In this document: in pieces, positions 1-64,000 of the stretch
How the letters are laid out: the number at the start of each line of letters is the position of its first letter
Numbering within the stretch: position 1 is the first letter of the stretch
DNA from: Jiulongibacter sediminis
Lineage (GTDB): Bacteria; Bacteroidota; Bacteroidia; Cytophagales; Spirosomataceae
Assembly: GCF_001306455.1 (NCBI RefSeq)
Contig: NZ_LGTQ01000006.1
Coordinates: 558,001 to 622,000, forward strand
Length of the DNA stretch: 64,000 nucleotides
Reading direction: 5' to 3'
Translations under genes and position numbers: made by a program
The notes under the pieces: generated by a model
The model's input: only the letters and a program-made list of their open reading frames with translations
Told to the model about the DNA's origin: nothing
Databases searched by the model: none

Positions 1-10
1 TCAGAGGTCA

Positions 11-46
11 GAAGTTTGAAGTCGATTACTTCCGACTTCAAACTTC
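11..46. repeat. 14-bp inverted repeat downstream of purH
   Basis: Perfect 14-bp arms at 11-24 and 33-46 (GAAGTTTGAAGTCG and its complement) with an 8-nt loop. It lies just beyond the purH stop codon on the minus strand, so a transcript hairpin is plausible, but no T-run follows on that strand. It may be a dispersed intergenic repeat rather than an intrinsic terminator. Confidence 0.5.
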
Positions 47-57
47 CAACTTCTTGA

Positions 58-1572
58 TTAATGTAAAAAGTGTCTTACACCCGTCATCACCATTGCTACG
101 CCATTTTCATTGCAATAATCTATGCTGAGTTGGTCGCGGATAGAGCCACCCGGCTGTACTACGGCTGTAATTCCAGCGTTATGACCGATCTCTACGCAAT
201 CCGGGAACGGGAAGAAGGCTTCTGAAGCCATCACCGCACCATTTAGATCAAAACCAAATTCTTTAGCCTTGTCAATAGCCTGTTTGAGAGCATCCACTCT
301 TGAGGTTTGACCTACCCCGCAAGCCAGTAGTTGACCTTCTTTCGCCAAAACCACATTGTTTGATTTTAGGTGCTTGCAGATCTTCAAGGCGAATTCCAGA
401 GCTTTTACTTCTGAATCGGTTGGTTTTTTCTCTGTTGCGGCGTTGAACTGGTCACCACCTTCCATGCTCATGTCTTTATCCTGCTCTAAAACGCCATTGA
501 GAAGGGTTCTGTATTGTTTTTTGCCAAGGGTAACATCCTTTCTGATCAGCAATCTGCGATCTTTCTTCTTCGTCAAAATGTCCAAGGCTTCCTGATCAAA
601 AGCCGGAGCTACCAGAATCTCAAAGAACAGCGAATGCATTTCTTCGGCAGTCGCTTTGTCAATGGTAGAATTGGTGATCAAAACACCACCAAAAGCAGAA
701 ACCGGGTCGCAGGCCAATGCATTTTTGTACGCTTCATGCGTAGTGGCCGCTGAAGCCACCCCACAGGCGTTATTATGCTTCATGATCACAAAGGTGAGAT
801 CATCAAACTCATCAATAAGCCTAACGGCAGCATCCGTATCCATCAGATTGTTGTACGACAACTCTTTTCCGTGAATCTGATCAAACATAGCATCGAGGTC
901 GCCATAGAATGTGGCCGCCTGATGCGGATTTTCTCCGTATCGCAATGTTTTTGACGCACCAGCTCTGAAATTTCCGGCTCCCTCTGCTCCAGAGAAATAA
1001 CCATGAATGGCGGAGTCATAATGAGAACTAACCCCAAAAGCCTTCATGGCATAGTGCTTTCTATCTTCAAGATCGGTACCACAGCCTTTTTCTTTCAAAA
1101 TGTCATAGACATCATCGTACTGATCTCTGTTTGACACGATAAGTACATCCTGATAATTTTTGGCCGCTCCTCTGATCAGGGCAATACCCCCGATGTCAAT
1201 TTTTTCAATGATATCATCCTCAGAAGCACCTGAAGCTACGGTTTCTTCAAAAGGATACAGGTCAACAATAACAAGATCGATGGCAGGAATCTCAAATTCA
1301 GCAGCCGTTTTTACATCGTCTTCGTTTTCTCTTCTGTGCAGAATGCCTCCGAATACTTTCGGGTGGAGTGTTTTTACTCTTCCACCAAAAATTGAAGGGT
1401 AAGAAGTAAGGTCTTCAACGGCCGTTACCGGGATACCAAGGTCTTCAATGAATTTCTGAGTTCCGCCGGTAGAGTAAACCTGAACATCGTTTTCATGAAG
1501 TAGTTTAGCGATTTTATCTAAACCATCTTTGTAAAATACTGAGATCAGTGCCGACTGAATTTTCTTTGCCAT
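58..1572 (-). CDS. purH: Bifunctional AICAR formyltransferase / IMP cyclohydrolase
   Basis: Catalyses the last two steps of de novo IMP synthesis: formylation of AICAR by 10-formyl-THF, then cyclisation of FAICAR. The N-terminal MGS-like IMP cyclohydrolase domain (roughly residues 1-190) starts KKIQSALISV and contains STGGT and GGRVKTLHP; the C-terminal transformylase domain contains RYGENPHQ and KHNNACG. The frame is open to 1689, but I place the start at the ATG at 1572 because MAKKIQSALISV is the usual N-terminus and the 39 upstream residues look like leader sequence. This gives 504 residues, normal for the family. The gene stands alone on the minus strand, divergent from the esterase at 1700. 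Confidence 0.96.
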   Translation of the reverse strand: MAKKIQSALISVFYKDGLDKIAKLLHENDVQVYSTGGTQKFIEDLGIPVTAVEDLTSYPSIFGGRVKTLHPKVFGGILHRRENEDDVKTAAEFEIPAIDLVIVDLYPFEETVASGASEDDIIEKIDIGGIALIRGAAKNYQDVLIVSNRDQYDDVYDILKEKGCGTDLEDRKHYAMKAFGVSSHYDSAIHGYFSGAEGAGNFRAGASKTLRYGENPHQAATFYGDLDAMFDQIHGKELSYNNLMDTDAAVRLIDEFDDLTFVIMKHNNACGVASAATTHEAYKNALACDPVSAFGGVLITNSTIDKATAEEMHSLFFEILVAPAFDQEALDILTKKKDRRLLIRKDVTLGKKQYRTLLNGVLEQDKDMSMEGGDQFNAATEKKPTDSEVKALEFALKICKHLKSNNVVLAKEGQLLACGVGQTSRVDALKQAIDKAKEFGFDLNGAVMASEAFFPFPDCVEIGHNAGITAVVQPGGSIRDQLSIDYCNENGVAMVMTGVRHFLH

Positions 1573-1606
1573 CGTAGTTATTAGATTCTTTTGATAATTA
1601 AGAGTG

Positions 1607-1614
1607 CAAAAATA
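1607..1614 (-). promoter_or_regulatory. Candidate purH promoter (-7 box)
   Basis: On the minus strand this reads TATTTTTG, a match to the Bacteroidota -7 consensus TAnnTTTG, about 35 nt upstream of the chosen purH start. No convincing -33 TTTG was found at the usual distance, so support is partial. Confidence 0.35.
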
Positions 1615-1699
1615 AGGCTTTTTGATCGTCGAGCTTAATTTCGCTGAGAGTTTAAAAGATTGTGACCGGTACTGTGTATCTTTTACCAAATTTATCAGA

Positions 1700-3550
1700 A
1701 TGTTTCACAAGCTGATCTTACCATTAATTCTATTGATTTTCTGCTTTTCTCCCTTGTTCGGGTTTGGAAAGTATGTGGTTTTGCCAATGGAAAAATCAGT
1801 TTATCAGCGAAATATTAAGAATGTCGGAGCCGTAAGAGTTAGTCTGCAAAATTTGAATCAGTTTAAATCGATTAGGCTCAAAGTCAATGACTTGGAAAGC
1901 CAATGGTCTCTGGAAACTTTCATTGATCTAAAGGCTGGTAAAAGTAAATTGGATACAACTATCCAACTTCAAGGGGGTTGGTATTCGTTTGACTTTGAAT
2001 TTCTTGATGAAATTGAGGTAAAGGCTTCAGAAAAAATTGATCATGTTGGTGTTGGTGAGGTTTTTCTGATAGCCGGTCAGTCAAATGCTCAAATGGAAGG
2101 GCCGGCCCCTGTTGATGATCGGGTGGTAGCGGCATTATTTGACGGTGGTCGTGAAGGCAGACCAAACTTCATTTCTCTGAATACCACAGAGTACAAAAGA
2201 TGGGTATGGCCGAGCCCTCCGGGCACTTCTTTTCTGGGTTCTTTGGGAGATTCACTTGTCAGTCGATTGAAAGTGCCGGTTCTTTTCTTTAACGCCGCGG
2301 CAGGCGGAACATCCACAGGTGATTGGTGGACTTCGGCCGTCTATAATGAGCCTCCTTACTTTTATGTAGACTATATGTTACATAAATTCACTTTTGATCT
2401 TGGTCTTAGAGGTGTTTTATGGATGCAGGGGGAATCAAATTCAGTAAATCCCGGCTACAATGCCACTTCAGAAATTTACCGGGACGAAGTTTTTTACATG
2501 GTTCAAAAGATGAGAGATACCCTTGATTTTCAACAATTAAGTTGGGTGATATCTTTGACATCCTGGAACAAGGCTGGAGCGGACCCCGAAGCGGGGATTG
2601 ATCCAAATCCATGGGAATTGAGAAAGCCAACCCGTGATGGTCAAATGCTTTTGGTGGAGTCTGATCCAGATATATTTTTAGGACCAGATACAGATATTCT
2701 GGAAGGATTGGCAAACTCAACATTGAGATCAGACGGAACCCATTTTACACAGGAAGGATTTGTTTTGGCTGGAGTATTGTGGAACAGAGCCCTTTCGGAT
2801 GACTACTTTACTCAATCGGTACCGTATACGGGGAAATTCTTCAAAAGTCAGGAGATTGAGAATCACAAAAGAGATCAGAAAGTTGTTTTTAAAGATTGGA
2901 ATTTGCCTTTGAATTGCAATTGGACGGCTTTACCAAAAGCTTCAGAAATTGACCTGCCGGTTTCGTTTTCATTGACCAAGGATAGTCCGGCCGAAATAGT
3001 CGGAGATTCCATTCGCCTTTCAGGTCTTGAGGGAATTGTTGGTCTTGTTTTCGGTAATAATGGGAATGAAGAGTTTAACAGACTTCAGGATACTTTGTTT
3101 TATGAGGTGCCTAAGCTTATTGGAACGCCAATCAAAATATCAGAACCGACTGACTACGTAGAAGGTGAAGTCATCAGTCTTGAAGCTCAATGTGACGCGG
3201 GCCAGGTCTTTTGGCGTGATTCGGAAGGATTTGAAACCGTAAATACTTCTGTTGATCTTATTTATCTGCAACAGACTCAAATATTTGTTTTTTGTAGGAA
3301 AGAGTCCTGTGTAAGCACTACAGGAGAATCATTCAAACTCGAAGGAAGCGAGTGTCTTAATGAAGAGCAAAATCAGTTTTCAAGGGAGGAATATGTCGTT
3401 CTTGACCAGATGTTTAAGAAGATTGAGACTTTGGATAAATCGGATATTATTGATCTTATTCTAAAAAATAACCTTCAAAAGAAAATATACCTTCATCAAA
3501 GTATTGACCAAAAGATTACACTTTCATTTAACCGATGTAAAACCGAATAA
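1700..3550 (+). CDS. Secreted SGNH esterase (sialate O-acetylesterase-like)
   Basis: Probable carbohydrate O-acetylesterase of the SASA/SGNH-hydrolase fold. I chose the ATG at 1700 because it begins a clear signal peptide (residues 1-22, a lysine then a long hydrophobic run); the frame itself opens at 1622. Catalytic features: GQSNAQMEG with nucleophile Ser128, the WMQGESN block near 241-247, and DGTH with Asp345 and His348. The 616-residue protein carries about 200 extra C-terminal residues after the esterase core with no domain I recognise and no obvious type IX sorting tail. It is followed 3 nt later by the glycosylasparaginase gene, suggesting an operon for degrading decorated glycans. 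Substrate (sialic acid, xylan or other acetyl ester) cannot be told from sequence. Confidence 0.82.
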   Translation: MFHKLILPLILLIFCFSPLFGFGKYVVLPMEKSVYQRNIKNVGAVRVSLQNLNQFKSIRLKVNDLESQWSLETFIDLKAGKSKLDTTIQLQGGWYSFDFEFLDEIEVKASEKIDHVGVGEVFLIAGQSNAQMEGPAPVDDRVVAALFDGGREGRPNFISLNTTEYKRWVWPSPPGTSFLGSLGDSLVSRLKVPVLFFNAAAGGTSTGDWWTSAVYNEPPYFYVDYMLHKFTFDLGLRGVLWMQGESNSVNPGYNATSEIYRDEVFYMVQKMRDTLDFQQLSWVISLTSWNKAGADPEAGIDPNPWELRKPTRDGQMLLVESDPDIFLGPDTDILEGLANSTLRSDGTHFTQEGFVLAGVLWNRALSDDYFTQSVPYTGKFFKSQEIENHKRDQKVVFKDWNLPLNCNWTALPKASEIDLPVSFSLTKDSPAEIVGDSIRLSGLEGIVGLVFGNNGNEEFNRLQDTLFYEVPKLIGTPIKISEPTDYVEGEVISLEAQCDAGQVFWRDSEGFETVNTSVDLIYLQQTQIFVFCRKESCVSTTGESFKLEGSECLNEEQNQFSREEYVVLDQMFKKIETLDKSDIIDLILKNNLQKKIYLHQSIDQKITLSFNRCKTE

Positions 3551-3553
3551 AGG

Positions 3554-4534
3554 ATGACAAACAGAAGAGAATTTATTAAAGCTGGTTCAGCACTGGCTGC
3601 CCTTAGTTTAATTTCTTGCGAAGAGCAGGAAAAGCATGTTCAAAATACGAACTCAAAGCCACAATTACCCATCAGTATCGCTACTTGGGGACCTAACGAG
3701 GCCGCCGTTAACGCAGCAATGGCTGAAATAGAATCGGGCAAAACGTCCTTAGATGCTGTAGAGGCCGGAGCGAAAGTGCCAGAAGGCGACCCCAAAGACA
3801 TGAGTGTAGGTTACGGCGGAAGGCCAGACAGAGACGGTAAAGTAACGCTGGATGCCTGTATCATGGACTGGGAAATGAATGCCGGATCGGTGTCGTTTGT
3901 TCAGGGCATCAAACATCCTATTTCTGTAGCTCGGAAAGTAATGGAAAAAACTCCCCATGTAATGTTAGCTGGTGAGGGTGCTCAAAAATTTGCTGTAGAA
4001 GAAGGTTTTGAAGTTGAAAACATTCTGACTGAGGAGGCAGAAAAGGCCTATGAAGAATGGTTGAAGACAGCTGAATACAAGCCTCAGGCCAATATTGAGC
4101 GTCATGATACTATCGGTATTATGGCCATTGACAATAACTCTAAAATTGCCGGAGCTTGTACTACAAGCGGCATGGCTTTTAAAATGCATGGCCGTGTGGG
4201 CGATTCACCGGTGATCGGTGCAGGAATGTATGTGGATGATGAAGTTGGCGGAGCCGTAGCCACCGGTGTAGGGGAGTTGGTTTTGAAAACCTGTGGTTCA
4301 TTTTTGATCGTAGAATTGATGAGACAGGGAAAATCTCCTCAGGAAGCTTGTGAGGAAGGGGTTAAACGAATTGCAGCTAAAGTCAAAAACTTTGAGGAAT
4401 CTCAGGTTGGCTTTCTGGCTATAAACAAGGAAGGGCACCATGGAGCATTCGCCATTCTGAAGGGTTTCAATTACGCTATTAATCAGGGTGGTGAAACCAA
4501 GGTTTATGAAAGCGATTATCTGGTGAAATCCTGA
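3554..4534 (+). CDS. Tat-exported glycosylasparaginase (N4-(beta-GlcNAc)-Asn amidase)
   Basis: Ntn-hydrolase of the glycosylasparaginase family, which cleaves the GlcNAc-Asn linkage of N-glycoproteins. The autocatalytic site is the HDTIG motif, so Thr186 is the expected nucleophile exposed after self-cleavage. The N-terminus has a twin-arginine motif (NRREFIKAG) followed by a hydrophobic stretch ending in LISC, a lipobox with Cys22, so the product is probably a Tat-exported lipoprotein. Length (326 residues) fits the family. It starts 3 nt after the esterase stop, so the two are probably co-transcribed. Confidence 0.88.
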   Translation: MTNRREFIKAGSALAALSLISCEEQEKHVQNTNSKPQLPISIATWGPNEAAVNAAMAEIESGKTSLDAVEAGAKVPEGDPKDMSVGYGGRPDRDGKVTLDACIMDWEMNAGSVSFVQGIKHPISVARKVMEKTPHVMLAGEGAQKFAVEEGFEVENILTEEAEKAYEEWLKTAEYKPQANIERHDTIGIMAIDNNSKIAGACTTSGMAFKMHGRVGDSPVIGAGMYVDDEVGGAVATGVGELVLKTCGSFLIVELMRQGKSPQEACEEGVKRIAAKVKNFEESQVGFLAINKEGHHGAFAILKGFNYAINQGGETKVYESDYLVKS

Positions 4535-4562
4535 TGGATAAACTTGTGGGCACATTAATTGT

Positions 4563-4570
4563 TATATTTG
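4563..4570 (+). promoter_or_regulatory. Candidate promoter of the DEAD-box helicase gene
   Basis: TATATTTG is a perfect TAnnTTTG -7 box, with a TTG 16 nt upstream (4544-4546) as a weak -33. It lies 30 nt before the TTG start codon at 4600, supporting that start. Confidence 0.45.
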
Positions 4571-4599
4571 TGAACAAACGTGCTTAAACAACCACTGAT

Positions 4600-5910
4600 T
4601 TGACATTCAAAGAATTACAGCTCGACGAAAAATTACTGGAAGGCCTTGACGCTATAGGTTTTGAGAATGCAACTCCCGTTCAGGAGCTTGCTGTTCCAAA
4701 AATTCTGCAAAACAAAGATTTGATCGCCTGTGCTCAAACGGGTACAGGAAAGACCGCGGCCTTTCTTTTACCTGTTTTGCATAAAATTGTGAATATGCCT
4801 GAAAAAGACAGGCATTTGAACACATTGATCATTGCTCCTACCCGTGAACTGGCTATACAGATTGACCAGCAGGTGGAGGGCCTTTCTTATTTCACGGGTG
4901 TGAGTTCTATTCCGGTGTATGGCGGAGGTGATGGCGAGGCGTTCATAACTCAGAAAAGAGCTCTGGAAGCCGGAGCGGATATTGTAATCGCAACACCAGG
5001 AAGGCTGATTGCCTTGATGAACTCAAAAACTGTTGATTTTGGCAAACTTCAACACCTTATTCTGGATGAGGCCGACCGAATGCTGGACATGGGATTTTTG
5101 GGAGATATCATGCGAATCATCTCCAATTTGCCTGAAAACAGACAAACTCTGCTTTTCTCGGCGACAATGGCTCCTGAAATCAGGAAACTGGCAGCCAAAA
5201 TTTTGAAGGAACCGGAGCAAATTAATATTGCGATTTCCAAGCCGGCCAAAGGGATTGACCAGCAGGCTTACGTGGTTTATGATACTCAAAAATTGCCCCT
5301 GTTAGTTTCAATTGTCAAAGACGAGAATTTCAAAAGCATTATCGTATTCTCTTCTTCCAAAGACAATGTGAAAAACATTGAACGTGAACTCAATAATCAC
5401 AAATGCGGAGCCAAGGGCTTCAGTTCAGACCTTGACCAGTCGGCCCGTGAGGCCTTGATGAATCAGTTTAAAGCCGGAAAGGTGCGTGTTCTGGTAGGCA
5501 CCGACGTAATTTCAAGAGGAATTGATGTTACTGGAATTGACCTAGTCGTTAATTTTGATTGTCCGCCTGATCCTGAGGACTATATACACAGAATCGGTCG
5601 TACAGCAAGAGCGGGATCTGCCGGCACGGCAATAACTTTGATCAATCAGAAAGATCAACGCAAATTCTATAGAATAGAAAGCTTGATTGGTGAAGATATC
5701 CCTAAGAAAGATATTCCTGAAGAATTTGGAAAGGGTCCTGAATACACACCTCAAAAGAAAGGTGGTGGATTAAAAGGTGACAGCAAAAAGAACTTCAAAG
5801 GAAAGTCAAATCGTAATTTTAAAGGTAAACGGCCTTTTAGAGGTAAAAGGAAAGGTGCTGGCCCTAAAGGCTCTTCTAAATCAGAAAACAGACCGCCTAA
5901 ATCGGATTAA
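4600..5910 (+). CDS. DEAD-box ATP-dependent RNA helicase (RhlE-like)
   Basis: Cytoplasmic RNA helicase for RNA remodelling or ribosome assembly. Motifs in order: Q motif region (FENATPVQ), Walker A AQTGTGKT (45-52), PTRELA, TPGR, DEAD (156-159), SAT (187-189), then SRGID and HRIGRTAR in the second RecA lobe. The C-terminal tail from about 375 is Lys/Arg/Gly-rich, an RNA-binding extension typical of RhlE types. The start must be TTG at 4600: an in-frame TAA sits at 4585-4587 and no ATG follows before the Q motif. Its 3' end overlaps the convergent small membrane protein by 4 nt. Confidence 0.93.
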   Translation: MTFKELQLDEKLLEGLDAIGFENATPVQELAVPKILQNKDLIACAQTGTGKTAAFLLPVLHKIVNMPEKDRHLNTLIIAPTRELAIQIDQQVEGLSYFTGVSSIPVYGGGDGEAFITQKRALEAGADIVIATPGRLIALMNSKTVDFGKLQHLILDEADRMLDMGFLGDIMRIISNLPENRQTLLFSATMAPEIRKLAAKILKEPEQINIAISKPAKGIDQQAYVVYDTQKLPLLVSIVKDENFKSIIVFSSSKDNVKNIERELNNHKCGAKGFSSDLDQSAREALMNQFKAGKVRVLVGTDVISRGIDVTGIDLVVNFDCPPDPEDYIHRIGRTARAGSAGTAITLINQKDQRKFYRIESLIGEDIPKKDIPEEFGKGPEYTPQKKGGGLKGDSKKNFKGKSNRNFKGKRPFRGKRKGAGPKGSSKSENRPPKSD

Positions 5911-6335
5911 ATAGTAGCGGCTGCCGTCAGACTGATTAAAACAATAATGCCATAAACGGCTAGCACGGTTAATCCCATCGCAATACAACCTTTAAACGCT
6001 GTGTTTACGGCGTCTTTGTCTTTATCGGTCATGATCAGTACGATGATCACTCCCCAGATGCCAAGACAAAATCCCCACCAAAATGGAGGTATTAAAGTGT
6101 CATTATCTGTCAAAAAGGCTGTACCGGTTAAATCAGAATCAAAGGTCAGGTTTTCGATTAGTTCCGGAGATTCTTTTTCAAGAGTTGATAGGCTTATGTC
6201 TGGATTTTGATTGACTACTTGTTCAATCTTTTCAAGATGGCTAAAATCAATTTCTTCATTTTTTAGCTCAAAGGGGTTGTTTGCCAGAGCAATAATTGAA
6301 AAGAAAAAGAGGGTGATTGTGTAAATATGCTTCAT
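5907..6335 (-). CDS. Small membrane protein, unknown function
   Basis: I do not recognise the family. The chosen ATG (6335) gives 142 residues starting with a signal peptide (MKHIYTITLFFF, cleaved around ALA-N); the frame extends upstream to 6389 without a plausible start. An acidic, probably periplasmic stretch of about 65 residues follows, then two hydrophobic segments (around WWGFCLGIWGVIIVLIM and GLTVLAVYGIIVLI) separated by a short DKDKD loop. This resembles the small CCC-motif/DUF4190-like membrane proteins common in Bacteroidota, but the match is loose. It converges on the helicase gene with a 4-nt overlap. Confidence 0.65.
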   Translation of the reverse strand: MKHIYTITLFFFSIIALANNPFELKNEEIDFSHLEKIEQVVNQNPDISLSTLEKESPELIENLTFDSDLTGTAFLTDNDTLIPPFWWGFCLGIWGVIIVLIMTDKDKDAVNTAFKGCIAMGLTVLAVYGIIVLISLTAAATI

Positions 6336-6516
6336 TGGTAGTCTTAAGTTGTTTTTGGTTTGCGATGCAAATAAAGTGCCTTTCTTCAAAAGTCAATTCG
6401 TTTTTAATTCTTCCATTTCGGTTTGTAAAATGGGCATCAAATTATTGTTTTTGGTCGATCCCGCTTTATGAATTCAGAATCAAATAATTAGCTTCAATAA
6501 ACCTTATTGAGACCTG

Positions 6517-7800
6517 ATGAATTCAAGAAGAAAATTTTTGACCGATGTGGTCAAAACCTCCGTCTTTTTACCTTTTTATGCTCGGTTTGGAGATCAACTT
6601 TTCTCCAGTAACACTATCATTGAGGATGTACAAATCCTCAAGGTCAGCGGGCCATTTACCCGTGAGCATTCAGGGTATAATCGCCAACATCAAAGTCATG
6701 CCAATGATATTTATGAAGAGCTTCGCCCTGACGTCTATGTAGATCGCTCGAACAGCCCGACTGGAACTTATACGTTGAATCATATTTACCTCAAAATTAT
6801 CACCCGGGGAGGCATAGAAGGGCTTTATGGTGAAATTGAGCATTCTTTGGTTGAGCCAATACTGAAGCAATTGAAGCCTTTTCTAATTGGCAAGGATGCT
6901 CTGGCTGGTGAAAAACTTTGGGATCAAATGTATCGCGGCAACCGACATGCCCGGGCGGGGCATTATATGATGGCGATTTCAGCTGTTGACAATTGCCTTT
7001 GGGATATTCGTGGCAAATACTTCAAAGCACCTGTTTATGAATTATTGGGCGGGCCGACACGCTCAAAAGCTCAGGTTTACGGCAGCTGCTTAGGTTATAC
7101 TATAGAGAAAGGCAAAGTGGGGCCCAGAGCCAAAGAACTCCTTGACCAGGGTTTCACCCATCAGAAGTGGTTCACCGCTTACGGCCCGGCGGATGGAACT
7201 CATGGTATGAAACGGAATATTGAGCTGGTAGAAGAGCTGAGAACCACTTTAGGAGAAGACGCCAGAATCATGTTTGACGCCTACATGGCCTGGGATGTAA
7301 CTTATGCCATTCGCTGGTGCAATGCCGTTGAGAAATATCATCCGTACTGGCTGGAGGAGGCTTTCCCGCCCGAGCATTTGGAAAGTTTCAGATTACTAAG
7401 TGAGAAAACGACGGTGCCAATTGCGACAGGTGAGCATTTCTACAGCCGCTGGGAAGTTCAGAACTTTCTAAAGGCAGATGCCATAAAAATCATTCAGGCT
7501 GATCCTGAATGGTGTGGAGGTGTAAGTGAGCTGACGAAAATCTGTACGTTGGCCACGGCCTATGGAGCCAAGGTGATTCCGCATGGGCATAGCATTCATG
7601 CTGCATTGCATGTGGTTTTAAGTCAATCGCCAGAAGTGTGTCCGTTGGTGGAATATCTCATTAATCACGTACCCTACAAAATGCACTTCCAGAAAGAAAA
7701 ATTTGTTACGCAGAATGGCTTTTTACCATTACCTACTAAGGCGGGTTTTGGGGTTGAGTTTGATGATAATACCGTTGAGAAGATAGAAGTACTGGTGTAA
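6517..7800 (+). CDS. Tat-exported enolase-superfamily sugar-acid dehydratase (rhamnonate dehydratase-like)
   Basis: Mandelate racemase/muconate-lactonizing enzyme fold. The segment YGPADG, FDAYMAWD, LEEAFPPE, ATGEH, and PHGHS is most like L-rhamnonate dehydratase and related acid-sugar dehydratases. Expected Mg2+ ligands are Asp254, Glu280 and Glu306; His356 with Asp329 would be the catalytic dyad. The N-terminus (MNSRRKFL then a hydrophobic stretch) is a twin-arginine signal, so the folded enzyme is probably exported, which is unusual for a catabolic dehydratase. It converges on the SDR gene of the glucuronate cluster, so an acid-sugar role fits, but the substrate is an inference. Confidence 0.82.
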   Translation: MNSRRKFLTDVVKTSVFLPFYARFGDQLFSSNTIIEDVQILKVSGPFTREHSGYNRQHQSHANDIYEELRPDVYVDRSNSPTGTYTLNHIYLKIITRGGIEGLYGEIEHSLVEPILKQLKPFLIGKDALAGEKLWDQMYRGNRHARAGHYMMAISAVDNCLWDIRGKYFKAPVYELLGGPTRSKAQVYGSCLGYTIEKGKVGPRAKELLDQGFTHQKWFTAYGPADGTHGMKRNIELVEELRTTLGEDARIMFDAYMAWDVTYAIRWCNAVEKYHPYWLEEAFPPEHLESFRLLSEKTTVPIATGEHFYSRWEVQNFLKADAIKIIQADPEWCGGVSELTKICTLATAYGAKVIPHGHSIHAALHVVLSQSPEVCPLVEYLINHVPYKMHFQKEKFVTQNGFLPLPTKAGFGVEFDDNTVEKIEVLV

Positions 7801-7814
7801 TAAGCTAAGTGTTC

Positions 7815-7900
7815 AAACCTTACTAGTCTTAACTCCTTAATGTTAAACTCAAGCGGACTAATTTAACATTAAGAAATTAAGGTTTTAAAGAGATTAAGAC
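7815..7900. terminator. Nested inverted repeats between convergent genes
   Basis: Core: perfect 12-bp arms at 7836-7847 and 7862-7873 (CTTAATGTTAAA and complement) with a 14-nt loop. Outer pairs: AAACCTT (7815-7821) with AAGGTTT (7879-7885) and GTCTTAA (7827-7833) with TTAAGAC (7894-7900); these two outer pairs cannot form simultaneously as a simple nested stem. Located between the convergent dehydratase and SDR genes, so a bidirectional termination or mRNA-end structure is likely. Confidence 0.5.
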
Positions 7901-7903
7901 AAC

Positions 7904-8662
7904 TTAAAATCCTTTACTATTCCCTCCATCCACCGGCAGAGAAACAGAAGTAATATACTCCGAAGCATCAGAGGCCAGAAATACTGCGGCATAGCCTACA
8001 TCTTTGATTTGCCCCCAGCGTTGAAGATGAATTTTATCAAAAGCCTTCATTTTTCTTGATGGGTCTGAGTTCATTGCGGTGAGCATCATATTAGTTTCTA
8101 TAAAACCTGGTGCAATAGCATTCACACGAACACCAAAGGCTCCAAACTCCGAAGAGAACGCCATCACCAAACCTTCAACGCCATTTTTAGCCGCGGTGTA
8201 AGAAACCACGCGATCGATCCCATAATAGGCCGCCATGCTGGAGATCATGATGATAGAGCCCTTTTTACGCTCTGTCATGTATTTTCCAACTTCACGGGTC
8301 AAAGCAAAGACACCGTAAAGGTTGGTTTGAATGATGCGGTCAAATTCTTCATTGGTAGTTTCCAGAGCAGGTTTCTTTTGATTCACACCAGCGTTATTGA
8401 CCAAAATATCAATGGCACCAATGCTTTCTTCAATGTCTTTAACAAGGCTGGGAAGGCTTTTCAAGTCAGTGATGTCATTGACTCTAACATGAACTTTGGG
8501 ACCAAGCTTTTCAGCCGTTTCTTTTAGAACTTCTTCACGGCGACCAGTGATCACTACTTCGGCTCCGGCTTCAATAAAACACTCAGTAATGGCCAGGCCA
8601 ATGCCTGCTCCACCACCTGTGACTAAGGCAATCTTGCCTTCGAGGGAGAATTTGTTCATCAT
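7904..8662 (-). CDS. SDR-family NAD(P)-dependent oxidoreductase (candidate hexuronate-pathway reductase)
   Basis: Classical short-chain dehydrogenase, 252 residues: nucleotide-binding GGGAGIG near the N-terminus, NNAG, a Ser about 13 residues before YTAAK (catalytic Tyr and Lys) and the C-terminal PVDGG. Closest in feel to gluconate 5-dehydrogenase/KduD-type enzymes. It is the last gene of the minus-strand run GH115, uxuA, GH67, SDR (44-nt gap after GH67). Because uxuA needs D-mannonate and no UxuB homologue is present, this SDR is a candidate fructuronate/mannonate oxidoreductase; that is inference from context only. Two adjacent ATG codons make the start uncertain by one residue. Confidence 0.8.
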   Translation of the reverse strand: MMNKFSLEGKIALVTGGGAGIGLAITECFIEAGAEVVITGRREEVLKETAEKLGPKVHVRVNDITDLKSLPSLVKDIEESIGAIDILVNNAGVNQKKPALETTNEEFDRIIQTNLYGVFALTREVGKYMTERKKGSIIMISSMAAYYGIDRVVSYTAAKNGVEGLVMAFSSEFGAFGVRVNAIAPGFIETNMMLTAMNSDPSRKMKAFDKIHLQRWGQIKDVGYAAVFLASDASEYITSVSLPVDGGNSKGF

Positions 8663-8706
8663 TTTAGGGTACGCAGATTTTACTGATTTCTGCGGATAGG
8701 TTAAGG

Positions 8707-10797
8707 TTATCGTAAGTGATATATATGTTCCAGTTCTTTAACGTCTTCGAGTGTTCTTTTAGGTTCTTCCAAACCAACTGGTAAGGGTTTTTCTGAGAAT
8801 TGTTTAAAATACAAGTAACAGGAATCCCTCCACCAGAGAGCCTCCTTATGCTGTATTGCCAATCTGCCTTTTACATTTTCAAAGATTTCCTGATCAATAT
8901 AGGGCTTTAGTGAATTCCATTGCTTTTGTAGCTCTTCTACCTCATCAACGCCTTGGTAATAACGCGTCATGAGTTCGTTCCAAACCGTTTTACCCGTGGG
9001 TAATTCATAATCCCAATCCAAATGATGGAACCAAAGAAGGTAATTCAAATCCATCGTTTGCGGATCACCCCATGCTTTTTGTACGTCTGGTGAATAGAGA
9101 CTTAAAGCATCACTCATTCCGCCGGTACGGTCAAAACCGATACCGTCTTTAGCCGTCCGGTGATAATAGACAGAAGTCCAGTCGGGCCTTCCACTTTTTT
9201 CAAGCCACGGTTGCGGACCGTAATGGTGGCCTTCGCCCATCATGTGAGCCAAACCGAGAGGATAAGTGTATTTCACGTAAGTGGGGTGTGACTTCATCAT
9301 GAGATCAACCACCTCTTTGACGGCTTTGGGCTTCTTCGTCAAAGTCATTTTGGTCCATTCTTCGGCAATTTGTTCTGAACTCAAGGTATGATCCCAGGCT
9401 AACCGACCAAAGGCGTACCAGTTTGACTGACCAAAGGGATGGCCTGTCCAGTTAGCGTCAGAGCCCGTATTCGCTACTCCGGCCATCACTGTGACTTGAT
9501 AATTGTTTAATGAACCATCAATGACCTTACCTACTGTACTTCCTTCGCCTTTGGCATAGGTATCGCTATCCAATACCTCTTCAAACATTGGAGCCAGATA
9601 GGTGAGGTGAGTGGAATGACCGAGATACTCCTGAGTAATCTGAAATTCCATAGCCAGTGGAGTTTTAGGAAAAACTCCGAACATGGGATGGAACGGCTCG
9701 CGAGGCATAAAATCAATTGGTCCGTTCTTTACCTGCACTATCACTTTAGGATGGAAGGTACCATCAAGTGGTTTGAACTGGTTAAAGGCTTCTTTAAATC
9801 TATCTCCATTTGGATCTGCTTCATAAACAAAAGCCCGCCAGATAACTACTCCTTCATGTCCTTTCATTGCATCCGCCAGCATATTTGCACCATCTGCATG
9901 CGTACGGCCGTAGTCCTGAGGACCGGGCTCACCTTCGGAATTTGCTTTAACCAAATAGCCTCCGAAATCTGGGATATAGCGATGAATTTCTTCCGTTTTA
10001 TACTTCCACCATTGACGTACACCGGGATCTAGAGGGTCTGAAGTTTCCAAGCCGCCAAGGGTTCTGGGCGATCTGAAATTGACCGAAATGAATACTTTGA
10101 TTCCATAGGGACGTAGAACATCTGCTACAGCTTTGATCTTTTCCAGGTACTCGGCCGTCAGAAATCTTGAGCTGGCGTTCACGTTATTGATGCTGGCGGC
10201 ATTGATGCCGATTGAGGCATTTGCACGGGCGTATTCAATATATCTGGGATCAATGCGGTAGGGGAGCTCAAACCATTTCCAGATGGAAGATCCGGCATAT
10301 CCTCGCTCTACCGTCCCGTTGGCATTGTCCCAATGATTGAGCATTCTGACCTGAACTTTTGGGCTTTCAGCCAATTCAAAATCAAGACTCTGGCCGGTTT
10401 GAATGCGTCTGATTAAAGCAAAAGCTCCGTACAGCAAACCTTCGTCTGAGGGAGAAATGATTTCAGCACCTTTTGATGTACTTGAAATTGTAAACCCCTC
10501 ATTCTTTTGGATACGAGGGTCAGAACCTAACTTTAGAACAATCGATTTATTAGCTGGCGAGTTATTAATTGAAATGGTCTTACCTGTAAATCCCGACAGG
10601 GCTTTTTGCAGTTCATCTGCAGCTACTTGAGTCGTTTCAGTTTGATCTAAGACAATGATCTGCCTGAACGCCTTTTGAACAGATTTCCTGTAAGCCTCGT
10701 CTTGAATCAAATCATATTTCAACCACAGGCGAGAGCCGTCATCGGCTAATGAGACAAAAGAAATTAAGCTTAAGACTAAAGCACTGAGGAGTTTCAT
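8707..10797 (-). CDS. aguA: Alpha-glucuronidase, GH67, secreted
   Basis: Removes (4-O-methyl-)glucuronic acid from the non-reducing terminal xylose of xylo-oligosaccharides. A signal peptide (MKLLSALVLSLISFVSLA) leads the 696-residue protein, a normal GH67 length. The catalytic motifs are visible: Glu288 in NSEGEPGPQDYGRTHADG (general acid), and the pair Asp362 in NGPIDF and Glu390 in QITQEYLG that activate water in this family. It lies 20 nt downstream of uxuA and 44 nt upstream of the SDR on the same strand, so enzyme and glucuronate catabolism appear co-transcribed. Probably periplasmic. Confidence 0.93.
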   Translation of the reverse strand: MKLLSALVLSLISFVSLADDGSRLWLKYDLIQDEAYRKSVQKAFRQIIVLDQTETTQVAADELQKALSGFTGKTISINNSPANKSIVLKLGSDPRIQKNEGFTISSTSKGAEIISPSDEGLLYGAFALIRRIQTGQSLDFELAESPKVQVRMLNHWDNANGTVERGYAGSSIWKWFELPYRIDPRYIEYARANASIGINAASINNVNASSRFLTAEYLEKIKAVADVLRPYGIKVFISVNFRSPRTLGGLETSDPLDPGVRQWWKYKTEEIHRYIPDFGGYLVKANSEGEPGPQDYGRTHADGANMLADAMKGHEGVVIWRAFVYEADPNGDRFKEAFNQFKPLDGTFHPKVIVQVKNGPIDFMPREPFHPMFGVFPKTPLAMEFQITQEYLGHSTHLTYLAPMFEEVLDSDTYAKGEGSTVGKVIDGSLNNYQVTVMAGVANTGSDANWTGHPFGQSNWYAFGRLAWDHTLSSEQIAEEWTKMTLTKKPKAVKEVVDLMMKSHPTYVKYTYPLGLAHMMGEGHHYGPQPWLEKSGRPDWTSVYYHRTAKDGIGFDRTGGMSDALSLYSPDVQKAWGDPQTMDLNYLLWFHHLDWDYELPTGKTVWNELMTRYYQGVDEVEELQKQWNSLKPYIDQEIFENVKGRLAIQHKEALWWRDSCYLYFKQFSEKPLPVGLEEPKRTLEDVKELEHIYHLR

Positions 10798-10817
10798 TAA
10801 AAGTCAGGTTCTGTTAT

Positions 10818-12017
10818 TTATTTATTCATTTGACGCTTTATCGCAATCTCCATTCCACGCAGCTCTGCAAGTCCTTTCAAACGACCAACAAAACTGTAAC
10901 CTGGGTAGTATTTATTTTGCATATCGCACCATAAATGATGTCCATGATCAGGCCTCATCGGGATACTTTTCACCTTATTGCCTGTTTTTTCTCTATTCTG
11001 CTCTTCTTTCAACAGAGCCTCAATCACATCATAGAAATCCACATCACCAGCCATATGAGGAGCCTCGTGAAATACCCAAGGTTCGCTTTCTCTAAGCGTA
11101 GTTCTCAGGTGAATGAAGTGGATTCTATGACCAAATTTTGTAATGATGCTCACCAGATCATTATCTGCTCTTACACCAAAAGAACCTGTACAGAAAGTCA
11201 CACCATTAGCCGGGTCATCATAAGCCGCCATCAGCTGCTCAACATCGCTTTCTGTTGAGAAAACACGTGGTAGCCCGATGAGCGGCCTTGGTGGATCATC
11301 AGGGTGAATGCACATATTGACACCTACTTCTTTGGCCACCGGCCCTACCTGCTGAATGAAATAATACAGGTTTTCTCTAAGTTCCTTATCGCCGATATGG
11401 TTATAAGAATCAAGTAATTTCTGGAAGGCAGAAAGCTCAAAAGCATCATCTGATCCGGGAAGCCCCTGAAGCATAGCTCCTTTGAGTTTGACTTTGTCTT
11501 CCTCAGTCATTTGCTCAAAATGGGCTTTGGCCTTGGTAATTAAGTCTTCATCGTAATCCTTTTCAGCTCCCGGTCTTTTGAGAATGAACAGATCAAAAGC
11601 AATGAAATCAACATAAACAAAACGCAGGGCATAAGAGCCATCCGGCATTTGATGTGCCAACTGAGTACGGCTCCAGTCAAGTACGGGCATGAAGTTATAG
11701 CAAACGGTAGTTACACCACAGGCTGCCAGGTTTCTTAGCGATTGTTTATAGTTTTCAATGTATCCTTCACGACTTGGAATACCCTTTTTGATGTCTTCAT
11801 GCACCGGAAGACTCTCAACAACATCCCAGGTTAGTTTGCTGAATTTATCATTGTCTTTCTCAACAATGGCAATACGTTCTTTGATGTCTTCTACCGACCA
11901 AACTTCCCCGACAGGAATCTGATGTAGTGCTGTAACTACTCCGGAGCAGCCGGCCTGTCTGATATCCATTAATGACACCCCGTCTTTAGGGCCGTACCAA
12001 CGCATGGTATGTTTCAT
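10818..12017 (-). CDS. uxuA: Mannonate dehydratase
   Basis: Converts D-mannonate to 2-keto-3-deoxygluconate in hexuronate catabolism. The N-terminus MRWYGPKD and the segments CIHPDDPP and RPDHGHH (metal-binding His/Asp of the TIM barrel) are characteristic of UxuA; 399 residues is normal. Cytoplasmic, no signal peptide. It sits between GH115 (84-nt gap) and GH67 (20-nt gap), linking glucuronate release to its breakdown. The isomerase UxaC and the KDG kinase/aldolase that flank this step are not in the window. Confidence 0.95.
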   Translation of the reverse strand: MKHTMRWYGPKDGVSLMDIRQAGCSGVVTALHQIPVGEVWSVEDIKERIAIVEKDNDKFSKLTWDVVESLPVHEDIKKGIPSREGYIENYKQSLRNLAACGVTTVCYNFMPVLDWSRTQLAHQMPDGSYALRFVYVDFIAFDLFILKRPGAEKDYDEDLITKAKAHFEQMTEEDKVKLKGAMLQGLPGSDDAFELSAFQKLLDSYNHIGDKELRENLYYFIQQVGPVAKEVGVNMCIHPDDPPRPLIGLPRVFSTESDVEQLMAAYDDPANGVTFCTGSFGVRADNDLVSIITKFGHRIHFIHLRTTLRESEPWVFHEAPHMAGDVDFYDVIEALLKEEQNREKTGNKVKSIPMRPDHGHHLWCDMQNKYYPGYSFVGRLKGLAELRGMEIAIKRQMNK

Positions 12018-12101
12018 CTTTATTTCTTAAGAGTTGATTGAAACACAATATTACATTTTTCTGCTGTCTTCGTTTTTCCTACCCTTGCCTAAAAAAGATA
12101 C

Positions 12102-14972
12102 TTATTTAGCTCCGTTGCTATTTTTTCCTACTCTTGGGCTTTCAGGAGGCCCTAAATAACTCTGGGAAAATCTAAAAAAACGGTTGGCAGGTCTTTGAAT
12201 TACGAGTTTTCTAAAAACCACACCCGGGTCTGCTCGCCATATCTTCAGGGTGTGAGCACCTTCAGACAAATCTCTTTTTACAACGACCTCACGAAGGTTA
12301 TCGGCTACAGTTTGTTCCCATGCCCTGTTGTTTTCTCCTCCGTTGATATTGATGATCTCCGGTTTTTCACCATCTACGGAAACTGCAATGCTAAGTCCAA
12401 CAGAAGCATTAAAAGCAACAGTAGGTGCCATCTGGACATGAATTTCTTTTTCACCGGGATTTGTAATCCAAAACGCATATTCAAGCCTCGGGCTATTCTC
12501 TTCAATAACATTGGGTGGCTCAGTCACAGGGAAACTGGTAATGCCACCTCTCTCTCTACCGATATCTGGCAGAAATTGCCAGTGCACGTTGTCGTTTGAA
12601 ACGGCTTTTGAGTAGTTTTCGGCGAACATGGAAACCACTCCTTTTGACTCCACAAATCCTTCGAAATTTTCGGGAACAGAAGGTTCGATTACTTTTACTG
12701 GGATTAGCAACTGATTATTGTCAATTTTTAATTTGACTGTTCCAATTCCGGCCTCTGAAGGTTTTACCCAAAATTTTTCTTCTCTCTTAATCTGACCCGA
12801 AAAGCGTTGAACCCCCATCTGGCTATTTTCCTCAACATTGAGAGAAAATGCCACGTCACCCTGATTATAAACCTCAAAGAAGGCGTCTTCTCCAAGCTCA
12901 ATTCTCAGGGTATCAGCTGTACCCGCGGTGTAAGTTCTGAAGTTGCCCTCAATGGATACTTTAGGTAGACTTTCTTTTGGGTTTGTTCTTAGCCTTACCG
13001 CCGGGATATTATTAATTCTGGGCTGCTGCCAATAGGTGTATCCAATATGAGTTTGGTCCATAAAGTGATTCCATTTTCCTTTGGCCAGTGTGTGGTTATA
13101 ATAATCAGAGATTTGCTGATCTTTATCAAAAAGTCGCTGAACCTTAAAAGCCATATCATTAGTAGCCGACCGCTCTTGCTGATAATAAGCTTCATTCTTA
13201 GCAGCGGCGTGGTACAAGGCGTTGAGGTTTTGTGAAGCTTCAACAGGATGGTAGACCAATTGGTAAAACGCATCAGCATACATCGGGTCAATTTTTGATT
13301 TCAAATCATCTGCACGGTTCAAAAGATCTTTCCATTCATTTTGAACTCTGTCGGCTTCGCGGTATTGAGTTAAGCTAAATGTACCGGGCTCCAGCAATTC
13401 AGGCTTTCTTCGGGCATTATACTTTGCATATTTAGCCAGTATATCTGCTATTTCAGCGGAATGTTGCTCGCCAAACATTTCTGAGGAAAGTGAAACCAGA
13501 TATTCGTCGAGTTGATCTTGATTCCACCGATCTGGATCCCAGGCATAATCGAGGAAAAAGCTGGTTGGAATTTCCATCGGTTTGATGTCTCCCACATTGA
13601 CAATCCAGATTTCGTTTGCACCATATTCATGTGCCAAATGCATTTGCTCCCAGATTCTGGGAAGCGGGTTAGTATTGATCCATTTATAATTTCTTGGTCC
13701 ACCGACATAATCAAAATGATAGTAGATGCCGTAACCACCTTTACGAGGCTTTTCTCCCAAATTGGGAAGTTTACGGATGTTCCCCCAATTATCATCACAA
13801 AGAAGTAGAGTTACGTCTTCCGGCACTCTCATTCCTTTGTCATAATAATCCTGAACCTCTTTATACAGAGCCCATAATTGAGCCGTTTTATTGGCTGGCT
13901 TGCCGGTGGTTTCCTCTATGATTTTCCGTTGATCTTCTACTATTTGTTCAAGCAAAGCGGTGGCTGTTTCCCTGCTCATGGGTTCATCACCATCGCCACG
14001 CATACCAATGGAAACAATGGATTCATATTTGTGCCTTTCCTTCATACTTTTTCGCCAAAAATCTCGAAGTACTTCGGGATTGTGTTCGTAGTTCCATTCT
14101 CCTTTTCCATAGCGATCCCACTCCACATGGGCCCGATGAAGTGGCTCATGGTGGGTAGTGCCGATGACCACGCCCATCTCATCTGCCAATGGGGCATTAA
14201 GAGGATCGTCATCAAAGAAGGCTCTACCCCACATGGCCGGCCATAGGTAGTTCGCCTTTTGGCGAAGGATTAACTCAAATACTTTTTCATAAAATTCATG
14301 ATTAAAAACGCCTCCATAGTTTTCCTGAACCCAACCGCTAAGAGCAGGTGCTTCATCGTTTATAAAAATGCCGCGGTATTTTACTTTTGGAGTGCCTTGC
14401 GTGTGTGTTCCGGCTTTGACAAATAAGTTGGTTTTCTGTGCAATCGGTACATCTGCCCACCAATACCAGGGAGAAATGCCCATTTGACGCGATAAATCAT
14501 AAATGCCGAATATGGTCCCGCGTTTATCAGAGCCCACGATCACCAGTCCTTCTTTAATACCTCGGAATGGGTTCTTAACAGTTATTATTTTGAAGGTCTC
14601 CCATTTGCCTTCTAGATCGGAGGCCTTAATTTTGCCTTTGTTGACAAGCTCTTTGATCAGATCACTGTGGCCTAAAGTTCCGATGATAATAGCTCTCTGA
14701 ATATTCGGAATTCGACCGTTTGTATTGGTGGAGGTTAACGTAGGGGAGTTGCCGCTAATGGCGGATAGGTCTTTTTTGAGGTTTTCAGCTGCCTTGAGAA
14801 CACCACCGAAATCACTCTGACTCAGGAAAATTGCAGCTGGAATGTTATTCTCTATTATGGTAAAATCACCTTTACCTTTAGTCTCAGTAACATATTTTAT
14901 GTCATCAATGGCGAAAATGTTGTGGCTTGGAAGAGCCATTAAAAAGAGACAAAGGAGTTTTATCTTTTTCAT
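12102..14972 (-). CDS. Xylan alpha-1,2-glucuronidase, GH115, secreted
   Basis: GH115 enzymes release (4-O-methyl-)glucuronic acid from internal as well as terminal xylose residues of glucuronoxylan, complementing GH67. The start is placed at the ATG at 14972, which begins a signal peptide (MKKIKLLCLFLMALPSHNIFA); the open frame extends to 15038 but has no signal there. The 956 residues match the family: an N-terminal domain, the catalytic barrel with conserved WWADVP, YRGIFINDEAP and WPAMWGRAF blocks, and a C-terminal beta-rich domain. First gene of the minus-strand glucuronate run, transcribed divergently from the LacI regulator, with a good promoter upstream. Confidence 0.92.
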   Translation of the reverse strand: MKKIKLLCLFLMALPSHNIFAIDDIKYVTETKGKGDFTIIENNIPAAIFLSQSDFGGVLKAAENLKKDLSAISGNSPTLTSTNTNGRIPNIQRAIIIGTLGHSDLIKELVNKGKIKASDLEGKWETFKIITVKNPFRGIKEGLVIVGSDKRGTIFGIYDLSRQMGISPWYWWADVPIAQKTNLFVKAGTHTQGTPKVKYRGIFINDEAPALSGWVQENYGGVFNHEFYEKVFELILRQKANYLWPAMWGRAFFDDDPLNAPLADEMGVVIGTTHHEPLHRAHVEWDRYGKGEWNYEHNPEVLRDFWRKSMKERHKYESIVSIGMRGDGDEPMSRETATALLEQIVEDQRKIIEETTGKPANKTAQLWALYKEVQDYYDKGMRVPEDVTLLLCDDNWGNIRKLPNLGEKPRKGGYGIYYHFDYVGGPRNYKWINTNPLPRIWEQMHLAHEYGANEIWIVNVGDIKPMEIPTSFFLDYAWDPDRWNQDQLDEYLVSLSSEMFGEQHSAEIADILAKYAKYNARRKPELLEPGTFSLTQYREADRVQNEWKDLLNRADDLKSKIDPMYADAFYQLVYHPVEASQNLNALYHAAAKNEAYYQQERSATNDMAFKVQRLFDKDQQISDYYNHTLAKGKWNHFMDQTHIGYTYWQQPRINNIPAVRLRTNPKESLPKVSIEGNFRTYTAGTADTLRIELGEDAFFEVYNQGDVAFSLNVEENSQMGVQRFSGQIKREEKFWVKPSEAGIGTVKLKIDNNQLLIPVKVIEPSVPENFEGFVESKGVVSMFAENYSKAVSNDNVHWQFLPDIGRERGGITSFPVTEPPNVIEENSPRLEYAFWITNPGEKEIHVQMAPTVAFNASVGLSIAVSVDGEKPEIININGGENNRAWEQTVADNLREVVVKRDLSEGAHTLKIWRADPGVVFRKLVIQRPANRFFRFSQSYLGPPESPRVGKNSNGAK

Positions 14973-15074
14973 GAAGGGGTTGAATTTGAATGGAGAAGAA
15001 ATAAAAATGATCGGCGGAAAAAACCGCCAATCATTCAATTCTTCACTAACCTATGAATTTCGAAGACTCTGATA

Positions 15075-15102
15075 CAAAGGTAGTGCTTTTTGACAATTTC
15101 AA
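15075..15102 (-). promoter_or_regulatory. Promoter of the GH115-uxuA-GH67-SDR run
   Basis: Minus-strand -7 box TACCTTTG (plus coordinates 15075-15082) is a perfect TAnnTTTG match, with TTG of a -33 element at 15100-15102 and 17 nt between. It gives an untranslated leader of roughly 95 nt before the GH115 ATG. It lies in the 204-nt region shared with the divergent LacI gene, so an operator is expected nearby, though I could not single one out. Confidence 0.55.
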
Positions 15103-15176
15103 CCGATTGCATTTTAGTTTAAAGGAATAAAAATTGCCTATTTTGTCGACGCAAATACCAGCCTCCGAAATTTTCA

Positions 15177-16205
15177 ATGAAAAAAGAAACCACTATTTAT
15201 GATCTGGCCGAGCATCTTAGCCTCTCGCCCTCTACAGTAAGCAGGGCCTTGAATGATCACCCGGCCATTAATCAAAAAACCAAAGAGCGGGTCAATAAAG
15301 CTGCGGAGAAGTTCGGATATCAGCTCAATACTTTTGCGAAGAACCTGAGGAAGAAATCAACCGATACTTTAGGGGTAATAACTCCAAAGCTGGATTCAAC
15401 TTTTATGGCTTCTGTTTTGGCTGGTATGGAAAAGGTAGCGAACCAGTCCGGATATAACCTTTTGATTACTCAATCTCAGGAATCGCAGGAAAAAGAAATC
15501 GCCAATGCTAAAACCATGTTTAGCTCAAGAGTGGATGGTCTTATGGTCTCGGCTTCGGCTGAGACTGAAACATTGGAGCATTTTGACCAGTTCGTCAACA
15601 AGGGGGTGCCGGTCTTGTTTTTTGACCGTGTTCTGGAAGATTCTAAAATGGTCAAGATTGTTATTGACAATAGAAAAGCCGGTAGACAAGCTACGGAACA
15701 TCTCATTGAGCAGGGTTGTAAACGAATTTGGCATATTACTGGTGATTTGCGGAGAAATGTGTATTCAGACCGATATAAGGGTTATCGCGATGCCTTGAAA
15801 AAGGCTGGTTTACCCTTGGATGAAAGCTCGCTTTTTGAGAGCAAACTTATCCCGGATGATGTGGATGAGATTGTTGAGGTAATCAAAAAAAGTAAACAGA
15901 AACCAGATGGTATTTTTGTGAGCAACGACCTTTATGCAGGGAGTTTGTTAATTGCTTTGAAATACTCAGGGTTGAGAATTCCGGAGGATATTGCTATCGT
16001 TGGTTTTAATAATGACCCCATCAGCAGAATCATTGAACCAAAGCTAACGACTGTGCATTATCCTGCTTATGAGATGGGTGAGCTGACGGCCAAGACCTTG
16101 ATTGATCATATCAAAGGAGAGGTGGACATGAATATGCAGGATACACTTATTTTATCGCACAAGCTTATTGTAAGGGGTTCCTCTGACCGGTCAGGGCAGA
16201 AGTAA
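15177..16205 (+). CDS. LacI-family transcriptional regulator
   Basis: N-terminal LacI helix-turn-helix (TIYDLAEHLSLSPSTVSRAL, roughly residues 5-24) plus hinge helix, then a periplasmic-binding-protein-like sensor domain ending near GSSDRS; 342 residues, standard. It is divergent from the GH115-uxuA-GH67-SDR run and shares its intergenic region, so it most likely controls that cluster in response to a glucuronate- or xylan-derived sugar (inference). The 3' end overlaps convergent queA by 15 nt. Confidence 0.92.
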   Translation: MKKETTIYDLAEHLSLSPSTVSRALNDHPAINQKTKERVNKAAEKFGYQLNTFAKNLRKKSTDTLGVITPKLDSTFMASVLAGMEKVANQSGYNLLITQSQESQEKEIANAKTMFSSRVDGLMVSASAETETLEHFDQFVNKGVPVLFFDRVLEDSKMVKIVIDNRKAGRQATEHLIEQGCKRIWHITGDLRRNVYSDRYKGYRDALKKAGLPLDESSLFESKLIPDDVDEIVEVIKKSKQKPDGIFVSNDLYAGSLLIALKYSGLRIPEDIAIVGFNNDPISRIIEPKLTTVHYPAYEMGELTAKTLIDHIKGEVDMNMQDTLILSHKLIVRGSSDRSGQK

Positions 16206-17399
16206 ACTGGAGTCTCCGTAGCTCAAAAACCGAAACTTATTTTGCAAAGCAAAATCATACACTTCTTTCCACTTTTCACCTATAAGTGCAGAAATTAAAA
16301 GTAGTAAGGTCGATTTTGGTTGATGAAAATTAGTGATGATTCCTTTGCAAATCCTGAACTGGTATCCGGGAAAAATGAAAATCTCAGTAGAGCCTGTTAG
16401 TTGCTTGACTTGCTTTTCTTCCAGGAATTTATCGATGGCCTGCAATGCTTCTTTTGGTTCCGGCAAAGTTTGGTTGCCCCATTGATATGGATACAATTTT
16501 GGAATCTGAAAAACGGAATTTTCTTGTTCCTTTATCAATTTTACCCCAAACCAATACAGGCTTTCTAAAGAACGCATTGATGTTGTACCCACCGGGATGA
16601 CCGTTTCATGATTTTCAATCAGTTTTTTAATGAACTCTTTGTTGAATACCATTTGCTCTGAATGCATATCATGCTCCAGAGCGTTTCCGGCTTTCACCGG
16701 CTGAAAAGTGCCCGCTCCCACGTGTAGTGTAATGTAGGAAGTTGGAATTTTGGCCTTTGAAAGCTCCGCAAACGTATTTTTGGTAAAATGCAAGCCAGCT
16801 GTCGGAGCGGCTACGGCACCTTCTTTTTCAGAGTAAACGGTCTGATACGTCTCTAAATCTTTCTCCTCTGTATTTCGGTTAAGATAGGGCGGTAAAGGAA
16901 TCTCTCCGAAAGCCTTAACCAATGAAGCAAAAGTGATTTCGTTTCCACTCCATTTAAAGCGAATAAGGTTTTTCTCAGTATCGGTAATTTCAGCGGAGAC
17001 TTCTAAGGACTGGCCTTCAATCTCAAATTCACGACGGAGAGCTCCGGTCTTCCATTTTTTCTTATTTCCGATCATGCATTGCCAAACCACAGGCCCGAAA
17101 GTCTCCATATTTTGGCTGATTTCTCCTCCAAAAGAAACGGGATTCAGCAGAAAGATTTCAATTAAAGCTCCGGTCTCTTTTCTGAAGTACAATCGGGCCG
17201 GAATGACTTTGGTATTATTGAAGACTAAATGGGCCTTAGGGGGTAGCTCATTGACAAGGTTTGAGAAGCTCTCTGAGCTGATTTCTCCGTTTTTAAGCAG
17301 CAAAAGTTTTGAAGAATCCCGAGGCTCTACCGGATACTTCGCGATTTTTTCGTCGGGAAGTTCATAGTTATAGTCCTCAATGTGAATAGGCGAAAGCAT
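16191..17399 (-). CDS. queA: S-adenosylmethionine:tRNA ribosyltransferase-isomerase
   Basis: Transfers and isomerises the ribosyl moiety of SAM onto preQ1-tRNA to form epoxyqueuosine. Diagnostic blocks: YELPDEKIAKYP, FNNTKVIPARL, APTAGLHFT, LHVGAGTFQPV, and NFHQPKSTLL. At 402 residues it is longer than the roughly 350-residue E. coli enzyme, with an insertion around residues 100-150 as seen in Bacteroidota versions. Its ATG directly abuts the TAG of the upstream DUF1648 gene (no intervening base), so the two are translationally coupled. Confidence 0.95.
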   Translation of the reverse strand: MLSPIHIEDYNYELPDEKIAKYPVEPRDSSKLLLLKNGEISSESFSNLVNELPPKAHLVFNNTKVIPARLYFRKETGALIEIFLLNPVSFGGEISQNMETFGPVVWQCMIGNKKKWKTGALRREFEIEGQSLEVSAEITDTEKNLIRFKWSGNEITFASLVKAFGEIPLPPYLNRNTEEKDLETYQTVYSEKEGAVAAPTAGLHFTKNTFAELSKAKIPTSYITLHVGAGTFQPVKAGNALEHDMHSEQMVFNKEFIKKLIENHETVIPVGTTSMRSLESLYWFGVKLIKEQENSVFQIPKLYPYQWGNQTLPEPKEALQAIDKFLEEKQVKQLTGSTEIFIFPGYQFRICKGIITNFHQPKSTLLLLISALIGEKWKEVYDFALQNKFRFLSYGDSSLLLP

Positions 17400-17894
17400 C
17401 TACTCTTTTGGGTCGGTAAACAGAAGTCTTAAAGGCACAAAGAAGATCAGGATAATCAATGCTATTGCTCCCACTATCAGAAACCAATCATAGTTTCTGA
17501 ATAGGTTTCTGCTGGCCTCGCCATTTGTTTCTTTGATCGCAAGCAGAGTGAAAAGGAGGTATATGTTAATTACCGTCAAAAATACATCAGACCAACCTCC
17601 CAAAAGGTTTCTCAATTGCTCCGGCTTTTGAGCCCAAAGACTTTTAGGGTTCAAATTGCTGAAATTGGTTTTCACCAAAGTTGATTTTAAAAGTCCGAAA
17701 AGAACATAAAGACCAACAATGACGGCCACCCCCACATAGAAAAATGTTTGTTTGTCCATAAAACCTGTAGGACGACCTATTTCATTATGTGTAACAGCTA
17801 TAGAGTCTGGCAATTGCACATAGCACAACAGGAGCATGATGATAACCAGAATAAAAGAAACGAATTTGAGAATCTTAGTGATTACGTCTGTCAT
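17400..17894 (-). CDS. DUF1648-like membrane protein
   Basis: Small integral membrane protein, 164 residues, with four predicted transmembrane segments: residues about 9-27, 52-70, 98-120 and 137-155. The segment LPDSIAVTHNEIGRPTGFMDK matches the DUF1648 signature (LPDxIPxHFNxxGxPD), best known from SdpI-type immunity/regulatory membrane proteins. No function can be assigned. It is co-transcribed with queA (stop abuts the queA ATG) and has a candidate promoter upstream. Confidence 0.75.
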   Translation of the reverse strand: MTDVITKILKFVSFILVIIMLLLCYVQLPDSIAVTHNEIGRPTGFMDKQTFFYVGVAVIVGLYVLFGLLKSTLVKTNFSNLNPKSLWAQKPEQLRNLLGGWSDVFLTVINIYLLFTLLAIKETNGEASRNLFRNYDWFLIVGAIALIILIFFVPLRLLFTDPKE

Positions 17895-17940
17895 TCTTGA
17901 AGAATAAACACAATTGCTTGTGCCTTTGATGAATTGGCCG

Positions 17941-17976
17941 CAAATTTAGTGGTGTAGAAGGGGGAATCCTAGCAAA
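17941..17976 (-). promoter_or_regulatory. Candidate promoter of the DUF1648-queA operon
   Basis: Minus-strand -7 box TAAATTTG (17941-17948), a perfect TAnnTTTG match, with TTTG at 17973-17976. The 24-nt spacing is longer than usual. Leader of about 40 nt. Confidence 0.4.
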
Positions 17977-18005
17977 ATTGAAGAGACAATAAAACGATAA
18001 GTAAA

Positions 18006-18551
18006 ATGGCTAAAATTTACACTAAAACAGGCGATAAAGGGAAGACGGGTCTAATCGGGGGTAAGCGAGTGAGTAAGGGAGAGATGAGGATTGAGGCTTA
18101 TGGCACGGTTGACGAACTGAATGCCTGGATAGGTTTGCTGAGAGATACTACAGAACAGGAAGAAAGAAAGGTTTTTCTGAAAGATGTTCAGGATAAACTT
18201 TTTACCATCGGAGCCGAAATGGCCAATGAAACAAAGCTCGCTGATGAGCCGATTCTTAATTTGACTGAAGAGGACGTTGATGTCGTTGAAAATAAGATTG
18301 ACGAAATGAATCTTCACCTGAAAGACCTGCGTCATTTTATTTTGCCAGGAGGTCATGTATTGGTTTCCTATACACATCTGGCTAGAACAGTTTGCCGCCG
18401 TGCCGAACGTTGTGCTATTCGACTTCATGATGAGGAAGGTCTTAATTTTTTGATCATCAAATACCTCAATCGCCTTTCAGATTATTTCTTTGTATTAGGT
18501 CGTCAGGTGGCGAAAGAGCTTGGAGTGGAGGAGGTAAAGTGGGGTAGTTAA
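18006..18551 (+). CDS. Cob(I)yrinic acid a,c-diamide / ATP:cob(I)alamin adenosyltransferase, PduO type
   Basis: Forms adenosylcobalamin from ATP and cob(I)alamin. The N-terminal KIYTKTGDKGKT ATP-binding loop, the GTVDELNAWIG block and the RTVCRRAERCA helix are PduO-type signatures; 181 residues is normal. It implies at least one AdoCbl-dependent enzyme (for example methylmalonyl-CoA mutase) elsewhere in the genome. Single gene, convergent with comEC. Confidence 0.93.
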   Translation: MAKIYTKTGDKGKTGLIGGKRVSKGEMRIEAYGTVDELNAWIGLLRDTTEQEERKVFLKDVQDKLFTIGAEMANETKLADEPILNLTEEDVDVVENKIDEMNLHLKDLRHFILPGGHVLVSYTHLARTVCRRAERCAIRLHDEEGLNFLIIKYLNRLSDYFFVLGRQVAKELGVEEVKWGS

Positions 18552-18612
18552 ATATTAGGAAGTCTAATTTTCAAGGAGGAATCGAAAGAACTATCCTCGA
18601 AAAATCAAAAAT

Positions 18613-20640
18613 TTACTCCCTGAAAGTCAGGCCTCCCGTATCATAAAGCGAGATCAAATGAACGCCTAAAGTATCTGCCTGAGCTTTGAGTTTTTCAATA
18701 CGATACCGACTGTTGGTATCATCTAAAATCAGCGTCTTGGGGAAGACGGAAAACTGTTTATTGATATCATAAACTGCATTTTGAGAAACCATTATTTTAT
18801 CAAAGAGCTCATCAATGGGTTGTCTGAAATACTTCCTTATCCATAAATTTTTCTTGTTTTTGAATTCAAATGCCAACATATCATCCACATCTGGTTCACG
18901 GGATATGGTGTAATTCCGAATTCCTCTAGCATCATAATAGTTTTTCAAATGAAAGTCGTAGGCTCTGGGATTGGCTTCGGTTAATGAATCACAGATGAAA
19001 ATAGCCGTTTTGGAATCTATAATACTAATGCCACTTCCTCTCGGGATAAAATGGAGAGTTAACTCTTGTTGATTCATTTGTGTCAGGTCAGTTTTTACAT
19101 TGAAGGCTGTCAGGCCAAACGCAACTAAAACCCCGGTTTTGAGTAGGGTAGGCTGCCTCCTAATAAAGAAGAAGATGAGAAGAAAAAGAAGGAGATATAA
19201 AGTAGTGGCTTCAACAACATCAAGATGAAAACCCGAGAGCTTAGCATTTGGTAAATGGGAGATGCTAACCACAGAAAAGTTAAGCAACTTTAGTACAAAA
19301 GAAAGTGCAGCTTGAAGAAAATCGGATATTAATGGAACACCAGAAAGAATCAGGTAGGGTAGACCCGTAAAAAGTACACCCATACTTGCCACCGTAACCA
19401 AAGGATTCGTCAATAAAAAATAGGAAGGAAACTGATGAAAATAATATAAGCTCAGAGGCAGAGTGAATAGCTGTGCAGATACACTGACAACTGATATTTG
19501 CCACAAGTGACTTAACAGTTTATTCTTTGGTTCAATGAGCCTATTGAGATATGGATACAGGAAGATAATCCCGAACATGGCCAAATAGGAGAGCTGAAAA
19601 CCTACTTCAAAGAGCCAGTTTGGTCTGAAAACCAAAAGTGTCAATGCAGAGCCGGCCAAGACATTAATACTATTTTTATCTCTCCGGATAATAGTACCAA
19701 GTTGAAAAAGGGAGAACATCAAAGTGGCCCGGGTAACACTTGGCGAAAGGCCTGTAAATAGGGCATAAAGCCATAGAAGAATGACCGTAGTAAGACCCAG
19801 AATAACATGACCGTTTTTGAATTTCTTCAGAAACCCCAGCAGGTAATTGATGAGTAACATCAAAATGCCTACATGAAGGCCTGAAACTGCCAGAATGTGA
19901 ACAGCACCTGCTGTAGCATATGCATCACGGGTTTCATTGTCAAGATCATCTTTGGCTCCGACTAACATGGCTTCTGCAACAGCCAGGTCTTTTGGGTCTT
20001 CCAAAGCGTTTTTCAGAATGTCTCTTGCCTTTGAGTTTAAAGTGTAGGCCCAGTTCTTAATTTGGGATTTTGGTTGACTTCCCAAAAGGACATAATCCCC
20101 TTTTCTTAGAAAATGGTGGGCCGGAATTCCTCTATTGAATTGAAACTTTTGATAATTAAACTCAAAAGGGTTTTTCACACCCTCTATCAGACGAGGAGCC
20201 TCATTAATAAGAAAAATATCACCGTACCGAGGGACCAAAGAGTCTGTACTGTTGATATACAAAAGCATTTTCAGGTCTACATCACGCCATTGGCCCTGAT
20301 GCTTTATCTGAATAATTTCTGCTTCTGATTTATAGGATTTAGGCTTTGTTTCTCCAGATGAGGAGACTCTGGCCACATAAGCGTCAATTTGCTCAAGAGG
20401 GAAGTCAACTTCCATCTTCTGCTTCCTGGACAAAAGAAATCCGAGAGCTGCCAAGCCTGTAAAAAGGGCTATACTAAGGACCGTGGCATGTTTAAAATAG
20501 AAACCTGTGAAAAGTCCGGCAACTACGCCAATGGCCAGAAAAATCAGAACAAAAGATGAAATTTGGAAATATTCTGCGGCAATGATACCGAGAATCAGAA
20601 ATATCAAAGGCCTGAGTGTGGGATAGGCTTTTAAAGACAT
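18613..20640 (-). CDS. comEC: ComEC/Rec2-family DNA uptake channel protein
   Basis: Inner-membrane protein of the ComEC family, which moves single-stranded DNA into the cytoplasm during transformation. Order: N-terminal hydrophobic segments, an OB-like DUF4131 region (residues about 85-215), then the Competence domain with many transmembrane helices including AVSGLHVGILMLL and FTGLSPSVTRATLMF. The last 130 or so residues correspond to the metallo-beta-lactamase-like domain but carry no HxHxDH metal motif, so the nuclease domain is degenerate or replaced, as is common in Bacteroidota. Follows panB at 62 nt on the same strand. Confidence 0.87.
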   Translation of the reverse strand: MSLKAYPTLRPLIFLILGIIAAEYFQISSFVLIFLAIGVVAGLFTGFYFKHATVLSIALFTGLAALGFLLSRKQKMEVDFPLEQIDAYVARVSSSGETKPKSYKSEAEIIQIKHQGQWRDVDLKMLLYINSTDSLVPRYGDIFLINEAPRLIEGVKNPFEFNYQKFQFNRGIPAHHFLRKGDYVLLGSQPKSQIKNWAYTLNSKARDILKNALEDPKDLAVAEAMLVGAKDDLDNETRDAYATAGAVHILAVSGLHVGILMLLINYLLGFLKKFKNGHVILGLTTVILLWLYALFTGLSPSVTRATLMFSLFQLGTIIRRDKNSINVLAGSALTLLVFRPNWLFEVGFQLSYLAMFGIIFLYPYLNRLIEPKNKLLSHLWQISVVSVSAQLFTLPLSLYYFHQFPSYFLLTNPLVTVASMGVLFTGLPYLILSGVPLISDFLQAALSFVLKLLNFSVVSISHLPNAKLSGFHLDVVEATTLYLLLFLLIFFFIRRQPTLLKTGVLVAFGLTAFNVKTDLTQMNQQELTLHFIPRGSGISIIDSKTAIFICDSLTEANPRAYDFHLKNYYDARGIRNYTISREPDVDDMLAFEFKNKKNLWIRKYFRQPIDELFDKIMVSQNAVYDINKQFSVFPKTLILDDTNSRYRIEKLKAQADTLGVHLISLYDTGGLTFRE

Positions 20641-20702
20641 GGGATTAGCAATTGTGTTTGCTAAATGTAGTCAAAACCCAGATTGCCAGTCAAGTATGTT
20701 CC

Positions 20703-21518
20703 TTAATAACTTTCTTTCTCATTCGGGAAATCGCCGGATTTAACATCGTTGATGTAACCTGTGAAAGCGTTCGTCATTTCGGTATATAAATCGGCGTATC
20801 GCCTTAAAAAACGAGGGCTAAAGTCTTTATTGATGCCTAGCATGTCATGTACGACCAGAATTTGCCCATCGCAGCCATTACCGGCTCCTATTCCTATAGT
20901 TGGAATTTCCAGGCTTGCTGTTACCTCAGCTGCCAGTTTACTCGGGATTTTCTCTAGTACTATCCCAAAGCAGCCTAACTCTTCCAATAATTTTGCATTT
21001 GAACGAAGCAGATCAGCCTCTTCGTCTTCTTTAGCTCGAACAGTGTATGTACCAAACTTATAGATGGATTGCGGCGTAAGACCTAAATGGCCCATCACCG
21101 GAATACCTGCACTTAAAACACGAATAATAGACTCTTCAATTTCTTTTCCACCTTCCATCTTAACGGCGTGAGCCCCGGATTCTTTCATGATTCTAATGGC
21201 CGACTTAAGGGCTTGGGTAGAATTGCCCTGATAGCTACCAAAAGGGAGGTCAACTACCACCAGTGAGCGATTAACTCCTCTGATCACAGACTGAGCATGG
21301 TAGATCATCTGATCAAGCGTGATTGGCAACGTGGTTTCATGCCCGGCCATAACATTTGAGGCCGAATCTCCTACCAGAATGAGCTCAATGCCGGCAGCAT
21401 CCACCAGCTTGGCCATAGAGTAATCGTAGGCCGTAAGGCAGGCGATTTTCTCGCCCTTACTTTTCATTGACCTTAAAACATTGGTGGTCACTCTTTTTAC
21501 CTCATTGTGTACAGACAT
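20703..21518 (-). CDS. panB: 3-methyl-2-oxobutanoate hydroxymethyltransferase
   Basis: First committed step of pantothenate synthesis, using 5,10-methylene-THF and ketoisovalerate. Signatures: [49 protein letters not shown] and [14 protein letters not shown], in the family order; 271 residues. It follows the EnvC-like gene by 61 nt and precedes comEC, all on the minus strand. Confidence 0.96.
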
Positions 21519-21535
21519 GATCTTTGAGTTTTTTA

Positions 21536-21543
21536 CAAATATA
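21536..21543 (-). promoter_or_regulatory. Candidate panB -7 box
   Basis: Minus-strand TATATTTG is a perfect TAnnTTTG match in the gap between the EnvC-like gene and panB. No -33 element is evident and the implied leader would be only about 12 nt, so it is weakly supported. Confidence 0.3.
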
Positions 21544-21579
21544 TCTTTCCCTGAAATTCTTTTGATCCCGGTTAATTAA

Positions 21580-22767
21580 TTACTTTCTGGCAAGCCAGTT
21601 TTCCGGGTTTTCTTTACTGAACTGATGCCAAACCTGAAAATTGATCTCGTATTCGCCATCTTTTTCGGCAGCTATTCCTATTAATTGCCCGGCAATTACC
21701 TCCTGATTGATTTTGACGTTAACACTTTTCAGGTTTGCATAAACCGTAAAATATTCGCCGTGTTGCACTGCAATAACATTGTTTAAGCCGGGAATCTGTG
21801 AGATATCAAGCACAATGCCGTCAAAAACTGAACTGACTCGGGCATTGGGTGAAGTTTGAATATCTACACCGTTATTGTCAATTTTTACGTTTTTCAAAAC
21901 GGGATGATTCTTTACTCCAAACCTGTCAGAGATAAAACCGTTTTGCACTGGCCACGGGAGCTTCCTTTTGTTGTTTTGAAAGGAAGCCGAGAGTTTTGTG
22001 TTCACCACAGCTTCATTAACACTCGCCGAGCTGGTCTTTGCCACCGACTTACTAACGAGTGAGCTGATTAAGTTATCGAGTCGCTTGATAGCTCTTTTTG
22101 AATTAGCAATCTCGGTTCGCAGCTTCTTCTCTTCAGATGCCAGAACTGAAATGGTTTTGGCCTGCTGCTGTTTCAGGCTACTTAGTTTTTTGGTTTCAGA
22201 CTGCTTCTCAGCCATTACTTTTTGCTGAGAACCAATTTTGGCATTCAATTCCTTTTGGCGAGCAGCCAGAGATTCAGAAACTGAATTGATTTTGGCGACT
22301 TGTTTTTTGCGGTTATCGGTATACTGCTCAAGGTATTTATACCGCATAATGAGATCATTGAATGACCTTGCCGAAAACAGAAAGCTAAGTTTATTGATTT
22401 TACCGCTTGATTTTGAGGCGATATAAAGCATTTCCGCATATTCCCGCTTGAGGAGGTCCAGCTGACTTTGCAAAGCTTTTTTGTCCTCTTCCAGTTTACC
22501 TATTTCCTGCTCAATTAGGGTAATATCCTGAGAGATAAGATCAATTTGCCTGACTTGACTGTTGATTTGAGAATTTATGGCCTTTAGCTTTCCGAGAGAA
22601 GCTGTTTTTTGACGACTGGTTTGGTTCAATACCCGTTGAGCTCGTTCTATTCTGGCTTGGTTCGCTTTTTTCTCCTCTTCCAATTGCTCACGGCTTTTTT
22701 GGCCATTTGCCATGAAATGACCCATTACCAGGCAAAAAAGAAGTAAAAGCCGCAGACTGCTCTTCAT
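21580..22767 (-). CDS. EnvC-like murein hydrolase activator (degenerate LytM/M23 domain)
   Basis: Periplasmic protein with signal peptide (residues 1-22), a long coiled coil (about 23-235, Glu/Lys/Gln-rich) and a C-terminal LytM domain (about 270-395). The M23 zinc ligands are absent: the usual HxGxD block reads NNGVDI, the HxxxYxHL block reads HGEYFTVYANL, and the last His motif reads INFQVWHQ. It therefore is predicted to activate amidases rather than cut peptidoglycan, as E. coli EnvC does. It lies 9 nt after the DUF4292 lipoprotein gene in a five-gene minus-strand run. Confidence 0.86.
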   Translation of the reverse strand: MKSSLRLLLLFCLVMGHFMANGQKSREQLEEEKKANQARIERAQRVLNQTSRQKTASLGKLKAINSQINSQVRQIDLISQDITLIEQEIGKLEEDKKALQSQLDLLKREYAEMLYIASKSSGKINKLSFLFSARSFNDLIMRYKYLEQYTDNRKKQVAKINSVSESLAARQKELNAKIGSQQKVMAEKQSETKKLSSLKQQQAKTISVLASEEKKLRTEIANSKRAIKRLDNLISSLVSKSVAKTSSASVNEAVVNTKLSASFQNNKRKLPWPVQNGFISDRFGVKNHPVLKNVKIDNNGVDIQTSPNARVSSVFDGIVLDISQIPGLNNVIAVQHGEYFTVYANLKSVNVKINQEVIAGQLIGIAAEKDGEYEINFQVWHQFSKENPENWLARK

Positions 22768-22776
22768 ATAGCAAAT

Positions 22777-23592
22777 TTAAAAGACTATCTCGCCTTTGGT
22801 GTAACTCTTGGGTACAGAATAAGGAAATCGTAACTTCTGATCGGTAAACTCAAATTTGGTGTGCTTAAATTCAAGGGTTGTGGTCTTAATTTCGTCTCCT
22901 TTCAGAACATCAATTTTGGTAAAAATTGAATGTGGAACCAGCTGACCGGTAAGCAAAGGAATAAAGTCTGCATAAGAAATTCCAAGTTTGCTTTTCCCCT
23001 GAACATCTTCAGCGAGAATTGTATTTAGCTTATGAGTCACATTGTCTATCTGGTTTTCAATGCTGATGTTATTGGCGTTTTGAAAAAGACTGGTGTAAAG
23101 TGAATTGGGTTCAATTCTGTCACCTGGTTTTCGATCTAAAGGCAAGTTACCTACCAAAAGAGCCTGAAGCAGTTTAAAATCAAAGTCAAAATTGAATTGC
23201 GTGCTCAAATCTTCAATACTCAAGCTGTAATAAGTTCGATTTATTCGATCTAAACAGAGAATGCTGTCCTGAGTAATGAGACATCGGGCGGCCTCAATAC
23301 CCACTGAAACCGAAATCCAGATGACACTGTCTTTCTGGATATGAACATTTGCGGGAAATGATTGAGAAATGGCCTCAGACTGCAGGTCGATCTTACTTTT
23401 CAATTTCAGATAGTCAAAATCAGATTCGATGATTTCAAAATTGAGAACTTCTTCGATCTGAAGAGAATCAACAGTGTCTATCTCCGATTTCGGGATTTCG
23501 GCTATTGATTTCTGAAGTTTGTTTCTTTTACATCCAACCTGAAAAAACATCAGGCTGCAGAGTAGAACGTAGGTTAGGTTTTTGAGATACAT
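22777..23592 (-). CDS. DUF4292 lipoprotein
   Basis: Lipoprotein with a type II signal ending FQVGC (Cys21), 271 residues in all. The remainder is mixed beta strands consistent with the LolA/LolB-like DUF4292 family found almost only in Bacteroidota. Typically encoded between a TPR protein and an EnvC-like protein, as here (gaps of 7 and 9 nt), suggesting a shared envelope-biogenesis role. No enzymatic motif is visible. Confidence 0.75.
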   Translation of the reverse strand: MYLKNLTYVLLCSLMFFQVGCKRNKLQKSIAEIPKSEIDTVDSLQIEEVLNFEIIESDFDYLKLKSKIDLQSEAISQSFPANVHIQKDSVIWISVSVGIEAARCLITQDSILCLDRINRTYYSLSIEDLSTQFNFDFDFKLLQALLVGNLPLDRKPGDRIEPNSLYTSLFQNANNISIENQIDNVTHKLNTILAEDVQGKSKLGISYADFIPLLTGQLVPHSIFTKIDVLKGDEIKTTTLEFKHTKFEFTDQKLRFPYSVPKSYTKGEIVF

Positions 23593-23599
23593 TCGAGAG

Positions 23600-25306
23600 T
23601 TATTCTACCAAATATTGTTTTTCGGCAACTTTCTTATCTAAAAGTGGACTGTGCTCACCGGTGAGTTTTGCTTTGTACCAGTACTCTAGGGCCTTTTCTG
23701 AATCACCCATTTTTGATAGGATATCTCCGAAATGCTCAAGAGCTGTTCCATTTGGTTCATCACTTTTATCTAGGGCTGCACTTAAGACATCGTAAGCCTG
23801 CTGATACTCTTCTTTTTGAAACAATACCCAGGCATGAGTGTCTGAATATTCAAGGTTATCAGGCTCCAGTTCAATAAGGTGTTTTGACATGCTCAAAGCC
23901 TTGTCAAGGTTTCTCCCCCTCAGAGCGAGATAGTAGCTGGCATTATTGAGAACAGGCAGGTAATCAGGGTCTATTTTGAGAGCATCGTCATAAGCTTTTT
24001 CGGCTTCTGTATACTGTTTTGTCTGATTGTAAGAATCTCCTAAGAGTGTATAAATGTGCTTTAGTAGCTCTTTGTTGTCAAAAGAGAGAAACTGGGCCTC
24101 TTCCAGAGCATAAATGGCTTCCTCGTAATTCTCCAGGAGGACATTTCCATAACCTAAATGATACCAGAAAAAGGCCTGGTTTGGGAAATAGTCGGCGGCT
24201 TCCTGAGCATGTTTTGCCATGGCCTCGGCGTCTCCCAGCTTAGTGTCAATCTCTATCAGGGCCATCCAGACGCCGTACATTGATTTATCAAACTGAGTAG
24301 ATTTCAGGTAGTTCTCCTGAGCCTTTTCCAGCTCCCCTTTTTTTACCAGAAGATTGGCCAGATAAACGTAAGCCACTGAGGCTTCAGGCTCATTGGCAAT
24401 CATCTCTTCGGTAAGGTTAACGGCTTTGTCAAGCTGAGCAGTTACTGGATTTTCTTCAACTAGCTCAATATATGAACCCAGCACTTGCAGCTTAACATCG
24501 GCTTCAAGCAGGGGATTTTCTATGGCCAGCATGAGCTCGTCAGTGGCTGCTTTTAAATCACCTTTAGAGCGGTAAATTTCAGCAAGCATGACATGAGCTT
24601 CTCCCAGATCCCCATCTTTTTCAAGATGACTTTTGAGCAAGCTTTCCGCCTCATTATATTTCTGATTGCTCATCATAATCTGAGCTTGTTTCAGGACATA
24701 CTCAGGTTCAAGCGGCTGGGTTTCTATGAGTTTGTCTCCCTCTTGAATAGCCTCTTCCACCTTATCTTGTCTGAGGTAAAGCAATTGCTTTCGTCTTGAG
24801 ATTTCCTCATCCGTCCCCAGATTTTTCTCAACCTCATCATAAAGCCGGATAGCCTGTTTGTATTCACCCAAAGAAACATAAATCTCAGCCAGATGCAGAT
24901 AATTGTCTACTTTCAAAGGGTCGTTTTTGATAAGCTTTTTGTAAAGCTCAATCGACTCCTCATAATCCTGTAAGGCGGTAAAAAGACTGGCTTGAAACTC
25001 TTGATAGTAAACATTGTTTTTCTCCAGTTCCAGAGATTTAGCAGCGGCAGTAGCTGCGGCGGGCAAATCATTTTGTTCAAGATAAGCCTTGGCCAGCATA
25101 TGATAGACTCCGGCAGTTGGCTTGAACTCGTCAATTACTTTTTTAAACTGGGTGGCTGCTTTATCGTAGTTTTCTGCCATAAATTCTTTCATCCCCAGCA
25201 AGAAAACGCCTTCTCCGGCAAGTCTTTTATCTGTCTCAGAAAGAGGTTCTTGTGCGTATGCTATTGAGAAGCAGGCAAGCAAAAAGAAAAGCAGCTTTTT
25301 AAGCAT
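23600..25306 (-). CDS. Secreted TPR-repeat protein
   Basis: Signal peptide (MLKKLLFFLLACFSIAYA), then about a dozen tetratricopeptide repeats over nearly the whole 568-residue length (for example KAATQFKKVIDEFKP, EESIELYKKLIKNDP, EEAIYALEEAQ, TEAEKAYDDALKIDPDYLP). A periplasmic scaffold for protein-protein contacts. First gene of the run TPR, DUF4292, EnvC-like, panB, comEC on the minus strand. Specific partners are unknown; the conserved neighbourhood points to cell-envelope assembly. Confidence 0.85.
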   Translation of the reverse strand: MLKKLLFFLLACFSIAYAQEPLSETDKRLAGEGVFLLGMKEFMAENYDKAATQFKKVIDEFKPTAGVYHMLAKAYLEQNDLPAAATAAAKSLELEKNNVYYQEFQASLFTALQDYEESIELYKKLIKNDPLKVDNYLHLAEIYVSLGEYKQAIRLYDEVEKNLGTDEEISRRKQLLYLRQDKVEEAIQEGDKLIETQPLEPEYVLKQAQIMMSNQKYNEAESLLKSHLEKDGDLGEAHVMLAEIYRSKGDLKAATDELMLAIENPLLEADVKLQVLGSYIELVEENPVTAQLDKAVNLTEEMIANEPEASVAYVYLANLLVKKGELEKAQENYLKSTQFDKSMYGVWMALIEIDTKLGDAEAMAKHAQEAADYFPNQAFFWYHLGYGNVLLENYEEAIYALEEAQFLSFDNKELLKHIYTLLGDSYNQTKQYTEAEKAYDDALKIDPDYLPVLNNASYYLALRGRNLDKALSMSKHLIELEPDNLEYSDTHAWVLFQKEEYQQAYDVLSAALDKSDEPNGTALEHFGDILSKMGDSEKALEYWYKAKLTGEHSPLLDKKVAEKQYLVE

Positions 25307-25467
25307 TTAAGCATTTAGTTTATAGTGATTTAACGTTCTCTGTTAGTATATAACAATAGTTCTGCCAAATCAGTATGCAAATGTCCCGAATTTGTTACAA
25401 TTCGCCAAAACAACATTTTTTCGCATGAAATTACTTTATTTTGGAATATCATCTGTAAAACTGATTT

Positions 25468-27504
25468 ATGTCAAAAAAGAAGGCCAGCAAACCCTCAAAT
25501 AAATCTCAGAATCCTGTAGAAAAACCCGTAGCCATTTCGGACACTTTCAACCCAAAACCATTACAGGTTGGTTTAGGTCTTTTAATTGCTGTTTTTGCAG
25601 CTTATGGCTTGATCTGGCAAAATGGTCTTGTTTGGGATGATGACCCTTATATTTTGCTCAATGATGCGGTGAAGGAGTTTGATTTAAAAGCCCTTCTTAC
25701 TGATTTCCATGTCGGTAATTATCATCCGCTCACCATGTTGACTTTGGCTGTTGAGTATCTTTTTGCAGGAGAAAGCCCTCATTTATATCATTTCAATAAT
25801 CTTTGGCTTCATGCCCTAAACAGTACTCTGGTATTTGTTTTGATCAAAAGACTCAATCAATCCTCATGGGTTGCTTTGCTCACAGCAGGCTTTTTTGCGT
25901 TGCACCCTCTTCATGTAGAGTCTGTAGCATGGGCGGCAGAACGAAAAGATGTGCTATACACTCTATTTCTTCTTCTTTCTCTTTTGATGTATGTCAATTT
26001 CAAAGAACGGGGAGAGACCAAGCATTATGTATGGGCTCTGATACTCTTTATTCTTTCCTGTCTTTCAAAAGGGATGGCCGTAGTTTTACCAGCCCTTTTG
26101 GTGATTACAGACTGGTGGTTTTTGTCAAAAGAGGAGAAGCCTTTTTCAGTGAAAATCTGGAAAGAAAAAATTCCTTTTTTCGCCATCACACTTTTCTTTG
26201 CCTACATCGCTACTACGGCTCAGAAGGATGCCGGAGCAGATGCTTCAGCGGTTATCGGGGCAGCGTATACCGGTTTCGAGCGTGTCAGAATTGTGGCTTA
26301 TTCCTTTCTTTTTTATTGGTTCAAGACGCTCGTTCCCATTGATTTACTTCCTTTCTATCCGTATCCACCAAGGGTAGGAGGAAACATTCCGGGTATTTAT
26401 AATCTTGCTCTTATAGGCCTTTTGGTTTTCCTTGGGTTGACTTTTTTTCTGGGAAGAAAGAATAAGAAAATTTGGTGGGCAGTATCCTTTTTCGTGATCG
26501 CCATTTCTACGGTTTTGCAGATTCTGCCAGTTGGTAGTGCTATTGTAGCCGATCGCTACTATTATCTATCTTCTATTGGTCCTTTGTTTCTCATGAGTAA
26601 TTATCTGGGAAAAGGAATTGAAAAGGGCGTGGCTTTGAAATATGTGAGCTTTGGTCTTTTGGGTATTTGTGCTGCTCTCACTTTTAATCAGGTTTCGCAT
26701 TGGAAAAACGGTTATACGCTTTTCAAACCGGCAGAGAAGTTTTACCCTGAAGATGCTATGGTTTTGAGTAACCTGGGCTGGTATTATTTGGGTGAGAAAG
26801 ATTTTACGACTGCAAAAGAATACCTGACTCACGCGGATAATAATGGCTTCAAAAACGCTGATGTATGCCGTACCATTGCCTCAATGTATATTGATGAAGG
26901 GCAGTATGATATGGCGATCCCGTATATCAACCGAGCCTATCAATACCTGCCCGTGAAGAGCCGGACCGATTGGTTGATGGCGTTGGCTTTGAGTAAACAA
27001 AACCGAAATGACGAAGCCTTGCCCTATGCCCAGAAAGCAGTAAACGGCGAGCCTGAAAATCAGGATTTCCAAGCTACTTATGCTTCAATTTTGGCTAATA
27101 CTGGTCATGGAGAGGAGGCTCGTCAGCTCTATGCTCAATTGAATGAAAACGATGAAGAAAGCCCGGATTTCCGACTGAATTACGCCTACTCTTTCCGGGC
27201 TGATGGTGATCTGAATAAAGAGGTAGAGTTGCTGAAAGCATTGATTAATGACCATCCCGACTATATGCCGGCCTACAAAAATATTGGCGTGAGTTTGTCG
27301 GAGCTGGGTCGTCATGATGAAACAGTTCTTTACTGGGAAAAAGCAGCGGAACTTGATGCCAGTGGAGATTATGAATATAACATTGGTATTAACTACGCCA
27401 ATCGCAATATGGTAGATAAAGCAGTTCCGTGGTATCAGAAAGCGGCTAGAAAGGGAAAGGCAGAGGCCATTGACCTACTGACCAGAAATGGGGTAGCCTA
27501 TTGA
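25468..27504 (+). CDS. GT-C-type membrane glycosyltransferase-like protein with C-terminal TPRs
   Basis: Multi-pass protein (678 residues) resembling TMTC/PMT-like O-mannosyltransferase candidates. After a Lys-rich cytoplasmic N-terminus, TM1 leads to the acidic loop VWDDDPYIL (the usual position of the catalytic Asp of GT-C enzymes) and then HPLHVESVAWAAERKDVLY, a hallmark of this family. About ten transmembrane segments end near residue 415, followed by about six TPR units to the C-terminus. Glycosyl-transfer activity is inferred from the fold, not shown. Divergent from the TPR-DUF4292-EnvC run. Confidence 0.78.
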   Translation: MSKKKASKPSNKSQNPVEKPVAISDTFNPKPLQVGLGLLIAVFAAYGLIWQNGLVWDDDPYILLNDAVKEFDLKALLTDFHVGNYHPLTMLTLAVEYLFAGESPHLYHFNNLWLHALNSTLVFVLIKRLNQSSWVALLTAGFFALHPLHVESVAWAAERKDVLYTLFLLLSLLMYVNFKERGETKHYVWALILFILSCLSKGMAVVLPALLVITDWWFLSKEEKPFSVKIWKEKIPFFAITLFFAYIATTAQKDAGADASAVIGAAYTGFERVRIVAYSFLFYWFKTLVPIDLLPFYPYPPRVGGNIPGIYNLALIGLLVFLGLTFFLGRKNKKIWWAVSFFVIAISTVLQILPVGSAIVADRYYYLSSIGPLFLMSNYLGKGIEKGVALKYVSFGLLGICAALTFNQVSHWKNGYTLFKPAEKFYPEDAMVLSNLGWYYLGEKDFTTAKEYLTHADNNGFKNADVCRTIASMYIDEGQYDMAIPYINRAYQYLPVKSRTDWLMALALSKQNRNDEALPYAQKAVNGEPENQDFQATYASILANTGHGEEARQLYAQLNENDEESPDFRLNYAYSFRADGDLNKEVELLKALINDHPDYMPAYKNIGVSLSELGRHDETVLYWEKAAELDASGDYEYNIGINYANRNMVDKAVPWYQKAARKGKAEAIDLLTRNGVAY

Positions 27505-27510
27505 GAAAAT

Positions 27511-28923
27511 CTATCGGTATTGCTCAATAATTCGGTTTAAAGCCTTCTGGGTTTTCAGGCTTGGGAAGAAACCGTAGATCTGCTCATGAGCTTCAAAATC
27601 TAACTCAAGGCCGTTTTGCAAATACTTGTAGGCTTCCGTATAACTTCCGTCAAAAATAAGGTAAACCGTAGCCCGGTAGTGAAGATCGGCCTCGTCAGGC
27701 ACTTGCTCTATGGCGTCATAAATAATCTCGAAGGCTTTGTTATAATCCTCATGTTCAAAGTAAAGTAATGACCAGTTGAGCCAGATATCAATATTCTCAG
27801 GATCAAGATTAGCGGCTTCATTATAGGCCTCAATAGCCGCCAGCATGTTGCCCAATCTTGATTCAACATCAGCCTGCAATAACCAGTAATCACTGTTAAC
27901 GGAGTTCAGACTTGTTGCTTTTTTGATAAAGTGCGTAGCTTCAATATACTTCTGCTGCTCAAAAAGCACGGATGCCATGCCGTACCAGGCTTCTTCCCAA
28001 GTGGGTTCCAGCTCGGTGGCTTCTTTGTAATACTTTAAAGCATTGGAGTGCTCGCCTAATTTCTCGCAGGATGCTGCCAGATAAGTCAGAACTTCTGACG
28101 AACTATTTTCCAGCTCTAAAGTTCTCAGGTAAGCTTCTTTTGCTCCTGCATGGTCATCAGAGTTCATTTTTGAGTGACCAAGGTTAAACCAACCACTGGC
28201 GAAATCATCCTCAATAACTACTGAAAAGTCAAAGGCCTTGATAGCCTCTTCATATTTTTTGAGCCTGCTACAGGCGATTCCTAAACCAAACCATGCCAAA
28301 TGCGAATAAGGATCTTTATCTGTCAGGCTTCTGAGGTAGGGGAGACTCTCTTCGAGTTTATCCTGAAAATCGTAACAAAAAACTAATTCATAATAAATAA
28401 GCTCACTGCCATAACCGGCTGCGATGGCTTCTTTATAGTATTCAACAGCTTTTCTGAATTCGTTTTTATTTTGATAGGTCTGAGCCAGCTGAAAATAGAC
28501 TTCTTCTTTTTCGTCAGATAATGAAAGTGCTCTGTTTAATACCTCAATGGCATCGTCAAAATTGCCGATGAGATTTAAAACAACACCTTTCATGTAGTTC
28601 ACTTCCTGATCTGCCGGGTAAAACGTTTCTGCTCTCTCCAGCATTTCCAAAGCCTGGTCATAAGCTAGTGTATTAACGAAGAGTTGAGATTGATTGAGCA
28701 GCAACTCAAGAGAATATGGGTATTGTTGTAAGCCTAAATCGCAAGCTTTTTCAGCCAAATCCCAACGATTATTATCAATGTAAAAATTAGACAGCGATTC
28801 ATAGGTGATCTCATCAAGGTAGTGAGACTCGTTATTCTGAATCATGCTTTCAAACTTCTTGGCAGACTCATTTAGGGCTGTGCCGTTGAAGTCATCAAAG
28901 TCTTCGTTGTAGTCTTTGCTCAT
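27511..28923 (-). CDS. Cytoplasmic TPR-repeat protein
   Basis: 470 residues, no signal peptide, acidic N-terminus (SKDYNEDFDDF) followed by about twelve tetratricopeptide repeats, e.g. DDAIEVLNRALSLSD, RKAVEYYKEAI, EEAIKAFDFSVV, NKAFEIIYDAIEQ. Function unknown; a scaffold. Tail-to-tail with the GT-C/TPR gene (6-nt gap), and its leader carries an 8-bp inverted repeat. Confidence 0.82.
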   Translation of the reverse strand: MSKDYNEDFDDFNGTALNESAKKFESMIQNNESHYLDEITYESLSNFYIDNNRWDLAEKACDLGLQQYPYSLELLLNQSQLFVNTLAYDQALEMLERAETFYPADQEVNYMKGVVLNLIGNFDDAIEVLNRALSLSDEKEEVYFQLAQTYQNKNEFRKAVEYYKEAIAAGYGSELIYYELVFCYDFQDKLEESLPYLRSLTDKDPYSHLAWFGLGIACSRLKKYEEAIKAFDFSVVIEDDFASGWFNLGHSKMNSDDHAGAKEAYLRTLELENSSSEVLTYLAASCEKLGEHSNALKYYKEATELEPTWEEAWYGMASVLFEQQKYIEATHFIKKATSLNSVNSDYWLLQADVESRLGNMLAAIEAYNEAANLDPENIDIWLNWSLLYFEHEDYNKAFEIIYDAIEQVPDEADLHYRATVYLIFDGSYTEAYKYLQNGLELDFEAHEQIYGFFPSLKTQKALNRIIEQYR

Positions 28924-28932
28924 TTAGATTCA

Positions 28933-28955
28933 TCTCAAGGTAAGTGGCCTTGAGA
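28933..28955 (-). promoter_or_regulatory. Inverted repeat in the leader of the TPR gene
   Basis: TCTCAAGG at 28933-28940 and CCTTGAGA at 28948-28955, perfect 8-bp arms with a 7-nt loop, only 9 nt upstream of the TPR start codon (minus strand). It could be an operator or an mRNA hairpin limiting ribosome access. Confidence 0.35.
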
Positions 28956-29080
28956 AAGCCGCTTCCTTTTCTTGGTTTGATAAAAGTAGATAAATAATAT
29001 CGACAATTCAATGTGGCTTTAACGTATTTTATCCACAGTTAGTGCTACTGTTTCAGACCATTTTTGGAAATAATCGGTCT

Positions 29081-29088
29081 TAGATTTG
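29081..29088 (+). promoter_or_regulatory. Candidate purU -7 box
   Basis: TAGATTTG matches TAnnTTTG, 51 nt before the chosen purU ATG. A TTTG lies 14 nt upstream, too close for the usual -33, so support is partial. Confidence 0.35.
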
Positions 29089-29138
29089 CATTGGCTAAGA
29101 CATATCTATTTGATTCGCATGTTCAAAGTCTCACGTTT

Positions 29139-29978
29139 ATGACCAAACATATCCTTTTAATGGAAGGGCCTGATGCCAAAGGGCTTATTTATCATGTCAC
29201 TAAGGTGCTTTACAAGAATGAATGTAATGTTATCAGGCAGGATGAATATGTGAGCCCCAGCGGACAGTTTTTCATGCGTACGGAGTTTGAGAGTGCGGAC
29301 GAGCTGAACCCTGAAAAGGTTCTTCAGGACTTAAGAACCAGAGTGCCAGATGAGCGAATCCGGTTCAGAACCAATGCTAAGAAGAAAAAGGATGTGGTGA
29401 TTTTGTGTACCAAAGAGCATCATTGTATTTCTGATCTCCTGACCCGATTTCATTTCAATGAACTCGATGCCAATATTTTGGCGGTGGTGAGTAATTACGA
29501 CGTTTTGGAGCCATTTGTTTCAAAATTCGGGATTCCATTTCATACGGTAAGTCATGAGGGTTTGACCAGAGAGGAGCATGAGGAGGCCGTTTTTAAGGCC
29601 ATAGAGCCTTATCAGCCAGAGTATTTGGTCTTAGCCAAATATATGCGAATTCTGACTCCAAATTTTGTCGAGAAATATCCGAACAAGATTGTCAATATTC
29701 ATCACAGCTTTTTACCTGCATTTATTGGGGCTAACCCTTACCGGCAGGCATATGACCGAGGCGTAAAGATTATTGGAGCTACGGCTCATTTCGTCAATAA
29801 TGACCTGGACGATGGACCAATCATTGCTCAGGACGTGAAAAGAGTTAGTCACCGTTTTACAGCAAAGGACATGTCTCGCGAAGGCAAGGATGTTGAAAAA
29901 ACAGTTTTGACAAAAGCTCTGAAACTTGTCTTTAACGACAGAGTCTTTATTTACGGTAATCGGACTATTATTCTTTAG
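29139..29978 (+). CDS. purU: Formyltetrahydrofolate deformylase
   Basis: Hydrolyses 10-formyl-THF to formate and THF, balancing one-carbon pools. N-terminal ACT domain (residues about 4-85; MEGPDAKGLIYHVTKVL) and C-terminal formyltransferase domain with NIHHSFLPAF (catalytic Asn and His) and the late Asp in NNDLDDGPII. I use the ATG at 29139, which gives 279 residues as in E. coli PurU; the open frame starts at 29064 but the extra 25 residues are unlike the family. Its end overlaps the convergent outer-membrane protein gene by 4 nt. Confidence 0.93.
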   Translation: MTKHILLMEGPDAKGLIYHVTKVLYKNECNVIRQDEYVSPSGQFFMRTEFESADELNPEKVLQDLRTRVPDERIRFRTNAKKKKDVVILCTKEHHCISDLLTRFHFNELDANILAVVSNYDVLEPFVSKFGIPFHTVSHEGLTREEHEEAVFKAIEPYQPEYLVLAKYMRILTPNFVEKYPNKIVNIHHSFLPAFIGANPYRQAYDRGVKIIGATAHFVNNDLDDGPIIAQDVKRVSHRFTAKDMSREGKDVEKTVLTKALKLVFNDRVFIYGNRTIIL

Positions 29979-30580
29979 AAAAAGAAACCAAACCTTAAGA
30001 TAAAAGGTGAGCTGTTTCCACCGAGCCCCTGGGGCGAGATGAAGCCTCGATTGTAGGCGTAGCCAATATTATACATGACGGATATAAAACTGCCGCCCTG
30101 CTGTCGGGTTCTGCCTTGGTAAAATCCGGCTCCGATAAGTGGTGATCCTTCCCATTTTCTACCAATATCTATTCCCTGACGGTCCTGATTATAAGAGTAA
30201 AACTGATTTTCAGGAGCATTCATGAGTTCAAATTCGGCATGAGCAAAGATGCTACGCCAAATTGGTTGACGAATAAAAATACGAGGCCCTGCCATGAATG
30301 AGCCACCAGTATTAAAACCTCCCTGATAAATAAATGAAGCTCCTAGACCTGCGGTGGTCCCTATATCAGTGATTTCGTAGCCTACCATTGGCGAAGCGTC
30401 CAGATAAAATGCTCCAAAAAAGCCTAACCAGAGGTTTCCGCCGTAATGAAGCCTTTGTTTGAAATCTGACTGTGGTTGTTCAAAAAAAACTTCTTCTTCT
30501 TCAGGCGGTTGAGGAGTTTGCTGGGCAAAAGCACCAAGAAGGGTAAGACTAAAAAGTATTGTTAATAGTGATTTTCGCAT
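29975..30580 (-). CDS. Predicted outer-membrane beta-barrel protein
   Basis: 201 residues: signal peptide (MRKSLLTILFSLTLLGAFAQ), a Pro/Glu-rich linker, then alternating hydrophobic/glycine-aromatic strands typical of a small beta-barrel, ending in RFGFFF, a C-terminal aromatic as expected for outer-membrane insertion. No closer family recognised. Convergent with purU (4-nt overlap). Confidence 0.68.
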   Translation of the reverse strand: MRKSLLTILFSLTLLGAFAQQTPQPPEEEEVFFEQPQSDFKQRLHYGGNLWLGFFGAFYLDASPMVGYEITDIGTTAGLGASFIYQGGFNTGGSFMAGPRIFIRQPIWRSIFAHAEFELMNAPENQFYSYNQDRQGIDIGRKWEGSPLIGAGFYQGRTRQQGGSFISVMYNIGYAYNRGFISPQGLGGNSSPFILRFGFFF

Positions 30581-30625
30581 GTTTTGAATTTTGTAAGTAA
30601 CGAACAGCGACTTCCTCTTATTGGT

Positions 30626-31897
30626 TTAGACAGCAAAGGTTTTATAGGCTCTTCTACCATAAATGGCAATCACTATAAAGCAGATCAGCGGTACAACAAA
30701 CGAAATAGAAACCGCTGCATTATCAATAATATTCGCTTGTATCAGAGGAATCAAAGCTCCACCGCCTATCGCAGCAACTAAACCGGCAGCACCTAGTTTG
30801 GCATCATCTCCTACGCCCTTCAAAGCGATACCGTAAATGGTAGGGAACATCAAAGACATACAGCCCGAAACACCTATGATACAGTAAAGTCCCATTTGAG
30901 AGGTCGAGGAAAGAACTGGAATTAAGAGAATGACTGCCAAAATAGACAATATCATGAGTAAGAGCCCGGGTTTGAAAAACTTCATCAAATAGGTAAAGAC
31001 AAATCGGCTCCCGGCAAAAAGCATCAGAGCAAAAATCTGTAAGCCACTTGATTTCTCGGCGGCATCTACTTCACTGATGCCCTGCTCCATAAAGACCCCG
31101 GTGCCGTATTGCACAATGAAGGTCCACATGGTGATTTGAGCTCCTACGTAAAAGGTTTGAGCTATTACTCCTTCTCTGTAACGGGCATTGGCAAATAGAC
31201 GCTTAAAAGTACCCTTCAGATCCAGGCCCTTACTGGTGTCTTTTTCTTTGAACTCGGGCATCTTATAAATAAGAAAAAGGATAAACATGACTACCAAGAC
31301 AAAGCCAATAATTACATAAGGCCCCTTTACCACTTCAAGATCCGCCATTTTGATGGATTCAAATTCAGCCTTTGGTAAAGCCGCTCTTTCTGCTGTGCCC
31401 AGTTTGTTCATTTTCGCTAAAATGAAATTAGTTGCAATGTAGGCTCCTGTAATAGATCCAATTGGATTAAAAGATTGAGCTAAATTGAGTCTTTGAGTGC
31501 TCGATTCTTCTTCTCCCATGGCCAGAATGTATGGGTTTGCACTCGTTTCCAAAAAGCTCAAACCGCAGGTCATAATGAAATAGGCGATGAGAAAAGACTG
31601 AAAAAGCCCAAACTGAGCCGCAGGGATAAAAGCCAGGCAGCCTAAACCGTAGAGAGCAAGGCCGATCAAAAGGCCCTTTTTGTAAGTATATTTTTTGATG
31701 AATATCGCCGCAGGAATGGCCATTAAGCAGTATCCTCCATAAAAAGCGACCTGCACAAAAGTGCTGACGGTCTGGCTTTGATTGAAAATGGTACCGAAGG
31801 CCTTCACCAGCGGATTGGTGATGTCATTGGCAAATCCCCAAAGGGCAAAAAGACTGGTGGTGAGAATAAACGGAAGTATCGGAGTTTTCTTTAACAT
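30626..31897 (-). CDS. FucP-type sugar:H+ symporter (MFS)
   Basis: 423-residue, 12-TM major facilitator protein. N-terminal WGFANDITNPLV and the helix SFLETSANPYIL (with the proton-coupled Glu) are FucP-family signatures. Substrate is uncertain: FucP relatives in Bacteroidota carry fucose, glucose, galactose or N-acetylglucosamine. It has no sugar-catabolic neighbours. Divergent from the tatD-like gene. Confidence 0.87.
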   Translation of the reverse strand: MLKKTPILPFILTTSLFALWGFANDITNPLVKAFGTIFNQSQTVSTFVQVAFYGGYCLMAIPAAIFIKKYTYKKGLLIGLALYGLGCLAFIPAAQFGLFQSFLIAYFIMTCGLSFLETSANPYILAMGEEESSTQRLNLAQSFNPIGSITGAYIATNFILAKMNKLGTAERAALPKAEFESIKMADLEVVKGPYVIIGFVLVVMFILFLIYKMPEFKEKDTSKGLDLKGTFKRLFANARYREGVIAQTFYVGAQITMWTFIVQYGTGVFMEQGISEVDAAEKSSGLQIFALMLFAGSRFVFTYLMKFFKPGLLLMILSILAVILLIPVLSSTSQMGLYCIIGVSGCMSLMFPTIYGIALKGVGDDAKLGAAGLVAAIGGGALIPLIQANIIDNAAVSISFVVPLICFIVIAIYGRRAYKTFAV

Positions 31898-31980
31898 TTC
31901 AGATGTTAGGGTTGAATTCGGGATTCTAAGCTAAGTAAAAAATGGGAATGTAAATCCTATCGAATAATTTTAGGCCCGTC

Positions 31981-32646
31981 ATGATTTCAGACTTTGTAAA
32001 TATTCATTGCCATTCGGTTGAGGCAGGAGTGCCTTTCCCGGTGTTAAACCAGTATGTGGATACTGATCTGAGAGTTGTTCCGCCAATGGAGGAAGCGGCT
32101 TTCAGAAGTATTGGTATTCACCCATGGTATATGAATGAAGCTTCTTTTGAGAAGCAATTTGACTTCCTAAAAAAGGAGGTTTCCAATAGGCAATATTTTG
32201 CCTTGGGCGAATGCGGGCTTGATCGGGTAAATGGACCGGCTTTTGATTTTCAAAAAGAGGTGCTGTTGGCTCAAATGGAACTTGCTCAAAAACACAAGCT
32301 AGCAGTTATTCTGCATTTGGTTAAAAGTTACTCTGATATTCTTCAAATTCGTAAGAAGTTTTCTTCTGATTTGAAACTTATTATTCACGGCTTTTCTGGG
32401 AATGCTCAGCAAGTATTGCAGCTTACTGAAGCCAGGTTTTATTTGTCTTTTGGTACTAACTTGATTAACCCAAATAAAAAATTGAAAGAAGCTTTTTTGG
32501 CTTGTCCGCTCGATCGGCTTTTTTTGGAAACTGATACCAGCGAAAGCTCTATTGTGGAGGTTTATAAAAGTGCATCCAAATGGAAAGAGATGCCGATTGA
32601 AGAGTTGGTATCTCAACTCAAATTAAACTTTGACAACCTCAAATGA
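31981..32646 (+). CDS. TatD-family metal-dependent hydrolase
   Basis: 221-residue TIM-barrel phosphoesterase of the TatD group: NIHCHS metal motif at the N-terminus, ALGECGLDR, LHLVKSYSD, IHGFSGN and the final LFLETDTS. Shorter than the 250-260 residues of E. coli TatD, as is usual for this Bacteroidota subgroup. Expected to act as a DNase or deaminase-like hydrolase in the cytoplasm. Its stop overlaps the tcdA start by 4 nt (ATGA), so both are co-translated. Confidence 0.86.
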   Translation: MISDFVNIHCHSVEAGVPFPVLNQYVDTDLRVVPPMEEAAFRSIGIHPWYMNEASFEKQFDFLKKEVSNRQYFALGECGLDRVNGPAFDFQKEVLLAQMELAQKHKLAVILHLVKSYSDILQIRKKFSSDLKLIIHGFSGNAQQVLQLTEARFYLSFGTNLINPNKKLKEAFLACPLDRLFLETDTSESSIVEVYKSASKWKEMPIEELVSQLKLNFDNLK

Positions 32647-33455
32647 ACTGGCTTTCAAGAACAGAGTTATTAATTGACCAGCAAGGCATTGATCGGCTGA
32701 AAAACGCTCACGTTTTGGTGGTTGGGCTTGGCGGAGTCGGCTCTTTTGCTGCTGAGTTTATTTGCAGAGCTGGAGTTGGGGAAATGACGATTGTCGACGG
32801 TGATGAGGTGGACCCAACAAATATAAATCGTCAATTACCGGCCTTACAATCTACCGTCGGTAAAGCTAAAGTAGAAATTATGGCAGAGCGGTTAAAGGAT
32901 ATTAATCCTGATTTAAAACTGCATACCGTTCAGGAGTTCCTGACGCCTGACCGCTGCCGGGAGATTTTAAAACAGCCTTTTGATTATGTGATGGATTGTA
33001 TCGACAGTCTATCGCCAAAATTACTTTTACTCACCACGGCTTTTGAAATGGACGTAAATGTGGTGAGCTCAATGGGGGCGGGTGGTAAAATGGACCCTAC
33101 TCAAATCAAAGTTGCTGAAATCTATCAGACGCATGTTTGTAAACTGGCACGTTATGTAAGGAAAAGAATTCAGAGGTTAGGTGTTAAACCGGGAAAAATA
33201 CTTGCCGTGTTTTCAACCGAGGAGATGGATAAAGAATCGCTCTTGATGACTGATGGATCTAATTATAAGAAGTCGGCCTATGGTACTATTTCTTATATGC
33301 CAGCTGCTTTTGGCGGTGTCTCGGCTAGTGTGGTTATCAGAAGGCTGCTTAATAAAAGTGTGGATTTAGTAGAGAAACCCCTGCCGATGCGAAAGAAAAA
33401 GAAGAAACCTAGTAGATCATCTTTCCCTGGTAAGCCTCAAGCTCCCTCGGTGTAA
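32643..33455 (+). CDS. tcdA: tRNA threonylcarbamoyladenosine dehydratase (TcdA/CsdL)
   Basis: E1-like ThiF-fold enzyme that cyclises t6A37 of tRNA in an ATP-dependent step. Signatures: VLVVGLGGVGSFAAE nucleotide-binding loop, IVDGDEVDPTNINRQ, DYVMDCIDSLSPK and the later SMGAGGKMDPTQI. 270 residues, normal. Overlaps the tatD-like gene by 4 nt upstream, and its 3' end overlaps the convergent exbD-like gene by 47 nt. Confidence 0.92.
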   Translation: MNWLSRTELLIDQQGIDRLKNAHVLVVGLGGVGSFAAEFICRAGVGEMTIVDGDEVDPTNINRQLPALQSTVGKAKVEIMAERLKDINPDLKLHTVQEFLTPDRCREILKQPFDYVMDCIDSLSPKLLLLTTAFEMDVNVVSSMGAGGKMDPTQIKVAEIYQTHVCKLARYVRKRIQRLGVKPGKILAVFSTEEMDKESLLMTDGSNYKKSAYGTISYMPAAFGGVSASVVIRRLLNKSVDLVEKPLPMRKKKKKPSRSSFPGKPQAPSV

Positions 33456-33909
33456 GCTCAGTAATGGCCTTACGTTTTGAACCGGTAATGATGGTTTCAT
33501 CCAATACGTCAACGGCGTTTTCCCAGGTGGCGTCTTCGGTAGGTTTTATAATAATCGTCCGGTTGTCTGGATTTTTAGCCAATTTCTTCTTTTCTAAAAT
33601 TACCTGCCTGATGCCAGCACTTGAATAATCGGTTTCTACTAAATCTTCCGACGTAACTTCTTTGAGTGCCTTTTGGTACCAATAAACCTTATTATCTCCG
33701 CCTAAAATTAAGGTCAATGTATTTTGATTATTGACTGCCGCCGTTCCTTCGCTACTCTTTGGGGTCGCGAAATCCAGCACGCTCGGTTGGTTAAATGTTG
33801 TGGTGTAAATGAAGAAGGTGATCAGTAAAAACCCAAGATCAACCAAAGGCGTCATGTCGGGCTTTGCTGCCTTCTTTTTGCCATTTTGAGGAGTTTGTAT
33901 TTCAGCCAT
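33409..33909 (-). CDS. ExbD/TolR-family energy-transduction protein
   Basis: 166 residues with one N-terminal transmembrane helix: DMTPLVDLGFLLITFFIY, carrying the conserved Asp used for proton-motive-force coupling, then a periplasmic domain. Works with ExbB-like partners to power TonB or a related system, but none is adjacent, so it is an orphan here. Its 3' 47 nt overlap the convergent tcdA end, which is unusually large. Confidence 0.85.
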   Translation of the reverse strand: MAEIQTPQNGKKKAAKPDMTPLVDLGFLLITFFIYTTTFNQPSVLDFATPKSSEGTAAVNNQNTLTLILGGDNKVYWYQKALKEVTSEDLVETDYSSAGIRQVILEKKKLAKNPDNRTIIIKPTEDATWENAVDVLDETIITGSKRKAITELTPRELEAYQGKMIY

Positions 33910-34016
33910 CGTGTTTTTCTTTTATGAAGATGAATGTAGAAATAAATTTCTTAAAACTAAAATAATAGTTATAAAACTTAATAATTAGTTGTGCTGCATT
34001 GTTTTCTTTCGTAAGA

Positions 34017-34034
34017 TAGTTGTTGTGACAACTA
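34017..34034 (+). promoter_or_regulatory. Dyad overlapping the promoter of the PLP decarboxylase gene
   Basis: TAGTTGT (34017-34023) and ACAACTA (34028-34034) are perfect 7-bp inverted arms around a 4-nt centre. They directly abut and overlap a perfect TAnnTTTG box (TAAATTTG, 34033-34040), 35 nt before the ATG. This is where a repressor would be expected to bind; no regulator is adjacent. Confidence 0.4.
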
Positions 34035-34074
34035 AATTTGATTAAATTGCTGATCATCAACAAGTACAACAAAC

Positions 34075-35313
34075 ATGAAGCTGTGGAAGAAAAAATCACA
34101 TCAGGAAATCCTGGATCGGGTTAAATCTGCCCTTGATCAAAACCGAAGTTTTTATAAAGAGCCTATTTTGGGTATGCCATGCTCATATCTTGACAGCAAG
34201 ATATTCCCGGGAAACAGCCCAATTCTGGCCAACGCACCCTTTTTACAAACACTCGTTAATAACCCAAATCATATCGGTTGTCATACTGTCGCAACATCAG
34301 AAGCAACATTTGAAGGTACACAGCAGCTGGAGCGTGAACTGCTTGATATCATTGCCTGTGACATTTTCAAAGCTGAACACGGAAATTATGATGGTTACGT
34401 GGCTACCGGGGGTACAGAATCAAATATTCAGGCTCTATGGATTTACCGGGAATATTTTAAGGCTCAGGGTTTGAGCAACGATGAAATAGCGGTGGTCTGC
34501 TCAGAAGACACACACTACAGTATTTCAAAAGGTTGTAATCTGCTTTGCCTTAACCAATATAAGGTTAAGGTGGATCCCGAGACTCGAAAAATGGCTTTAG
34601 AGGATATTTCAGCCAAGATCAAAAGTTTCAAAGATAAAGGAATGAAAGGTGTGGTTTTCGTGGCCAATATGATGACCACGATGTTCGGTAGTGTAGATGA
34701 TATTGATGTCATTGCTACGGCTTTGCAAAGCTCAGGTTTAGACTTCAAAATCCATGTGGATAGTGCCTATGGCGGTTTTTACTATCCGTTTATTAATGTG
34801 GACACTAAACTGGATTTCTCCAATCCGCTGATTAACAGCATTACCGTAGATGCCCACAAAATGGTACAGGCTCCCTATGGTACGGGCATTTTCCTGATCA
34901 GAAAAGGATTTATGAAATACACCCTGAATCAGGATGCCTCGTATGTCAAAGGAGAAGATTATACTTTGGTAGGAAGCCGCTCAGGAGCGAATTCCGTGGC
35001 TGTCTGGATGATTTTGACGGCACACGGGCCTCACGGTTGGAGCGAAAAAGTATACATTCTCAAAAAACGAACCGACTGGCTATGCCAAAAATTAAAAGAA
35101 AGTAAGATCAATTTCTTCAGAGAAAAGAAATCAAATATTGTGACCATTCCGGCCAAACATGTTAACCCAAAAATAGAAAAGAAGTATTATCTGGTGCCTG
35201 ATAGCCACAGCAAACCATCCTGGTATAAAATCATAGTGATGGAGCACGTTTCTGTGGGTTTTCTGGAAAGTTTGGTGGAAGATTTGAGCCTGGAACTAGC
35301 TGAGCATTACTAA
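34075..35313 (+). CDS. PLP-dependent group II amino-acid decarboxylase
   Basis: 412-residue fold-type I PLP enzyme related to histidine, aspartate, tyrosine and glutamate decarboxylases. Visible motifs: YVATGGTESNI (phosphate-binding loop), HVDSAYGGF (Asp contacting the PLP nitrogen) and TVDAHKMVQAPYGTG with the Schiff-base Lys. Substrate cannot be fixed from sequence alone; histidine or aspartate are the commonest for this subgroup. Cytoplasmic, monocistronic. Confidence 0.83.
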   Translation: MKLWKKKSHQEILDRVKSALDQNRSFYKEPILGMPCSYLDSKIFPGNSPILANAPFLQTLVNNPNHIGCHTVATSEATFEGTQQLERELLDIIACDIFKAEHGNYDGYVATGGTESNIQALWIYREYFKAQGLSNDEIAVVCSEDTHYSISKGCNLLCLNQYKVKVDPETRKMALEDISAKIKSFKDKGMKGVVFVANMMTTMFGSVDDIDVIATALQSSGLDFKIHVDSAYGGFYYPFINVDTKLDFSNPLINSITVDAHKMVQAPYGTGIFLIRKGFMKYTLNQDASYVKGEDYTLVGSRSGANSVAVWMILTAHGPHGWSEKVYILKKRTDWLCQKLKESKINFFREKKSNIVTIPAKHVNPKIEKKYYLVPDSHSKPSWYKIIVMEHVSVGFLESLVEDLSLELAEHY

Positions 35314-35383
35314 TTGTGGAAACCTTCCAAAACGATAGCTTATCGAGCTTATTAGTTGGTTGATTTTAGTCCAGATAAAGGCT

Positions 35384-36814
35384 TTATGCGTGTTCCTCGA
35401 GCCAAGAAAGCAATTTTTCTTTGATAACAAACTGCTCCTTTTCCGAAAAACAAACCGGGCATACATAATGATCAGGCAGATCATCGAAGTCTGTGCCGGG
35501 TTCTATTTGGTTAAATACGTCACCATATTCTTTCTGATAGATGGTTTGGCAGTTCCCGCATTCGTGAATCGAAGTTGTTTCCAGTTCGGATGTTGCCTGT
35601 TCTTTGCTCTCAGGAATTTCAAATATTGTTTTGTTAGAGATGTTTTCATTGAAAGCCAGAACAGACTTTCTCAATCTTTCAGAAAGTTGAAAGCCGGGAA
35701 TACCTTTTGCAAAGTAAGCGACTTTTCGGCCATTGGGGTCATAATCAAGCGTATACGTGATGTCGTAAACAGGAATCAGATTGAGTAGCTTCCTTCGGTT
35801 AACCATGATACTGGCAAAGACCTCGGTACGTGGAACGGTCTTTATGCCCAGACATATCCCGAAGGTGCGGAGGTCCATTTTATTGAAATATTTAACCAGC
35901 CTGCTTTTCAGTTTCAGAGCTAAAGGTGAATCATCTTCAATTTGCCAGTTGAGTTCGTTCGCCGCATGTCTAACATTAATGTCGTGTTTGGCGAGCAAAC
36001 TGCTCCAATTTTTTCGGTCTTTGGTGTCAATATTTTTGATAATGATTGATTTCCATGGAGTAATGCAGATTTCTCCAATTTTGGTGCTGATACACAGATT
36101 GCAAAGGTCCAGAAGGAATGAAACCCTGAATGTTTCGTTTCTGCGGTATATTCCCAGCCACGACTTTTTGCCGTATCGGTTAAAGCCTTCATAATAAGGA
36201 AGGGTGAATTTTGGAAGTTTTAGTTCCTGTTTTACCGGAGACGAGATCAATTCAGGAAGTGCATAAAACGGGTCTTTATTTTCAAGGACGTTGGCTTCTA
36301 TCTTTTTTGAAATTTCGGCCAGTTCTGTGCTGAATAAAAGATTGTCATAAGCTATCAGTTCATTGGATTTTGGCTGTCTGAAATAGAGATACCAAAAGTT
36401 TGGTTTCTCTGAAGAAATGAAATTGATATGACCTGAGAAGAAAGGGGTAAAGCTTTGGGCGTTATCGGAGATATTGACTTTCAGTTTTGGGTTGAAATCA
36501 AAACCGTCAAAAATATCTTTATAAATTCCCTCACTGAGCCAGTTTCCTCGCTGAAAAACCTCTTCGGCCACGTACGAACTGACCACATTTGGGTGCGGAT
36601 TAGCATGAATATAATAGTCGATTTCTGCTGCTTCCATTCGTTGAAAAAATGTTTTTTCATGAAGAAAAGAAACTTTGAAAACAGCCTGCTGGCGAAGCCC
36701 GAAACGGAGGTCAGCCACTTCACAGGATTTCAAAATTTCAAGCAGGTTTCTAAGTTCGCCCGGTGAGGCAATTCCACCCAGATAATTCACCCGGACTACA
36801 TGATAATCTCTCAT
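35384..36814 (-). CDS. Sulfite/nitrite-reductase-like protein lacking siroheme ligands, fused to rubredoxin
   Basis: Two parts. Residues about 1-340 follow the siroheme-reductase architecture: a first ferredoxin-like half domain (GGIASPGELRNLL and ADLRFGLRQQAVF), a KxKxNISD segment near 110, and a second half domain (LLDLCNLC then GEICITPWKSIII). The cysteine pairs that hold the [4Fe-4S]/siroheme centre (CxxxxxC and CxxxC) are not found. Residues about 415-460 are a rubredoxin domain with Cys419, Cys422, Cys452 and Cys455 (CGNC and CPVC). Overlaps the nasA stop by 4 nt, so it is co-translated. Likely an electron-transfer partner of nitrate reduction (inference), not a reductase itself. Confidence 0.75.
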   Translation of the reverse strand: MRDYHVVRVNYLGGIASPGELRNLLEILKSCEVADLRFGLRQQAVFKVSFLHEKTFFQRMEAAEIDYYIHANPHPNVVSSYVAEEVFQRGNWLSEGIYKDIFDGFDFNPKLKVNISDNAQSFTPFFSGHINFISSEKPNFWYLYFRQPKSNELIAYDNLLFSTELAEISKKIEANVLENKDPFYALPELISSPVKQELKLPKFTLPYYEGFNRYGKKSWLGIYRRNETFRVSFLLDLCNLCISTKIGEICITPWKSIIIKNIDTKDRKNWSSLLAKHDINVRHAANELNWQIEDDSPLALKLKSRLVKYFNKMDLRTFGICLGIKTVPRTEVFASIMVNRRKLLNLIPVYDITYTLDYDPNGRKVAYFAKGIPGFQLSERLRKSVLAFNENISNKTIFEIPESKEQATSELETTSIHECGNCQTIYQKEYGDVFNQIEPGTDFDDLPDHYVCPVCFSEKEQFVIKEKLLSWLEEHA

Positions 36815-39800
36815 ACGTTTACCGTTTTACTGCTCAGGTTAAGAATCTCATTTTCACGTTGTGATTTTTCCAGAATAGAACGCACTTCAGGTCTGCACGA
36901 GCCGCATCCCGCACCTGCTCCGGTGCTTTCGCATAGCTTTTGAAAGTCACAAATACCAGAATCTATTTTGGCTCGTAGGTTCCCTTCCCCAACACTGTTA
37001 CAAGAACAAACTAGTTTGCCCAATACGGGCTCGGCTTTTTTTCCGCTACGCAGCAATTGAATTCTTTTCTCAGACAGCTCTATTCCGTTGGCAATAAGAT
37101 CTTTGAACTCTATAAATTCAGATTTGTCACCAATGAGAATAGCCCCTACAAGCCGGTCATCTTTGATTATACATTTTTTATAGTAGCGTTTAGCCCGGTC
37201 AATAAAAATTACTTCTTCATAACCTTTCTGGTTTTGAGGAATTTCTATCAAGCCAAGAGAGCAAAGCTCCAGTCCTTCTACTTTCAAAATATTCATGGAA
37301 AGGCTGCCTTTATAAGGCGTTGAGATATCTCCGGAAAGGAAATTGGCTACGACTTCAGCTTGCTGTTCTGCAGCAGCTGTAATGCCCCGCATTTCTCCTT
37401 TCCATTGAGCAATTTCGCCACAGGCAAATATATCCGGGTCTGAAGTCTGGAGGTAGTCATTAACCTCAATGCCTCGTTTACAGGAAAGCCCTGCCTGCTG
37501 GGCTATTTGAATAGATGGGATGGTGCCTGCGGCCACAATAACCAGAGAGCAGCTTATTTTATGTCTGGATTTCAATCGAATGGCTTCGATTTTATCATCT
37601 CCGAAAAACTGTTCGACTTCATCATTAAAGAAAGTGTCAATTCCTCTCAGGGTAATCTCTTCGTGCAAAATAGCACTGCCCTGCATATCCAGTTGGCGAT
37701 CCATGAAACGGCCTATCCGCTGAACCACCGTTACTGGCATGCCCAGTTCACGTAGTGAAGCTGCCATTTCAAGGCCCAGAAGGCCGCCGCCCACAATGAC
37801 GGCCCTTCCTTTCCTGGCAATATAGGGTTCTAAAGCATCGGCATCCATACGGCTTCGCATATTGAAAATACCTCCCATTTTCGGGAAATTGCCTGGCATG
37901 AAGGCCCGGCTTCCCATGCCAAGGAATAGTTTATCGTAGGGATGCTCTTCTCCGTTTGAGTCAATGACAACCTTGTTTTTTCTGTCAATATGCTCAATGC
38001 TTACCCCTTTAAAAACCTGAATTCCATTGTCCTTAAACTGGTCTTCTCTTAGTTTGACCAACTGATCCCAGTTTTGAGTCCCACTAATGTAATCGGGTAG
38101 CATAACTCTGTTATAGAAGGGGTAAATTTCCTTGGAGAAAACCTTTATTTCGTCAGTAAAATTCAGTTGACGATAAGCGTTGATAAAGCCCAGGCCGGCA
38201 GATCCGGCTCCGATGACAATGATTTTTTCAACCGGCTTCTTATATAACGAAACCTGTACTGCGGAGAATTTAAAGTCGGGTTCTTTTGAGATAGGGTCCA
38301 CCAGGTCGCTGGTCAGGTTATTGGCACGGGCAAGGTCACTTTGAAGGATTTTGCCCCAGTGCATTGGCATAAAACAAGTGCCGCTTCTAACCTCTTCTGT
38401 AATTTCAACTTTTACTCTTACCTCCCCTCGTTTTCCTTTTACAGAAACGAGCTGGCCGTTTTTGATTTTCCGCTCCGCGGCATCTTTCGGATTTAGCTGA
38501 AGGAATGGTGATTTCTTATGCTGATTCAGGCGATTTACTTTAGCGGTTTTGGTCTGGGTGTGCCACTGATCTCTGATTCTGCCGGTAAGAAGAACTAAAG
38601 GGAATTCTTTGGTAGTACCTTCTGAGGTGTTTACTCCGGAAACCGGAATGAGCTGAGCTTTCTTATTTGGCGTATAGAAAGCGTTGTTTTCAAATAGTCG
38701 GGAGGTGCTATTACTTCCTTTTGGGTAAGGCCATTGAACAGGTCCCTTTTTTAAAAGAGAATAGTTTATGCCGGAGCAGTCAATGTTTGTGCCGACTGTA
38801 CTTTGAGCATACTCGTCATAAATTTCAGCAGGACTACTGTATCGAAATGAATTTCCCCAGCCCATTTTTTCAGCAAAGCGGCAAATGATTTCAGAATCAG
38901 GCAATGCTTCTCCCGGAGCCTCAATCGCTTTTTGAAGGAGTGAAACTCTTCTCTCGGCATTGGTCATGGTTCCTTCTTTTTCTGCCCAGGCGGCTGCGGG
39001 CAATACCACATCGGCGAAGGCCAAAGTGTCAGAATTGGAGGAAATGTCTTGTACGACAACGAAAGCTGCTTTTTTGAGGGCCTTTTCGACCTTGTTTAGA
39101 TTAGGTAAGCTTACCAAAGGGTTGGTGCAAACTATCCAGATGGCTTTTAACTTTCCATTTTCTAGGGCATCGATCATTTCCGTAGCCGAAAGGCCTGGCT
39201 TGTTTGAGATCCCTGATACACCCCAGAAACTTTCCATTTCTGCAATATGTTGTGGATTTGACAGCTCTCTGTGAGAGGCAAGCATATTGGAAAGTCCTCC
39301 TACCTCCCGACCGCCCATGGCATTGGGCTGGCCTGTTAAAGAGAAAGGTCCATTGCCGGGTTTCCCTATTTTTCCGGTGATCAGAGAGAGGCTTATCAAT
39401 GAAAGGTTCTTTTGCACACCGATGGCAGACTGGTTCAATCCCATCGTCCACATGCTCAGGAAGCCCTTAGACCGTCCAATCCATTGAGCTGTCTGACGGA
39501 TATCTTCGGGGTTTACTCCACAAAGCTCAGCGTACTCTTCAGTTGTTTTTGAGAAAACTTCAGTCTCATATTCTTTATAGCCGTCTGTGTTTTTATCAAT
39601 GAACTCCTGATCGGTAAAGCCGTTTGCGATAAGTTCTCTGCCCAGGGCGTTATTGAAATAGACATCTGTTCCGGGTAAAAGAGCAATATGTAAATCTGAG
39701 GAAGCGGCCGTCTGAGTTTTCCGGGGGTCAAGACAAATAATTTTCACATCCGGATTGGCTTCTTTATGAGCTTCAACACGTCTCCATATAATGGGATGGC

Positions 39801-40353
39801 ACCAGGCTGGGTTTCCGCCTTCAATGAGCAGGCAATCGCTCAATTCAATGTCATCATAGCAAACAGGCACACTATCTTCACCAAGTGTTTTTTTATAGCC
39901 AACAACGGCTGAACTCATGCAAAGCCTGGAGTTGGTATCAATATTATTACCTTTAATAAAGCCTTTCATGAGTTTATTCCAGAGGTAATACTCTTCCGTG
40001 AGGCATTGCCCGGAAACATAGAAGGCTACTGATTCTGGTCCGAATTTTTCAATGATTGATTGAAATACAGCGGCGGTTCGGTCAAGAGCCTGATCCCAGC
40101 TGACTCTTTTCTTTGGGAGGTTTTTGCTGTATCGCATTGTTGGATACAGAAGGCGATCGGAAGTATCATTTACGGTGTAGTGGAGGTTCATTCCTTTTGA
40201 GCAAAGCATACCATGGTTTACCGGATGGTCTTTATCGCCTTCCACGGTAATTTTGCCTTCGGGTTGTAAAGTAATGGTAATACCACACCCCACTCCACAG
40301 TAACTACAGGTAGACCTGAAGGTTTCGTTGTTTATGATTCCAGAATTATGCAT
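36811..40353 (-). CDS. nasA: Assimilatory nitrate reductase fused to NirB-like FAD/NAD(P)H module and BFD-type [2Fe-2S] domain
   Basis: 1180 residues in three parts. Residues 1-700: molybdopterin-bis-MGD catalytic subunit with [4Fe-4S] cysteines C16, C19, C23 and C51 and a probable Mo-ligand Cys145 (SRLCMSS), as in NasA/NapA. Residues about 708-1095: NirB-type FAD/NAD(P)H oxidoreductase with GAGSAG (715-720), a second dinucleotide loop GGGLLGLE and ACGEIAQW. Residues about 1112-1160: BFD-like [2Fe-2S] with C1116, C1118, C1150 and C1153. The fusion would let NAD(P)H reduce nitrate in one polypeptide. No signal peptide: cytoplasmic. Overlaps cobA by 8 nt and the rubredoxin fusion gene by 4 nt. 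Confidence 0.92.
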   Translation of the reverse strand: MHNSGIINNETFRSTCSYCGVGCGITITLQPEGKITVEGDKDHPVNHGMLCSKGMNLHYTVNDTSDRLLYPTMRYSKNLPKKRVSWDQALDRTAAVFQSIIEKFGPESVAFYVSGQCLTEEYYLWNKLMKGFIKGNNIDTNSRLCMSSAVVGYKKTLGEDSVPVCYDDIELSDCLLIEGGNPAWCHPIIWRRVEAHKEANPDVKIICLDPRKTQTAASSDLHIALLPGTDVYFNNALGRELIANGFTDQEFIDKNTDGYKEYETEVFSKTTEEYAELCGVNPEDIRQTAQWIGRSKGFLSMWTMGLNQSAIGVQKNLSLISLSLITGKIGKPGNGPFSLTGQPNAMGGREVGGLSNMLASHRELSNPQHIAEMESFWGVSGISNKPGLSATEMIDALENGKLKAIWIVCTNPLVSLPNLNKVEKALKKAAFVVVQDISSNSDTLAFADVVLPAAAWAEKEGTMTNAERRVSLLQKAIEAPGEALPDSEIICRFAEKMGWGNSFRYSSPAEIYDEYAQSTVGTNIDCSGINYSLLKKGPVQWPYPKGSNSTSRLFENNAFYTPNKKAQLIPVSGVNTSEGTTKEFPLVLLTGRIRDQWHTQTKTAKVNRLNQHKKSPFLQLNPKDAAERKIKNGQLVSVKGKRGEVRVKVEITEEVRSGTCFMPMHWGKILQSDLARANNLTSDLVDPISKEPDFKFSAVQVSLYKKPVEKIIVIGAGSAGLGFINAYRQLNFTDEIKVFSKEIYPFYNRVMLPDYISGTQNWDQLVKLREDQFKDNGIQVFKGVSIEHIDRKNKVVIDSNGEEHPYDKLFLGMGSRAFMPGNFPKMGGIFNMRSRMDADALEPYIARKGRAVIVGGGLLGLEMAASLRELGMPVTVVQRIGRFMDRQLDMQGSAILHEEITLRGIDTFFNDEVEQFFGDDKIEAIRLKSRHKISCSLVIVAAGTIPSIQIAQQAGLSCKRGIEVNDYLQTSDPDIFACGEIAQWKGEMRGITAAAEQQAEVVANFLSGDISTPYKGSLSMNILKVEGLELCSLGLIEIPQNQKGYEEVIFIDRAKRYYKKCIIKDDRLVGAILIGDKSEFIEFKDLIANGIELSEKRIQLLRSGKKAEPVLGKLVCSCNSVGEGNLRAKIDSGICDFQKLCESTGAGAGCGSCRPEVRSILEKSQRENEILNLSSKTVNV

Positions 40354-41101
40354 AGGTCAAAACTTCTTTTTGAAGGTACTTCATGACGTAATCCGGAGAG
40401 CATTTTACGGTTTCTCCAAAAACAATAACAGCCGGATTTGTTAGTCCTTTGGAGGCTACTTCGTCGCAAATAGAGCTTACCTGGGCCACTGCAATTTTCT
40501 GCTTCTCTGTAGTGCCGTCCTGAATGATTGCCACCGGTAGGTTGCTTTTTCCTGCTTCTGAGAAAATATTGCAGATTTCAGAAAGCTTGCTCATACCCAT
40601 TAATACGATAACTGTCGCATTTGACTGAGCTGCTAAGGCCATATCTTTTGGGAGTTCTCCACTTTTCGTATGACCGGTTAATACCCAAAAACTTTCACTA
40701 ATTCCCCGTTTGGTTACGGGCACTCCAGCTAATGTAGGTACGCCAACAGAGCTTGATATACCGGGGATTAGTTCTACCTCAATTCCCAGTTTTTTTACCA
40801 TATCCATTTCTTCAAAACCTCTTCCAAAAATTACCGGATCACCCCCTTTCAGGCGTACCACATGTTTACCCAGTAATACATTCGCTACGATAATTCTGTT
40901 GATTTCTTCCTGTGTGACGGAATGCTGTCCTTTTCGCTTACCCACATAAATGATCTCAGCCTTGGATTCGGCATGAGCCAGCAAAGCCTGGTTTGCCAAA
41001 GCATCATAAAGTATAATATCTGCTTCATTAAGTCGCCTGACAGCTTTCAGTGTAATCAGTTCTTCATCCCCTGGTCCTGCTCCAATTAAAGATAATTTCA
41101 T
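40346..41101 (-). CDS. cobA: Uroporphyrinogen-III C-methyltransferase (siroheme synthesis)
   Basis: SAM-dependent methyltransferase making precorrin-2, the precursor of siroheme needed by NirB. Signatures: LSLIGAGPGDEELITLKA, YVGKRKGQHS, VRLKGGDPVIFGRG and LIPGISS; 251 residues, i.e. the methyltransferase domain alone without the CysG dehydrogenase/ferrochelatase. First gene of the leftward run with nasA and the rubredoxin fusion; its 3' end overlaps nasA by 8 nt. Divergent from nirB across a 226-nt regulatory region. Confidence 0.95.
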   Translation of the reverse strand: MKLSLIGAGPGDEELITLKAVRRLNEADIILYDALANQALLAHAESKAEIIYVGKRKGQHSVTQEEINRIIVANVLLGKHVVRLKGGDPVIFGRGFEEMDMVKKLGIEVELIPGISSSVGVPTLAGVPVTKRGISESFWVLTGHTKSGELPKDMALAAQSNATVIVLMGMSKLSEICNIFSEAGKSNLPVAIIQDGTTEKQKIAVAQVSSICDEVASKGLTNPAVIVFGETVKCSPDYVMKYLQKEVLTYA

Positions 41102-41102
41102 A

Positions 41103-41120
41103 ATGAGTAAAAATACTTAT
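41103..41120. promoter_or_regulatory. Everted repeat with NarL-type heptamers upstream of cobA
   Basis: ATGAGTA (41103-41109) and TACTTAT (41114-41120) around AAAA. Each arm matches the NarL heptamer TACYYMT on one strand, but they face outward, unlike the classical 7-2-7 site, and they sit in the cobA ribosome-binding region. Low confidence as an operator. Confidence 0.3.
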
Positions 41121-41211
41121 TTAATGTATTGCTTACAAATGTGATAAATAATTGGAATAAACCAAAATGAGCTCCAAAATAATTATATATGTTCAATTAT
41201 TTAAACATTTA

Positions 41212-41243
41212 TTTGGCAATAATACTCATATAACATACATTTG
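41212..41243 (+). promoter_or_regulatory. nirB promoter with embedded NarL-type heptamer
   Basis: -33 TTTG (41212-41215), 20-nt spacer, -7 TACATTTG (41236-41243): both elements perfect for the Bacteroidota consensus. It would give a leader of about 78 nt to the nirB ATG. Between the two boxes lies TACTCAT (41223-41229), an exact match to TACYYMT, the heptamer bound by NarL-type regulators; such a regulator is encoded by the fourth gene of this operon. Confidence 0.6.
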
Positions 41244-41253
41244 ATTTTAAATG

Positions 41254-41290
41254 TTATACTCAGTTATAATTTATTCTATAGTGAGTATAA
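41254..41290. promoter_or_regulatory. Inverted repeat TTATACTCA / TGAGTATAA in the nirB leader
   Basis: Perfect 9-bp arms at 41254-41262 and 41282-41290 separated by 19 nt, just downstream of the expected nirB transcription start. Each arm contains TACTCA, six of the seven positions of the heptamer found inside the promoter. Probable regulator-binding site or leader hairpin. Confidence 0.45.
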
Positions 41291-41327
41291 TAATTAGTGA
41301 TTATTGCATAATTAATTCAATTCGCTC

Positions 41328-43862
41328 ATGGGAAAGTCCAAGATTGTTGTCGTCGGGAACGGAATGGTGGGGTATAAGTTTTGTGAGAAGGCTGTAAAGT
41401 CAGCTTTGGCTGATCATATTGAGCTGGTCGTATTTGGTGAAGAGCCACGCCCGGCCTATGACCGTGTTCACCTTAGTTCTTATTTTGGTGAAAAGACTCT
41501 TTCGGAGTTGACTATGGCACCGGTAAGCTGGTACCAGGAAAATGGGATAAAGCTTCATCTGGGAGATCCAATTACTGAAATAGATGCAAAAAGTAAACAA
41601 CTAAAGTCACACCGGGGTGTAAAAGAAGACTACGACTTTTTAGTTCTGGCAACCGGCTCAGGGGCATTTGTGCCGAATATTCCAGGGGTTGATATGGATG
41701 GTATTTTTGTTTACCGCACTATAGAAGATCTGGACATGATGAAGAGCTTTGCCAAAAAAGCAAAACGGGGAGTGGTCATAGGAGGGGGTCTTCTCGGGCT
41801 TGAAGCCGCAAAAGCTTTGCTGGATTTGGGAATTAAGGATGCTCACGTGGTAGAATTTGCTCCACGTCTGATGCCAAGGCAAATTGATGATAAGGGTTCA
41901 AAAATTCTTGAAGGCAAACTTAACGAACTGGGTATTACAGTCCATTGTGATAAAAATACAGCACGCTTCTCCGGCGAAGGCACTGTGACAGGTCTTGAGT
42001 TTCATGACGGCCAGTTTCTGGATGCCGAAATGGTTGTGATTTCAGCGGGGATCAGACCGAGAGATGAAGTTGCTGGTAAAGCAAATTTGACCTTGGGGCC
42101 CAGAGGTGGTATCCTTGTCAATGAGCAAATGGAAACCTCTAATGAAAATATTTTCGCCATCGGGGAGTGTGCCCTCTACGATAACATGATTTATGGGCTG
42201 GTGGCTCCGGGTTATGAAATGGCAGAAGTTGCTTTAAACGCCATTGCCACCAGGCTGAATCTGGGGGCGGTAAGTAAAAAGCAGGAGTTTACGGGCTTTG
42301 ATATGAGCACTAAACTTAAACTGATCGGCGTAGATGTGGCCAGTTTTGGAAACCCCTTTATTGAAGAGCCCGAATGCCAGACCATAGTTTATGAAAACAA
42401 AGCAAAAGGAGTTTACAAGCGTGTCAATATTGATACTTTCAACAAAAAGCTTTTAGGAGGAATTCTTATCGGAGATGCTGAACAATACAATATGCTTCAG
42501 CAAATCTGCAGTAACGGGCTGCCGATTCCGGCTGATCCGGAAGATATGATCTTAGGTGCACGAGGTGGTGATGATGGCGAGTCCGGAGTGATGGGCTTGC
42601 CTGATTCCGCCTTAATTTGCTCTTGTGAGGCCGTTTCTAAAGGAGATATCATTCATCAAATGACCCAGAATGATTGTAAAACCCTTGATGAAATCAAAAA
42701 ATCAACCAAGGCCTGTACCGGTTGTGCGGGTTGTGTTCCTTTGGTGAAGGACCTTGTTAGCGGGGTTCTTAAGGAGCAGGGAATTATAGAAAGAAAAACC
42801 ATTTGCCAACATTTTGACCACACTCGTCAGGAATTATTAAGTCTTACAAAACTGAGAAATCTCCAAACTTTTGATGAAGTACTTCATGAGCTGGGCCATG
42901 GTGATGGTTGCGAAACTTGCCAGCCTGTGGTTTCTTCAATTTTGGCCAGTCTATGGAATGAAAACGTTCTGGAAAAAGGTAGGGCTGTTTCTCAGGATTC
43001 GAATGACCGTTTTCTTGCAAATATTCAGAGGGGCGGAACATATTCCGTAGTTCCGAGGATTCCAGGTGGCGAGATTACACCTGATAAGTTGATAGTGATT
43101 GGAGAAGTTGCTAAAAAATACGGCCTCTATACCAAGATTACAGGTGGCCAGCGGATTGATCTTTTTGGAGCTCATGTGGGTGATTTACCCAAGATATGGG
43201 AAGAATTAGTTAACGCCGGCTTTGAAAGTGGTCATGCTTACGGTAAGGCTCTGAGGACAGTCAAAAGTTGCGTAGGAACTACCTGGTGCCGTTTTGGAGT
43301 TCAGGATGCCGTTTCTTTTGCTATCGAGGTGGAGAATCGCTACAAAGGACTTCGTTCTCCTCATAAATTAAAATCAGCGGTTTCCGGCTGCATCCGAGAA
43401 TGTGCCGAGGCTCAAAGCAAAGACTTCGGAATCATTGCTACTGAAAACGGATGGAATTTATACGTCTGCGGAAACGGAGGCACAAGACCAAGACATGCCG
43501 ATTTGTTGGCTACCGATCTGAGCTCAGAAGATTGTATCAAATACATTGACCGTTTCCTGATGTTTTATATCCGTACCGCGGAGCCGCTTCAGCGTACTGC
43601 CGCCTGGCTTGACAAAATGGAAGGAGGAATTAAGTATCTGAAGTCTGTAATTATTGATGATGTGTTGGGAATAAATGCTGAACTGGAAGCAGAAATGGCC
43701 TCGCTGGTTGGTAAATACAAATGCGAATGGAAGGAAGTAGTGGAAACACCAGAGCTTCGAAAACGTTTCACTCATTTTGTGAATGCACCCGAAGTTAAAG
43801 ATCCTAATGTGGAATTGGTGCCCATGAGAGAACAGGTGAAAGCTGCAGACTGGAACGCATAA
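41328..43862 (+). CDS. nirB: NAD(P)H-dependent assimilatory nitrite reductase, large subunit
   Basis: Six-electron reduction of nitrite to ammonium in the cytoplasm. Order: FAD/NAD(P)H module (VVVGNGMVGYKF at 7-18, IGGGLLGLEAA, FAIGECA), BFD-like [2Fe-2S] (C431, C433, C466, C469), a second NirB BFD-like Cys pair (GDGCETC), then the ferredoxin-like half domain and siroheme/[4Fe-4S] region with C648, C654, C688 and C692 (CVGTTWC, CIREC). 844 residues is normal. Heads the rightward operon nirB-nirD-sensor-regulator, with a strong promoter upstream. Confidence 0.96.
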   Translation: MGKSKIVVVGNGMVGYKFCEKAVKSALADHIELVVFGEEPRPAYDRVHLSSYFGEKTLSELTMAPVSWYQENGIKLHLGDPITEIDAKSKQLKSHRGVKEDYDFLVLATGSGAFVPNIPGVDMDGIFVYRTIEDLDMMKSFAKKAKRGVVIGGGLLGLEAAKALLDLGIKDAHVVEFAPRLMPRQIDDKGSKILEGKLNELGITVHCDKNTARFSGEGTVTGLEFHDGQFLDAEMVVISAGIRPRDEVAGKANLTLGPRGGILVNEQMETSNENIFAIGECALYDNMIYGLVAPGYEMAEVALNAIATRLNLGAVSKKQEFTGFDMSTKLKLIGVDVASFGNPFIEEPECQTIVYENKAKGVYKRVNIDTFNKKLLGGILIGDAEQYNMLQQICSNGLPIPADPEDMILGARGGDDGESGVMGLPDSALICSCEAVSKGDIIHQMTQNDCKTLDEIKKSTKACTGCAGCVPLVKDLVSGVLKEQGIIERKTICQHFDHTRQELLSLTKLRNLQTFDEVLHELGHGDGCETCQPVVSSILASLWNENVLEKGRAVSQDSNDRFLANIQRGGTYSVVPRIPGGEITPDKLIVIGEVAKKYGLYTKITGGQRIDLFGAHVGDLPKIWEELVNAGFESGHAYGKALRTVKSCVGTTWCRFGVQDAVSFAIEVENRYKGLRSPHKLKSAVSGCIRECAEAQSKDFGIIATENGWNLYVCGNGGTRPRHADLLATDLSSEDCIKYIDRFLMFYIRTAEPLQRTAAWLDKMEGGIKYLKSVIIDDVLGINAELEAEMASLVGKYKCEWKEVVETPELRKRFTHFVNAPEVKDPNVELVPMREQVKAADWNA

Positions 43863-43892
43863 TTGGAAATAAAAAAACAGGAAATTATAATC

Positions 43893-44243
43893 ATGACGAC
43901 TCAAGTATCTGAAAAAATAAAATGGATTCTGGCCTGTAAAGTTGAGGATGTGCCAGACAATGGAGGCTCCTGTGCACTAATTGAGGGTGAGCAAATTGCG
44001 ATCTATAATTTTGCCAGAAGGGGCGAATGGTTTGCTACTCAAAACCTATGTCCTCATAAAAAACAAATGGCTCTTTCACGGGGAATGATCGGTTCTGATG
44101 GGGACGTACCGAAAGTGGCATGCCCGTTTCATAAAAAAACATTTTCTTTGGTCTCTGGTAACTGCCTTAGTGGCGATGACTATGAGATCAAAACCTACCC
44201 GGTCAAGATAGAAAACGGATTGGTATATATAGGAATCGACTGA
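43893..44243 (+). CDS. nirD: Nitrite reductase small subunit, Rieske type
   Basis: 116-residue Rieske-fold partner of NirB. The frame opens upstream at a TTG (43863), but the ATG at 43893 follows an AGGAAA-like purine run and gives the usual length. Unlike E. coli NirD, which has lost them, the [2Fe-2S] ligands are kept: Cys-Pro-His in LCPHKK and Cys-Pro-Phe-His in ACPFHKKTF, so the cluster is probably functional. Its TGA overlaps the ATG of the sensor kinase gene (TGATG). Confidence 0.93.
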   Translation: MTTQVSEKIKWILACKVEDVPDNGGSCALIEGEQIAIYNFARRGEWFATQNLCPHKKQMALSRGMIGSDGDVPKVACPFHKKTFSLVSGNCLSGDDYEIKTYPVKIENGLVYIGID

Positions 44244-45706
44244 TGCAGCCCCACGAAACCATTGATGGCATCAGCATGAATTCTATTGACAAAACGGTAG
44301 CAAAAAGACTTACTATTCAATATGTTATAGCCTTGTCTTTGGTTGCTGTTTTGACTATTCTCGGTCATACGTTAATTCAACTTATTCTAACCAATACCAC
44401 CGATAGTAGCAGGGTCATAAACCTTGCCGGTAGACAAAGAATGCTTTCTCAGCAGTTAACCAAACTGTCGGTTCTTCGACAAACAAGTCCGGGAAATTGG
44501 GATCAAAGTTTAGAAAATACATTTTCTGAGAGCCTTTCGGAATGGAAATCAGTCCACATGGGTTTGAGAGACAATCTTCTGGTAGATGATAAACGCTATG
44601 AAGTAAAGAATACAAAGGTCATTGATAGCCTTTTTAAGGCCATAACACCATCTTATGATGGAATGAATGCATTCTTTGAGGCTCAGAAAAATGAAAAGAT
44701 GAGCGAAGACATTGGCGTACTTCTCAACCATGAATCGGCATTTCTTAAAACGATGGATCGTATCGTTTTTGAATATGACCTGCAGGCTGCAAAAACTATA
44801 GGAAATATTAAGCGAATAGAATTCGTCATCTTGTTTCTTACGCTTCTCACCTTGTTTTTCGAGTTTGTCTTGATTTTTCAACCTCTTTCAAATTATGTCA
44901 AGCGGGTAATTACCGAACTCATTACTTCGAAGCAAAAACTCGACGATACGCATAGCCAGCTATCTGTTTCAAACCGAATGCTCCGGAATATTCAGGAAGA
45001 CTTAGACAAAGCCATGAAGGAGCGTTATGAGCTCAAACGAAAGGAGGACCAAATCAGGTCTGCTTCTTTGCTTGAAGGACAGGAAGAGGAGAGAAAACGT
45101 ATTTCACGAGAAATTCATGATGGTCTTGGTCAGATGTTGACCGGGGTAAAGCTAGGTTTGAGCCGGTTAAAGTCATCTGACCTCTCGGAGAAATATCAAA
45201 AAGCTTATGAACATACTAAAGATCTGCTGACGGAAACGATAGAAACTACCCGGGCTGTTTCGTTTAATCTCATGCCGACAGCGTTAAATGATTATGGCAT
45301 ATCATCGGCACTGAAAATCTTGATTGCCAGTCAAAGTCTTAGCGGTGAAACGGAAATAGATCTTGACATTGATGAGCCTGATAAACGCTATGATCAGAAA
45401 CTCGAAATTGCGATTTACAGAATCGTCCAGGAGGCCCTCAACAACATCATCAAACATGCAAATGCCAGCAAAGCCAAAGTAAGTTTGAATGAAAACAACG
45501 ATGTTTTGGAGCTTAGCATCACGGATAACGGAGTAGGTTTTGACCCTGGCAAACTGAAACAAAGCAGAGCTTCTTTGATTCATAACGGAGTGGAAAATAT
45601 GAAGACCAGAGCTGAGTTGCTTAACGGGGCATTTAAACTCACCACTATTCCGGGAGGGGGAACCGACATTTTCATTAAATTGCCGATCAAACCTGCGGAT
45701 AAATAA
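44243..45706 (+). CDS. NarX-like nitrate/nitrite sensor histidine kinase
   Basis: 487 residues: TM1 about 25-50, periplasmic region, TM2 about 193-213, coiled coil to about 275, HisKA_3 dimerisation domain with EIHDGLGQ (phospho-acceptor His292) and an HATPase_c domain ending near GGGTDIFIKLP. The periplasmic start SSRVINLAGRQRMLSQQL matches the PilJ/NarX-type sensor helix, whose conserved Arg binds nitrate in NarX (established for NarX, inferred here). The start overlaps the nirD stop (TGATG) and the stop overlaps the regulator start (TAATG), so all are coupled. Met12 is an alternative start. Confidence 0.9.
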   Translation: MQPHETIDGISMNSIDKTVAKRLTIQYVIALSLVAVLTILGHTLIQLILTNTTDSSRVINLAGRQRMLSQQLTKLSVLRQTSPGNWDQSLENTFSESLSEWKSVHMGLRDNLLVDDKRYEVKNTKVIDSLFKAITPSYDGMNAFFEAQKNEKMSEDIGVLLNHESAFLKTMDRIVFEYDLQAAKTIGNIKRIEFVILFLTLLTLFFEFVLIFQPLSNYVKRVITELITSKQKLDDTHSQLSVSNRMLRNIQEDLDKAMKERYELKRKEDQIRSASLLEGQEEERKRISREIHDGLGQMLTGVKLGLSRLKSSDLSEKYQKAYEHTKDLLTETIETTRAVSFNLMPTALNDYGISSALKILIASQSLSGETEIDLDIDEPDKRYDQKLEIAIYRIVQEALNNIIKHANASKAKVSLNENNDVLELSITDNGVGFDPGKLKQSRASLIHNGVENMKTRAELLNGAFKLTTIPGGGTDIFIKLPIKPADK

Positions 45707-46365
45707 TGTCGGATGTGATAAAACTTTTGTTGGTCGACGATCACGAAGTGGTCAGAAAAGGAATGAAGTTTCTACTTGAGGATGAGGAAAATCTGGAGAT
45801 TATAGGTGAGGCTTCTGATGGAGAGGAGGCTTTGCAAAGAATCGAAGAATTGAAGCCGAATCTTGTACTTCTTGATGTAAACATGCCCGGGATGAATGGT
45901 ATTGAGGCAGCAAAGAAAATATCAGCGAATTATCCGGCTGTCAGGGTTTTAATTTTCTCAATGCATAATGACCCGGATTATATCGTCAATAGTGTAACCA
46001 ATGGAGTCGACGGATATATTCTGAAAGATGCGGAAAAAGAGGAAATTCTGAAGGCCATGAAAACGGTTCACCGTGGAGAAAAATATTTTCCACCTAACGT
46101 TTCTGCTCTGCTTGTTTCGGCCCTTCAGGGTGGAGGAATGCCAAAGGTGAAGTCTAAAAGAAGTGCCAGTGTACTCGATAAACTTTCAAAAAAAGAAAAG
46201 GAAATCCTGAAGTTTATAGCTCAGGGTATGAGCAGCAAAGATATCGCCCTGAGGCTGACACTAAGCATTAGAACCGTGAGTAATCATAGGGCCAATATGC
46301 TCAAGAAAACAGGCTTGAACAATACCGCCGAACTAGTGAGAATGGCGACCAATGAAGGGTTTTGA
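45706..46365 (+). CDS. NarL/FixJ-type response regulator
   Basis: 219 residues: receiver domain with DDH acidic pair, phospho-acceptor Asp57 (LVLLDVNMPG) and conserved Ser/Lys (FSMH, LKDA), then a LuxR-type HTH (LSKKEKEILKFIAQG, RTVSNHRANMLKKTG). Cognate partner of the sensor kinase that overlaps it by 1 nt. Together with the heptamers at the nirB promoter this forms a probable nitrate/nitrite-responsive circuit for the cluster (inference). Confidence 0.93.
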   Translation: MSDVIKLLLVDDHEVVRKGMKFLLEDEENLEIIGEASDGEEALQRIEELKPNLVLLDVNMPGMNGIEAAKKISANYPAVRVLIFSMHNDPDYIVNSVTNGVDGYILKDAEKEEILKAMKTVHRGEKYFPPNVSALLVSALQGGGMPKVKSKRSASVLDKLSKKEKEILKFIAQGMSSKDIALRLTLSIRTVSNHRANMLKKTGLNNTAELVRMATNEGF

Positions 46366-46419
46366 GTCCATTTGCAACCTATTGGAATCATCCTTCATTC
46401 TTTACTCTAAAAAGAAGAT

Positions 46420-46818
46420 ATGAGATATTACGTAGTCTTTTCACTACTCGTCCTTTCTTTAATTGGTTGTAAAAAAGTTAAAATTGAAGCAGATGACGGC
46501 ATGTTCCTAAAAAAGGAATATGTCTTGGGAGAAAAATTAAGAATTACAATTGATAGCCTGAGTGATTACAGGTGTCCTTTAGACCCCAATATAAATTGTA
46601 TCTGGCAGGGAGATGTGGATGTCTTCTTCAAGATCACAGATGGAGTTTCTACAATGGACAGTGTTCTTCATTTTTCCATTGATCCAACTGAAGTAACTTT
46701 CAAAAATTATTCAATTAAACTTCTTGATGTTAGTCCTCATACCACCTACCAAAAGGAAACTTCTGATCAGGTGAAAATGCTAGATTATAAGGTGAGGATG
46801 CTGATTGTTCCTTTCTAG
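46420..46818 (+). CDS. Small lipoprotein, unknown function
   Basis: 132 residues with a type II signal peptide ending SLIGC (Cys17), then a compact beta-rich domain containing DYRCPLDPNINCIWQGDV, where two Cys may form a disulfide. The CPxxxxCxWxG pattern recurs in Bacteroidota lipoproteins of unknown role. Lies between the regulator and the cysteine desulfurase (54- and 40-nt gaps) on the same strand; a link to nitrate metabolism is not shown. Confidence 0.7.
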   Translation: MRYYVVFSLLVLSLIGCKKVKIEADDGMFLKKEYVLGEKLRITIDSLSDYRCPLDPNINCIWQGDVDVFFKITDGVSTMDSVLHFSIDPTEVTFKNYSIKLLDVSPHTTYQKETSDQVKMLDYKVRMLIVPF

Positions 46819-46846
46819 GGACTTCTTTTTGTTCGGGGCTTTTCAA

Positions 46847-46854
46847 TACCTTTG
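46847..46854 (+). promoter_or_regulatory. Candidate -7 box before the cysteine desulfurase
   Basis: TACCTTTG is a perfect TAnnTTTG box, with TTTG 15 nt upstream (46828-46831; shorter than usual). It ends only 5 nt before the ATG at 46859, so if used, translation would more likely begin at the next in-frame ATG (46871). Confidence 0.35.
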
Positions 46855-46858
46855 AAGC

Positions 46859-47989
46859 ATGCAGGAATTAATGCCCATCTATCTGGACTACGCCGCTACC
46901 ACCCCGGTGGATCCGCTGGTGATGGAGAAAATGCTACCCTGGTTTACTAGTCAATATGGTAATGCCGCCAGTCGCTTTCATGCCTATGGATGGCTGGCAG
47001 AGGAGGCCGTTGATGAGGCCAGAAAAAGTATTTCAAAAATAACGGGTTATAGCACCAAAGAAATCATTTTTACTTCAGGTGCTACAGAGGCCATCAATCT
47101 TGCTTTGAAAGGTTTTTTTGAAGCAAAAGGCTTTGAAGGTTCACTTATTACTCCTCTCACCGAGCATAAGGCCACCCTTGACACGGCAGAATACCTTCAA
47201 AGTAAAGGGGTGAAAGTTCATCACCTTCCGGTTAATACCAATGGTGAAATTGATCTTGAACAGCTTGATCCTTTTTTAGAAGGCAAAGATTGTCTGCTTT
47301 CTGTGATGCAGGTTAATAATGAAACGGGTGTGATATTACCTGTTAAGGAAATCATTGAGTTAGCTCATCAAAAAGGAGCAAAAGTGCACGTGGACGCCAC
47401 TCAGGCGGTGGGTAAACTTCCATTTCTTTCTTCCGCAGATATGACCAGTTTTTCGGCTCACAAGATTTATGGCCCCAAAGGTGTCGGCGTATTGCTGTGC
47501 AAAAAGGAAGTGGAACTCAGCCCTCAAATACATGGCGGCCGCCACCAACGAAACCGAAGAAGCGGAACACTGAACGTATCGGGCATTGTCGGTGTTTCAA
47601 AAGCCCTGCAACTCGCCGAATCGAAAAGAGAAGCGGAGTTTACCAGATTGAAGGAGTTGAGCTCAAGACTCGAAAATGCCCTGTTGACCGCCATAGAAAA
47701 TGCGGAGGTCAATGCCGCCGGAGCCTCCCGTGTACCGGGAATCAGCAGTATCTGTTTCAAAGGCCTTGATGGCGAAGACCTGCTGATGCGAATGACGAAA
47801 ATTGCGGTCTCCAACGGATCAGCTTGTAATTCGGCCAGCACCGAGCCCTCGTATGTTTTGAGAGCCATGGGTAAATCAGAAGCTGATGCTTTTGCTTCCG
47901 TTCGCTTTAGTTTAGGTAGATTTACAACAGAAATGGAGATTGAAAAGGCGGTAAAGCACGTTATAGAAACTGTAAATCAAAACCTTTGA
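46859..47989 (+). CDS. Cysteine desulfurase (IscS/NifS-like)
   Basis: PLP-dependent enzyme that mobilises sulfur from cysteine for Fe-S clusters and molybdopterin. YLDYAATTPVDP N-terminus, His102 (TEHKA), Schiff-base Lys202 (FSAHKIYGPKG) and persulfide Cys323 in SNGSACNSAS. 376 residues. Met5 (46871) is a plausible alternative start because family members begin MPIYLDYAATT and a -7 box lies immediately upstream. The moaA ATG follows 1 nt after the stop, so the desulfurase may serve molybdenum-cofactor synthesis for the adjacent molybdoenzymes (inference). Confidence 0.92.
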   Translation: MQELMPIYLDYAATTPVDPLVMEKMLPWFTSQYGNAASRFHAYGWLAEEAVDEARKSISKITGYSTKEIIFTSGATEAINLALKGFFEAKGFEGSLITPLTEHKATLDTAEYLQSKGVKVHHLPVNTNGEIDLEQLDPFLEGKDCLLSVMQVNNETGVILPVKEIIELAHQKGAKVHVDATQAVGKLPFLSSADMTSFSAHKIYGPKGVGVLLCKKEVELSPQIHGGRHQRNRRSGTLNVSGIVGVSKALQLAESKREAEFTRLKELSSRLENALLTAIENAEVNAAGASRVPGISSICFKGLDGEDLLMRMTKIAVSNGSACNSASTEPSYVLRAMGKSEADAFASVRFSLGRFTTEMEIEKAVKHVIETVNQNL

Positions 47990-47990
47990 T

Positions 47991-48971
47991 ATGATCAGAG
48001 ACAACCACGGCAGACCTATCAATTACCTGAGACTGGCAGTGACAGATCGCTGTAATCTGCGTTGTTTCTACTGTATGCCAGAGGAAGGTATCAATTTCCT
48101 GCCAAAACCGCATCTGCTCACCTTTGAGGAAATGGTGCGAATGGTCACGCTCATGGCCGAAATGGGCATCACTAAAGTACGTATCACCGGTGGAGAGCCC
48201 TTTGTACGAAAAGACATGATGGCTTTTCTGCGAAGTCTCAAAAATATCACGGGTATAGAACAGGTCAATATCACCACCAACGGGGTTTTAACGGCTCCGC
48301 TTGTTCCTGAATTAAAAGAGTTGGGTATCAGCTCGGTGAATTTAAGCTTGGATACGCTGGATAGGGAACGCTTCAAAGAAATGACCCGCCGAGATGAGCT
48401 GCCCAATGTGCTCAAAACCTTGGATGCTCTGTTGGAAAACGGTATCAAGACCAAGATCAATGCCGTGGTGATGGCTGGTAAAAATGATCAGGACATTCTG
48501 CCGCTGGTAAATTTGTCGAAAGAGCTTCCGGTTTCGGTGCGATTCATTGAAGAAATGCCTTTCAACGGCAGCGGCATCAATAAAGAGGCCTTTATGAGCC
48601 ATACCCGCATCATTGAAAAAATTCGGGAAGCCTGCCCTTCTTTAAAAAAACTCAAAGACGAGGCTCATTCCACCTCAAGCAATTACAGTATTGACGGTCA
48701 TCAGGGAAATGTGGGAGTTATAGCAGCATTCAGTCGCACCTTTTGCGGAAGCTGCAACCGCATTAGAGTCACCCCGACCGGCACCCTAAAAACCTGTCTT
48801 TATGATGATGGCGTGATGAATATCCGAGACCTTTTAAGAACAGAACCAGATAACAAAATCATCAAAGAAAAGCTACTGGCAGCCTTCTCCAGCCGCCCAA
48901 AAGACGGTTTTGAAGCCGAAGCCCTTCGTTCTGCTGAAGTGAGTGAGAGTATGACTACGATTGGGGGGTGA
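47991..48971 (+). CDS. moaA: GTP 3',8-cyclase (molybdenum cofactor step 1)
   Basis: Radical-SAM enzyme converting GTP to 3',8-cH2GTP. N-terminal cluster motif CNLRCFYC (C21, C25, C28), RITGGEP, and the C-terminal [4Fe-4S] motif FCGSCNR plus CLYD; ends in the Gly-Gly tail this family needs. 326 residues. Starts 1 nt after the cysteine desulfurase stop. Supplies cofactor for NasA and the sulfite-oxidase-fold enzyme at 59 kb. Its last 35 codons recur twice downstream as diverged copies. Confidence 0.96.
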   Translation: MIRDNHGRPINYLRLAVTDRCNLRCFYCMPEEGINFLPKPHLLTFEEMVRMVTLMAEMGITKVRITGGEPFVRKDMMAFLRSLKNITGIEQVNITTNGVLTAPLVPELKELGISSVNLSLDTLDRERFKEMTRRDELPNVLKTLDALLENGIKTKINAVVMAGKNDQDILPLVNLSKELPVSVRFIEEMPFNGSGINKEAFMSHTRIIEKIREACPSLKKLKDEAHSTSSNYSIDGHQGNVGVIAAFSRTFCGSCNRIRVTPTGTLKTCLYDDGVMNIRDLLRTEPDNKIIKEKLLAAFSSRPKDGFEAEALRSAEVSESMTTIGG

Positions 48972-49072
48972 TAGTTGTGTTTTGTAGTTTGGCATGAATT
49001 CGCTGAAACCTTAAGGTGGCTCTGGCATTGTTAAAAGTCGCAGAGTCCCTATCGGAGACTCTGCTCAGGGGA

Positions 49073-49180
49073 AAAGAAAAACTCCTGATTACTTTCTCCA
49101 ACCGCCCGAAAGACGGTTTCGAAGCCGAAGCCGTTCGCTCTGCTGAAGTGAGTGAGAGTATGAATACGATTGGGGGGTGA
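49073..49180 (+). pseudogene. Diverged copy 1 of the moaA 3' end
   Basis: 108 nt that translate in frame to 35 residues plus TGA, identical to the MoaA C-terminus at 30 of 35 positions (differences A/I, A/T, S/N, L/V, T/N), including RPKDGFEAEA and the terminal GG. Several codons differ synonymously, so it looks like the tail of a related moaA allele rather than a recent duplication. It lies 209 nt downstream of the true end. Confidence 0.85.
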
Positions 49181-49289
49181 GATTTGGATTTTGTAACATC
49201 GCTTAAACCTAATAAGGGTCTGGCCATGGGAAGAGCAGCAGAGTACTTTAAAGAGACTCAGATCACGGGAGAGAGAAACATTTATTGAA

Positions 49290-49387
49290 ATGTAAACTGA
49301 CTTTCCACTTTTCCCAGAGTCTACTGAAGTAACTCTGAAAGTCACTCATTTCACTCGCAATGCAGATATCTCAAAACTCTTCGTTAG
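49290..49387 (+). repeat. Direct repeat A (about 98 bp)
   Basis: Aligns in the same orientation with 50595-50689 (repeat B) through ATGTAAA, CAGAGTCT, ACTCTG, GTCACTCATTTCAC, CGCAAT and TCAAAACTCTTC, by eye roughly three quarters identical. A and B bracket the toxin-fragment/immunity pair. Confidence 0.75.
49315..49337. repeat. CAGAGT/ACTCTG hairpin within repeat A
   Basis: CAGAGT (49315-49320) and ACTCTG (49332-49337), 6-bp arms and an 11-nt loop. Related hairpins occur at 49040-49064, 49239-49260 (imperfect), 49464-49484 (one arm base changed) and 50617-50639. Confidence 0.6.
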
Positions 49388-49431
49388 TCCGCTCTGCCGA
49401 AGTGAGTGAAAGTATGACTACGATTGGGGGT
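49387..49431 (+). pseudogene. Diverged copy 2 of the moaA 3' end (short)
   Basis: 45 nt encoding VRSAEVSESMTTIGG, the last 15 residues of the MoaA tail, preceded by unrelated sequence. One G of the final run is missing relative to moaA, so the TGA is out of frame. It directly follows direct repeat A. Confidence 0.75.
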
Positions 49432-49501
49432 GATATTCGTTTTTAAGCGGTATGGTGATTTCGCAGAGTTTTCATTGAGACTCTACTTTGGAGAATTTAG
49501 A

Positions 49502-50290
49502 TTACAAATTCAGAAAATCATATGGGATTTCATACTGCTCCAAAGACTGGATAGGCAATAATTCTTTCGGAATAAGATGGCTATCAATATCAACCTCAAT
49601 GCCATACCTCCAGGCCAATTTGGCATAGCCCAATGCAGGAAGAGATACGATTTCACCCAATACGGGGGAATCGTTTCTTCGTTTATGGGCTTTAGGGGCT
49701 AATAAATCCCTTATTGATTCTTCTATCTTACTCCTGTCTCTGGCTAAAAGAGCATAAAAAAAACGATAATCTATTTCAAGCGTTTTTCCACTTCTTAGCA
49801 CTTTCTTTTTGTATTTTTCATAGATAGCCAGGTTATGCCTGACACCCTCCAGATTTTCAGCCATAAAATGCTGAATGGTGTTAAATGTAATGGCCGTATC
49901 ACCTAGTTCCACCATTTCATCCATGCTTTTAGGTGCATAAACCGGGTGTTTTACATATCGCAGGGCAGCATAGCGTTTTATCAGGTCTTCATTGTCCGAT
50001 AAAATGGGCATACAAATATGGCGAAGGCCATAGTCCGGGATGCGGGAATTGTATGTACTTATTTGAAATTCATCCAATAATCCGCAAATACTAAAGTGAT
50101 GTTTACTTTTTTTGTTACTTCCATTTTCTACAAACGCATTTATGGCATAATCGTGATTAGCCTTCCATAAAGTATTTACAGCTTGTTTTGGTTCATATTC
50201 ACCTAAGGATATTTTTTTAAGTAATTGAGCCTCTAAATAGAGATTATTATCAATTATTTTATCCAAATTTTGTTTGACTTTATAAATCAT
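49502..50290 (-). CDS. Probable immunity protein (Imm49-like)
   Basis: 262-residue alpha-helical protein without signal or membrane segments. The C-terminal third (FYALLARDRSKIEESI, then LPALGYAKLAWRYGIEVDI and HLIPKELLP) resembles the Imm49 immunity family; this assignment is from remembered pattern and moderate. It starts 11 nt inside the 3' end of the upstream toxin fragment, the expected toxin-then-immunity order. Shows no sign of decay itself. Confidence 0.5.
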   Translation of the reverse strand: MIYKVKQNLDKIIDNNLYLEAQLLKKISLGEYEPKQAVNTLWKANHDYAINAFVENGSNKKSKHHFSICGLLDEFQISTYNSRIPDYGLRHICMPILSDNEDLIKRYAALRYVKHPVYAPKSMDEMVELGDTAITFNTIQHFMAENLEGVRHNLAIYEKYKKKVLRSGKTLEIDYRFFYALLARDRSKIEESIRDLLAPKAHKRRNDSPVLGEIVSLPALGYAKLAWRYGIEVDIDSHLIPKELLPIQSLEQYEIPYDFLNL

Positions 50291-50603
50291 AATTCCCCAG
50301 TTTTAAAATATTCAACTCCCCTTTGGTTCTGTCAATTGCTGAAACATACTTTGTTAATTTGTTCTTATTCAATATAATCATATTGCTAACGCTTGTTTTA
50401 CCCTCGTCATTCAATCGTCCGGCCACATAATCAATCCACCCATCACTCATCTGAGCAGGCAATCCAGTTGGTGGATTTGGGTTATTCAGCTTCACGCCCG
50501 TAAACTCATCCAGCTCTCCTGCCCCAGTTTTTGAATATTTGAACTGTTTGCTTTCTATAATGATAATTTCCGTGGGATTCTCTAATGTGCTTTGATGTAA
50601 ATG
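50280..50603 (-). pseudogene. Truncated polymorphic-toxin C-terminal domain (nuclease-like)
   Basis: The frame is open for 107 residues from 50603 to the TAA at 50280, but a TAG at 50604-50606 ends it upstream and no normal start exists; only a GTG at 50495 could begin a 71-residue piece. Residues EIIIIESKQF followed later by QMSDGWIDYV resemble the ExK and Gln/Trp features of PD-(D/E)XK toxin domains. The upstream boundary coincides with direct repeat B. Likely the remnant of a toxin C-terminus that had been joined to a larger secreted protein. Confidence 0.55.
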
Positions 50604-50689
50604 CTATTCCCCTTCTCAGAGTCTCCTCAAGGTACTCTGATGGTCACTCATTTCACCCGCAATTCAGCTAAATCAAAACTCTTCACTAG
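50595..50689 (+). repeat. Direct repeat B (about 95 bp)
   Basis: Second copy of the repeat at 49290-49387, same orientation, including the CAGAGT (50617-50622)/ACTCTG (50634-50639) hairpin. It starts inside the last codons of the toxin remnant frame, i.e. at its truncation point, but is not followed by a moaA tail. Confidence 0.75.
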
Positions 50690-50762
50690 CTTAAACCTGA
50701 AATGTTCAATAACTAAATTTCCGATTTTTTGATCTGCTCCCGGACCTTTTTTTATAAAATTT

Positions 50763-50778
50763 GATCTGACTTCAGATC
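50763..50778. terminator. Hairpin downstream of the GH3/beta-lactamase gene
   Basis: GATCTGA (50763-50769) and TCAGATC (50772-50778), realistically a 6-bp stem with a 4-nt loop. On the minus strand it lies 45 nt after the GH3 stop and is followed by an A/T-rich run with TTTTAT. A possible weak terminator. Confidence 0.4.
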
Positions 50779-50822
50779 GTTTTAATACAAAAACTCTATA
50801 AATCGGAGCCTTTCTAGAATTC

Positions 50823-53800
50823 TCAAACCCCCTCTACCGCCGCATTAATCACTTCGTGGACTCTTCTGCGGATTTCAAGCTGCATGAGTTTGCGGTTATT
50901 ATCACGGGGGTAAACGCGATTGGCCAGCATAATAAAAATCAACTGACGATCTGGGTCAACCCACACCACAGTTCCGGTAAAACCGGTATGACCGTAAGTA
51001 TTTGGAGAAGCATCTGAAGCTACACTGGAAAGGTCGGCATCAGGGTGCGGTTTGTTCCATCCAATACCACGGTGGCTTTTGGCTGTATAGTTTGTAGAGA
51101 AGTGCTTGACGGTTTCGGGGTAAAGGTATCTTCTACCACCATAAACGCCTTTTTGGAGGTTCATTTGATAGAGTTTGGCCAGATCCCAGGCATTGCTGAA
51201 AAGGCCGGCATGGCCTGCGACTCCTCCCAGTAAGGCGGCGTTGGGGTCATGTACCGTACCCCAAATTTGTCTTTCTCTGAAAATCTGATCGTTCTCTGTT
51301 GGGGCTATTTGCTCTTTCGGGAAACGGTTTAGTGGATTAAAGAGGGTATGAGTCATGCCCAATGGTTCATAGAGGTTTTGCTCAAGAAACTCATCAAGCG
51401 GTTGACCGGATATTTTCTCGATGACACGTTGCATCATGATCAAACCCAGATCGCTGTAAAGGTATCTGAAAGAGCCATCCCGGTTTCTACGGGTAGTAAG
51501 GTCAGAGTCTAACAACCATTGCCAAACTGAATCGCGGATAGACGGTTTTATATAAAGTCCTTCAGCCACCTGCAGGTTCTCGTCACTTCTTTTGAACTCG
51601 TAAAAGTCATTTTTAAAATTCTTGCCATTCGTCTTAGTGTGTGTCCAGAAAGCCTGAAAAGATTTCAGACCAGCCTGATGAAAGAGTATATCACCAACGA
51701 TCATGTTCTCCTTATTGGTGCCTGCGAGCTCAGGGAGGTAATCTGATGCTTTGAGGTTTAAATCTAATAAACCGCGTTCATTGAGCATCATGGCGGCCTG
51801 TAGTGTAGCACTGACTTTGGTAAGAGATGCCAAATCATAAATGGTCTCTTTGGTAACCGGTTCGTCACGCTGATATCGGTAGGTTCCGAAAGCCTTGTGA
51901 TAAACCACTTTACCTCTCCGGGCTACCAAAACCTGACAGCCAGGGAAGGCCTTTTGGTCAATGGCATCTTCGATGATACCGTCGATTTCATTCAGCTTTT
52001 TCCCACTCATGCCGAGATTTTCAGGGAAATCTTCAGTAAGGCGACCCAGGTTGGCGGAGTTGTTTCCATAGTTAGATTTTGAACTTGAAGAGGCCGTTAC
52101 GGGTAAGGTGCCATTGGCTGAAAGAGCTCCAAAAAGCACTTCAGCTACCGCCCGATAAGCACCTGTTTCTTCTTCATAGCCACAAATCAGGTTAGGGAAT
52201 TCATCAAAAAGTTGAAGACCATAAGGGTTCCCGAATGTGGTAATAATCACCCGTGTTTTTTTCGAGAGCTCCCTGATCATCTGTATGGTAGAGGGTGATA
52301 CCCCAAAATTTCTTGATTTCCGGCTGTTCATATCATGAACGCTGACGATCATATAGTCCAGCACGTCGGCCTGATCCACAATGTATTGCCAATCTTTTGA
52401 GGAGCTTGGCTTTACTCTCATTTTGTAAGGCACCACTTTGCCGAAATTGCTTAGCTCTTCCTGAAAAGTACTTTGGTTTCCGCTCACTTCTACCGAGCCG
52501 ATGGCCAGCGTATCCAGTTGAATAAATGGAATTGTAGAAGGCTGAATTCTGACTACAGTCACGGCTTTCTTGAAGAGCTGATCTTTAACCATCTGGCTTT
52601 GATCGTCATTCAGATCTTGCACTAAATTGGTCAGATCCACATGTGTTTTTTGATGAAGGCCTACGCGGTATTTAGCTCTCAAAATTTTATGAACACGGCT
52701 GTTAAGTTCCTCTTCATCGAGTTCACCGCTTGCAAATGCATCGTAGAGCTTTTCAAAGGCAGCAGAGAGGTTGGCCGTTTGAAGCAACACATCATTACCA
52801 GCTTTGTAGGCTGCCAGCTCGGCACCACCGGCATCAAAACCACGGGTTATTCCCCGCATATTCATGGCGTCGGTAAAGGCCAAACCTTGAAAGCCTAACT
52901 CTTTTTTGAGGAGATCAGTCACAATATTTTTAGAAACTGTAGCAGCGGTATTGGAGGCACTTTCTAATGAAGGCACAAAAAGATGGCCGGTCATTACGCC
53001 CCCGATTTCATCAGCAATCAAAGCTTTAAAAGGTACCAACTCAGTAGAACTCAGACGACTTTTCGAATGAGATATAACCGGCAATGACACATGCGAGTCC
53101 ACATCAGTATCGCCATGACCAGGGAAGTGCTTTGCTACAGCAATAACTCCTGCTCTTTTAAGACCTCTGGCGTAAGCTCTAGACTTGTCTGCCACTCTGT
53201 TTTGAGATTCACCGAACGACCGGTAGTTGATTACAGGATTGTCAGGGTTGGTATTAACATCAGCCACAGGAGCAAAATTGATATGTACTCCAAGCCTTCT
53301 GCACTGTCTACCGATTTCGAAGCCCATTTTTTCTATTAGGTTGTTGTCCTTAATAGCTCCCAGAGTGATTTGTTTCGGGAAAGACATCGTATTGTCAAGT
53401 CGCATACCCAAACCCCATTCCGCATCCATACCAATCATAAGCGGTACTTTGCTGGCTGCCTGATAGCGGTTTGTCAGTTTTGCTTGAGTAACAGGGTCAC
53501 CTTGGAAGAAAATTAGCCCTCCTACATAATATTCTTCAATTAGCCTTTGGGTTTCAGAATAGTGAGATTCGTTCCGGTTTGAGTAAGTGGAAATCATGAA
53601 CAGTTGCCCGATTTTCTCTTTCAAGGAGAGCGTAGCCAGCACACTATCGGCCCATATCCACTGTTTTTCTTTGAAAGCTTTGATTTCGGCCACATTCGGT
53701 TTGAAAATACCCGGCATTTCTGGTTTTCGCATGATCACCGGCAGGTAACCATCATACTTTACTACACTAGGAGTGGAGCTGGCCTTTTGAAATCTGGAGC

Positions 53801-53876
53801 CGATAAAACTAACGAGAAAGATTCCTGTGAGCAGAAGTAGTATTTTGCCTCCCGGGCTTTTTTGCATGATTCGCAT
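50823..53876 (-). CDS. GH3 beta-N-acetylhexosaminidase fused to a serine beta-lactamase-like domain
   Basis: 1017 residues. An N-terminal membrane segment (about 11-27) leads to a GH3 NagZ-type domain with KHFPGHGDTDVDSH (249-262, the loop with the catalytic His) and nucleophile Asp336 (FTDAMNM), a GH3 C-terminal domain to about 600, then a class C beta-lactamase/DD-peptidase-like domain with SLTK (Ser684, Lys687), a YSD motif and GHTG. Probably acts on peptidoglycan or muropeptides in the periplasm, cleaving sugar and perhaps peptide. This fusion occurs in Bacteroidota. The ATG three codons in (MQKS) is an alternative start. Confidence 0.9.
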   Translation of the reverse strand: MRIMQKSPGGKILLLLTGIFLVSFIGSRFQKASSTPSVVKYDGYLPVIMRKPEMPGIFKPNVAEIKAFKEKQWIWADSVLATLSLKEKIGQLFMISTYSNRNESHYSETQRLIEEYYVGGLIFFQGDPVTQAKLTNRYQAASKVPLMIGMDAEWGLGMRLDNTMSFPKQITLGAIKDNNLIEKMGFEIGRQCRRLGVHINFAPVADVNTNPDNPVINYRSFGESQNRVADKSRAYARGLKRAGVIAVAKHFPGHGDTDVDSHVSLPVISHSKSRLSSTELVPFKALIADEIGGVMTGHLFVPSLESASNTAATVSKNIVTDLLKKELGFQGLAFTDAMNMRGITRGFDAGGAELAAYKAGNDVLLQTANLSAAFEKLYDAFASGELDEEELNSRVHKILRAKYRVGLHQKTHVDLTNLVQDLNDDQSQMVKDQLFKKAVTVVRIQPSTIPFIQLDTLAIGSVEVSGNQSTFQEELSNFGKVVPYKMRVKPSSSKDWQYIVDQADVLDYMIVSVHDMNSRKSRNFGVSPSTIQMIRELSKKTRVIITTFGNPYGLQLFDEFPNLICGYEEETGAYRAVAEVLFGALSANGTLPVTASSSSKSNYGNNSANLGRLTEDFPENLGMSGKKLNEIDGIIEDAIDQKAFPGCQVLVARRGKVVYHKAFGTYRYQRDEPVTKETIYDLASLTKVSATLQAAMMLNERGLLDLNLKASDYLPELAGTNKENMIVGDILFHQAGLKSFQAFWTHTKTNGKNFKNDFYEFKRSDENLQVAEGLYIKPSIRDSVWQWLLDSDLTTRRNRDGSFRYLYSDLGLIMMQRVIEKISGQPLDEFLEQNLYEPLGMTHTLFNPLNRFPKEQIAPTENDQIFRERQIWGTVHDPNAALLGGVAGHAGLFSNAWDLAKLYQMNLQKGVYGGRRYLYPETVKHFSTNYTAKSHRGIGWNKPHPDADLSSVASDASPNTYGHTGFTGTVVWVDPDRQLIFIMLANRVYPRDNNRKLMQLEIRRRVHEVINAAVEGV

Positions 53877-53895
53877 TGATGAGCACTGAATGATG

Positions 53896-53927
53896 CAAAA
53901 ATAGCGGATAATTGACGCATTTCCGAA
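53896..53927 (-). promoter_or_regulatory. Candidate promoter of the GH3/beta-lactamase gene
   Basis: Minus-strand -7 TATTTTTG (53896-53903) and a near-consensus -33 TTCG (53924-53927) 20 nt away. Leader of about 15 nt. Confidence 0.4.
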
Positions 53928-53936
53928 CCGATTGGT

Positions 53937-54662
53937 CTACGCCAAAGCCACTTTTGATTTTAAGGAAGGCTTTTGTCCATTGAATTTCCGGCGATACTTT
54001 TTGATGGTATAGGTGGAAACAATTCCAAACAGAACTCCCGGTAAAACCCAAACTATAATGTATGCAAGCATTGGAGAACCTTCCGGCATATAGCGTGGAA
54101 CAATATTGACACAAAAGGCAGTGACAGCAGCAGAGTACGCACCGATCATTTTCCCAGCGTGACCCAGAAACCAGTGCATTTTCTCAATTTCTTTTTTGCC
54201 CAAATAAATTCTTAAATCGCCCCAGGCCTGAATCGCACTAAATGGCCCGAAAACCAGAAATAAAATAGCCATGGCCTCCGGCTGATTCATTTGAAGGTAA
54301 ATGCCGTAGGCGATCATCACAATACCTGAAATTAGCATGGTGTAGGTTGCTATGAGGTCAAACCATTTGGGCTCCATTTTCTTTTTCATTTTCAACAGGC
54401 GTTTACCGGTGAATGTGGGATAGAAACTCACAATACCGATGGTCAGGAAGAAGTGATATTTCATCTCTGTAGGGTAGAGGATCACAAAGAGCACGGTTGT
54501 TACAAAAATGAGGGCCATACTCCAGTAAAAAATAAGGCCTGAGCGGTTGTGCAATTTTCCTCCTTTCTTACGGGTGGTCATGGCGATGAGTCCGAAAATG
54601 AGCGACAAAATACCTGCTGCTACGTGTAGAATGATGGAATAATCGTAAATCAGCGTTTTCAT
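53937..54662 (-). CDS. Seven-TM membrane protein, unknown function
   Basis: 241 residues with about seven hydrophobic helices separated by short basic loops (for example TTRKKGGKLHNRSG after TM1-2, a motif seen in DUF2306-like membrane proteins). No catalytic or transport signature seen. Divergent from the DUF486 gene, with a consensus promoter and three phased GTTTGAC repeats in the shared region. Confidence 0.7.
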   Translation of the reverse strand: MKTLIYDYSIILHVAAGILSLIFGLIAMTTRKKGGKLHNRSGLIFYWSMALIFVTTVLFVILYPTEMKYHFFLTIGIVSFYPTFTGKRLLKMKKKMEPKWFDLIATYTMLISGIVMIAYGIYLQMNQPEAMAILFLVFGPFSAIQAWGDLRIYLGKKEIEKMHWFLGHAGKMIGAYSAAVTAFCVNIVPRYMPEGSPMLAYIIVWVLPGVLFGIVSTYTIKKYRRKFNGQKPSLKSKVALA

Positions 54663-54691
54663 ATCTTTAATGCTTTTTTTGATTGATGACT

Positions 54692-54721
54692 CAAAACTAT
54701 AGTCAGCGTTTTTGACTCAAA
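54692..54721 (-). promoter_or_regulatory. Promoter of the seven-TM protein gene
   Basis: Minus-strand -33 TTTG (54718-54721), 18-nt spacer and -7 TAGTTTTG (54692-54699), both consensus. Leader of about 25 nt. Confidence 0.55.
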
Positions 54722-54750
54722 AATCAAAGGGATTAGCATCAAAGAAAAGT

Positions 54751-54810
54751 GGCGTTTGACAAAACAAAGGGTCGTTTGTCATCGTTTAGGGATGTTTGAC
54801 AAACCCCCAA
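54751..54810. repeat. Three GTTTGAC-type repeats with exact 20-bp period
   Basis: GTTTGAC (54754), GTTTGTC (54774) and GTTTGAC (54794), each in a 20-nt unit, lie just upstream of the promoter of the seven-TM gene and before the divergent DUF486 gene. The two-helical-turn spacing suggests co-operative binding of a regulator on one face of the DNA. Confidence 0.5.
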
Positions 54811-54882
54811 AAAGAAATTTCAGGATTCAATAGAGATTATTACTACTCAAATTACTTTTGATAATTTTTTAACAAATAGAAA

Positions 54883-55254
54883 ATGAAAGCACTTTCAACG
54901 ATTCTGTTATTGATATTATCAAATTCATTTATGACAATGGCCTGGTATGGTCATTTAAAGTTTTCTGAATGGAAATGGTTTGAGAAGGCGGGCCTTTTCA
55001 GTATTATTCTCATCAGTTGGGGGATAGCCTTTTTTGAATACTGTTTTCAAGTACCTGCAAACAGGATAGGCATAAAGGAGAATGGTGGACCTTTTTCATT
55101 GATTCAGCTTAAGGTTTTGCAAGAGGTCATTACCCTCATTGTTTTTATGAGCTTTACGGTTGTGTTTTTTAAGCATGAAAGCTTTAAATGGAATCACATT
55201 GTAGGCTTTGTTCTCCTTGTTTTAGCCGTGTTTTTTATTTTTAAAAAATGGTAG
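54883..55254 (+). CDS. DUF486 (DMT-like) membrane protein
   Basis: 123 residues, four transmembrane helices, with the DUF486 signature: FMTMAWYGHLKF, SWGIAFFEYCFQVPANRIG and QLKVLQEVITLIVF. A small drug/metabolite-transporter-like protein of unknown substrate. Convergent with cbpM (6-nt gap). Confidence 0.87.
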   Translation: MKALSTILLLILSNSFMTMAWYGHLKFSEWKWFEKAGLFSIILISWGIAFFEYCFQVPANRIGIKENGGPFSLIQLKVLQEVITLIVFMSFTVVFFKHESFKWNHIVGFVLLVLAVFFIFKKW

Positions 55255-55260
55255 TGGGAC

Positions 55261-55551
55261 TTACTCAAACCGCTTTAACCTGTTCTCTAGCTCCAAAATT
55301 CGTCGCTTATGATTTTCCAGTTCGTTGATCAGGTTCAGAGCCACTTCAATGCCTGGGATATTGATGTCCAGGTCGCGGTGAAGCCGTACCATCTGTTCCA
55401 GTAGAGGCACCTGCTCCTCCGGTATACAGGGGCGACTGCTTTGCCGTGTAATTTTCAACAGTTCGTGCTCACCCAGCTCGTTGATAAACGAAAGTTTAAT
55501 CGAGTGATATTCACAAAAATCATCGAGAAATATATAATTCTTAGTGCTCAT
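55261..55551 (-). CDS. cbpM: Chaperone modulator CbpM
   Basis: 96-residue MerR-HTH-like protein that binds the J-domain of CbpA and tunes its co-chaperone activity. Order as in the family: an N-terminal winged-helix-like portion, IPEEQVPLLEQMVRLHRDLDINIPGIEVALNLI, then a terminal coiled coil (LENRLKRFE). Its start overlaps the 3' end of cbpA by 11 nt. Confidence 0.88.
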   Translation of the reverse strand: MSTKNYIFLDDFCEYHSIKLSFINELGEHELLKITRQSSRPCIPEEQVPLLEQMVRLHRDLDINIPGIEVALNLINELENHKRRILELENRLKRFE

Positions 55552-56461
55552 GGTTTCTTAGTTTATTGAGTTGCTGAAATAGTTCTTTTTCTTTCGCAGA
55601 TAGGTTTGTCGGTAGCTCCACTTCATAGTGAACGTATAGGTCGCCCGTTTTCCCTTTCTGTTTGTACACCGGCAGCCCTTTTCCTGCCAGCCGAACGGTA
55701 GACCCGTTTTTGAGCTCAGCCGGTATACTCACTTTCACTTTCCCACTAAGGGTGTTCAGCTCGATTTTACCACCGAGCATCGCTGTGTACAAGTCGATCT
55801 TCTGATTCAGATGCAGGTCGCTGGCCTCTCTTTTGAAAGATGTATTATTAGCCACAGAGAAGGTGATGTACAGGTCGCCTGCTGGCCCGCCATTGACACC
55901 TGACCCGCCGTAACCTGCTATTTTGATGGTTTGACCATTCTCCACGCCAGCCGGAATGGTGATCCGGATATTCTTCCCATTGACCGTCAGCACTTGTTTT
56001 TTATCTTCCAGAATATCGGTGAGATACAGATGAAGTTCGGCATAGAAGTCTTCTCCACGGAATTTGACCGAACGCTGCCCCCCAAAACCTGAAGATGTGG
56101 CTCCACCGCCACCGAACATGGACTCAAAGAAATCTGAGAAATCAGAAGCGTTCCCACTGTACGAATAACTGCCGCTACCGGTATTTGCGTAGCTTCGGCT
56201 GCCCTGGGCTTTACGGGCTTTCTCAAACTCCTCGGCATGCTTCCAGTCTTTGCCGTATTTATCGTATTTGGCTCGCTTCTCAGGATCTGAAAGCACTTCA
56301 TTGGCTTCGTTTATTTCCTGAAATTTCTTTTTCGCCTCAGCATTATTCGGGTTGAGATCAGGATGAAACTTACGAGCCATTTTCTTGTAGGCCTTTTTAA
56401 TTTCATCAGAGGTGGCCGTTTTACTCACCCCCAGTTTTTCATAATAATCAATATAATTCAT
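55541..56461 (-). CDS. cbpA: DnaJ-type co-chaperone CbpA
   Basis: 306 residues: J-domain (residues 3-70) with the HPD triad (KFHPDLN), a Gly/Ser/Ala-rich linker (about 75-130), then two beta-rich substrate-binding domains (RITIPAGVENGQTIKIAGYG, VSIPAELKNGSTVRLAGKG). No zinc-finger region, so CbpA rather than DnaJ. Stimulates DnaK. Followed by overlapping cbpM. Confidence 0.93.
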   Translation of the reverse strand: MNYIDYYEKLGVSKTATSDEIKKAYKKMARKFHPDLNPNNAEAKKKFQEINEANEVLSDPEKRAKYDKYGKDWKHAEEFEKARKAQGSRSYANTGSGSYSYSGNASDFSDFFESMFGGGGATSSGFGGQRSVKFRGEDFYAELHLYLTDILEDKKQVLTVNGKNIRITIPAGVENGQTIKIAGYGGSGVNGGPAGDLYITFSVANNTSFKREASDLHLNQKIDLYTAMLGGKIELNTLSGKVKVSIPAELKNGSTVRLAGKGLPVYKQKGKTGDLYVHYEVELPTNLSAKEKELFQQLNKLRNHEH

Positions 56462-56605
56462 GGTCTTTTTTCTGTTGTGGTTTGTGTACGAATTTAATTA
56501 ATCCGCCAAGGCTCAAACATGAGTTCGATCATGCTTTTCTGTATGCGGTGTCATGAGGATATAACAAAAAAAAGACGGAAATTGTCTCTGTAGAAAAACA
56601 AAATC

Positions 56606-56857
56606 ATGGCAAATAACACCTTCGATATCAGAACCTTCAGTAAGCTCCTTTTTCCAATTGCTTGTCTTCTGTTGATCTACTTCGGCAATCGTTTTGACGC
56701 CTTTAATACGGGCTTAGCTTTGGCCACTTTTTACGCTCTTTTCGGCTTGTTGATCGTTGAGTTACTCCTCGTCATTTTTAAGAAAAGAGGTGGTATTTGG
56801 GACAAACTCAAATGGCTTATTCTCGGAGCAATTGCTTTGTTGACGCTTATTGGCTGA
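56606..56857 (+). CDS. Small three-TM membrane protein, unknown
   Basis: 83 residues, hydrophobic segments at about 14-27, 36-58 and 68-81. No family recognised. Its 3' end overlaps the convergent LytTR regulator gene by 11 nt. Kept because codon use and hydrophobic pattern look genuine. Confidence 0.6.
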   Translation: MANNTFDIRTFSKLLFPIACLLLIYFGNRFDAFNTGLALATFYALFGLLIVELLLVIFKKRGGIWDKLKWLILGAIALLTLIG

Positions 56858-57701
56858 CCTCACGTAACTCATGCACTAGCTCGCTGTATTTTCTGGCCAC
56901 GGGCACGAGCGTTTCTGATCCTTCCAGATGCAGTTTATAGCCTTGGGCATTGCCGGTAACCCGCTCCACTTTGTCGAGATTGACGATGAACGAGCGATGG
57001 CAACGTTTGATATTTTTACTGAGGATTTGACTCTCAAGTCGGGAGAGGCTGCTTCGTAATAATTCAGGCTCTGAAGTTTTCAGAACCACTTTTGAGTAGT
57101 TATCGGCCGACTCGATAAAAAGGAGTTCATTGGACTCAAACTCAATTTTGTCAATACCGTTTTCTGCGGTAAGTTCTATTTTATCACTTTTTACTTCCGG
57201 ACTGATTACAATCTGTTTTTCAGGCATAAACTTCTTTAGTGCCCTGTGGTATTTAGCCAGTACATCAAAGATGATGGGGAAGATACCAATGGCAACTACC
57301 GTCATCAAACTCCAAAGGAAATGAATGGGGCTCCAGCTACTGACAAACAAGCTGGCTTCATATACGAAATTGCTGAAGGCAATAAAGATCAAAAAACAGA
57401 TGTTTAACAAAATCTCCCGGCCTACTGTCCAGTCTTTTTCATTGAAATACCCGGGGAAAAGACGAATGACAACAAATCGCATAAAAAGTAAACATGCAAA
57501 AGTGATCAGGCCAAACCCCATCACATACCAATACCAGTTTTCTGTTTCGTTTTTCCAGTTGGAAGAACCAAAAGGTTGAAATATCAACAGAAAGGCGGTG
57601 ATAAAAACCCCAACCAGAAAAGACCGGAAAATCAGCTCGACGGCCGAGCGTTCCCCATCTTCAAAGGGGTAAGGTTGCTGTATGAGTTTTTTAAATCTCA
57701 A
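56847..57701 (-). CDS. Membrane-tethered LytTR-family transcriptional regulator
   Basis: 284 residues. Four transmembrane helices (about 25-43, 57-80, 97-120, 127-148) precede a cytoplasmic LytTR DNA-binding domain (about 172-280: FIESADNYSKVVL, CHRSFIVNLDKVERV). No receiver domain, so it is not a classical response regulator; it may sense a membrane signal directly or be released by proteolysis. Its start overlaps the upstream rhomboid gene by 4 nt (ATGA), so the two are co-translated. Confidence 0.9.
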   Translation of the reverse strand: MRFKKLIQQPYPFEDGERSAVELIFRSFLVGVFITAFLLIFQPFGSSNWKNETENWYWYVMGFGLITFACLLFMRFVVIRLFPGYFNEKDWTVGREILLNICFLIFIAFSNFVYEASLFVSSWSPIHFLWSLMTVVAIGIFPIIFDVLAKYHRALKKFMPEKQIVISPEVKSDKIELTAENGIDKIEFESNELLFIESADNYSKVVLKTSEPELLRSSLSRLESQILSKNIKRCHRSFIVNLDKVERVTGNAQGYKLHLEGSETLVPVARKYSELVHELREVSQ

Positions 57702-58315
57702 AAAGGCAGTTCAATTTGTTCAATAAAACGTCTCAAAGTGGAGGGTTCAGTAGTTAAAATAAAGACAACTCCCCAAAGCCCTCCCCAAAGGTGAGCCATG
57801 TGGTTGACATTATTCATCTGACGTTTCTCCATAAAAATGGAGTAGGCAACATAGATTACCGCAAATATATACCCCGGCATAGCGACTGGTATCGGGAAAA
57901 TCATCAGCTCCATCATCGGATTGAGAATTACCGAACAAAAAACCACTGCCGATACACCACCGGAGGCTCCAAGTGAATTAAAGCCTGCATGATCTTTATA
58001 CTTCACAAAATCAGGAAGGTTAGCCACTATGATTCCTAAAATATACAAACCCAAAAAAGCCAGAATGGCCTTGGCTCCGAAGAATACGGAAAAATATTGC
58101 TCGACCACACCACCAAAAAGGTAGAAGGCATACATATTGAAAAACAGGTGCAGGTAATCAGCATGAATAAAGCCCGAGGTAAGCAGGCGATGATACTCCT
58201 TGTTTCGGTTCGCCAAGTATGGGTTGTGAATCCATTTATTGCGGAGCGAGGTATCTCGCCAGGCATAAACACTGGCAATGACTGTGGCGATCACAAGAAG
58301 AATAGTTACAGACAT
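57698..58315 (-). CDS. Rhomboid-family intramembrane serine protease
   Basis: About 205 residues and six transmembrane helices. Catalytic Ser in LGASGGVSAVVF and His in NHMAHLWGG, plus the N-terminal HADYLHLFFNMYAFY helix, identify an active rhomboid. I start at the ATG at 58315; the open frame reaches a GTG at 58369, which would overlap the divergent DUF1684 start by 30 nt. Overlaps the downstream LytTR gene by 4 nt, suggesting a functional pair. Confidence 0.88.
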   Translation of the reverse strand: MSVTILLVIATVIASVYAWRDTSLRNKWIHNPYLANRNKEYHRLLTSGFIHADYLHLFFNMYAFYLFGGVVEQYFSVFFGAKAILAFLGLYILGIIVANLPDFVKYKDHAGFNSLGASGGVSAVVFCSVILNPMMELMIFPIPVAMPGYIFAVIYVAYSIFMEKRQMNNVNHMAHLWGGLWGVVFILTTEPSTLRRFIEQIELPF

Positions 58316-58339
58316 GAAATATGGTTTAAATTTGTTTTT

Positions 58340-58987
58340 ATGAACCGACCGAAAATTACGAAATGCCACTTAGCTCACCCAATTATTTCTTTGATTGGTC
58401 TTTTCTTTCTTACGCACCCGACTTTTGCCCAAGGCTTTGAAAAGGATGTTACTGATTTTAGAAAGACCTACAAACAGGAGTTTTTGGATAACCCGAACGC
58501 ACCATTGAAAGTGGAAGATCTAAAGTTTCTCGACTTTTTCGAGCCTGATGAAAAGTATAAAGTTAAATGCAAATTTAAACTCAAAGGAAAAGGAGAACCT
58601 TTTGAAATCCTAACGAGTTCAGGCGACACAAAAACATATGTGGTTTTTGGTCAATTCATTTTCAAGATCAATGGCAAAAAGCAAAAGTTGAATGTGTATA
58701 GAAGTCTGGCTCTGATGCAGAATCCGCTTTATAAAGACTATCTGTTTATTCCTTTCAAAGACCTGACAAACGGCTCAGAAACTTATGGGGGTGGTAGATA
58801 TATTGATCTCAGAATGAAAGAATTAGAAGGAGACGAAATCTGGCTCGATTTCAATAAGGCTTACAATCCTTATTGTGCATTCTCAGCTGGGTACAGCTGC
58901 CCTATTCCGCCAATTGAAAATCATTTGAAAGTGACCATCAGGGCAGGGGAGAAAAACTATTTAGGAGAGTATAAGGGGGTACATTGA
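58340..58987 (+). CDS. DUF1684 protein, secreted
   Basis: 215 residues from the ATG at 58340, which begins a signal-peptide-like segment (ISLIGLFFLTHPTFA). The signature GRYIDL, DFNKAYNPYCAF, YSCPIPPIEN and the terminal IRAGEKN is DUF1684. Biochemical function unknown. A perfect TAAATTTG box lies at 58327-58334, only 5 nt before the ATG, so if used the mRNA would be nearly leaderless. Divergent from the rhomboid gene (24 nt apart). Confidence 0.88.
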   Translation: MNRPKITKCHLAHPIISLIGLFFLTHPTFAQGFEKDVTDFRKTYKQEFLDNPNAPLKVEDLKFLDFFEPDEKYKVKCKFKLKGKGEPFEILTSSGDTKTYVVFGQFIFKINGKKQKLNVYRSLALMQNPLYKDYLFIPFKDLTNGSETYGGGRYIDLRMKELEGDEIWLDFNKAYNPYCAFSAGYSCPIPPIENHLKVTIRAGEKNYLGEYKGVH

Positions 58988-59090
58988 GGTATTGACAAAT
59001 TGGCTCTCCGGAGTATTTCGCTTCGGTCGGGTGTTTTCAAACCATTATCTGCCCATTTTCGTTTAAACAAGTGTCAACTTCTTCAATTTT

Positions 59091-59777
59091 ATGCAAGACA
59101 AACTAGACCGGATCATAGAAGCCCGGATGAAACTCAAAACTCGTTTTGAGAAAAAAATGAGCGAAACTCCTTCAATAGCGGATAACCGCCCTATGGGAAC
59201 CGGCCCTGTTAATCGCCATGGCATGCCAAAACTGCCTAAAGGACAAACGGAAACTCAGAAATGGCCGGTGCTTGATTTAGGTTACCACCCGGAAATAAGT
59301 CTTGAAAACTGGAGGCTTACCATTAATGGCGAAGTGGAGAATCCGGTAGTGTTAAAGTGGGAAGATTTCATGGCTTTACCCCAAACTGAAGATACCTCAG
59401 ACTTTCACTGCGTGACCACCTGGAGTAAGATGGACATGCCTTGGAAGGGCGTTCGGTTGGCTGATTTGGCCGCTTTGGTGATGCCCAAAGAAACGGCTAC
59501 GCATATCATGTGTTACGGATATGATACATATACCACAAATGTCGCCATTGAGGAAGCTTTGAAACCCGATGTCTTGCTGGCTCATACAGTTTTTGGCGAG
59601 CCACTTGAAAAAGAACACGGCGGGCCTTGTCGTATGATCACGCCACAACTTTACGCCTGGAAAGGCTCCAAATGGATAAAACGCATCGAGTTCATGAATG
59701 CCAACAAGCGTGGCTTCTGGGAAGAACGCGGCTATTCAGACACTGCTTATCCGTGGAGGAATGATCGGTATTCGTGA
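59091..59777 (+). CDS. Sulfite-oxidase-fold molybdopterin oxidoreductase, cytoplasmic
   Basis: 228 residues of the sulfite oxidase/YedY superfamily with the Mo-ligand Cys107 in DFHCVTTWS and the later GGPCRMITPQLYAWKGSKW. YedY (MsrP) proteins carry a Tat signal; this one has none, so it is predicted cytoplasmic. Substrate unknown. It shares the molybdenum cofactor supplied by moaA with the nitrate reductase. Confidence 0.87.
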   Translation: MQDKLDRIIEARMKLKTRFEKKMSETPSIADNRPMGTGPVNRHGMPKLPKGQTETQKWPVLDLGYHPEISLENWRLTINGEVENPVVLKWEDFMALPQTEDTSDFHCVTTWSKMDMPWKGVRLADLAALVMPKETATHIMCYGYDTYTTNVAIEEALKPDVLLAHTVFGEPLEKEHGGPCRMITPQLYAWKGSKWIKRIEFMNANKRGFWEERGYSDTAYPWRNDRYS

Positions 59778-59827
59778 GTTTTTAAGATTTAAGTCACAAG
59801 ACAAAAGACTTTTTGTTGCGATAATTA

Positions 59828-59862
59828 AAAAGACCTCCCAAACCAAGTTTGAAAGGTCTTTT
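59828..59862. terminator. Bidirectional intrinsic terminator
   Basis: AAAAGACCT (59828-59836) and AGGTCTTTT (59854-59862), 9-bp stem containing an inner AAAC/GTTT pair, with a T-run on the plus-strand side and A-run (T on the minus strand) at the other end. Lies between the convergent molybdoenzyme and tpiA genes. Confidence 0.8.
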
Positions 59863-59920
59863 ATATACAGAATAGACCTATGAGTCTTACGCCTTAAATC
59901 TTCTATCTTAAGTCTTTCTT

Positions 59921-60682
59921 TTAAAAAGACTTCGCAATATCTGTAAAGCCTCTTGAGTCAAGAGATGCACCTCCTACAAGCCCGCCGTCGATATCTGGTT
60001 GAGAGAAAAGCTCCGGGGCATTGCCTGCTTTTACACTTCCTCCATAAAGGATTGAGATATTATCAGCGACTTCCTGACCGTATTTCGATGCAAGGTGATC
60101 TCTTAACACTTTATGCATTTCCTGAGCCTGCTCAGATGAAGCCGTTACACCTGTACCAATAGCCCAGATTGGCTCATAAGCAATCACCACTTTTTGTACA
60201 GCATCAGCATCTAAGTGGAAAAGGCTGTTGGTCAGTTGACCTTTAACAAAATCAAAATGAATACCTTCCTCACGTTGTCCTAAAGTTTCGCCGCAGCAGA
60301 AAATTGGAGTTAATCCTTCCGCAAGAATAGCGTCTACTTTTTCAGCGATGAACTGATCGGTTTCATTGAAATATTCTCTACGCTCAGAGTGACCGATGAT
60401 TACATATTCAACACCCGCCGACTTTAACATTGGTACAGAAACCTCACCGGTATAAGCACCAGATGCTTTTGGGTAGCAGTTTTGAGCGGCAATGCTCACT
60501 TTGTCGGTATTGATCAGCTTGCTGAAAGAGCTAAGGTATGGAGCTGGAACACCCATTACTACCTTGACATTCGGGTTTACCACCTCATCTTTCACCATGT
60601 TTGTAACCTCAGAAAAAAGGATCTGACCTTCTTCAAAAGTCATATTCATTTTCCAGTTACCTGCAGCGTATTTTGTTCTCAT
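59921..60682 (-). CDS. tpiA: Triosephosphate isomerase
   Basis: Interconverts DHAP and glyceraldehyde-3-phosphate. Lys11 (GNWKMN), His98 (IIGHSERR) and Glu170 (AYEPIWAIGTG) are the catalytic residues; LYGGSVKAGN and GGLVGGASL phosphate-binding loops follow. 253 residues, normal length. Single gene with a near-consensus promoter upstream. Confidence 0.97.
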   Translation of the reverse strand: MRTKYAAGNWKMNMTFEEGQILFSEVTNMVKDEVVNPNVKVVMGVPAPYLSSFSKLINTDKVSIAAQNCYPKASGAYTGEVSVPMLKSAGVEYVIIGHSERREYFNETDQFIAEKVDAILAEGLTPIFCCGETLGQREEGIHFDFVKGQLTNSLFHLDADAVQKVVIAYEPIWAIGTGVTASSEQAQEMHKVLRDHLASKYGQEVADNISILYGGSVKAGNAPELFSQPDIDGGLVGGASLDSRGFTDIAKSF

Positions 60683-60719
60683 TTTCTGTTTAGATTCCTA
60701 ATTATGAATAATTAAGCCG

Positions 60720-60750
60720 CAAAGATAAGAGGTAATCACACTAGGGGAAA
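60720..60750 (-). promoter_or_regulatory. tpiA promoter
   Basis: Minus-strand -7 TATCTTTG (60720-60727), 19-nt spacer, -33 TTTC (60747-60750, one mismatch to TTTG). Leader of about 30 nt before the tpiA ATG. Confidence 0.5.
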
Positions 60751-60809
60751 GAAAACCCGCTTTTTGTACCATTCCCTTTCTCCTTGTTCCGTTCTCCTTT
60801 CTCCAAAAA

Positions 60810-63035
60810 TCAAAGCGTCAACCAGTAGTTCCACTTAAAAATGATTGCTCTGTTCTTATTCGTAAGAGTATCGGTAAAATAATTATCAGAATATACCAGA
60901 AAGAAATCAGACATCGGGCTGTAGCGGTACTGGATACGGCTGTTAATGTTGAAGTTGTTCTGCTGGGTGTTAAATTGTAAAAAGGAAGTCCAGAAAAGCT
61001 TATTTGAGAAAGTGGCCTCTATTTTGGGGCCAATGAGCCAAAGTTTTGTCCGACCGTATTCTTCAGGGAATTTGAGGTCATTAAATTGTGCACTTAGCGT
61101 AGCATTAATAAAAGGCTGCTTTCTCAATAGTACGCTGAGGTTATACTGCTTTATTTGAGCGTTATAATATTGACCAAGTACAAGGCTACCATTAAGAATG
61201 ACATTTTTTCGGGTATCTCCTGTAAATAAAAAAGTTACGTTATTGTATTTATATTTTCCGGGAGCCAGTGGCTTTTTGTCAGGCAGCGGGAAATAGTAGC
61301 GTAAATTCTCAACGCTATTTCTAAATTCAACATTCAGTCCGACGGTATTACGGAATTTAAGATCAGCCAAATAGGCGTGAGCTCTGTCACTTAAAGAGCC
61401 GTCTGCAAACCAAACCAGGTAGCTACTTTGACCAAGTGTTAATTGTACGAGACTTTTATCTTGTGGTCTGAAAGTAAAATTATTCTCATTATAAGCCTGT
61501 TGAAACCCGGCCCTAATCGTTGTGTCCGGGTAATCGTAGGTATCTCCGGTGATGGAGAAGGTTTCGAGCCTGTTAATAAAGCCCATATCAGCATGGTAAT
61601 TTTGCCCGAAATAATCATAGTCGATAAACCCGGAGTAGAACTCTCCAAAATGCCCGTAACCAACTTGGTAAAATGCATTTTTTGAGTTCAGGTTTTCTTT
61701 GAACGAATGATGATATCCCATCCAAAACTGATTGGATCCACTTTTGTCAATCAGGTTGAGCTCTCCGCCCAGGTTCCGCCCATATTTCTCCAGCGGATCT
61801 TCCATTCCTCCTTCTGGTTGTGTTCCTGTAGCATCTCTGTTCAGAAAATAACCCTTTAGAACCGAACGACTACCAAAACGCTGATGCACTGAGGCTGCGG
61901 TGTAGTTCTGTGCAGCAAAATCATCTTTTGCACCGGTTTGCATATTCATTACACCGATCCGGGTTTTATCAGTAAGGTTTCCGCTTAGGCGTGCTCCAAA
62001 AATGATAGGGATAGGTTGAGCATTTTTATCCAATCCTATTCTGCGAGAAAAGAAAGGCCTGAAAGGAGGGGCTCCAAACTCCGAAAAAATATCGCTGTTC
62101 TCCAGAAAGAAGGTTCGCCTTTCAGGGAAAAAAATGGAGAACCGTGTAAGGTTGGTCACTTGCTGGTCTACTTCTACCTGCGAAAAATCAGGATTAACAG
62201 TAAGGTCAAGATTTAGTGAGGGGCTGACCGCGATTTTTGCATCCAAGCCAGCATTAGCTTTAAAACTGTTTGGTGCTCCTTCTTCGGGATTAGCACTTGT
62301 ACGAGTGGTTACGTAGGGGATAAGCGAAATATTTCCCTTTTGTTGGGTAAGTTCACCCTCAAACTGTAAAGTTCCAAAGTAGCCTAAATCAATCCCTTGA
62401 AACTGAACGGGTACGTTTGTCCAGGTAGAAAATTCGTTTTTCTTTCGGTCACTTCTGATAAAGTTTATTCCCCAAGTCGTGTTGCCGGCATTAAATCTTA
62501 GGGTTTTGAATGGAATAGCCATTTCAATAATATATCGATCGCCGTACCTTTTTGTCTCTGAGAACCATTTATTATCCCAAGCGAAAGACAGTTCGGAGTC
62601 GGTATTAGCATATTGGTATTCAGATTGCACATTGTTCGGTGTGCAGGCAAAGCCAAAACCATTTGTTTTTTTGTTTACGGGATCTAGGACTACGGCTACC
62701 CCGTCCTGCTCAGTAAGACTTTGGTCTCGTTTTAATGAAGGAGCTATATAATTGTTTGTGCTGTCAAAAGCCTCTATGAAAAAGTAGAGGAATTTATCGT
62801 CATAAGCCGCTTTAACAGTTGTTTTTGTTGCAGTCTTTTTGTCCGAAGTTGGGAATTTTTGCCAAAAGTCGCCTATGGCCGTGGCTCTTTGCCAAACCGC
62901 TTCGGTATCCTCTGCGTCGAGAGTCATTTCTTCTTCCGCCTTGTATGCTTTCAGAAAGTAATCTGAGGGATTATGGCGTATTTGCTGTGCCTTAGCTCCA
63001 AGGCACAGAAAGGTTAATACAAATAGTTTATTCAA
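60810..63035 (-). CDS. DUF5916 outer-membrane protein with CBM9-like N-terminus
   Basis: 741 residues: signal peptide (MNKLFVLTFLCLGAKA), an N-terminal carbohydrate-binding-like domain (CBM9/DOMON type, about 30-215; ends in EMAIPFKTLRF), then DUF5916, predicted as an outer-membrane beta-barrel (SRRIGLD, DRTF-like FFPERRTFFLEN) ending in FKWNYWLTL, an aromatic-rich C-terminus. Function unknown; these are widespread in Bacteroidota. The nearest genes do not reveal a substrate. Confidence 0.85.
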   Translation of the reverse strand: MNKLFVLTFLCLGAKAQQIRHNPSDYFLKAYKAEEEMTLDAEDTEAVWQRATAIGDFWQKFPTSDKKTATKTTVKAAYDDKFLYFFIEAFDSTNNYIAPSLKRDQSLTEQDGVAVVLDPVNKKTNGFGFACTPNNVQSEYQYANTDSELSFAWDNKWFSETKRYGDRYIIEMAIPFKTLRFNAGNTTWGINFIRSDRKKNEFSTWTNVPVQFQGIDLGYFGTLQFEGELTQQKGNISLIPYVTTRTSANPEEGAPNSFKANAGLDAKIAVSPSLNLDLTVNPDFSQVEVDQQVTNLTRFSIFFPERRTFFLENSDIFSEFGAPPFRPFFSRRIGLDKNAQPIPIIFGARLSGNLTDKTRIGVMNMQTGAKDDFAAQNYTAASVHQRFGSRSVLKGYFLNRDATGTQPEGGMEDPLEKYGRNLGGELNLIDKSGSNQFWMGYHHSFKENLNSKNAFYQVGYGHFGEFYSGFIDYDYFGQNYHADMGFINRLETFSITGDTYDYPDTTIRAGFQQAYNENNFTFRPQDKSLVQLTLGQSSYLVWFADGSLSDRAHAYLADLKFRNTVGLNVEFRNSVENLRYYFPLPDKKPLAPGKYKYNNVTFLFTGDTRKNVILNGSLVLGQYYNAQIKQYNLSVLLRKQPFINATLSAQFNDLKFPEEYGRTKLWLIGPKIEATFSNKLFWTSFLQFNTQQNNFNINSRIQYRYSPMSDFFLVYSDNYFTDTLTNKNRAIIFKWNYWLTL

Positions 63036-63069
63036 GTTAGTTTGTTAGGGGTATAGTGGAATTTAGGTG

Positions 63070-63077
63070 CAAATCTA
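63070..63077 (-). promoter_or_regulatory. Candidate -7 box of the DUF5916 gene
   Basis: Minus-strand TAGATTTG, a TAnnTTTG match about 35 nt upstream of the start. No clear -33 element. Confidence 0.35.
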
Positions 63078-63218
63078 AGAAAATTGCAGCAGAATGAATT
63101 GCATATTTTTAATAGCGAGCAATTTTCGATGTGTTTAAAGTTCTTCTGCAAACGTTTGTTTTGAGTGACTTACAGGCTTTAGAGGCATTTTATCGATAAT
63201 ACTTTTCAAAGAAGGCAT

Positions 63219-63253
63219 AAAAAAAGCCGGAGCAGGTTTACTGTCTCCGGCTT
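63219..63253 (-). terminator. Intrinsic terminator of the YebC-family gene
   Basis: Minus-strand stem AAGCCGGAG / CTCCGGCTT (plus coordinates 63245-63253 and 63224-63232), 9 bp, followed on the minus strand by a run of T. A textbook terminator 20 nt after the stop. Confidence 0.9.
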
Positions 63254-63273
63254 AAGAATTTTATCGAACGGTA

Positions 63274-63999
63274 TTAATCTGCAAGTACCATGTTGTGATA
63301 AACATTCTGCACATCGTCGTCTTCTTCGAGCTTTTCGATCAATTTATCAACATCAGCCGATTCTTCTTCTGAGAGCGTTTTTGTGTCCAATGGAATTCGC
63401 TCAAAACCTGAGCTGTCAATCTCAAAACCATTTTCTTCCAGGTATTTTTGAATATCACCAAAACTCTTGAATTCACCGTAGATATTGATGAGGTCAGTTT
63501 CATCATCTACGAATATATCATCAACCCCGAAGTCAATTAACTCCAACTCCAGATCTTCAAGATCCAGCCCTTCTTTGTTTTGTACCTTAAAGACGCACTT
63601 TCTCTCAAAAATAAAATCCAGCATTCCATTCGTTCCTAAACTTCCGCCGGTTTTAGAAAAATAGCTTCGTACATTGGCTACCGTTCGGTTATTATTATCA
63701 GTTGTACATTCAACTAAAACAGCTACACCATGAAGGCCGTAACCTTCGAGTACAATCTCTTTATAATCCTCCTGGTCTTTAGAAGATGCTCTTTTGATAG
63801 CACTTTCCACATTTGCCTTAGGCATATTTGCAGCCTTTGCGTTTTGAATTACCGCACGTAATTTGGAGTTCGCAGCAGGGTCAGGCCCACCTTCCTTAAC
63901 GGCCATGACGATATCTTTGCCGATTCTGGTAAAGGTTTTAGCCATGGTGCTCCACCGTTTCATTTTTCGTGCTTTTCGGAATTCAAATGCTCTTCCCAT
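63274..63999 (-). CDS. YebC/PmpR-family DNA-binding regulatory protein
   Basis: 241 residues starting MGRAFEFRKARKMKRW, with GGPDPAANSKLRAVIQNAK, ECTTDNNNRTVANVR and the FVDDE-rich C-terminal domain typical of the family. YebC-like proteins have been linked to transcription control and, more recently, to translation of proline-rich stretches; which applies here cannot be told. The ATG at 63999 is one base from the window edge, so upstream context is not visible. Ends before an intrinsic terminator. Confidence 0.93.
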   Translation of the reverse strand: MGRAFEFRKARKMKRWSTMAKTFTRIGKDIVMAVKEGGPDPAANSKLRAVIQNAKAANMPKANVESAIKRASSKDQEDYKEIVLEGYGLHGVAVLVECTTDNNNRTVANVRSYFSKTGGSLGTNGMLDFIFERKCVFKVQNKEGLDLEDLELELIDFGVDDIFVDDETDLINIYGEFKSFGDIQKYLEENGFEIDSSGFERIPLDTKTLSEEESADVDKLIEKLEEDDDVQNVYHNMVLAD

Positions 64000-64000
64000 A

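Follow-up and report, generated by a model that had tools for sequence, protein, structure and literature searches.

What is the product of a gene that begins within the end of a nitrate reductase gene, resembles a siroheme reductase over most of its length and finishes in a rubredoxin? Such a gene lies among the nitrate assimilation (nas) genes of a 64,000-nucleotide stretch of the Jiulongibacter sediminis genome (hereafter the window); its product is labelled NRD here. A preliminary description, made from the DNA letters, had seen in it both half domains of a siroheme reductase, no CxxxxxC/CxxxC cluster cysteines and a C-terminal rubredoxin, and had proposed a repurposed scaffold that either carries electrons to or from the NasA fusion or binds siroheme/nitrite without catalysis. 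It had also reported a 4-nt overlap with nasA, and indeed the start of NRD and the end of nasA share the four bases ATGA. The relevant features of the window are:

35384..36814 (-): NRD gene, 476 aa; NirA/CysI-like, without the canonical cluster motif, with a C-terminal rubredoxin
36605..36808 (-): NRD, first ferredoxin-like half domain, about residues 3-70, with invariant R41-Q42 (PF03460 on 3-46; R41 and Q42 in 65/65 aligned sequences)
36230..36589 (-): NRD, first NIR_SIR-like domain, about residues 76-195, with the motif P109-x-L-K112-x-N114 (profile alignment, strand/helix order of the model, conservation)
35984..36217 (-): NRD, second ferredoxin-like half domain, about residues 200-277, with the TPWKS block (model, profile alignment, conservation)
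36092..36103 (-): NRD, C238-x2-C241, away from the cluster position (Cys in 59/65 and 62/65 sequences)
35630..35983 (-): NRD, second NIR_SIR-like domain, about residues 278-395, without C-x5-C/C-x3-C (profile alignment; weak in single-family profiles)
35429..35566 (-): NRD, rubredoxin domain, residues 417-462, Cys 419, 422, 452 and 455 (PF00301, 1.1e-15)
36811..40353 (-): fused nasA, joining a Mo nitrate reductase to a NirB/NorW-like FAD module and a BFD [2Fe-2S] domain
37084..38229 (-): NasA, FAD/NADH module with Rubredoxin_C, residues 709-1090 (PF07992, PF18267)
36868..37014 (-): NasA, BFD [2Fe-2S] domain, residues 1114-1162 (PF04324); lacking in the second NasA of one genus
40346..41101 (-): cobA, uroporphyrinogen-III C-methyltransferase (siroheme synthesis), overlapping nasA
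41328..43862 (+): nirB, divergent from nasA; large subunit of NADH nitrite reductase, including a NIR_SIR domain
43896..44243 (+): nirD, Rieske-like small subunit (ORF from 43863)

Pfam placed Rubredoxin on residues 417-462 (1.1e-15) and reported no NIR_SIR 4Fe-4S domain for NRD. It did find NIR_SIR_ferr at 2.4e-6, where 27.6 bits exceeded the cut-off of 24 and two stretches passed, the best being 3-46. At E<=1 only two NCBIfam models were listed, both rubredoxin-type, and among PDB sequences the best 60 of 71 and the best 60 of 78 matches fell on the rubredoxin part. Sigma-70 and terminator scans gave results at chance level.

NRD resembles a complete two-lobe nitrite/sulfite reductase

The preliminary description had suggested a structural and profile comparison with NirA/CysI. 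An AlphaFold model of NRD (single chain, 8 related sequences) had a mean pLDDT of 60, and one of the first 400 residues of another family member (9 sequences) a mean of 63, so both are low-confidence predictions. When the whole NRD model was submitted to Foldseek, ranks 1-31 were all NirA, plant NiR or SiR, starting from 5.3e-9, and rubredoxins came next. With the rubredoxin-free model, all 31 matches at E<=1e-3 were again NirA, NiR or SiR (best 6.4e-11), the next fold scoring 0.24. The structural alignments spanned 464-560 columns including gaps, with TM-scores of 0.21-0.34 and rmsd values of 16-21 A, indicating that local elements and their order agree while their packing is poorly predicted; identity to NirA, NiR and CysI in these structure-based alignments was 9-14%.

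Profile comparison pointed in the same direction. Twenty-four NRD sequences compared with 12 mixed NirA, CysI and SiR sequences gave 95.5-97.9% probability over 370-408 columns, with local alignments reaching across residues 5-395. Residues 1-395 of NRD thus resemble a complete two-lobe reductase of the NirA/CysI type, NIR_SIR_ferr plus NIR_SIR, with no N-terminal extension, although this assignment comes with low-confidence models and a weak C lobe. Run in hhalign against small single-family profiles, 65 NRD sequences matched locally: P values of the N lobe remained significant at 3e-6 to 4e-4, and those of the C lobe were weak throughout (0.0026 to 0.38). The best partner of the N lobe was the 700-aa SiR set (P 3e-6); with NirA it gave P 8e-5, aligning there to the second half-domain; two nas proteins used as single-sequence controls gave P 0.24 and 0.42. 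These small profiles left undecided whether NRD descends from NirA rather than from CysI or another relative, and the evolutionary step consequently stays conjecture. The proposed likeness to siroheme reductases therefore stood, as did the idea of a repurposed scaffold, which both fold and profiles support; its restriction to the half domains did not, since models, Foldseek and profiles matched both lobes.

The cluster motif is missing and part of the active site persists

For residue-level comparison, 92 NRD matches were reduced to 65 sequences by removing repeats. One of these (L038) stops at a contig edge ahead of the rubredoxin, and the rubredoxin cysteines were therefore counted over 64 sequences; all four were kept in 64/64. 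The domain has the two C-x2-C knuckles of an Fe(Cys)4 rubredoxin, confirming the earlier assignment. The absence of the cluster cysteines proved equally general: within residues 278-400 neither C-x5-C nor C-x3-C occurred in any of the 65 sequences, and 24 of them lacked a single cysteine there, whereas both motifs were present in 5/5 NirA and in the CysI/SiR sequences compared. The last of these four cysteines bridges the cluster to siroheme.

Cysteines at other positions were not arranged in a cluster-type pattern, although the second half-domain does contain a conserved C238-x2-C241 (59/65 and 62/65), so that the expectation of no alternative cysteines held only in part. Further cysteine columns were C250 (37/65), position 385 (30/65) and C321 (25/65). 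The last meets the first Cys of C-x3-C in the profile alignment with NirA, though not in that with CysI, and stands alone in a poorly aligned stretch. C238, C241 and C250 were considered as a general cluster site and rejected, being missing from 6, 3 and 28 of the 65 sequences, respectively.

It is in principle conceivable, though in our view improbable, that NRD is still an enzyme. It would hold a metal or tetrapyrrole through C238, C241, C250 or other residues, and its own rubredoxin would supply the electrons for reducing nitrite, NO or a different small oxidant; detoxification of NO made by NasA is one example. The C238-x2-C241 pair is consistent with this, as is a match of the flavorubredoxin NO reductase model to residues 393-464, approximately the rubredoxin part, albeit with 35 of 711 bits and far under the cut-off. 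A nas system with an NO-detoxifying partner is described for Bradyrhizobium in the available part of one report (PMC4724949). Against an enzyme stand the missing canonical motif, the sequences without C238 (6/65) or C241 (3/65), and the presence of NirB in nearly all genomes that carry NRD.

We then compared the positions of NRD that align with the active site of CysI, where we take R83, R153, K215 and K217 to be the basic substrate residues and likewise assume roles for R113, R117-Q118 and Q396. R117-Q118 was retained as R41-Q42 in 65/65 sequences. The place of R83, position 8 of NRD, was K or R in 61/65, that of K217 (K112) was Lys in 60/65, and that of Q396 was Lys in 57/65 and Arg in 5/65. 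The K215 place held Lys in 25/65 and Arg in 14/65, with the K215/K217 register uncertain by one, and the R113 place was variable. The place of R153 was Arg in 0/65. The basic substrate set of a siroheme reductase is thus incomplete in NRD, as is its set of four cluster cysteines, and catalysis is unlikely because both the Arg153 equivalent and the cluster motif are missing from all 65 sequences. From the same two absences, of cluster/axial cysteines and of Arg153, we infer that siroheme has been lost. By these characters NRD, while having the likeness of the NirA/CysI fold, lacks the canonical motif and would not be counted among the siroheme reductases; it does belong with the rubredoxins, whose ligands it conserves, and with the nas gene set.

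The positions that persist, namely the invariant R41-Q42 and the basic residues 8, 112 and 255, aligned with CysI R83, R117, K217 and Q396, would fit a different role. NRD might be a chaperone-like maturation or carrier protein, its empty pocket binding either siroheme destined for NirB or the nitrite that NasA releases, while the rubredoxin keeps iron or thiols reduced. We regard this as rather unlikely overall: the overlap of cobA with nasA on the same strand fits it, and the loss of the Arg153 equivalent and of any cluster-type cysteine pattern does not. The available text on the Paracoccus nas cluster notes that a maturation protein is missing there (PMC6618116), which a carrier of this kind would suit.

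NRD accompanies a fused NADH-type NasA

Matches to NRD were found in 52 of 148 genomes of the order, its own included, with best-match identities of 25-49% outside its own genome. Some matches were partial; in G082 (75% complete) NRD was in four pieces with stops, and in this genome, G110, G120 and some others NRD or nasA was in pieces, most of these being fragmented assemblies. Within the phylum set of 395 genomes, which has 5 NRD carriers in common with the order set, 29 genomes (own included) had NRD at E<=1e-150; among the matches listed, weaker ones covered the rubredoxin part only. Seven plasmid records also matched. Four of them, from Spirosoma, Hymenobacter and two Persicobacter (presumably also Bacteroidota), cover at least 80% of the query, and three from Rhodococcus touch only 27% of it. 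Since it recurs across order and phylum, NRD is a conserved gene and not a chance reading frame.

NasA showed the same distribution. At E<=1e-100 it was found in 53 of the 148 order genomes; with G105, whose 36% match is unfused, set aside, NRD and fused NasA occupy an identical set of 52 genomes (hypergeometric log10 -40.5, relatedness ignored). In the phylum, fused NasA occurred in 33 of 395 genomes (two candidates scored per genome). Twenty-eight of these genomes had both genes, and one further NRD genome (G269), with the gene at a contig start, had no NasA match.

Gene order told a similar story: 41 of 54 NRD copies lay within 300 nt downstream of nasA, and 8 others shared its strand at distances of up to 2.2 kb. 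NRD was 4.8 kb from nasA in G109 and 6.6 kb away in G136, on the other strand and behind nirB; it was on a separate contig in G110, G120 and G020. The conserved link with nasA proposed earlier is thereby upheld, the exceptions to co-occurrence being G269 and five NRD-less genomes discussed below.

This distribution also bears on the idea that NRD passes electrons to some protein beyond the nas set; NasA would then be its rubredoxin reductase, and the operon would provide only co-regulation. Rubredoxins are general carriers, and the NasA module does have rubredoxin-reductase features: its C-terminal half scored 158 bits against the NorW (rubredoxin-reductase-type) model, below the cut-off of 392, besides 320 bits over the first 472 of 794 positions of the NirB model, below the cut-off of 578. 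A general carrier would, however, be expected more widely, and NRD occurred only alongside fused NasA in the 148 genomes; we consider this reading very improbable.

Tree distances and copy number link NRD to NasA

NirB was present in 51 order genomes, all inside the 52 with NRD and NasA. With the three proteins nearly always together, presence cannot choose the partner, and we turned to tree distances. In 28 genomes (29 were tried; G139 was dropped because its NasA match is split) the distance correlations were 0.67 for NRD-NasA, 0.49 for NRD-NirB and 0.89 for NasA-NirB. The partial correlation of NRD with NasA given NirB was 0.57 (jackknife 0.51-0.60; 0/2000 label permutations as high), whereas that of NRD with NirB given NasA was -0.30. 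This lack of a residual NirB signal speaks against NRD as a siroheme carrier for NirB. With sulfite reductase as the control, in 20 genomes, the partials were 0.64 for NRD-NasA, 0.44 for NRD-NirB and 0.83 for NasA-NirB, showing that NirB does covary with the set.

Copy number gave a second line of evidence. Two genomes of one genus, G103 and G142, each contain two NRDs and two fused NasAs with one NirB match, which again sits poorly with a NirB-directed carrier. The additional copies are:

L053, 11100-14459 (-): second fused NasA copy with its own NRD neighbour; also G103:C22

The second NasA of G142 is 47-48% identical and ends before the BFD domain, keeping the [4Fe-4S], Mo, FAD and Rubredoxin_C parts; it lies 26 nt from its NRD, which leaves no room for BFD. 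In G103 the match to the second NasA ends at residue 1107, also before BFD, as judged from match ends only. As both belong to one genus, the loss of BFD counts as one event. NirB was accordingly rejected as the partner of NRD, distance and copy-number evidence favouring NasA, and the pairing of NRD with NasA is evident in presence, position and tree distance alike.

Some genomes pair fused NasA with NirA instead

Five phylum genomes (G357, G320, G196, G155 and G297) have a fused NasA and no NRD. Their NasAs contain the BFD cysteines; in G320 the first 157 residues, among them the [4Fe-4S] cysteines, were unmatched. No more than 2.8 kb from nasA and in its orientation, all five encode an ORF of 590-675 aa with NirA-like C-x5-C and C-x3-C (Pfam was checked on one). 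We compared these five with 75 NRD genomes, 80 fused-NasA genomes in all. A NirA at least 60% identical to the query from L126, itself taken from one of the five, was found in 5/5 genomes without NRD and in 0/75 with it, where the query met only sulfite-reductase-type matches of 23-37%. Conversely, NirB at E<=1e-80 was found in 0/5 genomes without NRD and in 74/75 with it, the single miss being G106 (84% complete). The distribution defines two gene sets, NasA with NirA, or NasA with NRD and NirB. That NirB follows NRD so closely, and that NRD lies beside nirB in G136 and G109, is what a carrier protein for NirB would predict.

NRD is therefore no universal need of this enzyme type. The NasAs with and without NRD (38 and 5 sequences) were separated by only 7 signature columns, so no clear docking remodelling of NasA was seen, and a remodelled docking surface was not retained as an explanation.

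A doubtful account of the two sets is that a NirA-like pseudoenzyme, stripped of siroheme and cluster but equipped with a rubredoxin, has remained bound to the NirB-like NADH module of NasA as a dedicated redox subunit and electron relay, able to substitute even for a missing [2Fe-2S] domain. The same account, no firmer in this part, would set NasA beside a live NirA, in the five genomes, against NirBD handling nitrite where NRD is present.

In four of the five NirA-type sets (L122, L124, L125 and L126) a 202-206-aa protein is encoded between NirA and a 430-460-aa ORF.

A possible third redox component of NasA

The nitrate reductase probably has in NRD a dedicated partner for handling electrons, one that has apparently not been studied before. 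The form of this idea that we favour, tentatively, gives the NADH-type assimilatory NasA of Bacteroidota a third component of its own: NRD, a pseudo-reductase scaffold bearing a rubredoxin electron relay. Its body would be a nitrite/sulfite-reductase scaffold that lost the [4Fe-4S]/siroheme ligands and turned into a docking platform, leaving the C-terminal rubredoxin iron as its redox cofactor. NRD would dock on the FAD, Rubredoxin_C and BFD module of NasA, approximately in the place that the siroheme domain takes in NirB, and its rubredoxin would accept electrons singly from the FAD and hand them to, or buffer them for, the [4Fe-4S]/Mo end. Since that module is both NirB- and NorW-like, NRD would supply a reductase-shaped part, in NirB order, together with a rubredoxin, the reductase's client. 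The physical complex, and the route and direction of the electrons, are what we infer from these likenesses.

A docked redox subunit, the simplest of the readings, agrees with the Rubredoxin_C domain in the FAD module of NasA, and with the second NasA of G142, which has no BFD and yet retains NRD. The main objection is that five fused NasAs manage without NRD; as these have the BFD cysteines, that electron path does not of itself call for a rubredoxin. The persisting anion/siroheme-side positions (R41-Q42, K/R8 and K112) also count against it, because plain docking would not require them, as do the NRDs lying by nirB (G136, G109) or off the nasA contig (G020), the low model confidence, and a single-family profile match that is local with a weak C lobe.

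Relation to known systems

NRD shares with NirA/plant-type NiR (1zj8, 2akj, 3b0g) and CysI (1aop) the two-lobe order of half-domain plus NIR_SIR and the x-RQ and P-x-x-K blocks, and in the five NRD-less genomes a NirA is found among the nas genes. Unlike them, it lacks C-x5-C/C-x3-C, the Arg153 equivalent and the N-terminal extension, and has an extra rubredoxin. A NIR_SIR-type fold with a cluster is also found in CobG, the precorrin-3B synthase of the cobalamin pathway. The C-terminal half of NasA followed by NRD repeats the NirB order of FAD, Rubredoxin_C, BFD and reductase-like part; unlike NirB, this order is split over two genes, its two-lobe part has no cluster motif, and a separate NirB exists in the same genome. 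In the nasABGHC genes of Paracoccus, the small redox carrier NasG shares its gene cluster with the nitrate and nitrite reductases, with which it possibly forms a complex, as far as the available text goes (PMC6618116); NasG is described there as a ferredoxin, whereas in NRD a rubredoxin is borne by a large scaffold.

The gene itself may have been met before under its shorter name. An Aquirufa operon described in 2025 comprises nitrate reductase, nitrite reductase, a transporter and a rubredoxin, in the available part of that work (PMC12528234). Judged by operon content, this rubredoxin is probably the same gene as NRD; in that portion it is named only rubredoxin and its reductase-like body goes unmentioned. 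In a 2024 table, likewise available in part, rubredoxin is marked plus or minus in step with the nitrate genes across four strains (PMC10821818). The Spirosoma and Hymenobacter plasmids annotate the NRD gene as "rubredoxin", beside "nitrate reductase". In the open-licence papers searched, no description of the reductase-like body was found. NRD, a real and conserved component of nitrate assimilation, has apparently been overlooked.

It would give a large phylum an uncharacterised nitrate-assimilation component, present in 75 genomes of 40 genera among those compared. This would explain a protein of about 480 aa annotated "rubredoxin", would show clearly how a siroheme-reductase-like scaffold can be put to new use when its usual cluster ligands are gone, and would make the electron supply of the fused NADH-type NasA testable.

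Other genes near nasA

The nitrate transporter model TIGR00886 had no match at its cut-off in the J. sediminis genome (G000; best 61.8 of 311.7 bits), a cut-off passed in only 2 of 14 control genomes; a NarK or MFS transporter gene adjoins nasA in two annotated relatives. Directly after nirBD, at 44243-46365, comes a candidate nitrate/nitrite-responsive pair, made up of a histidine kinase whose N-terminal domain is PilJ-type and a response regulator of the LuxR type; similar pairs lie near nasA in L056, L057 and L058. Close to the nas genes, at 47991-48971, is a radical-SAM MoaA-like gene of molybdenum cofactor synthesis.
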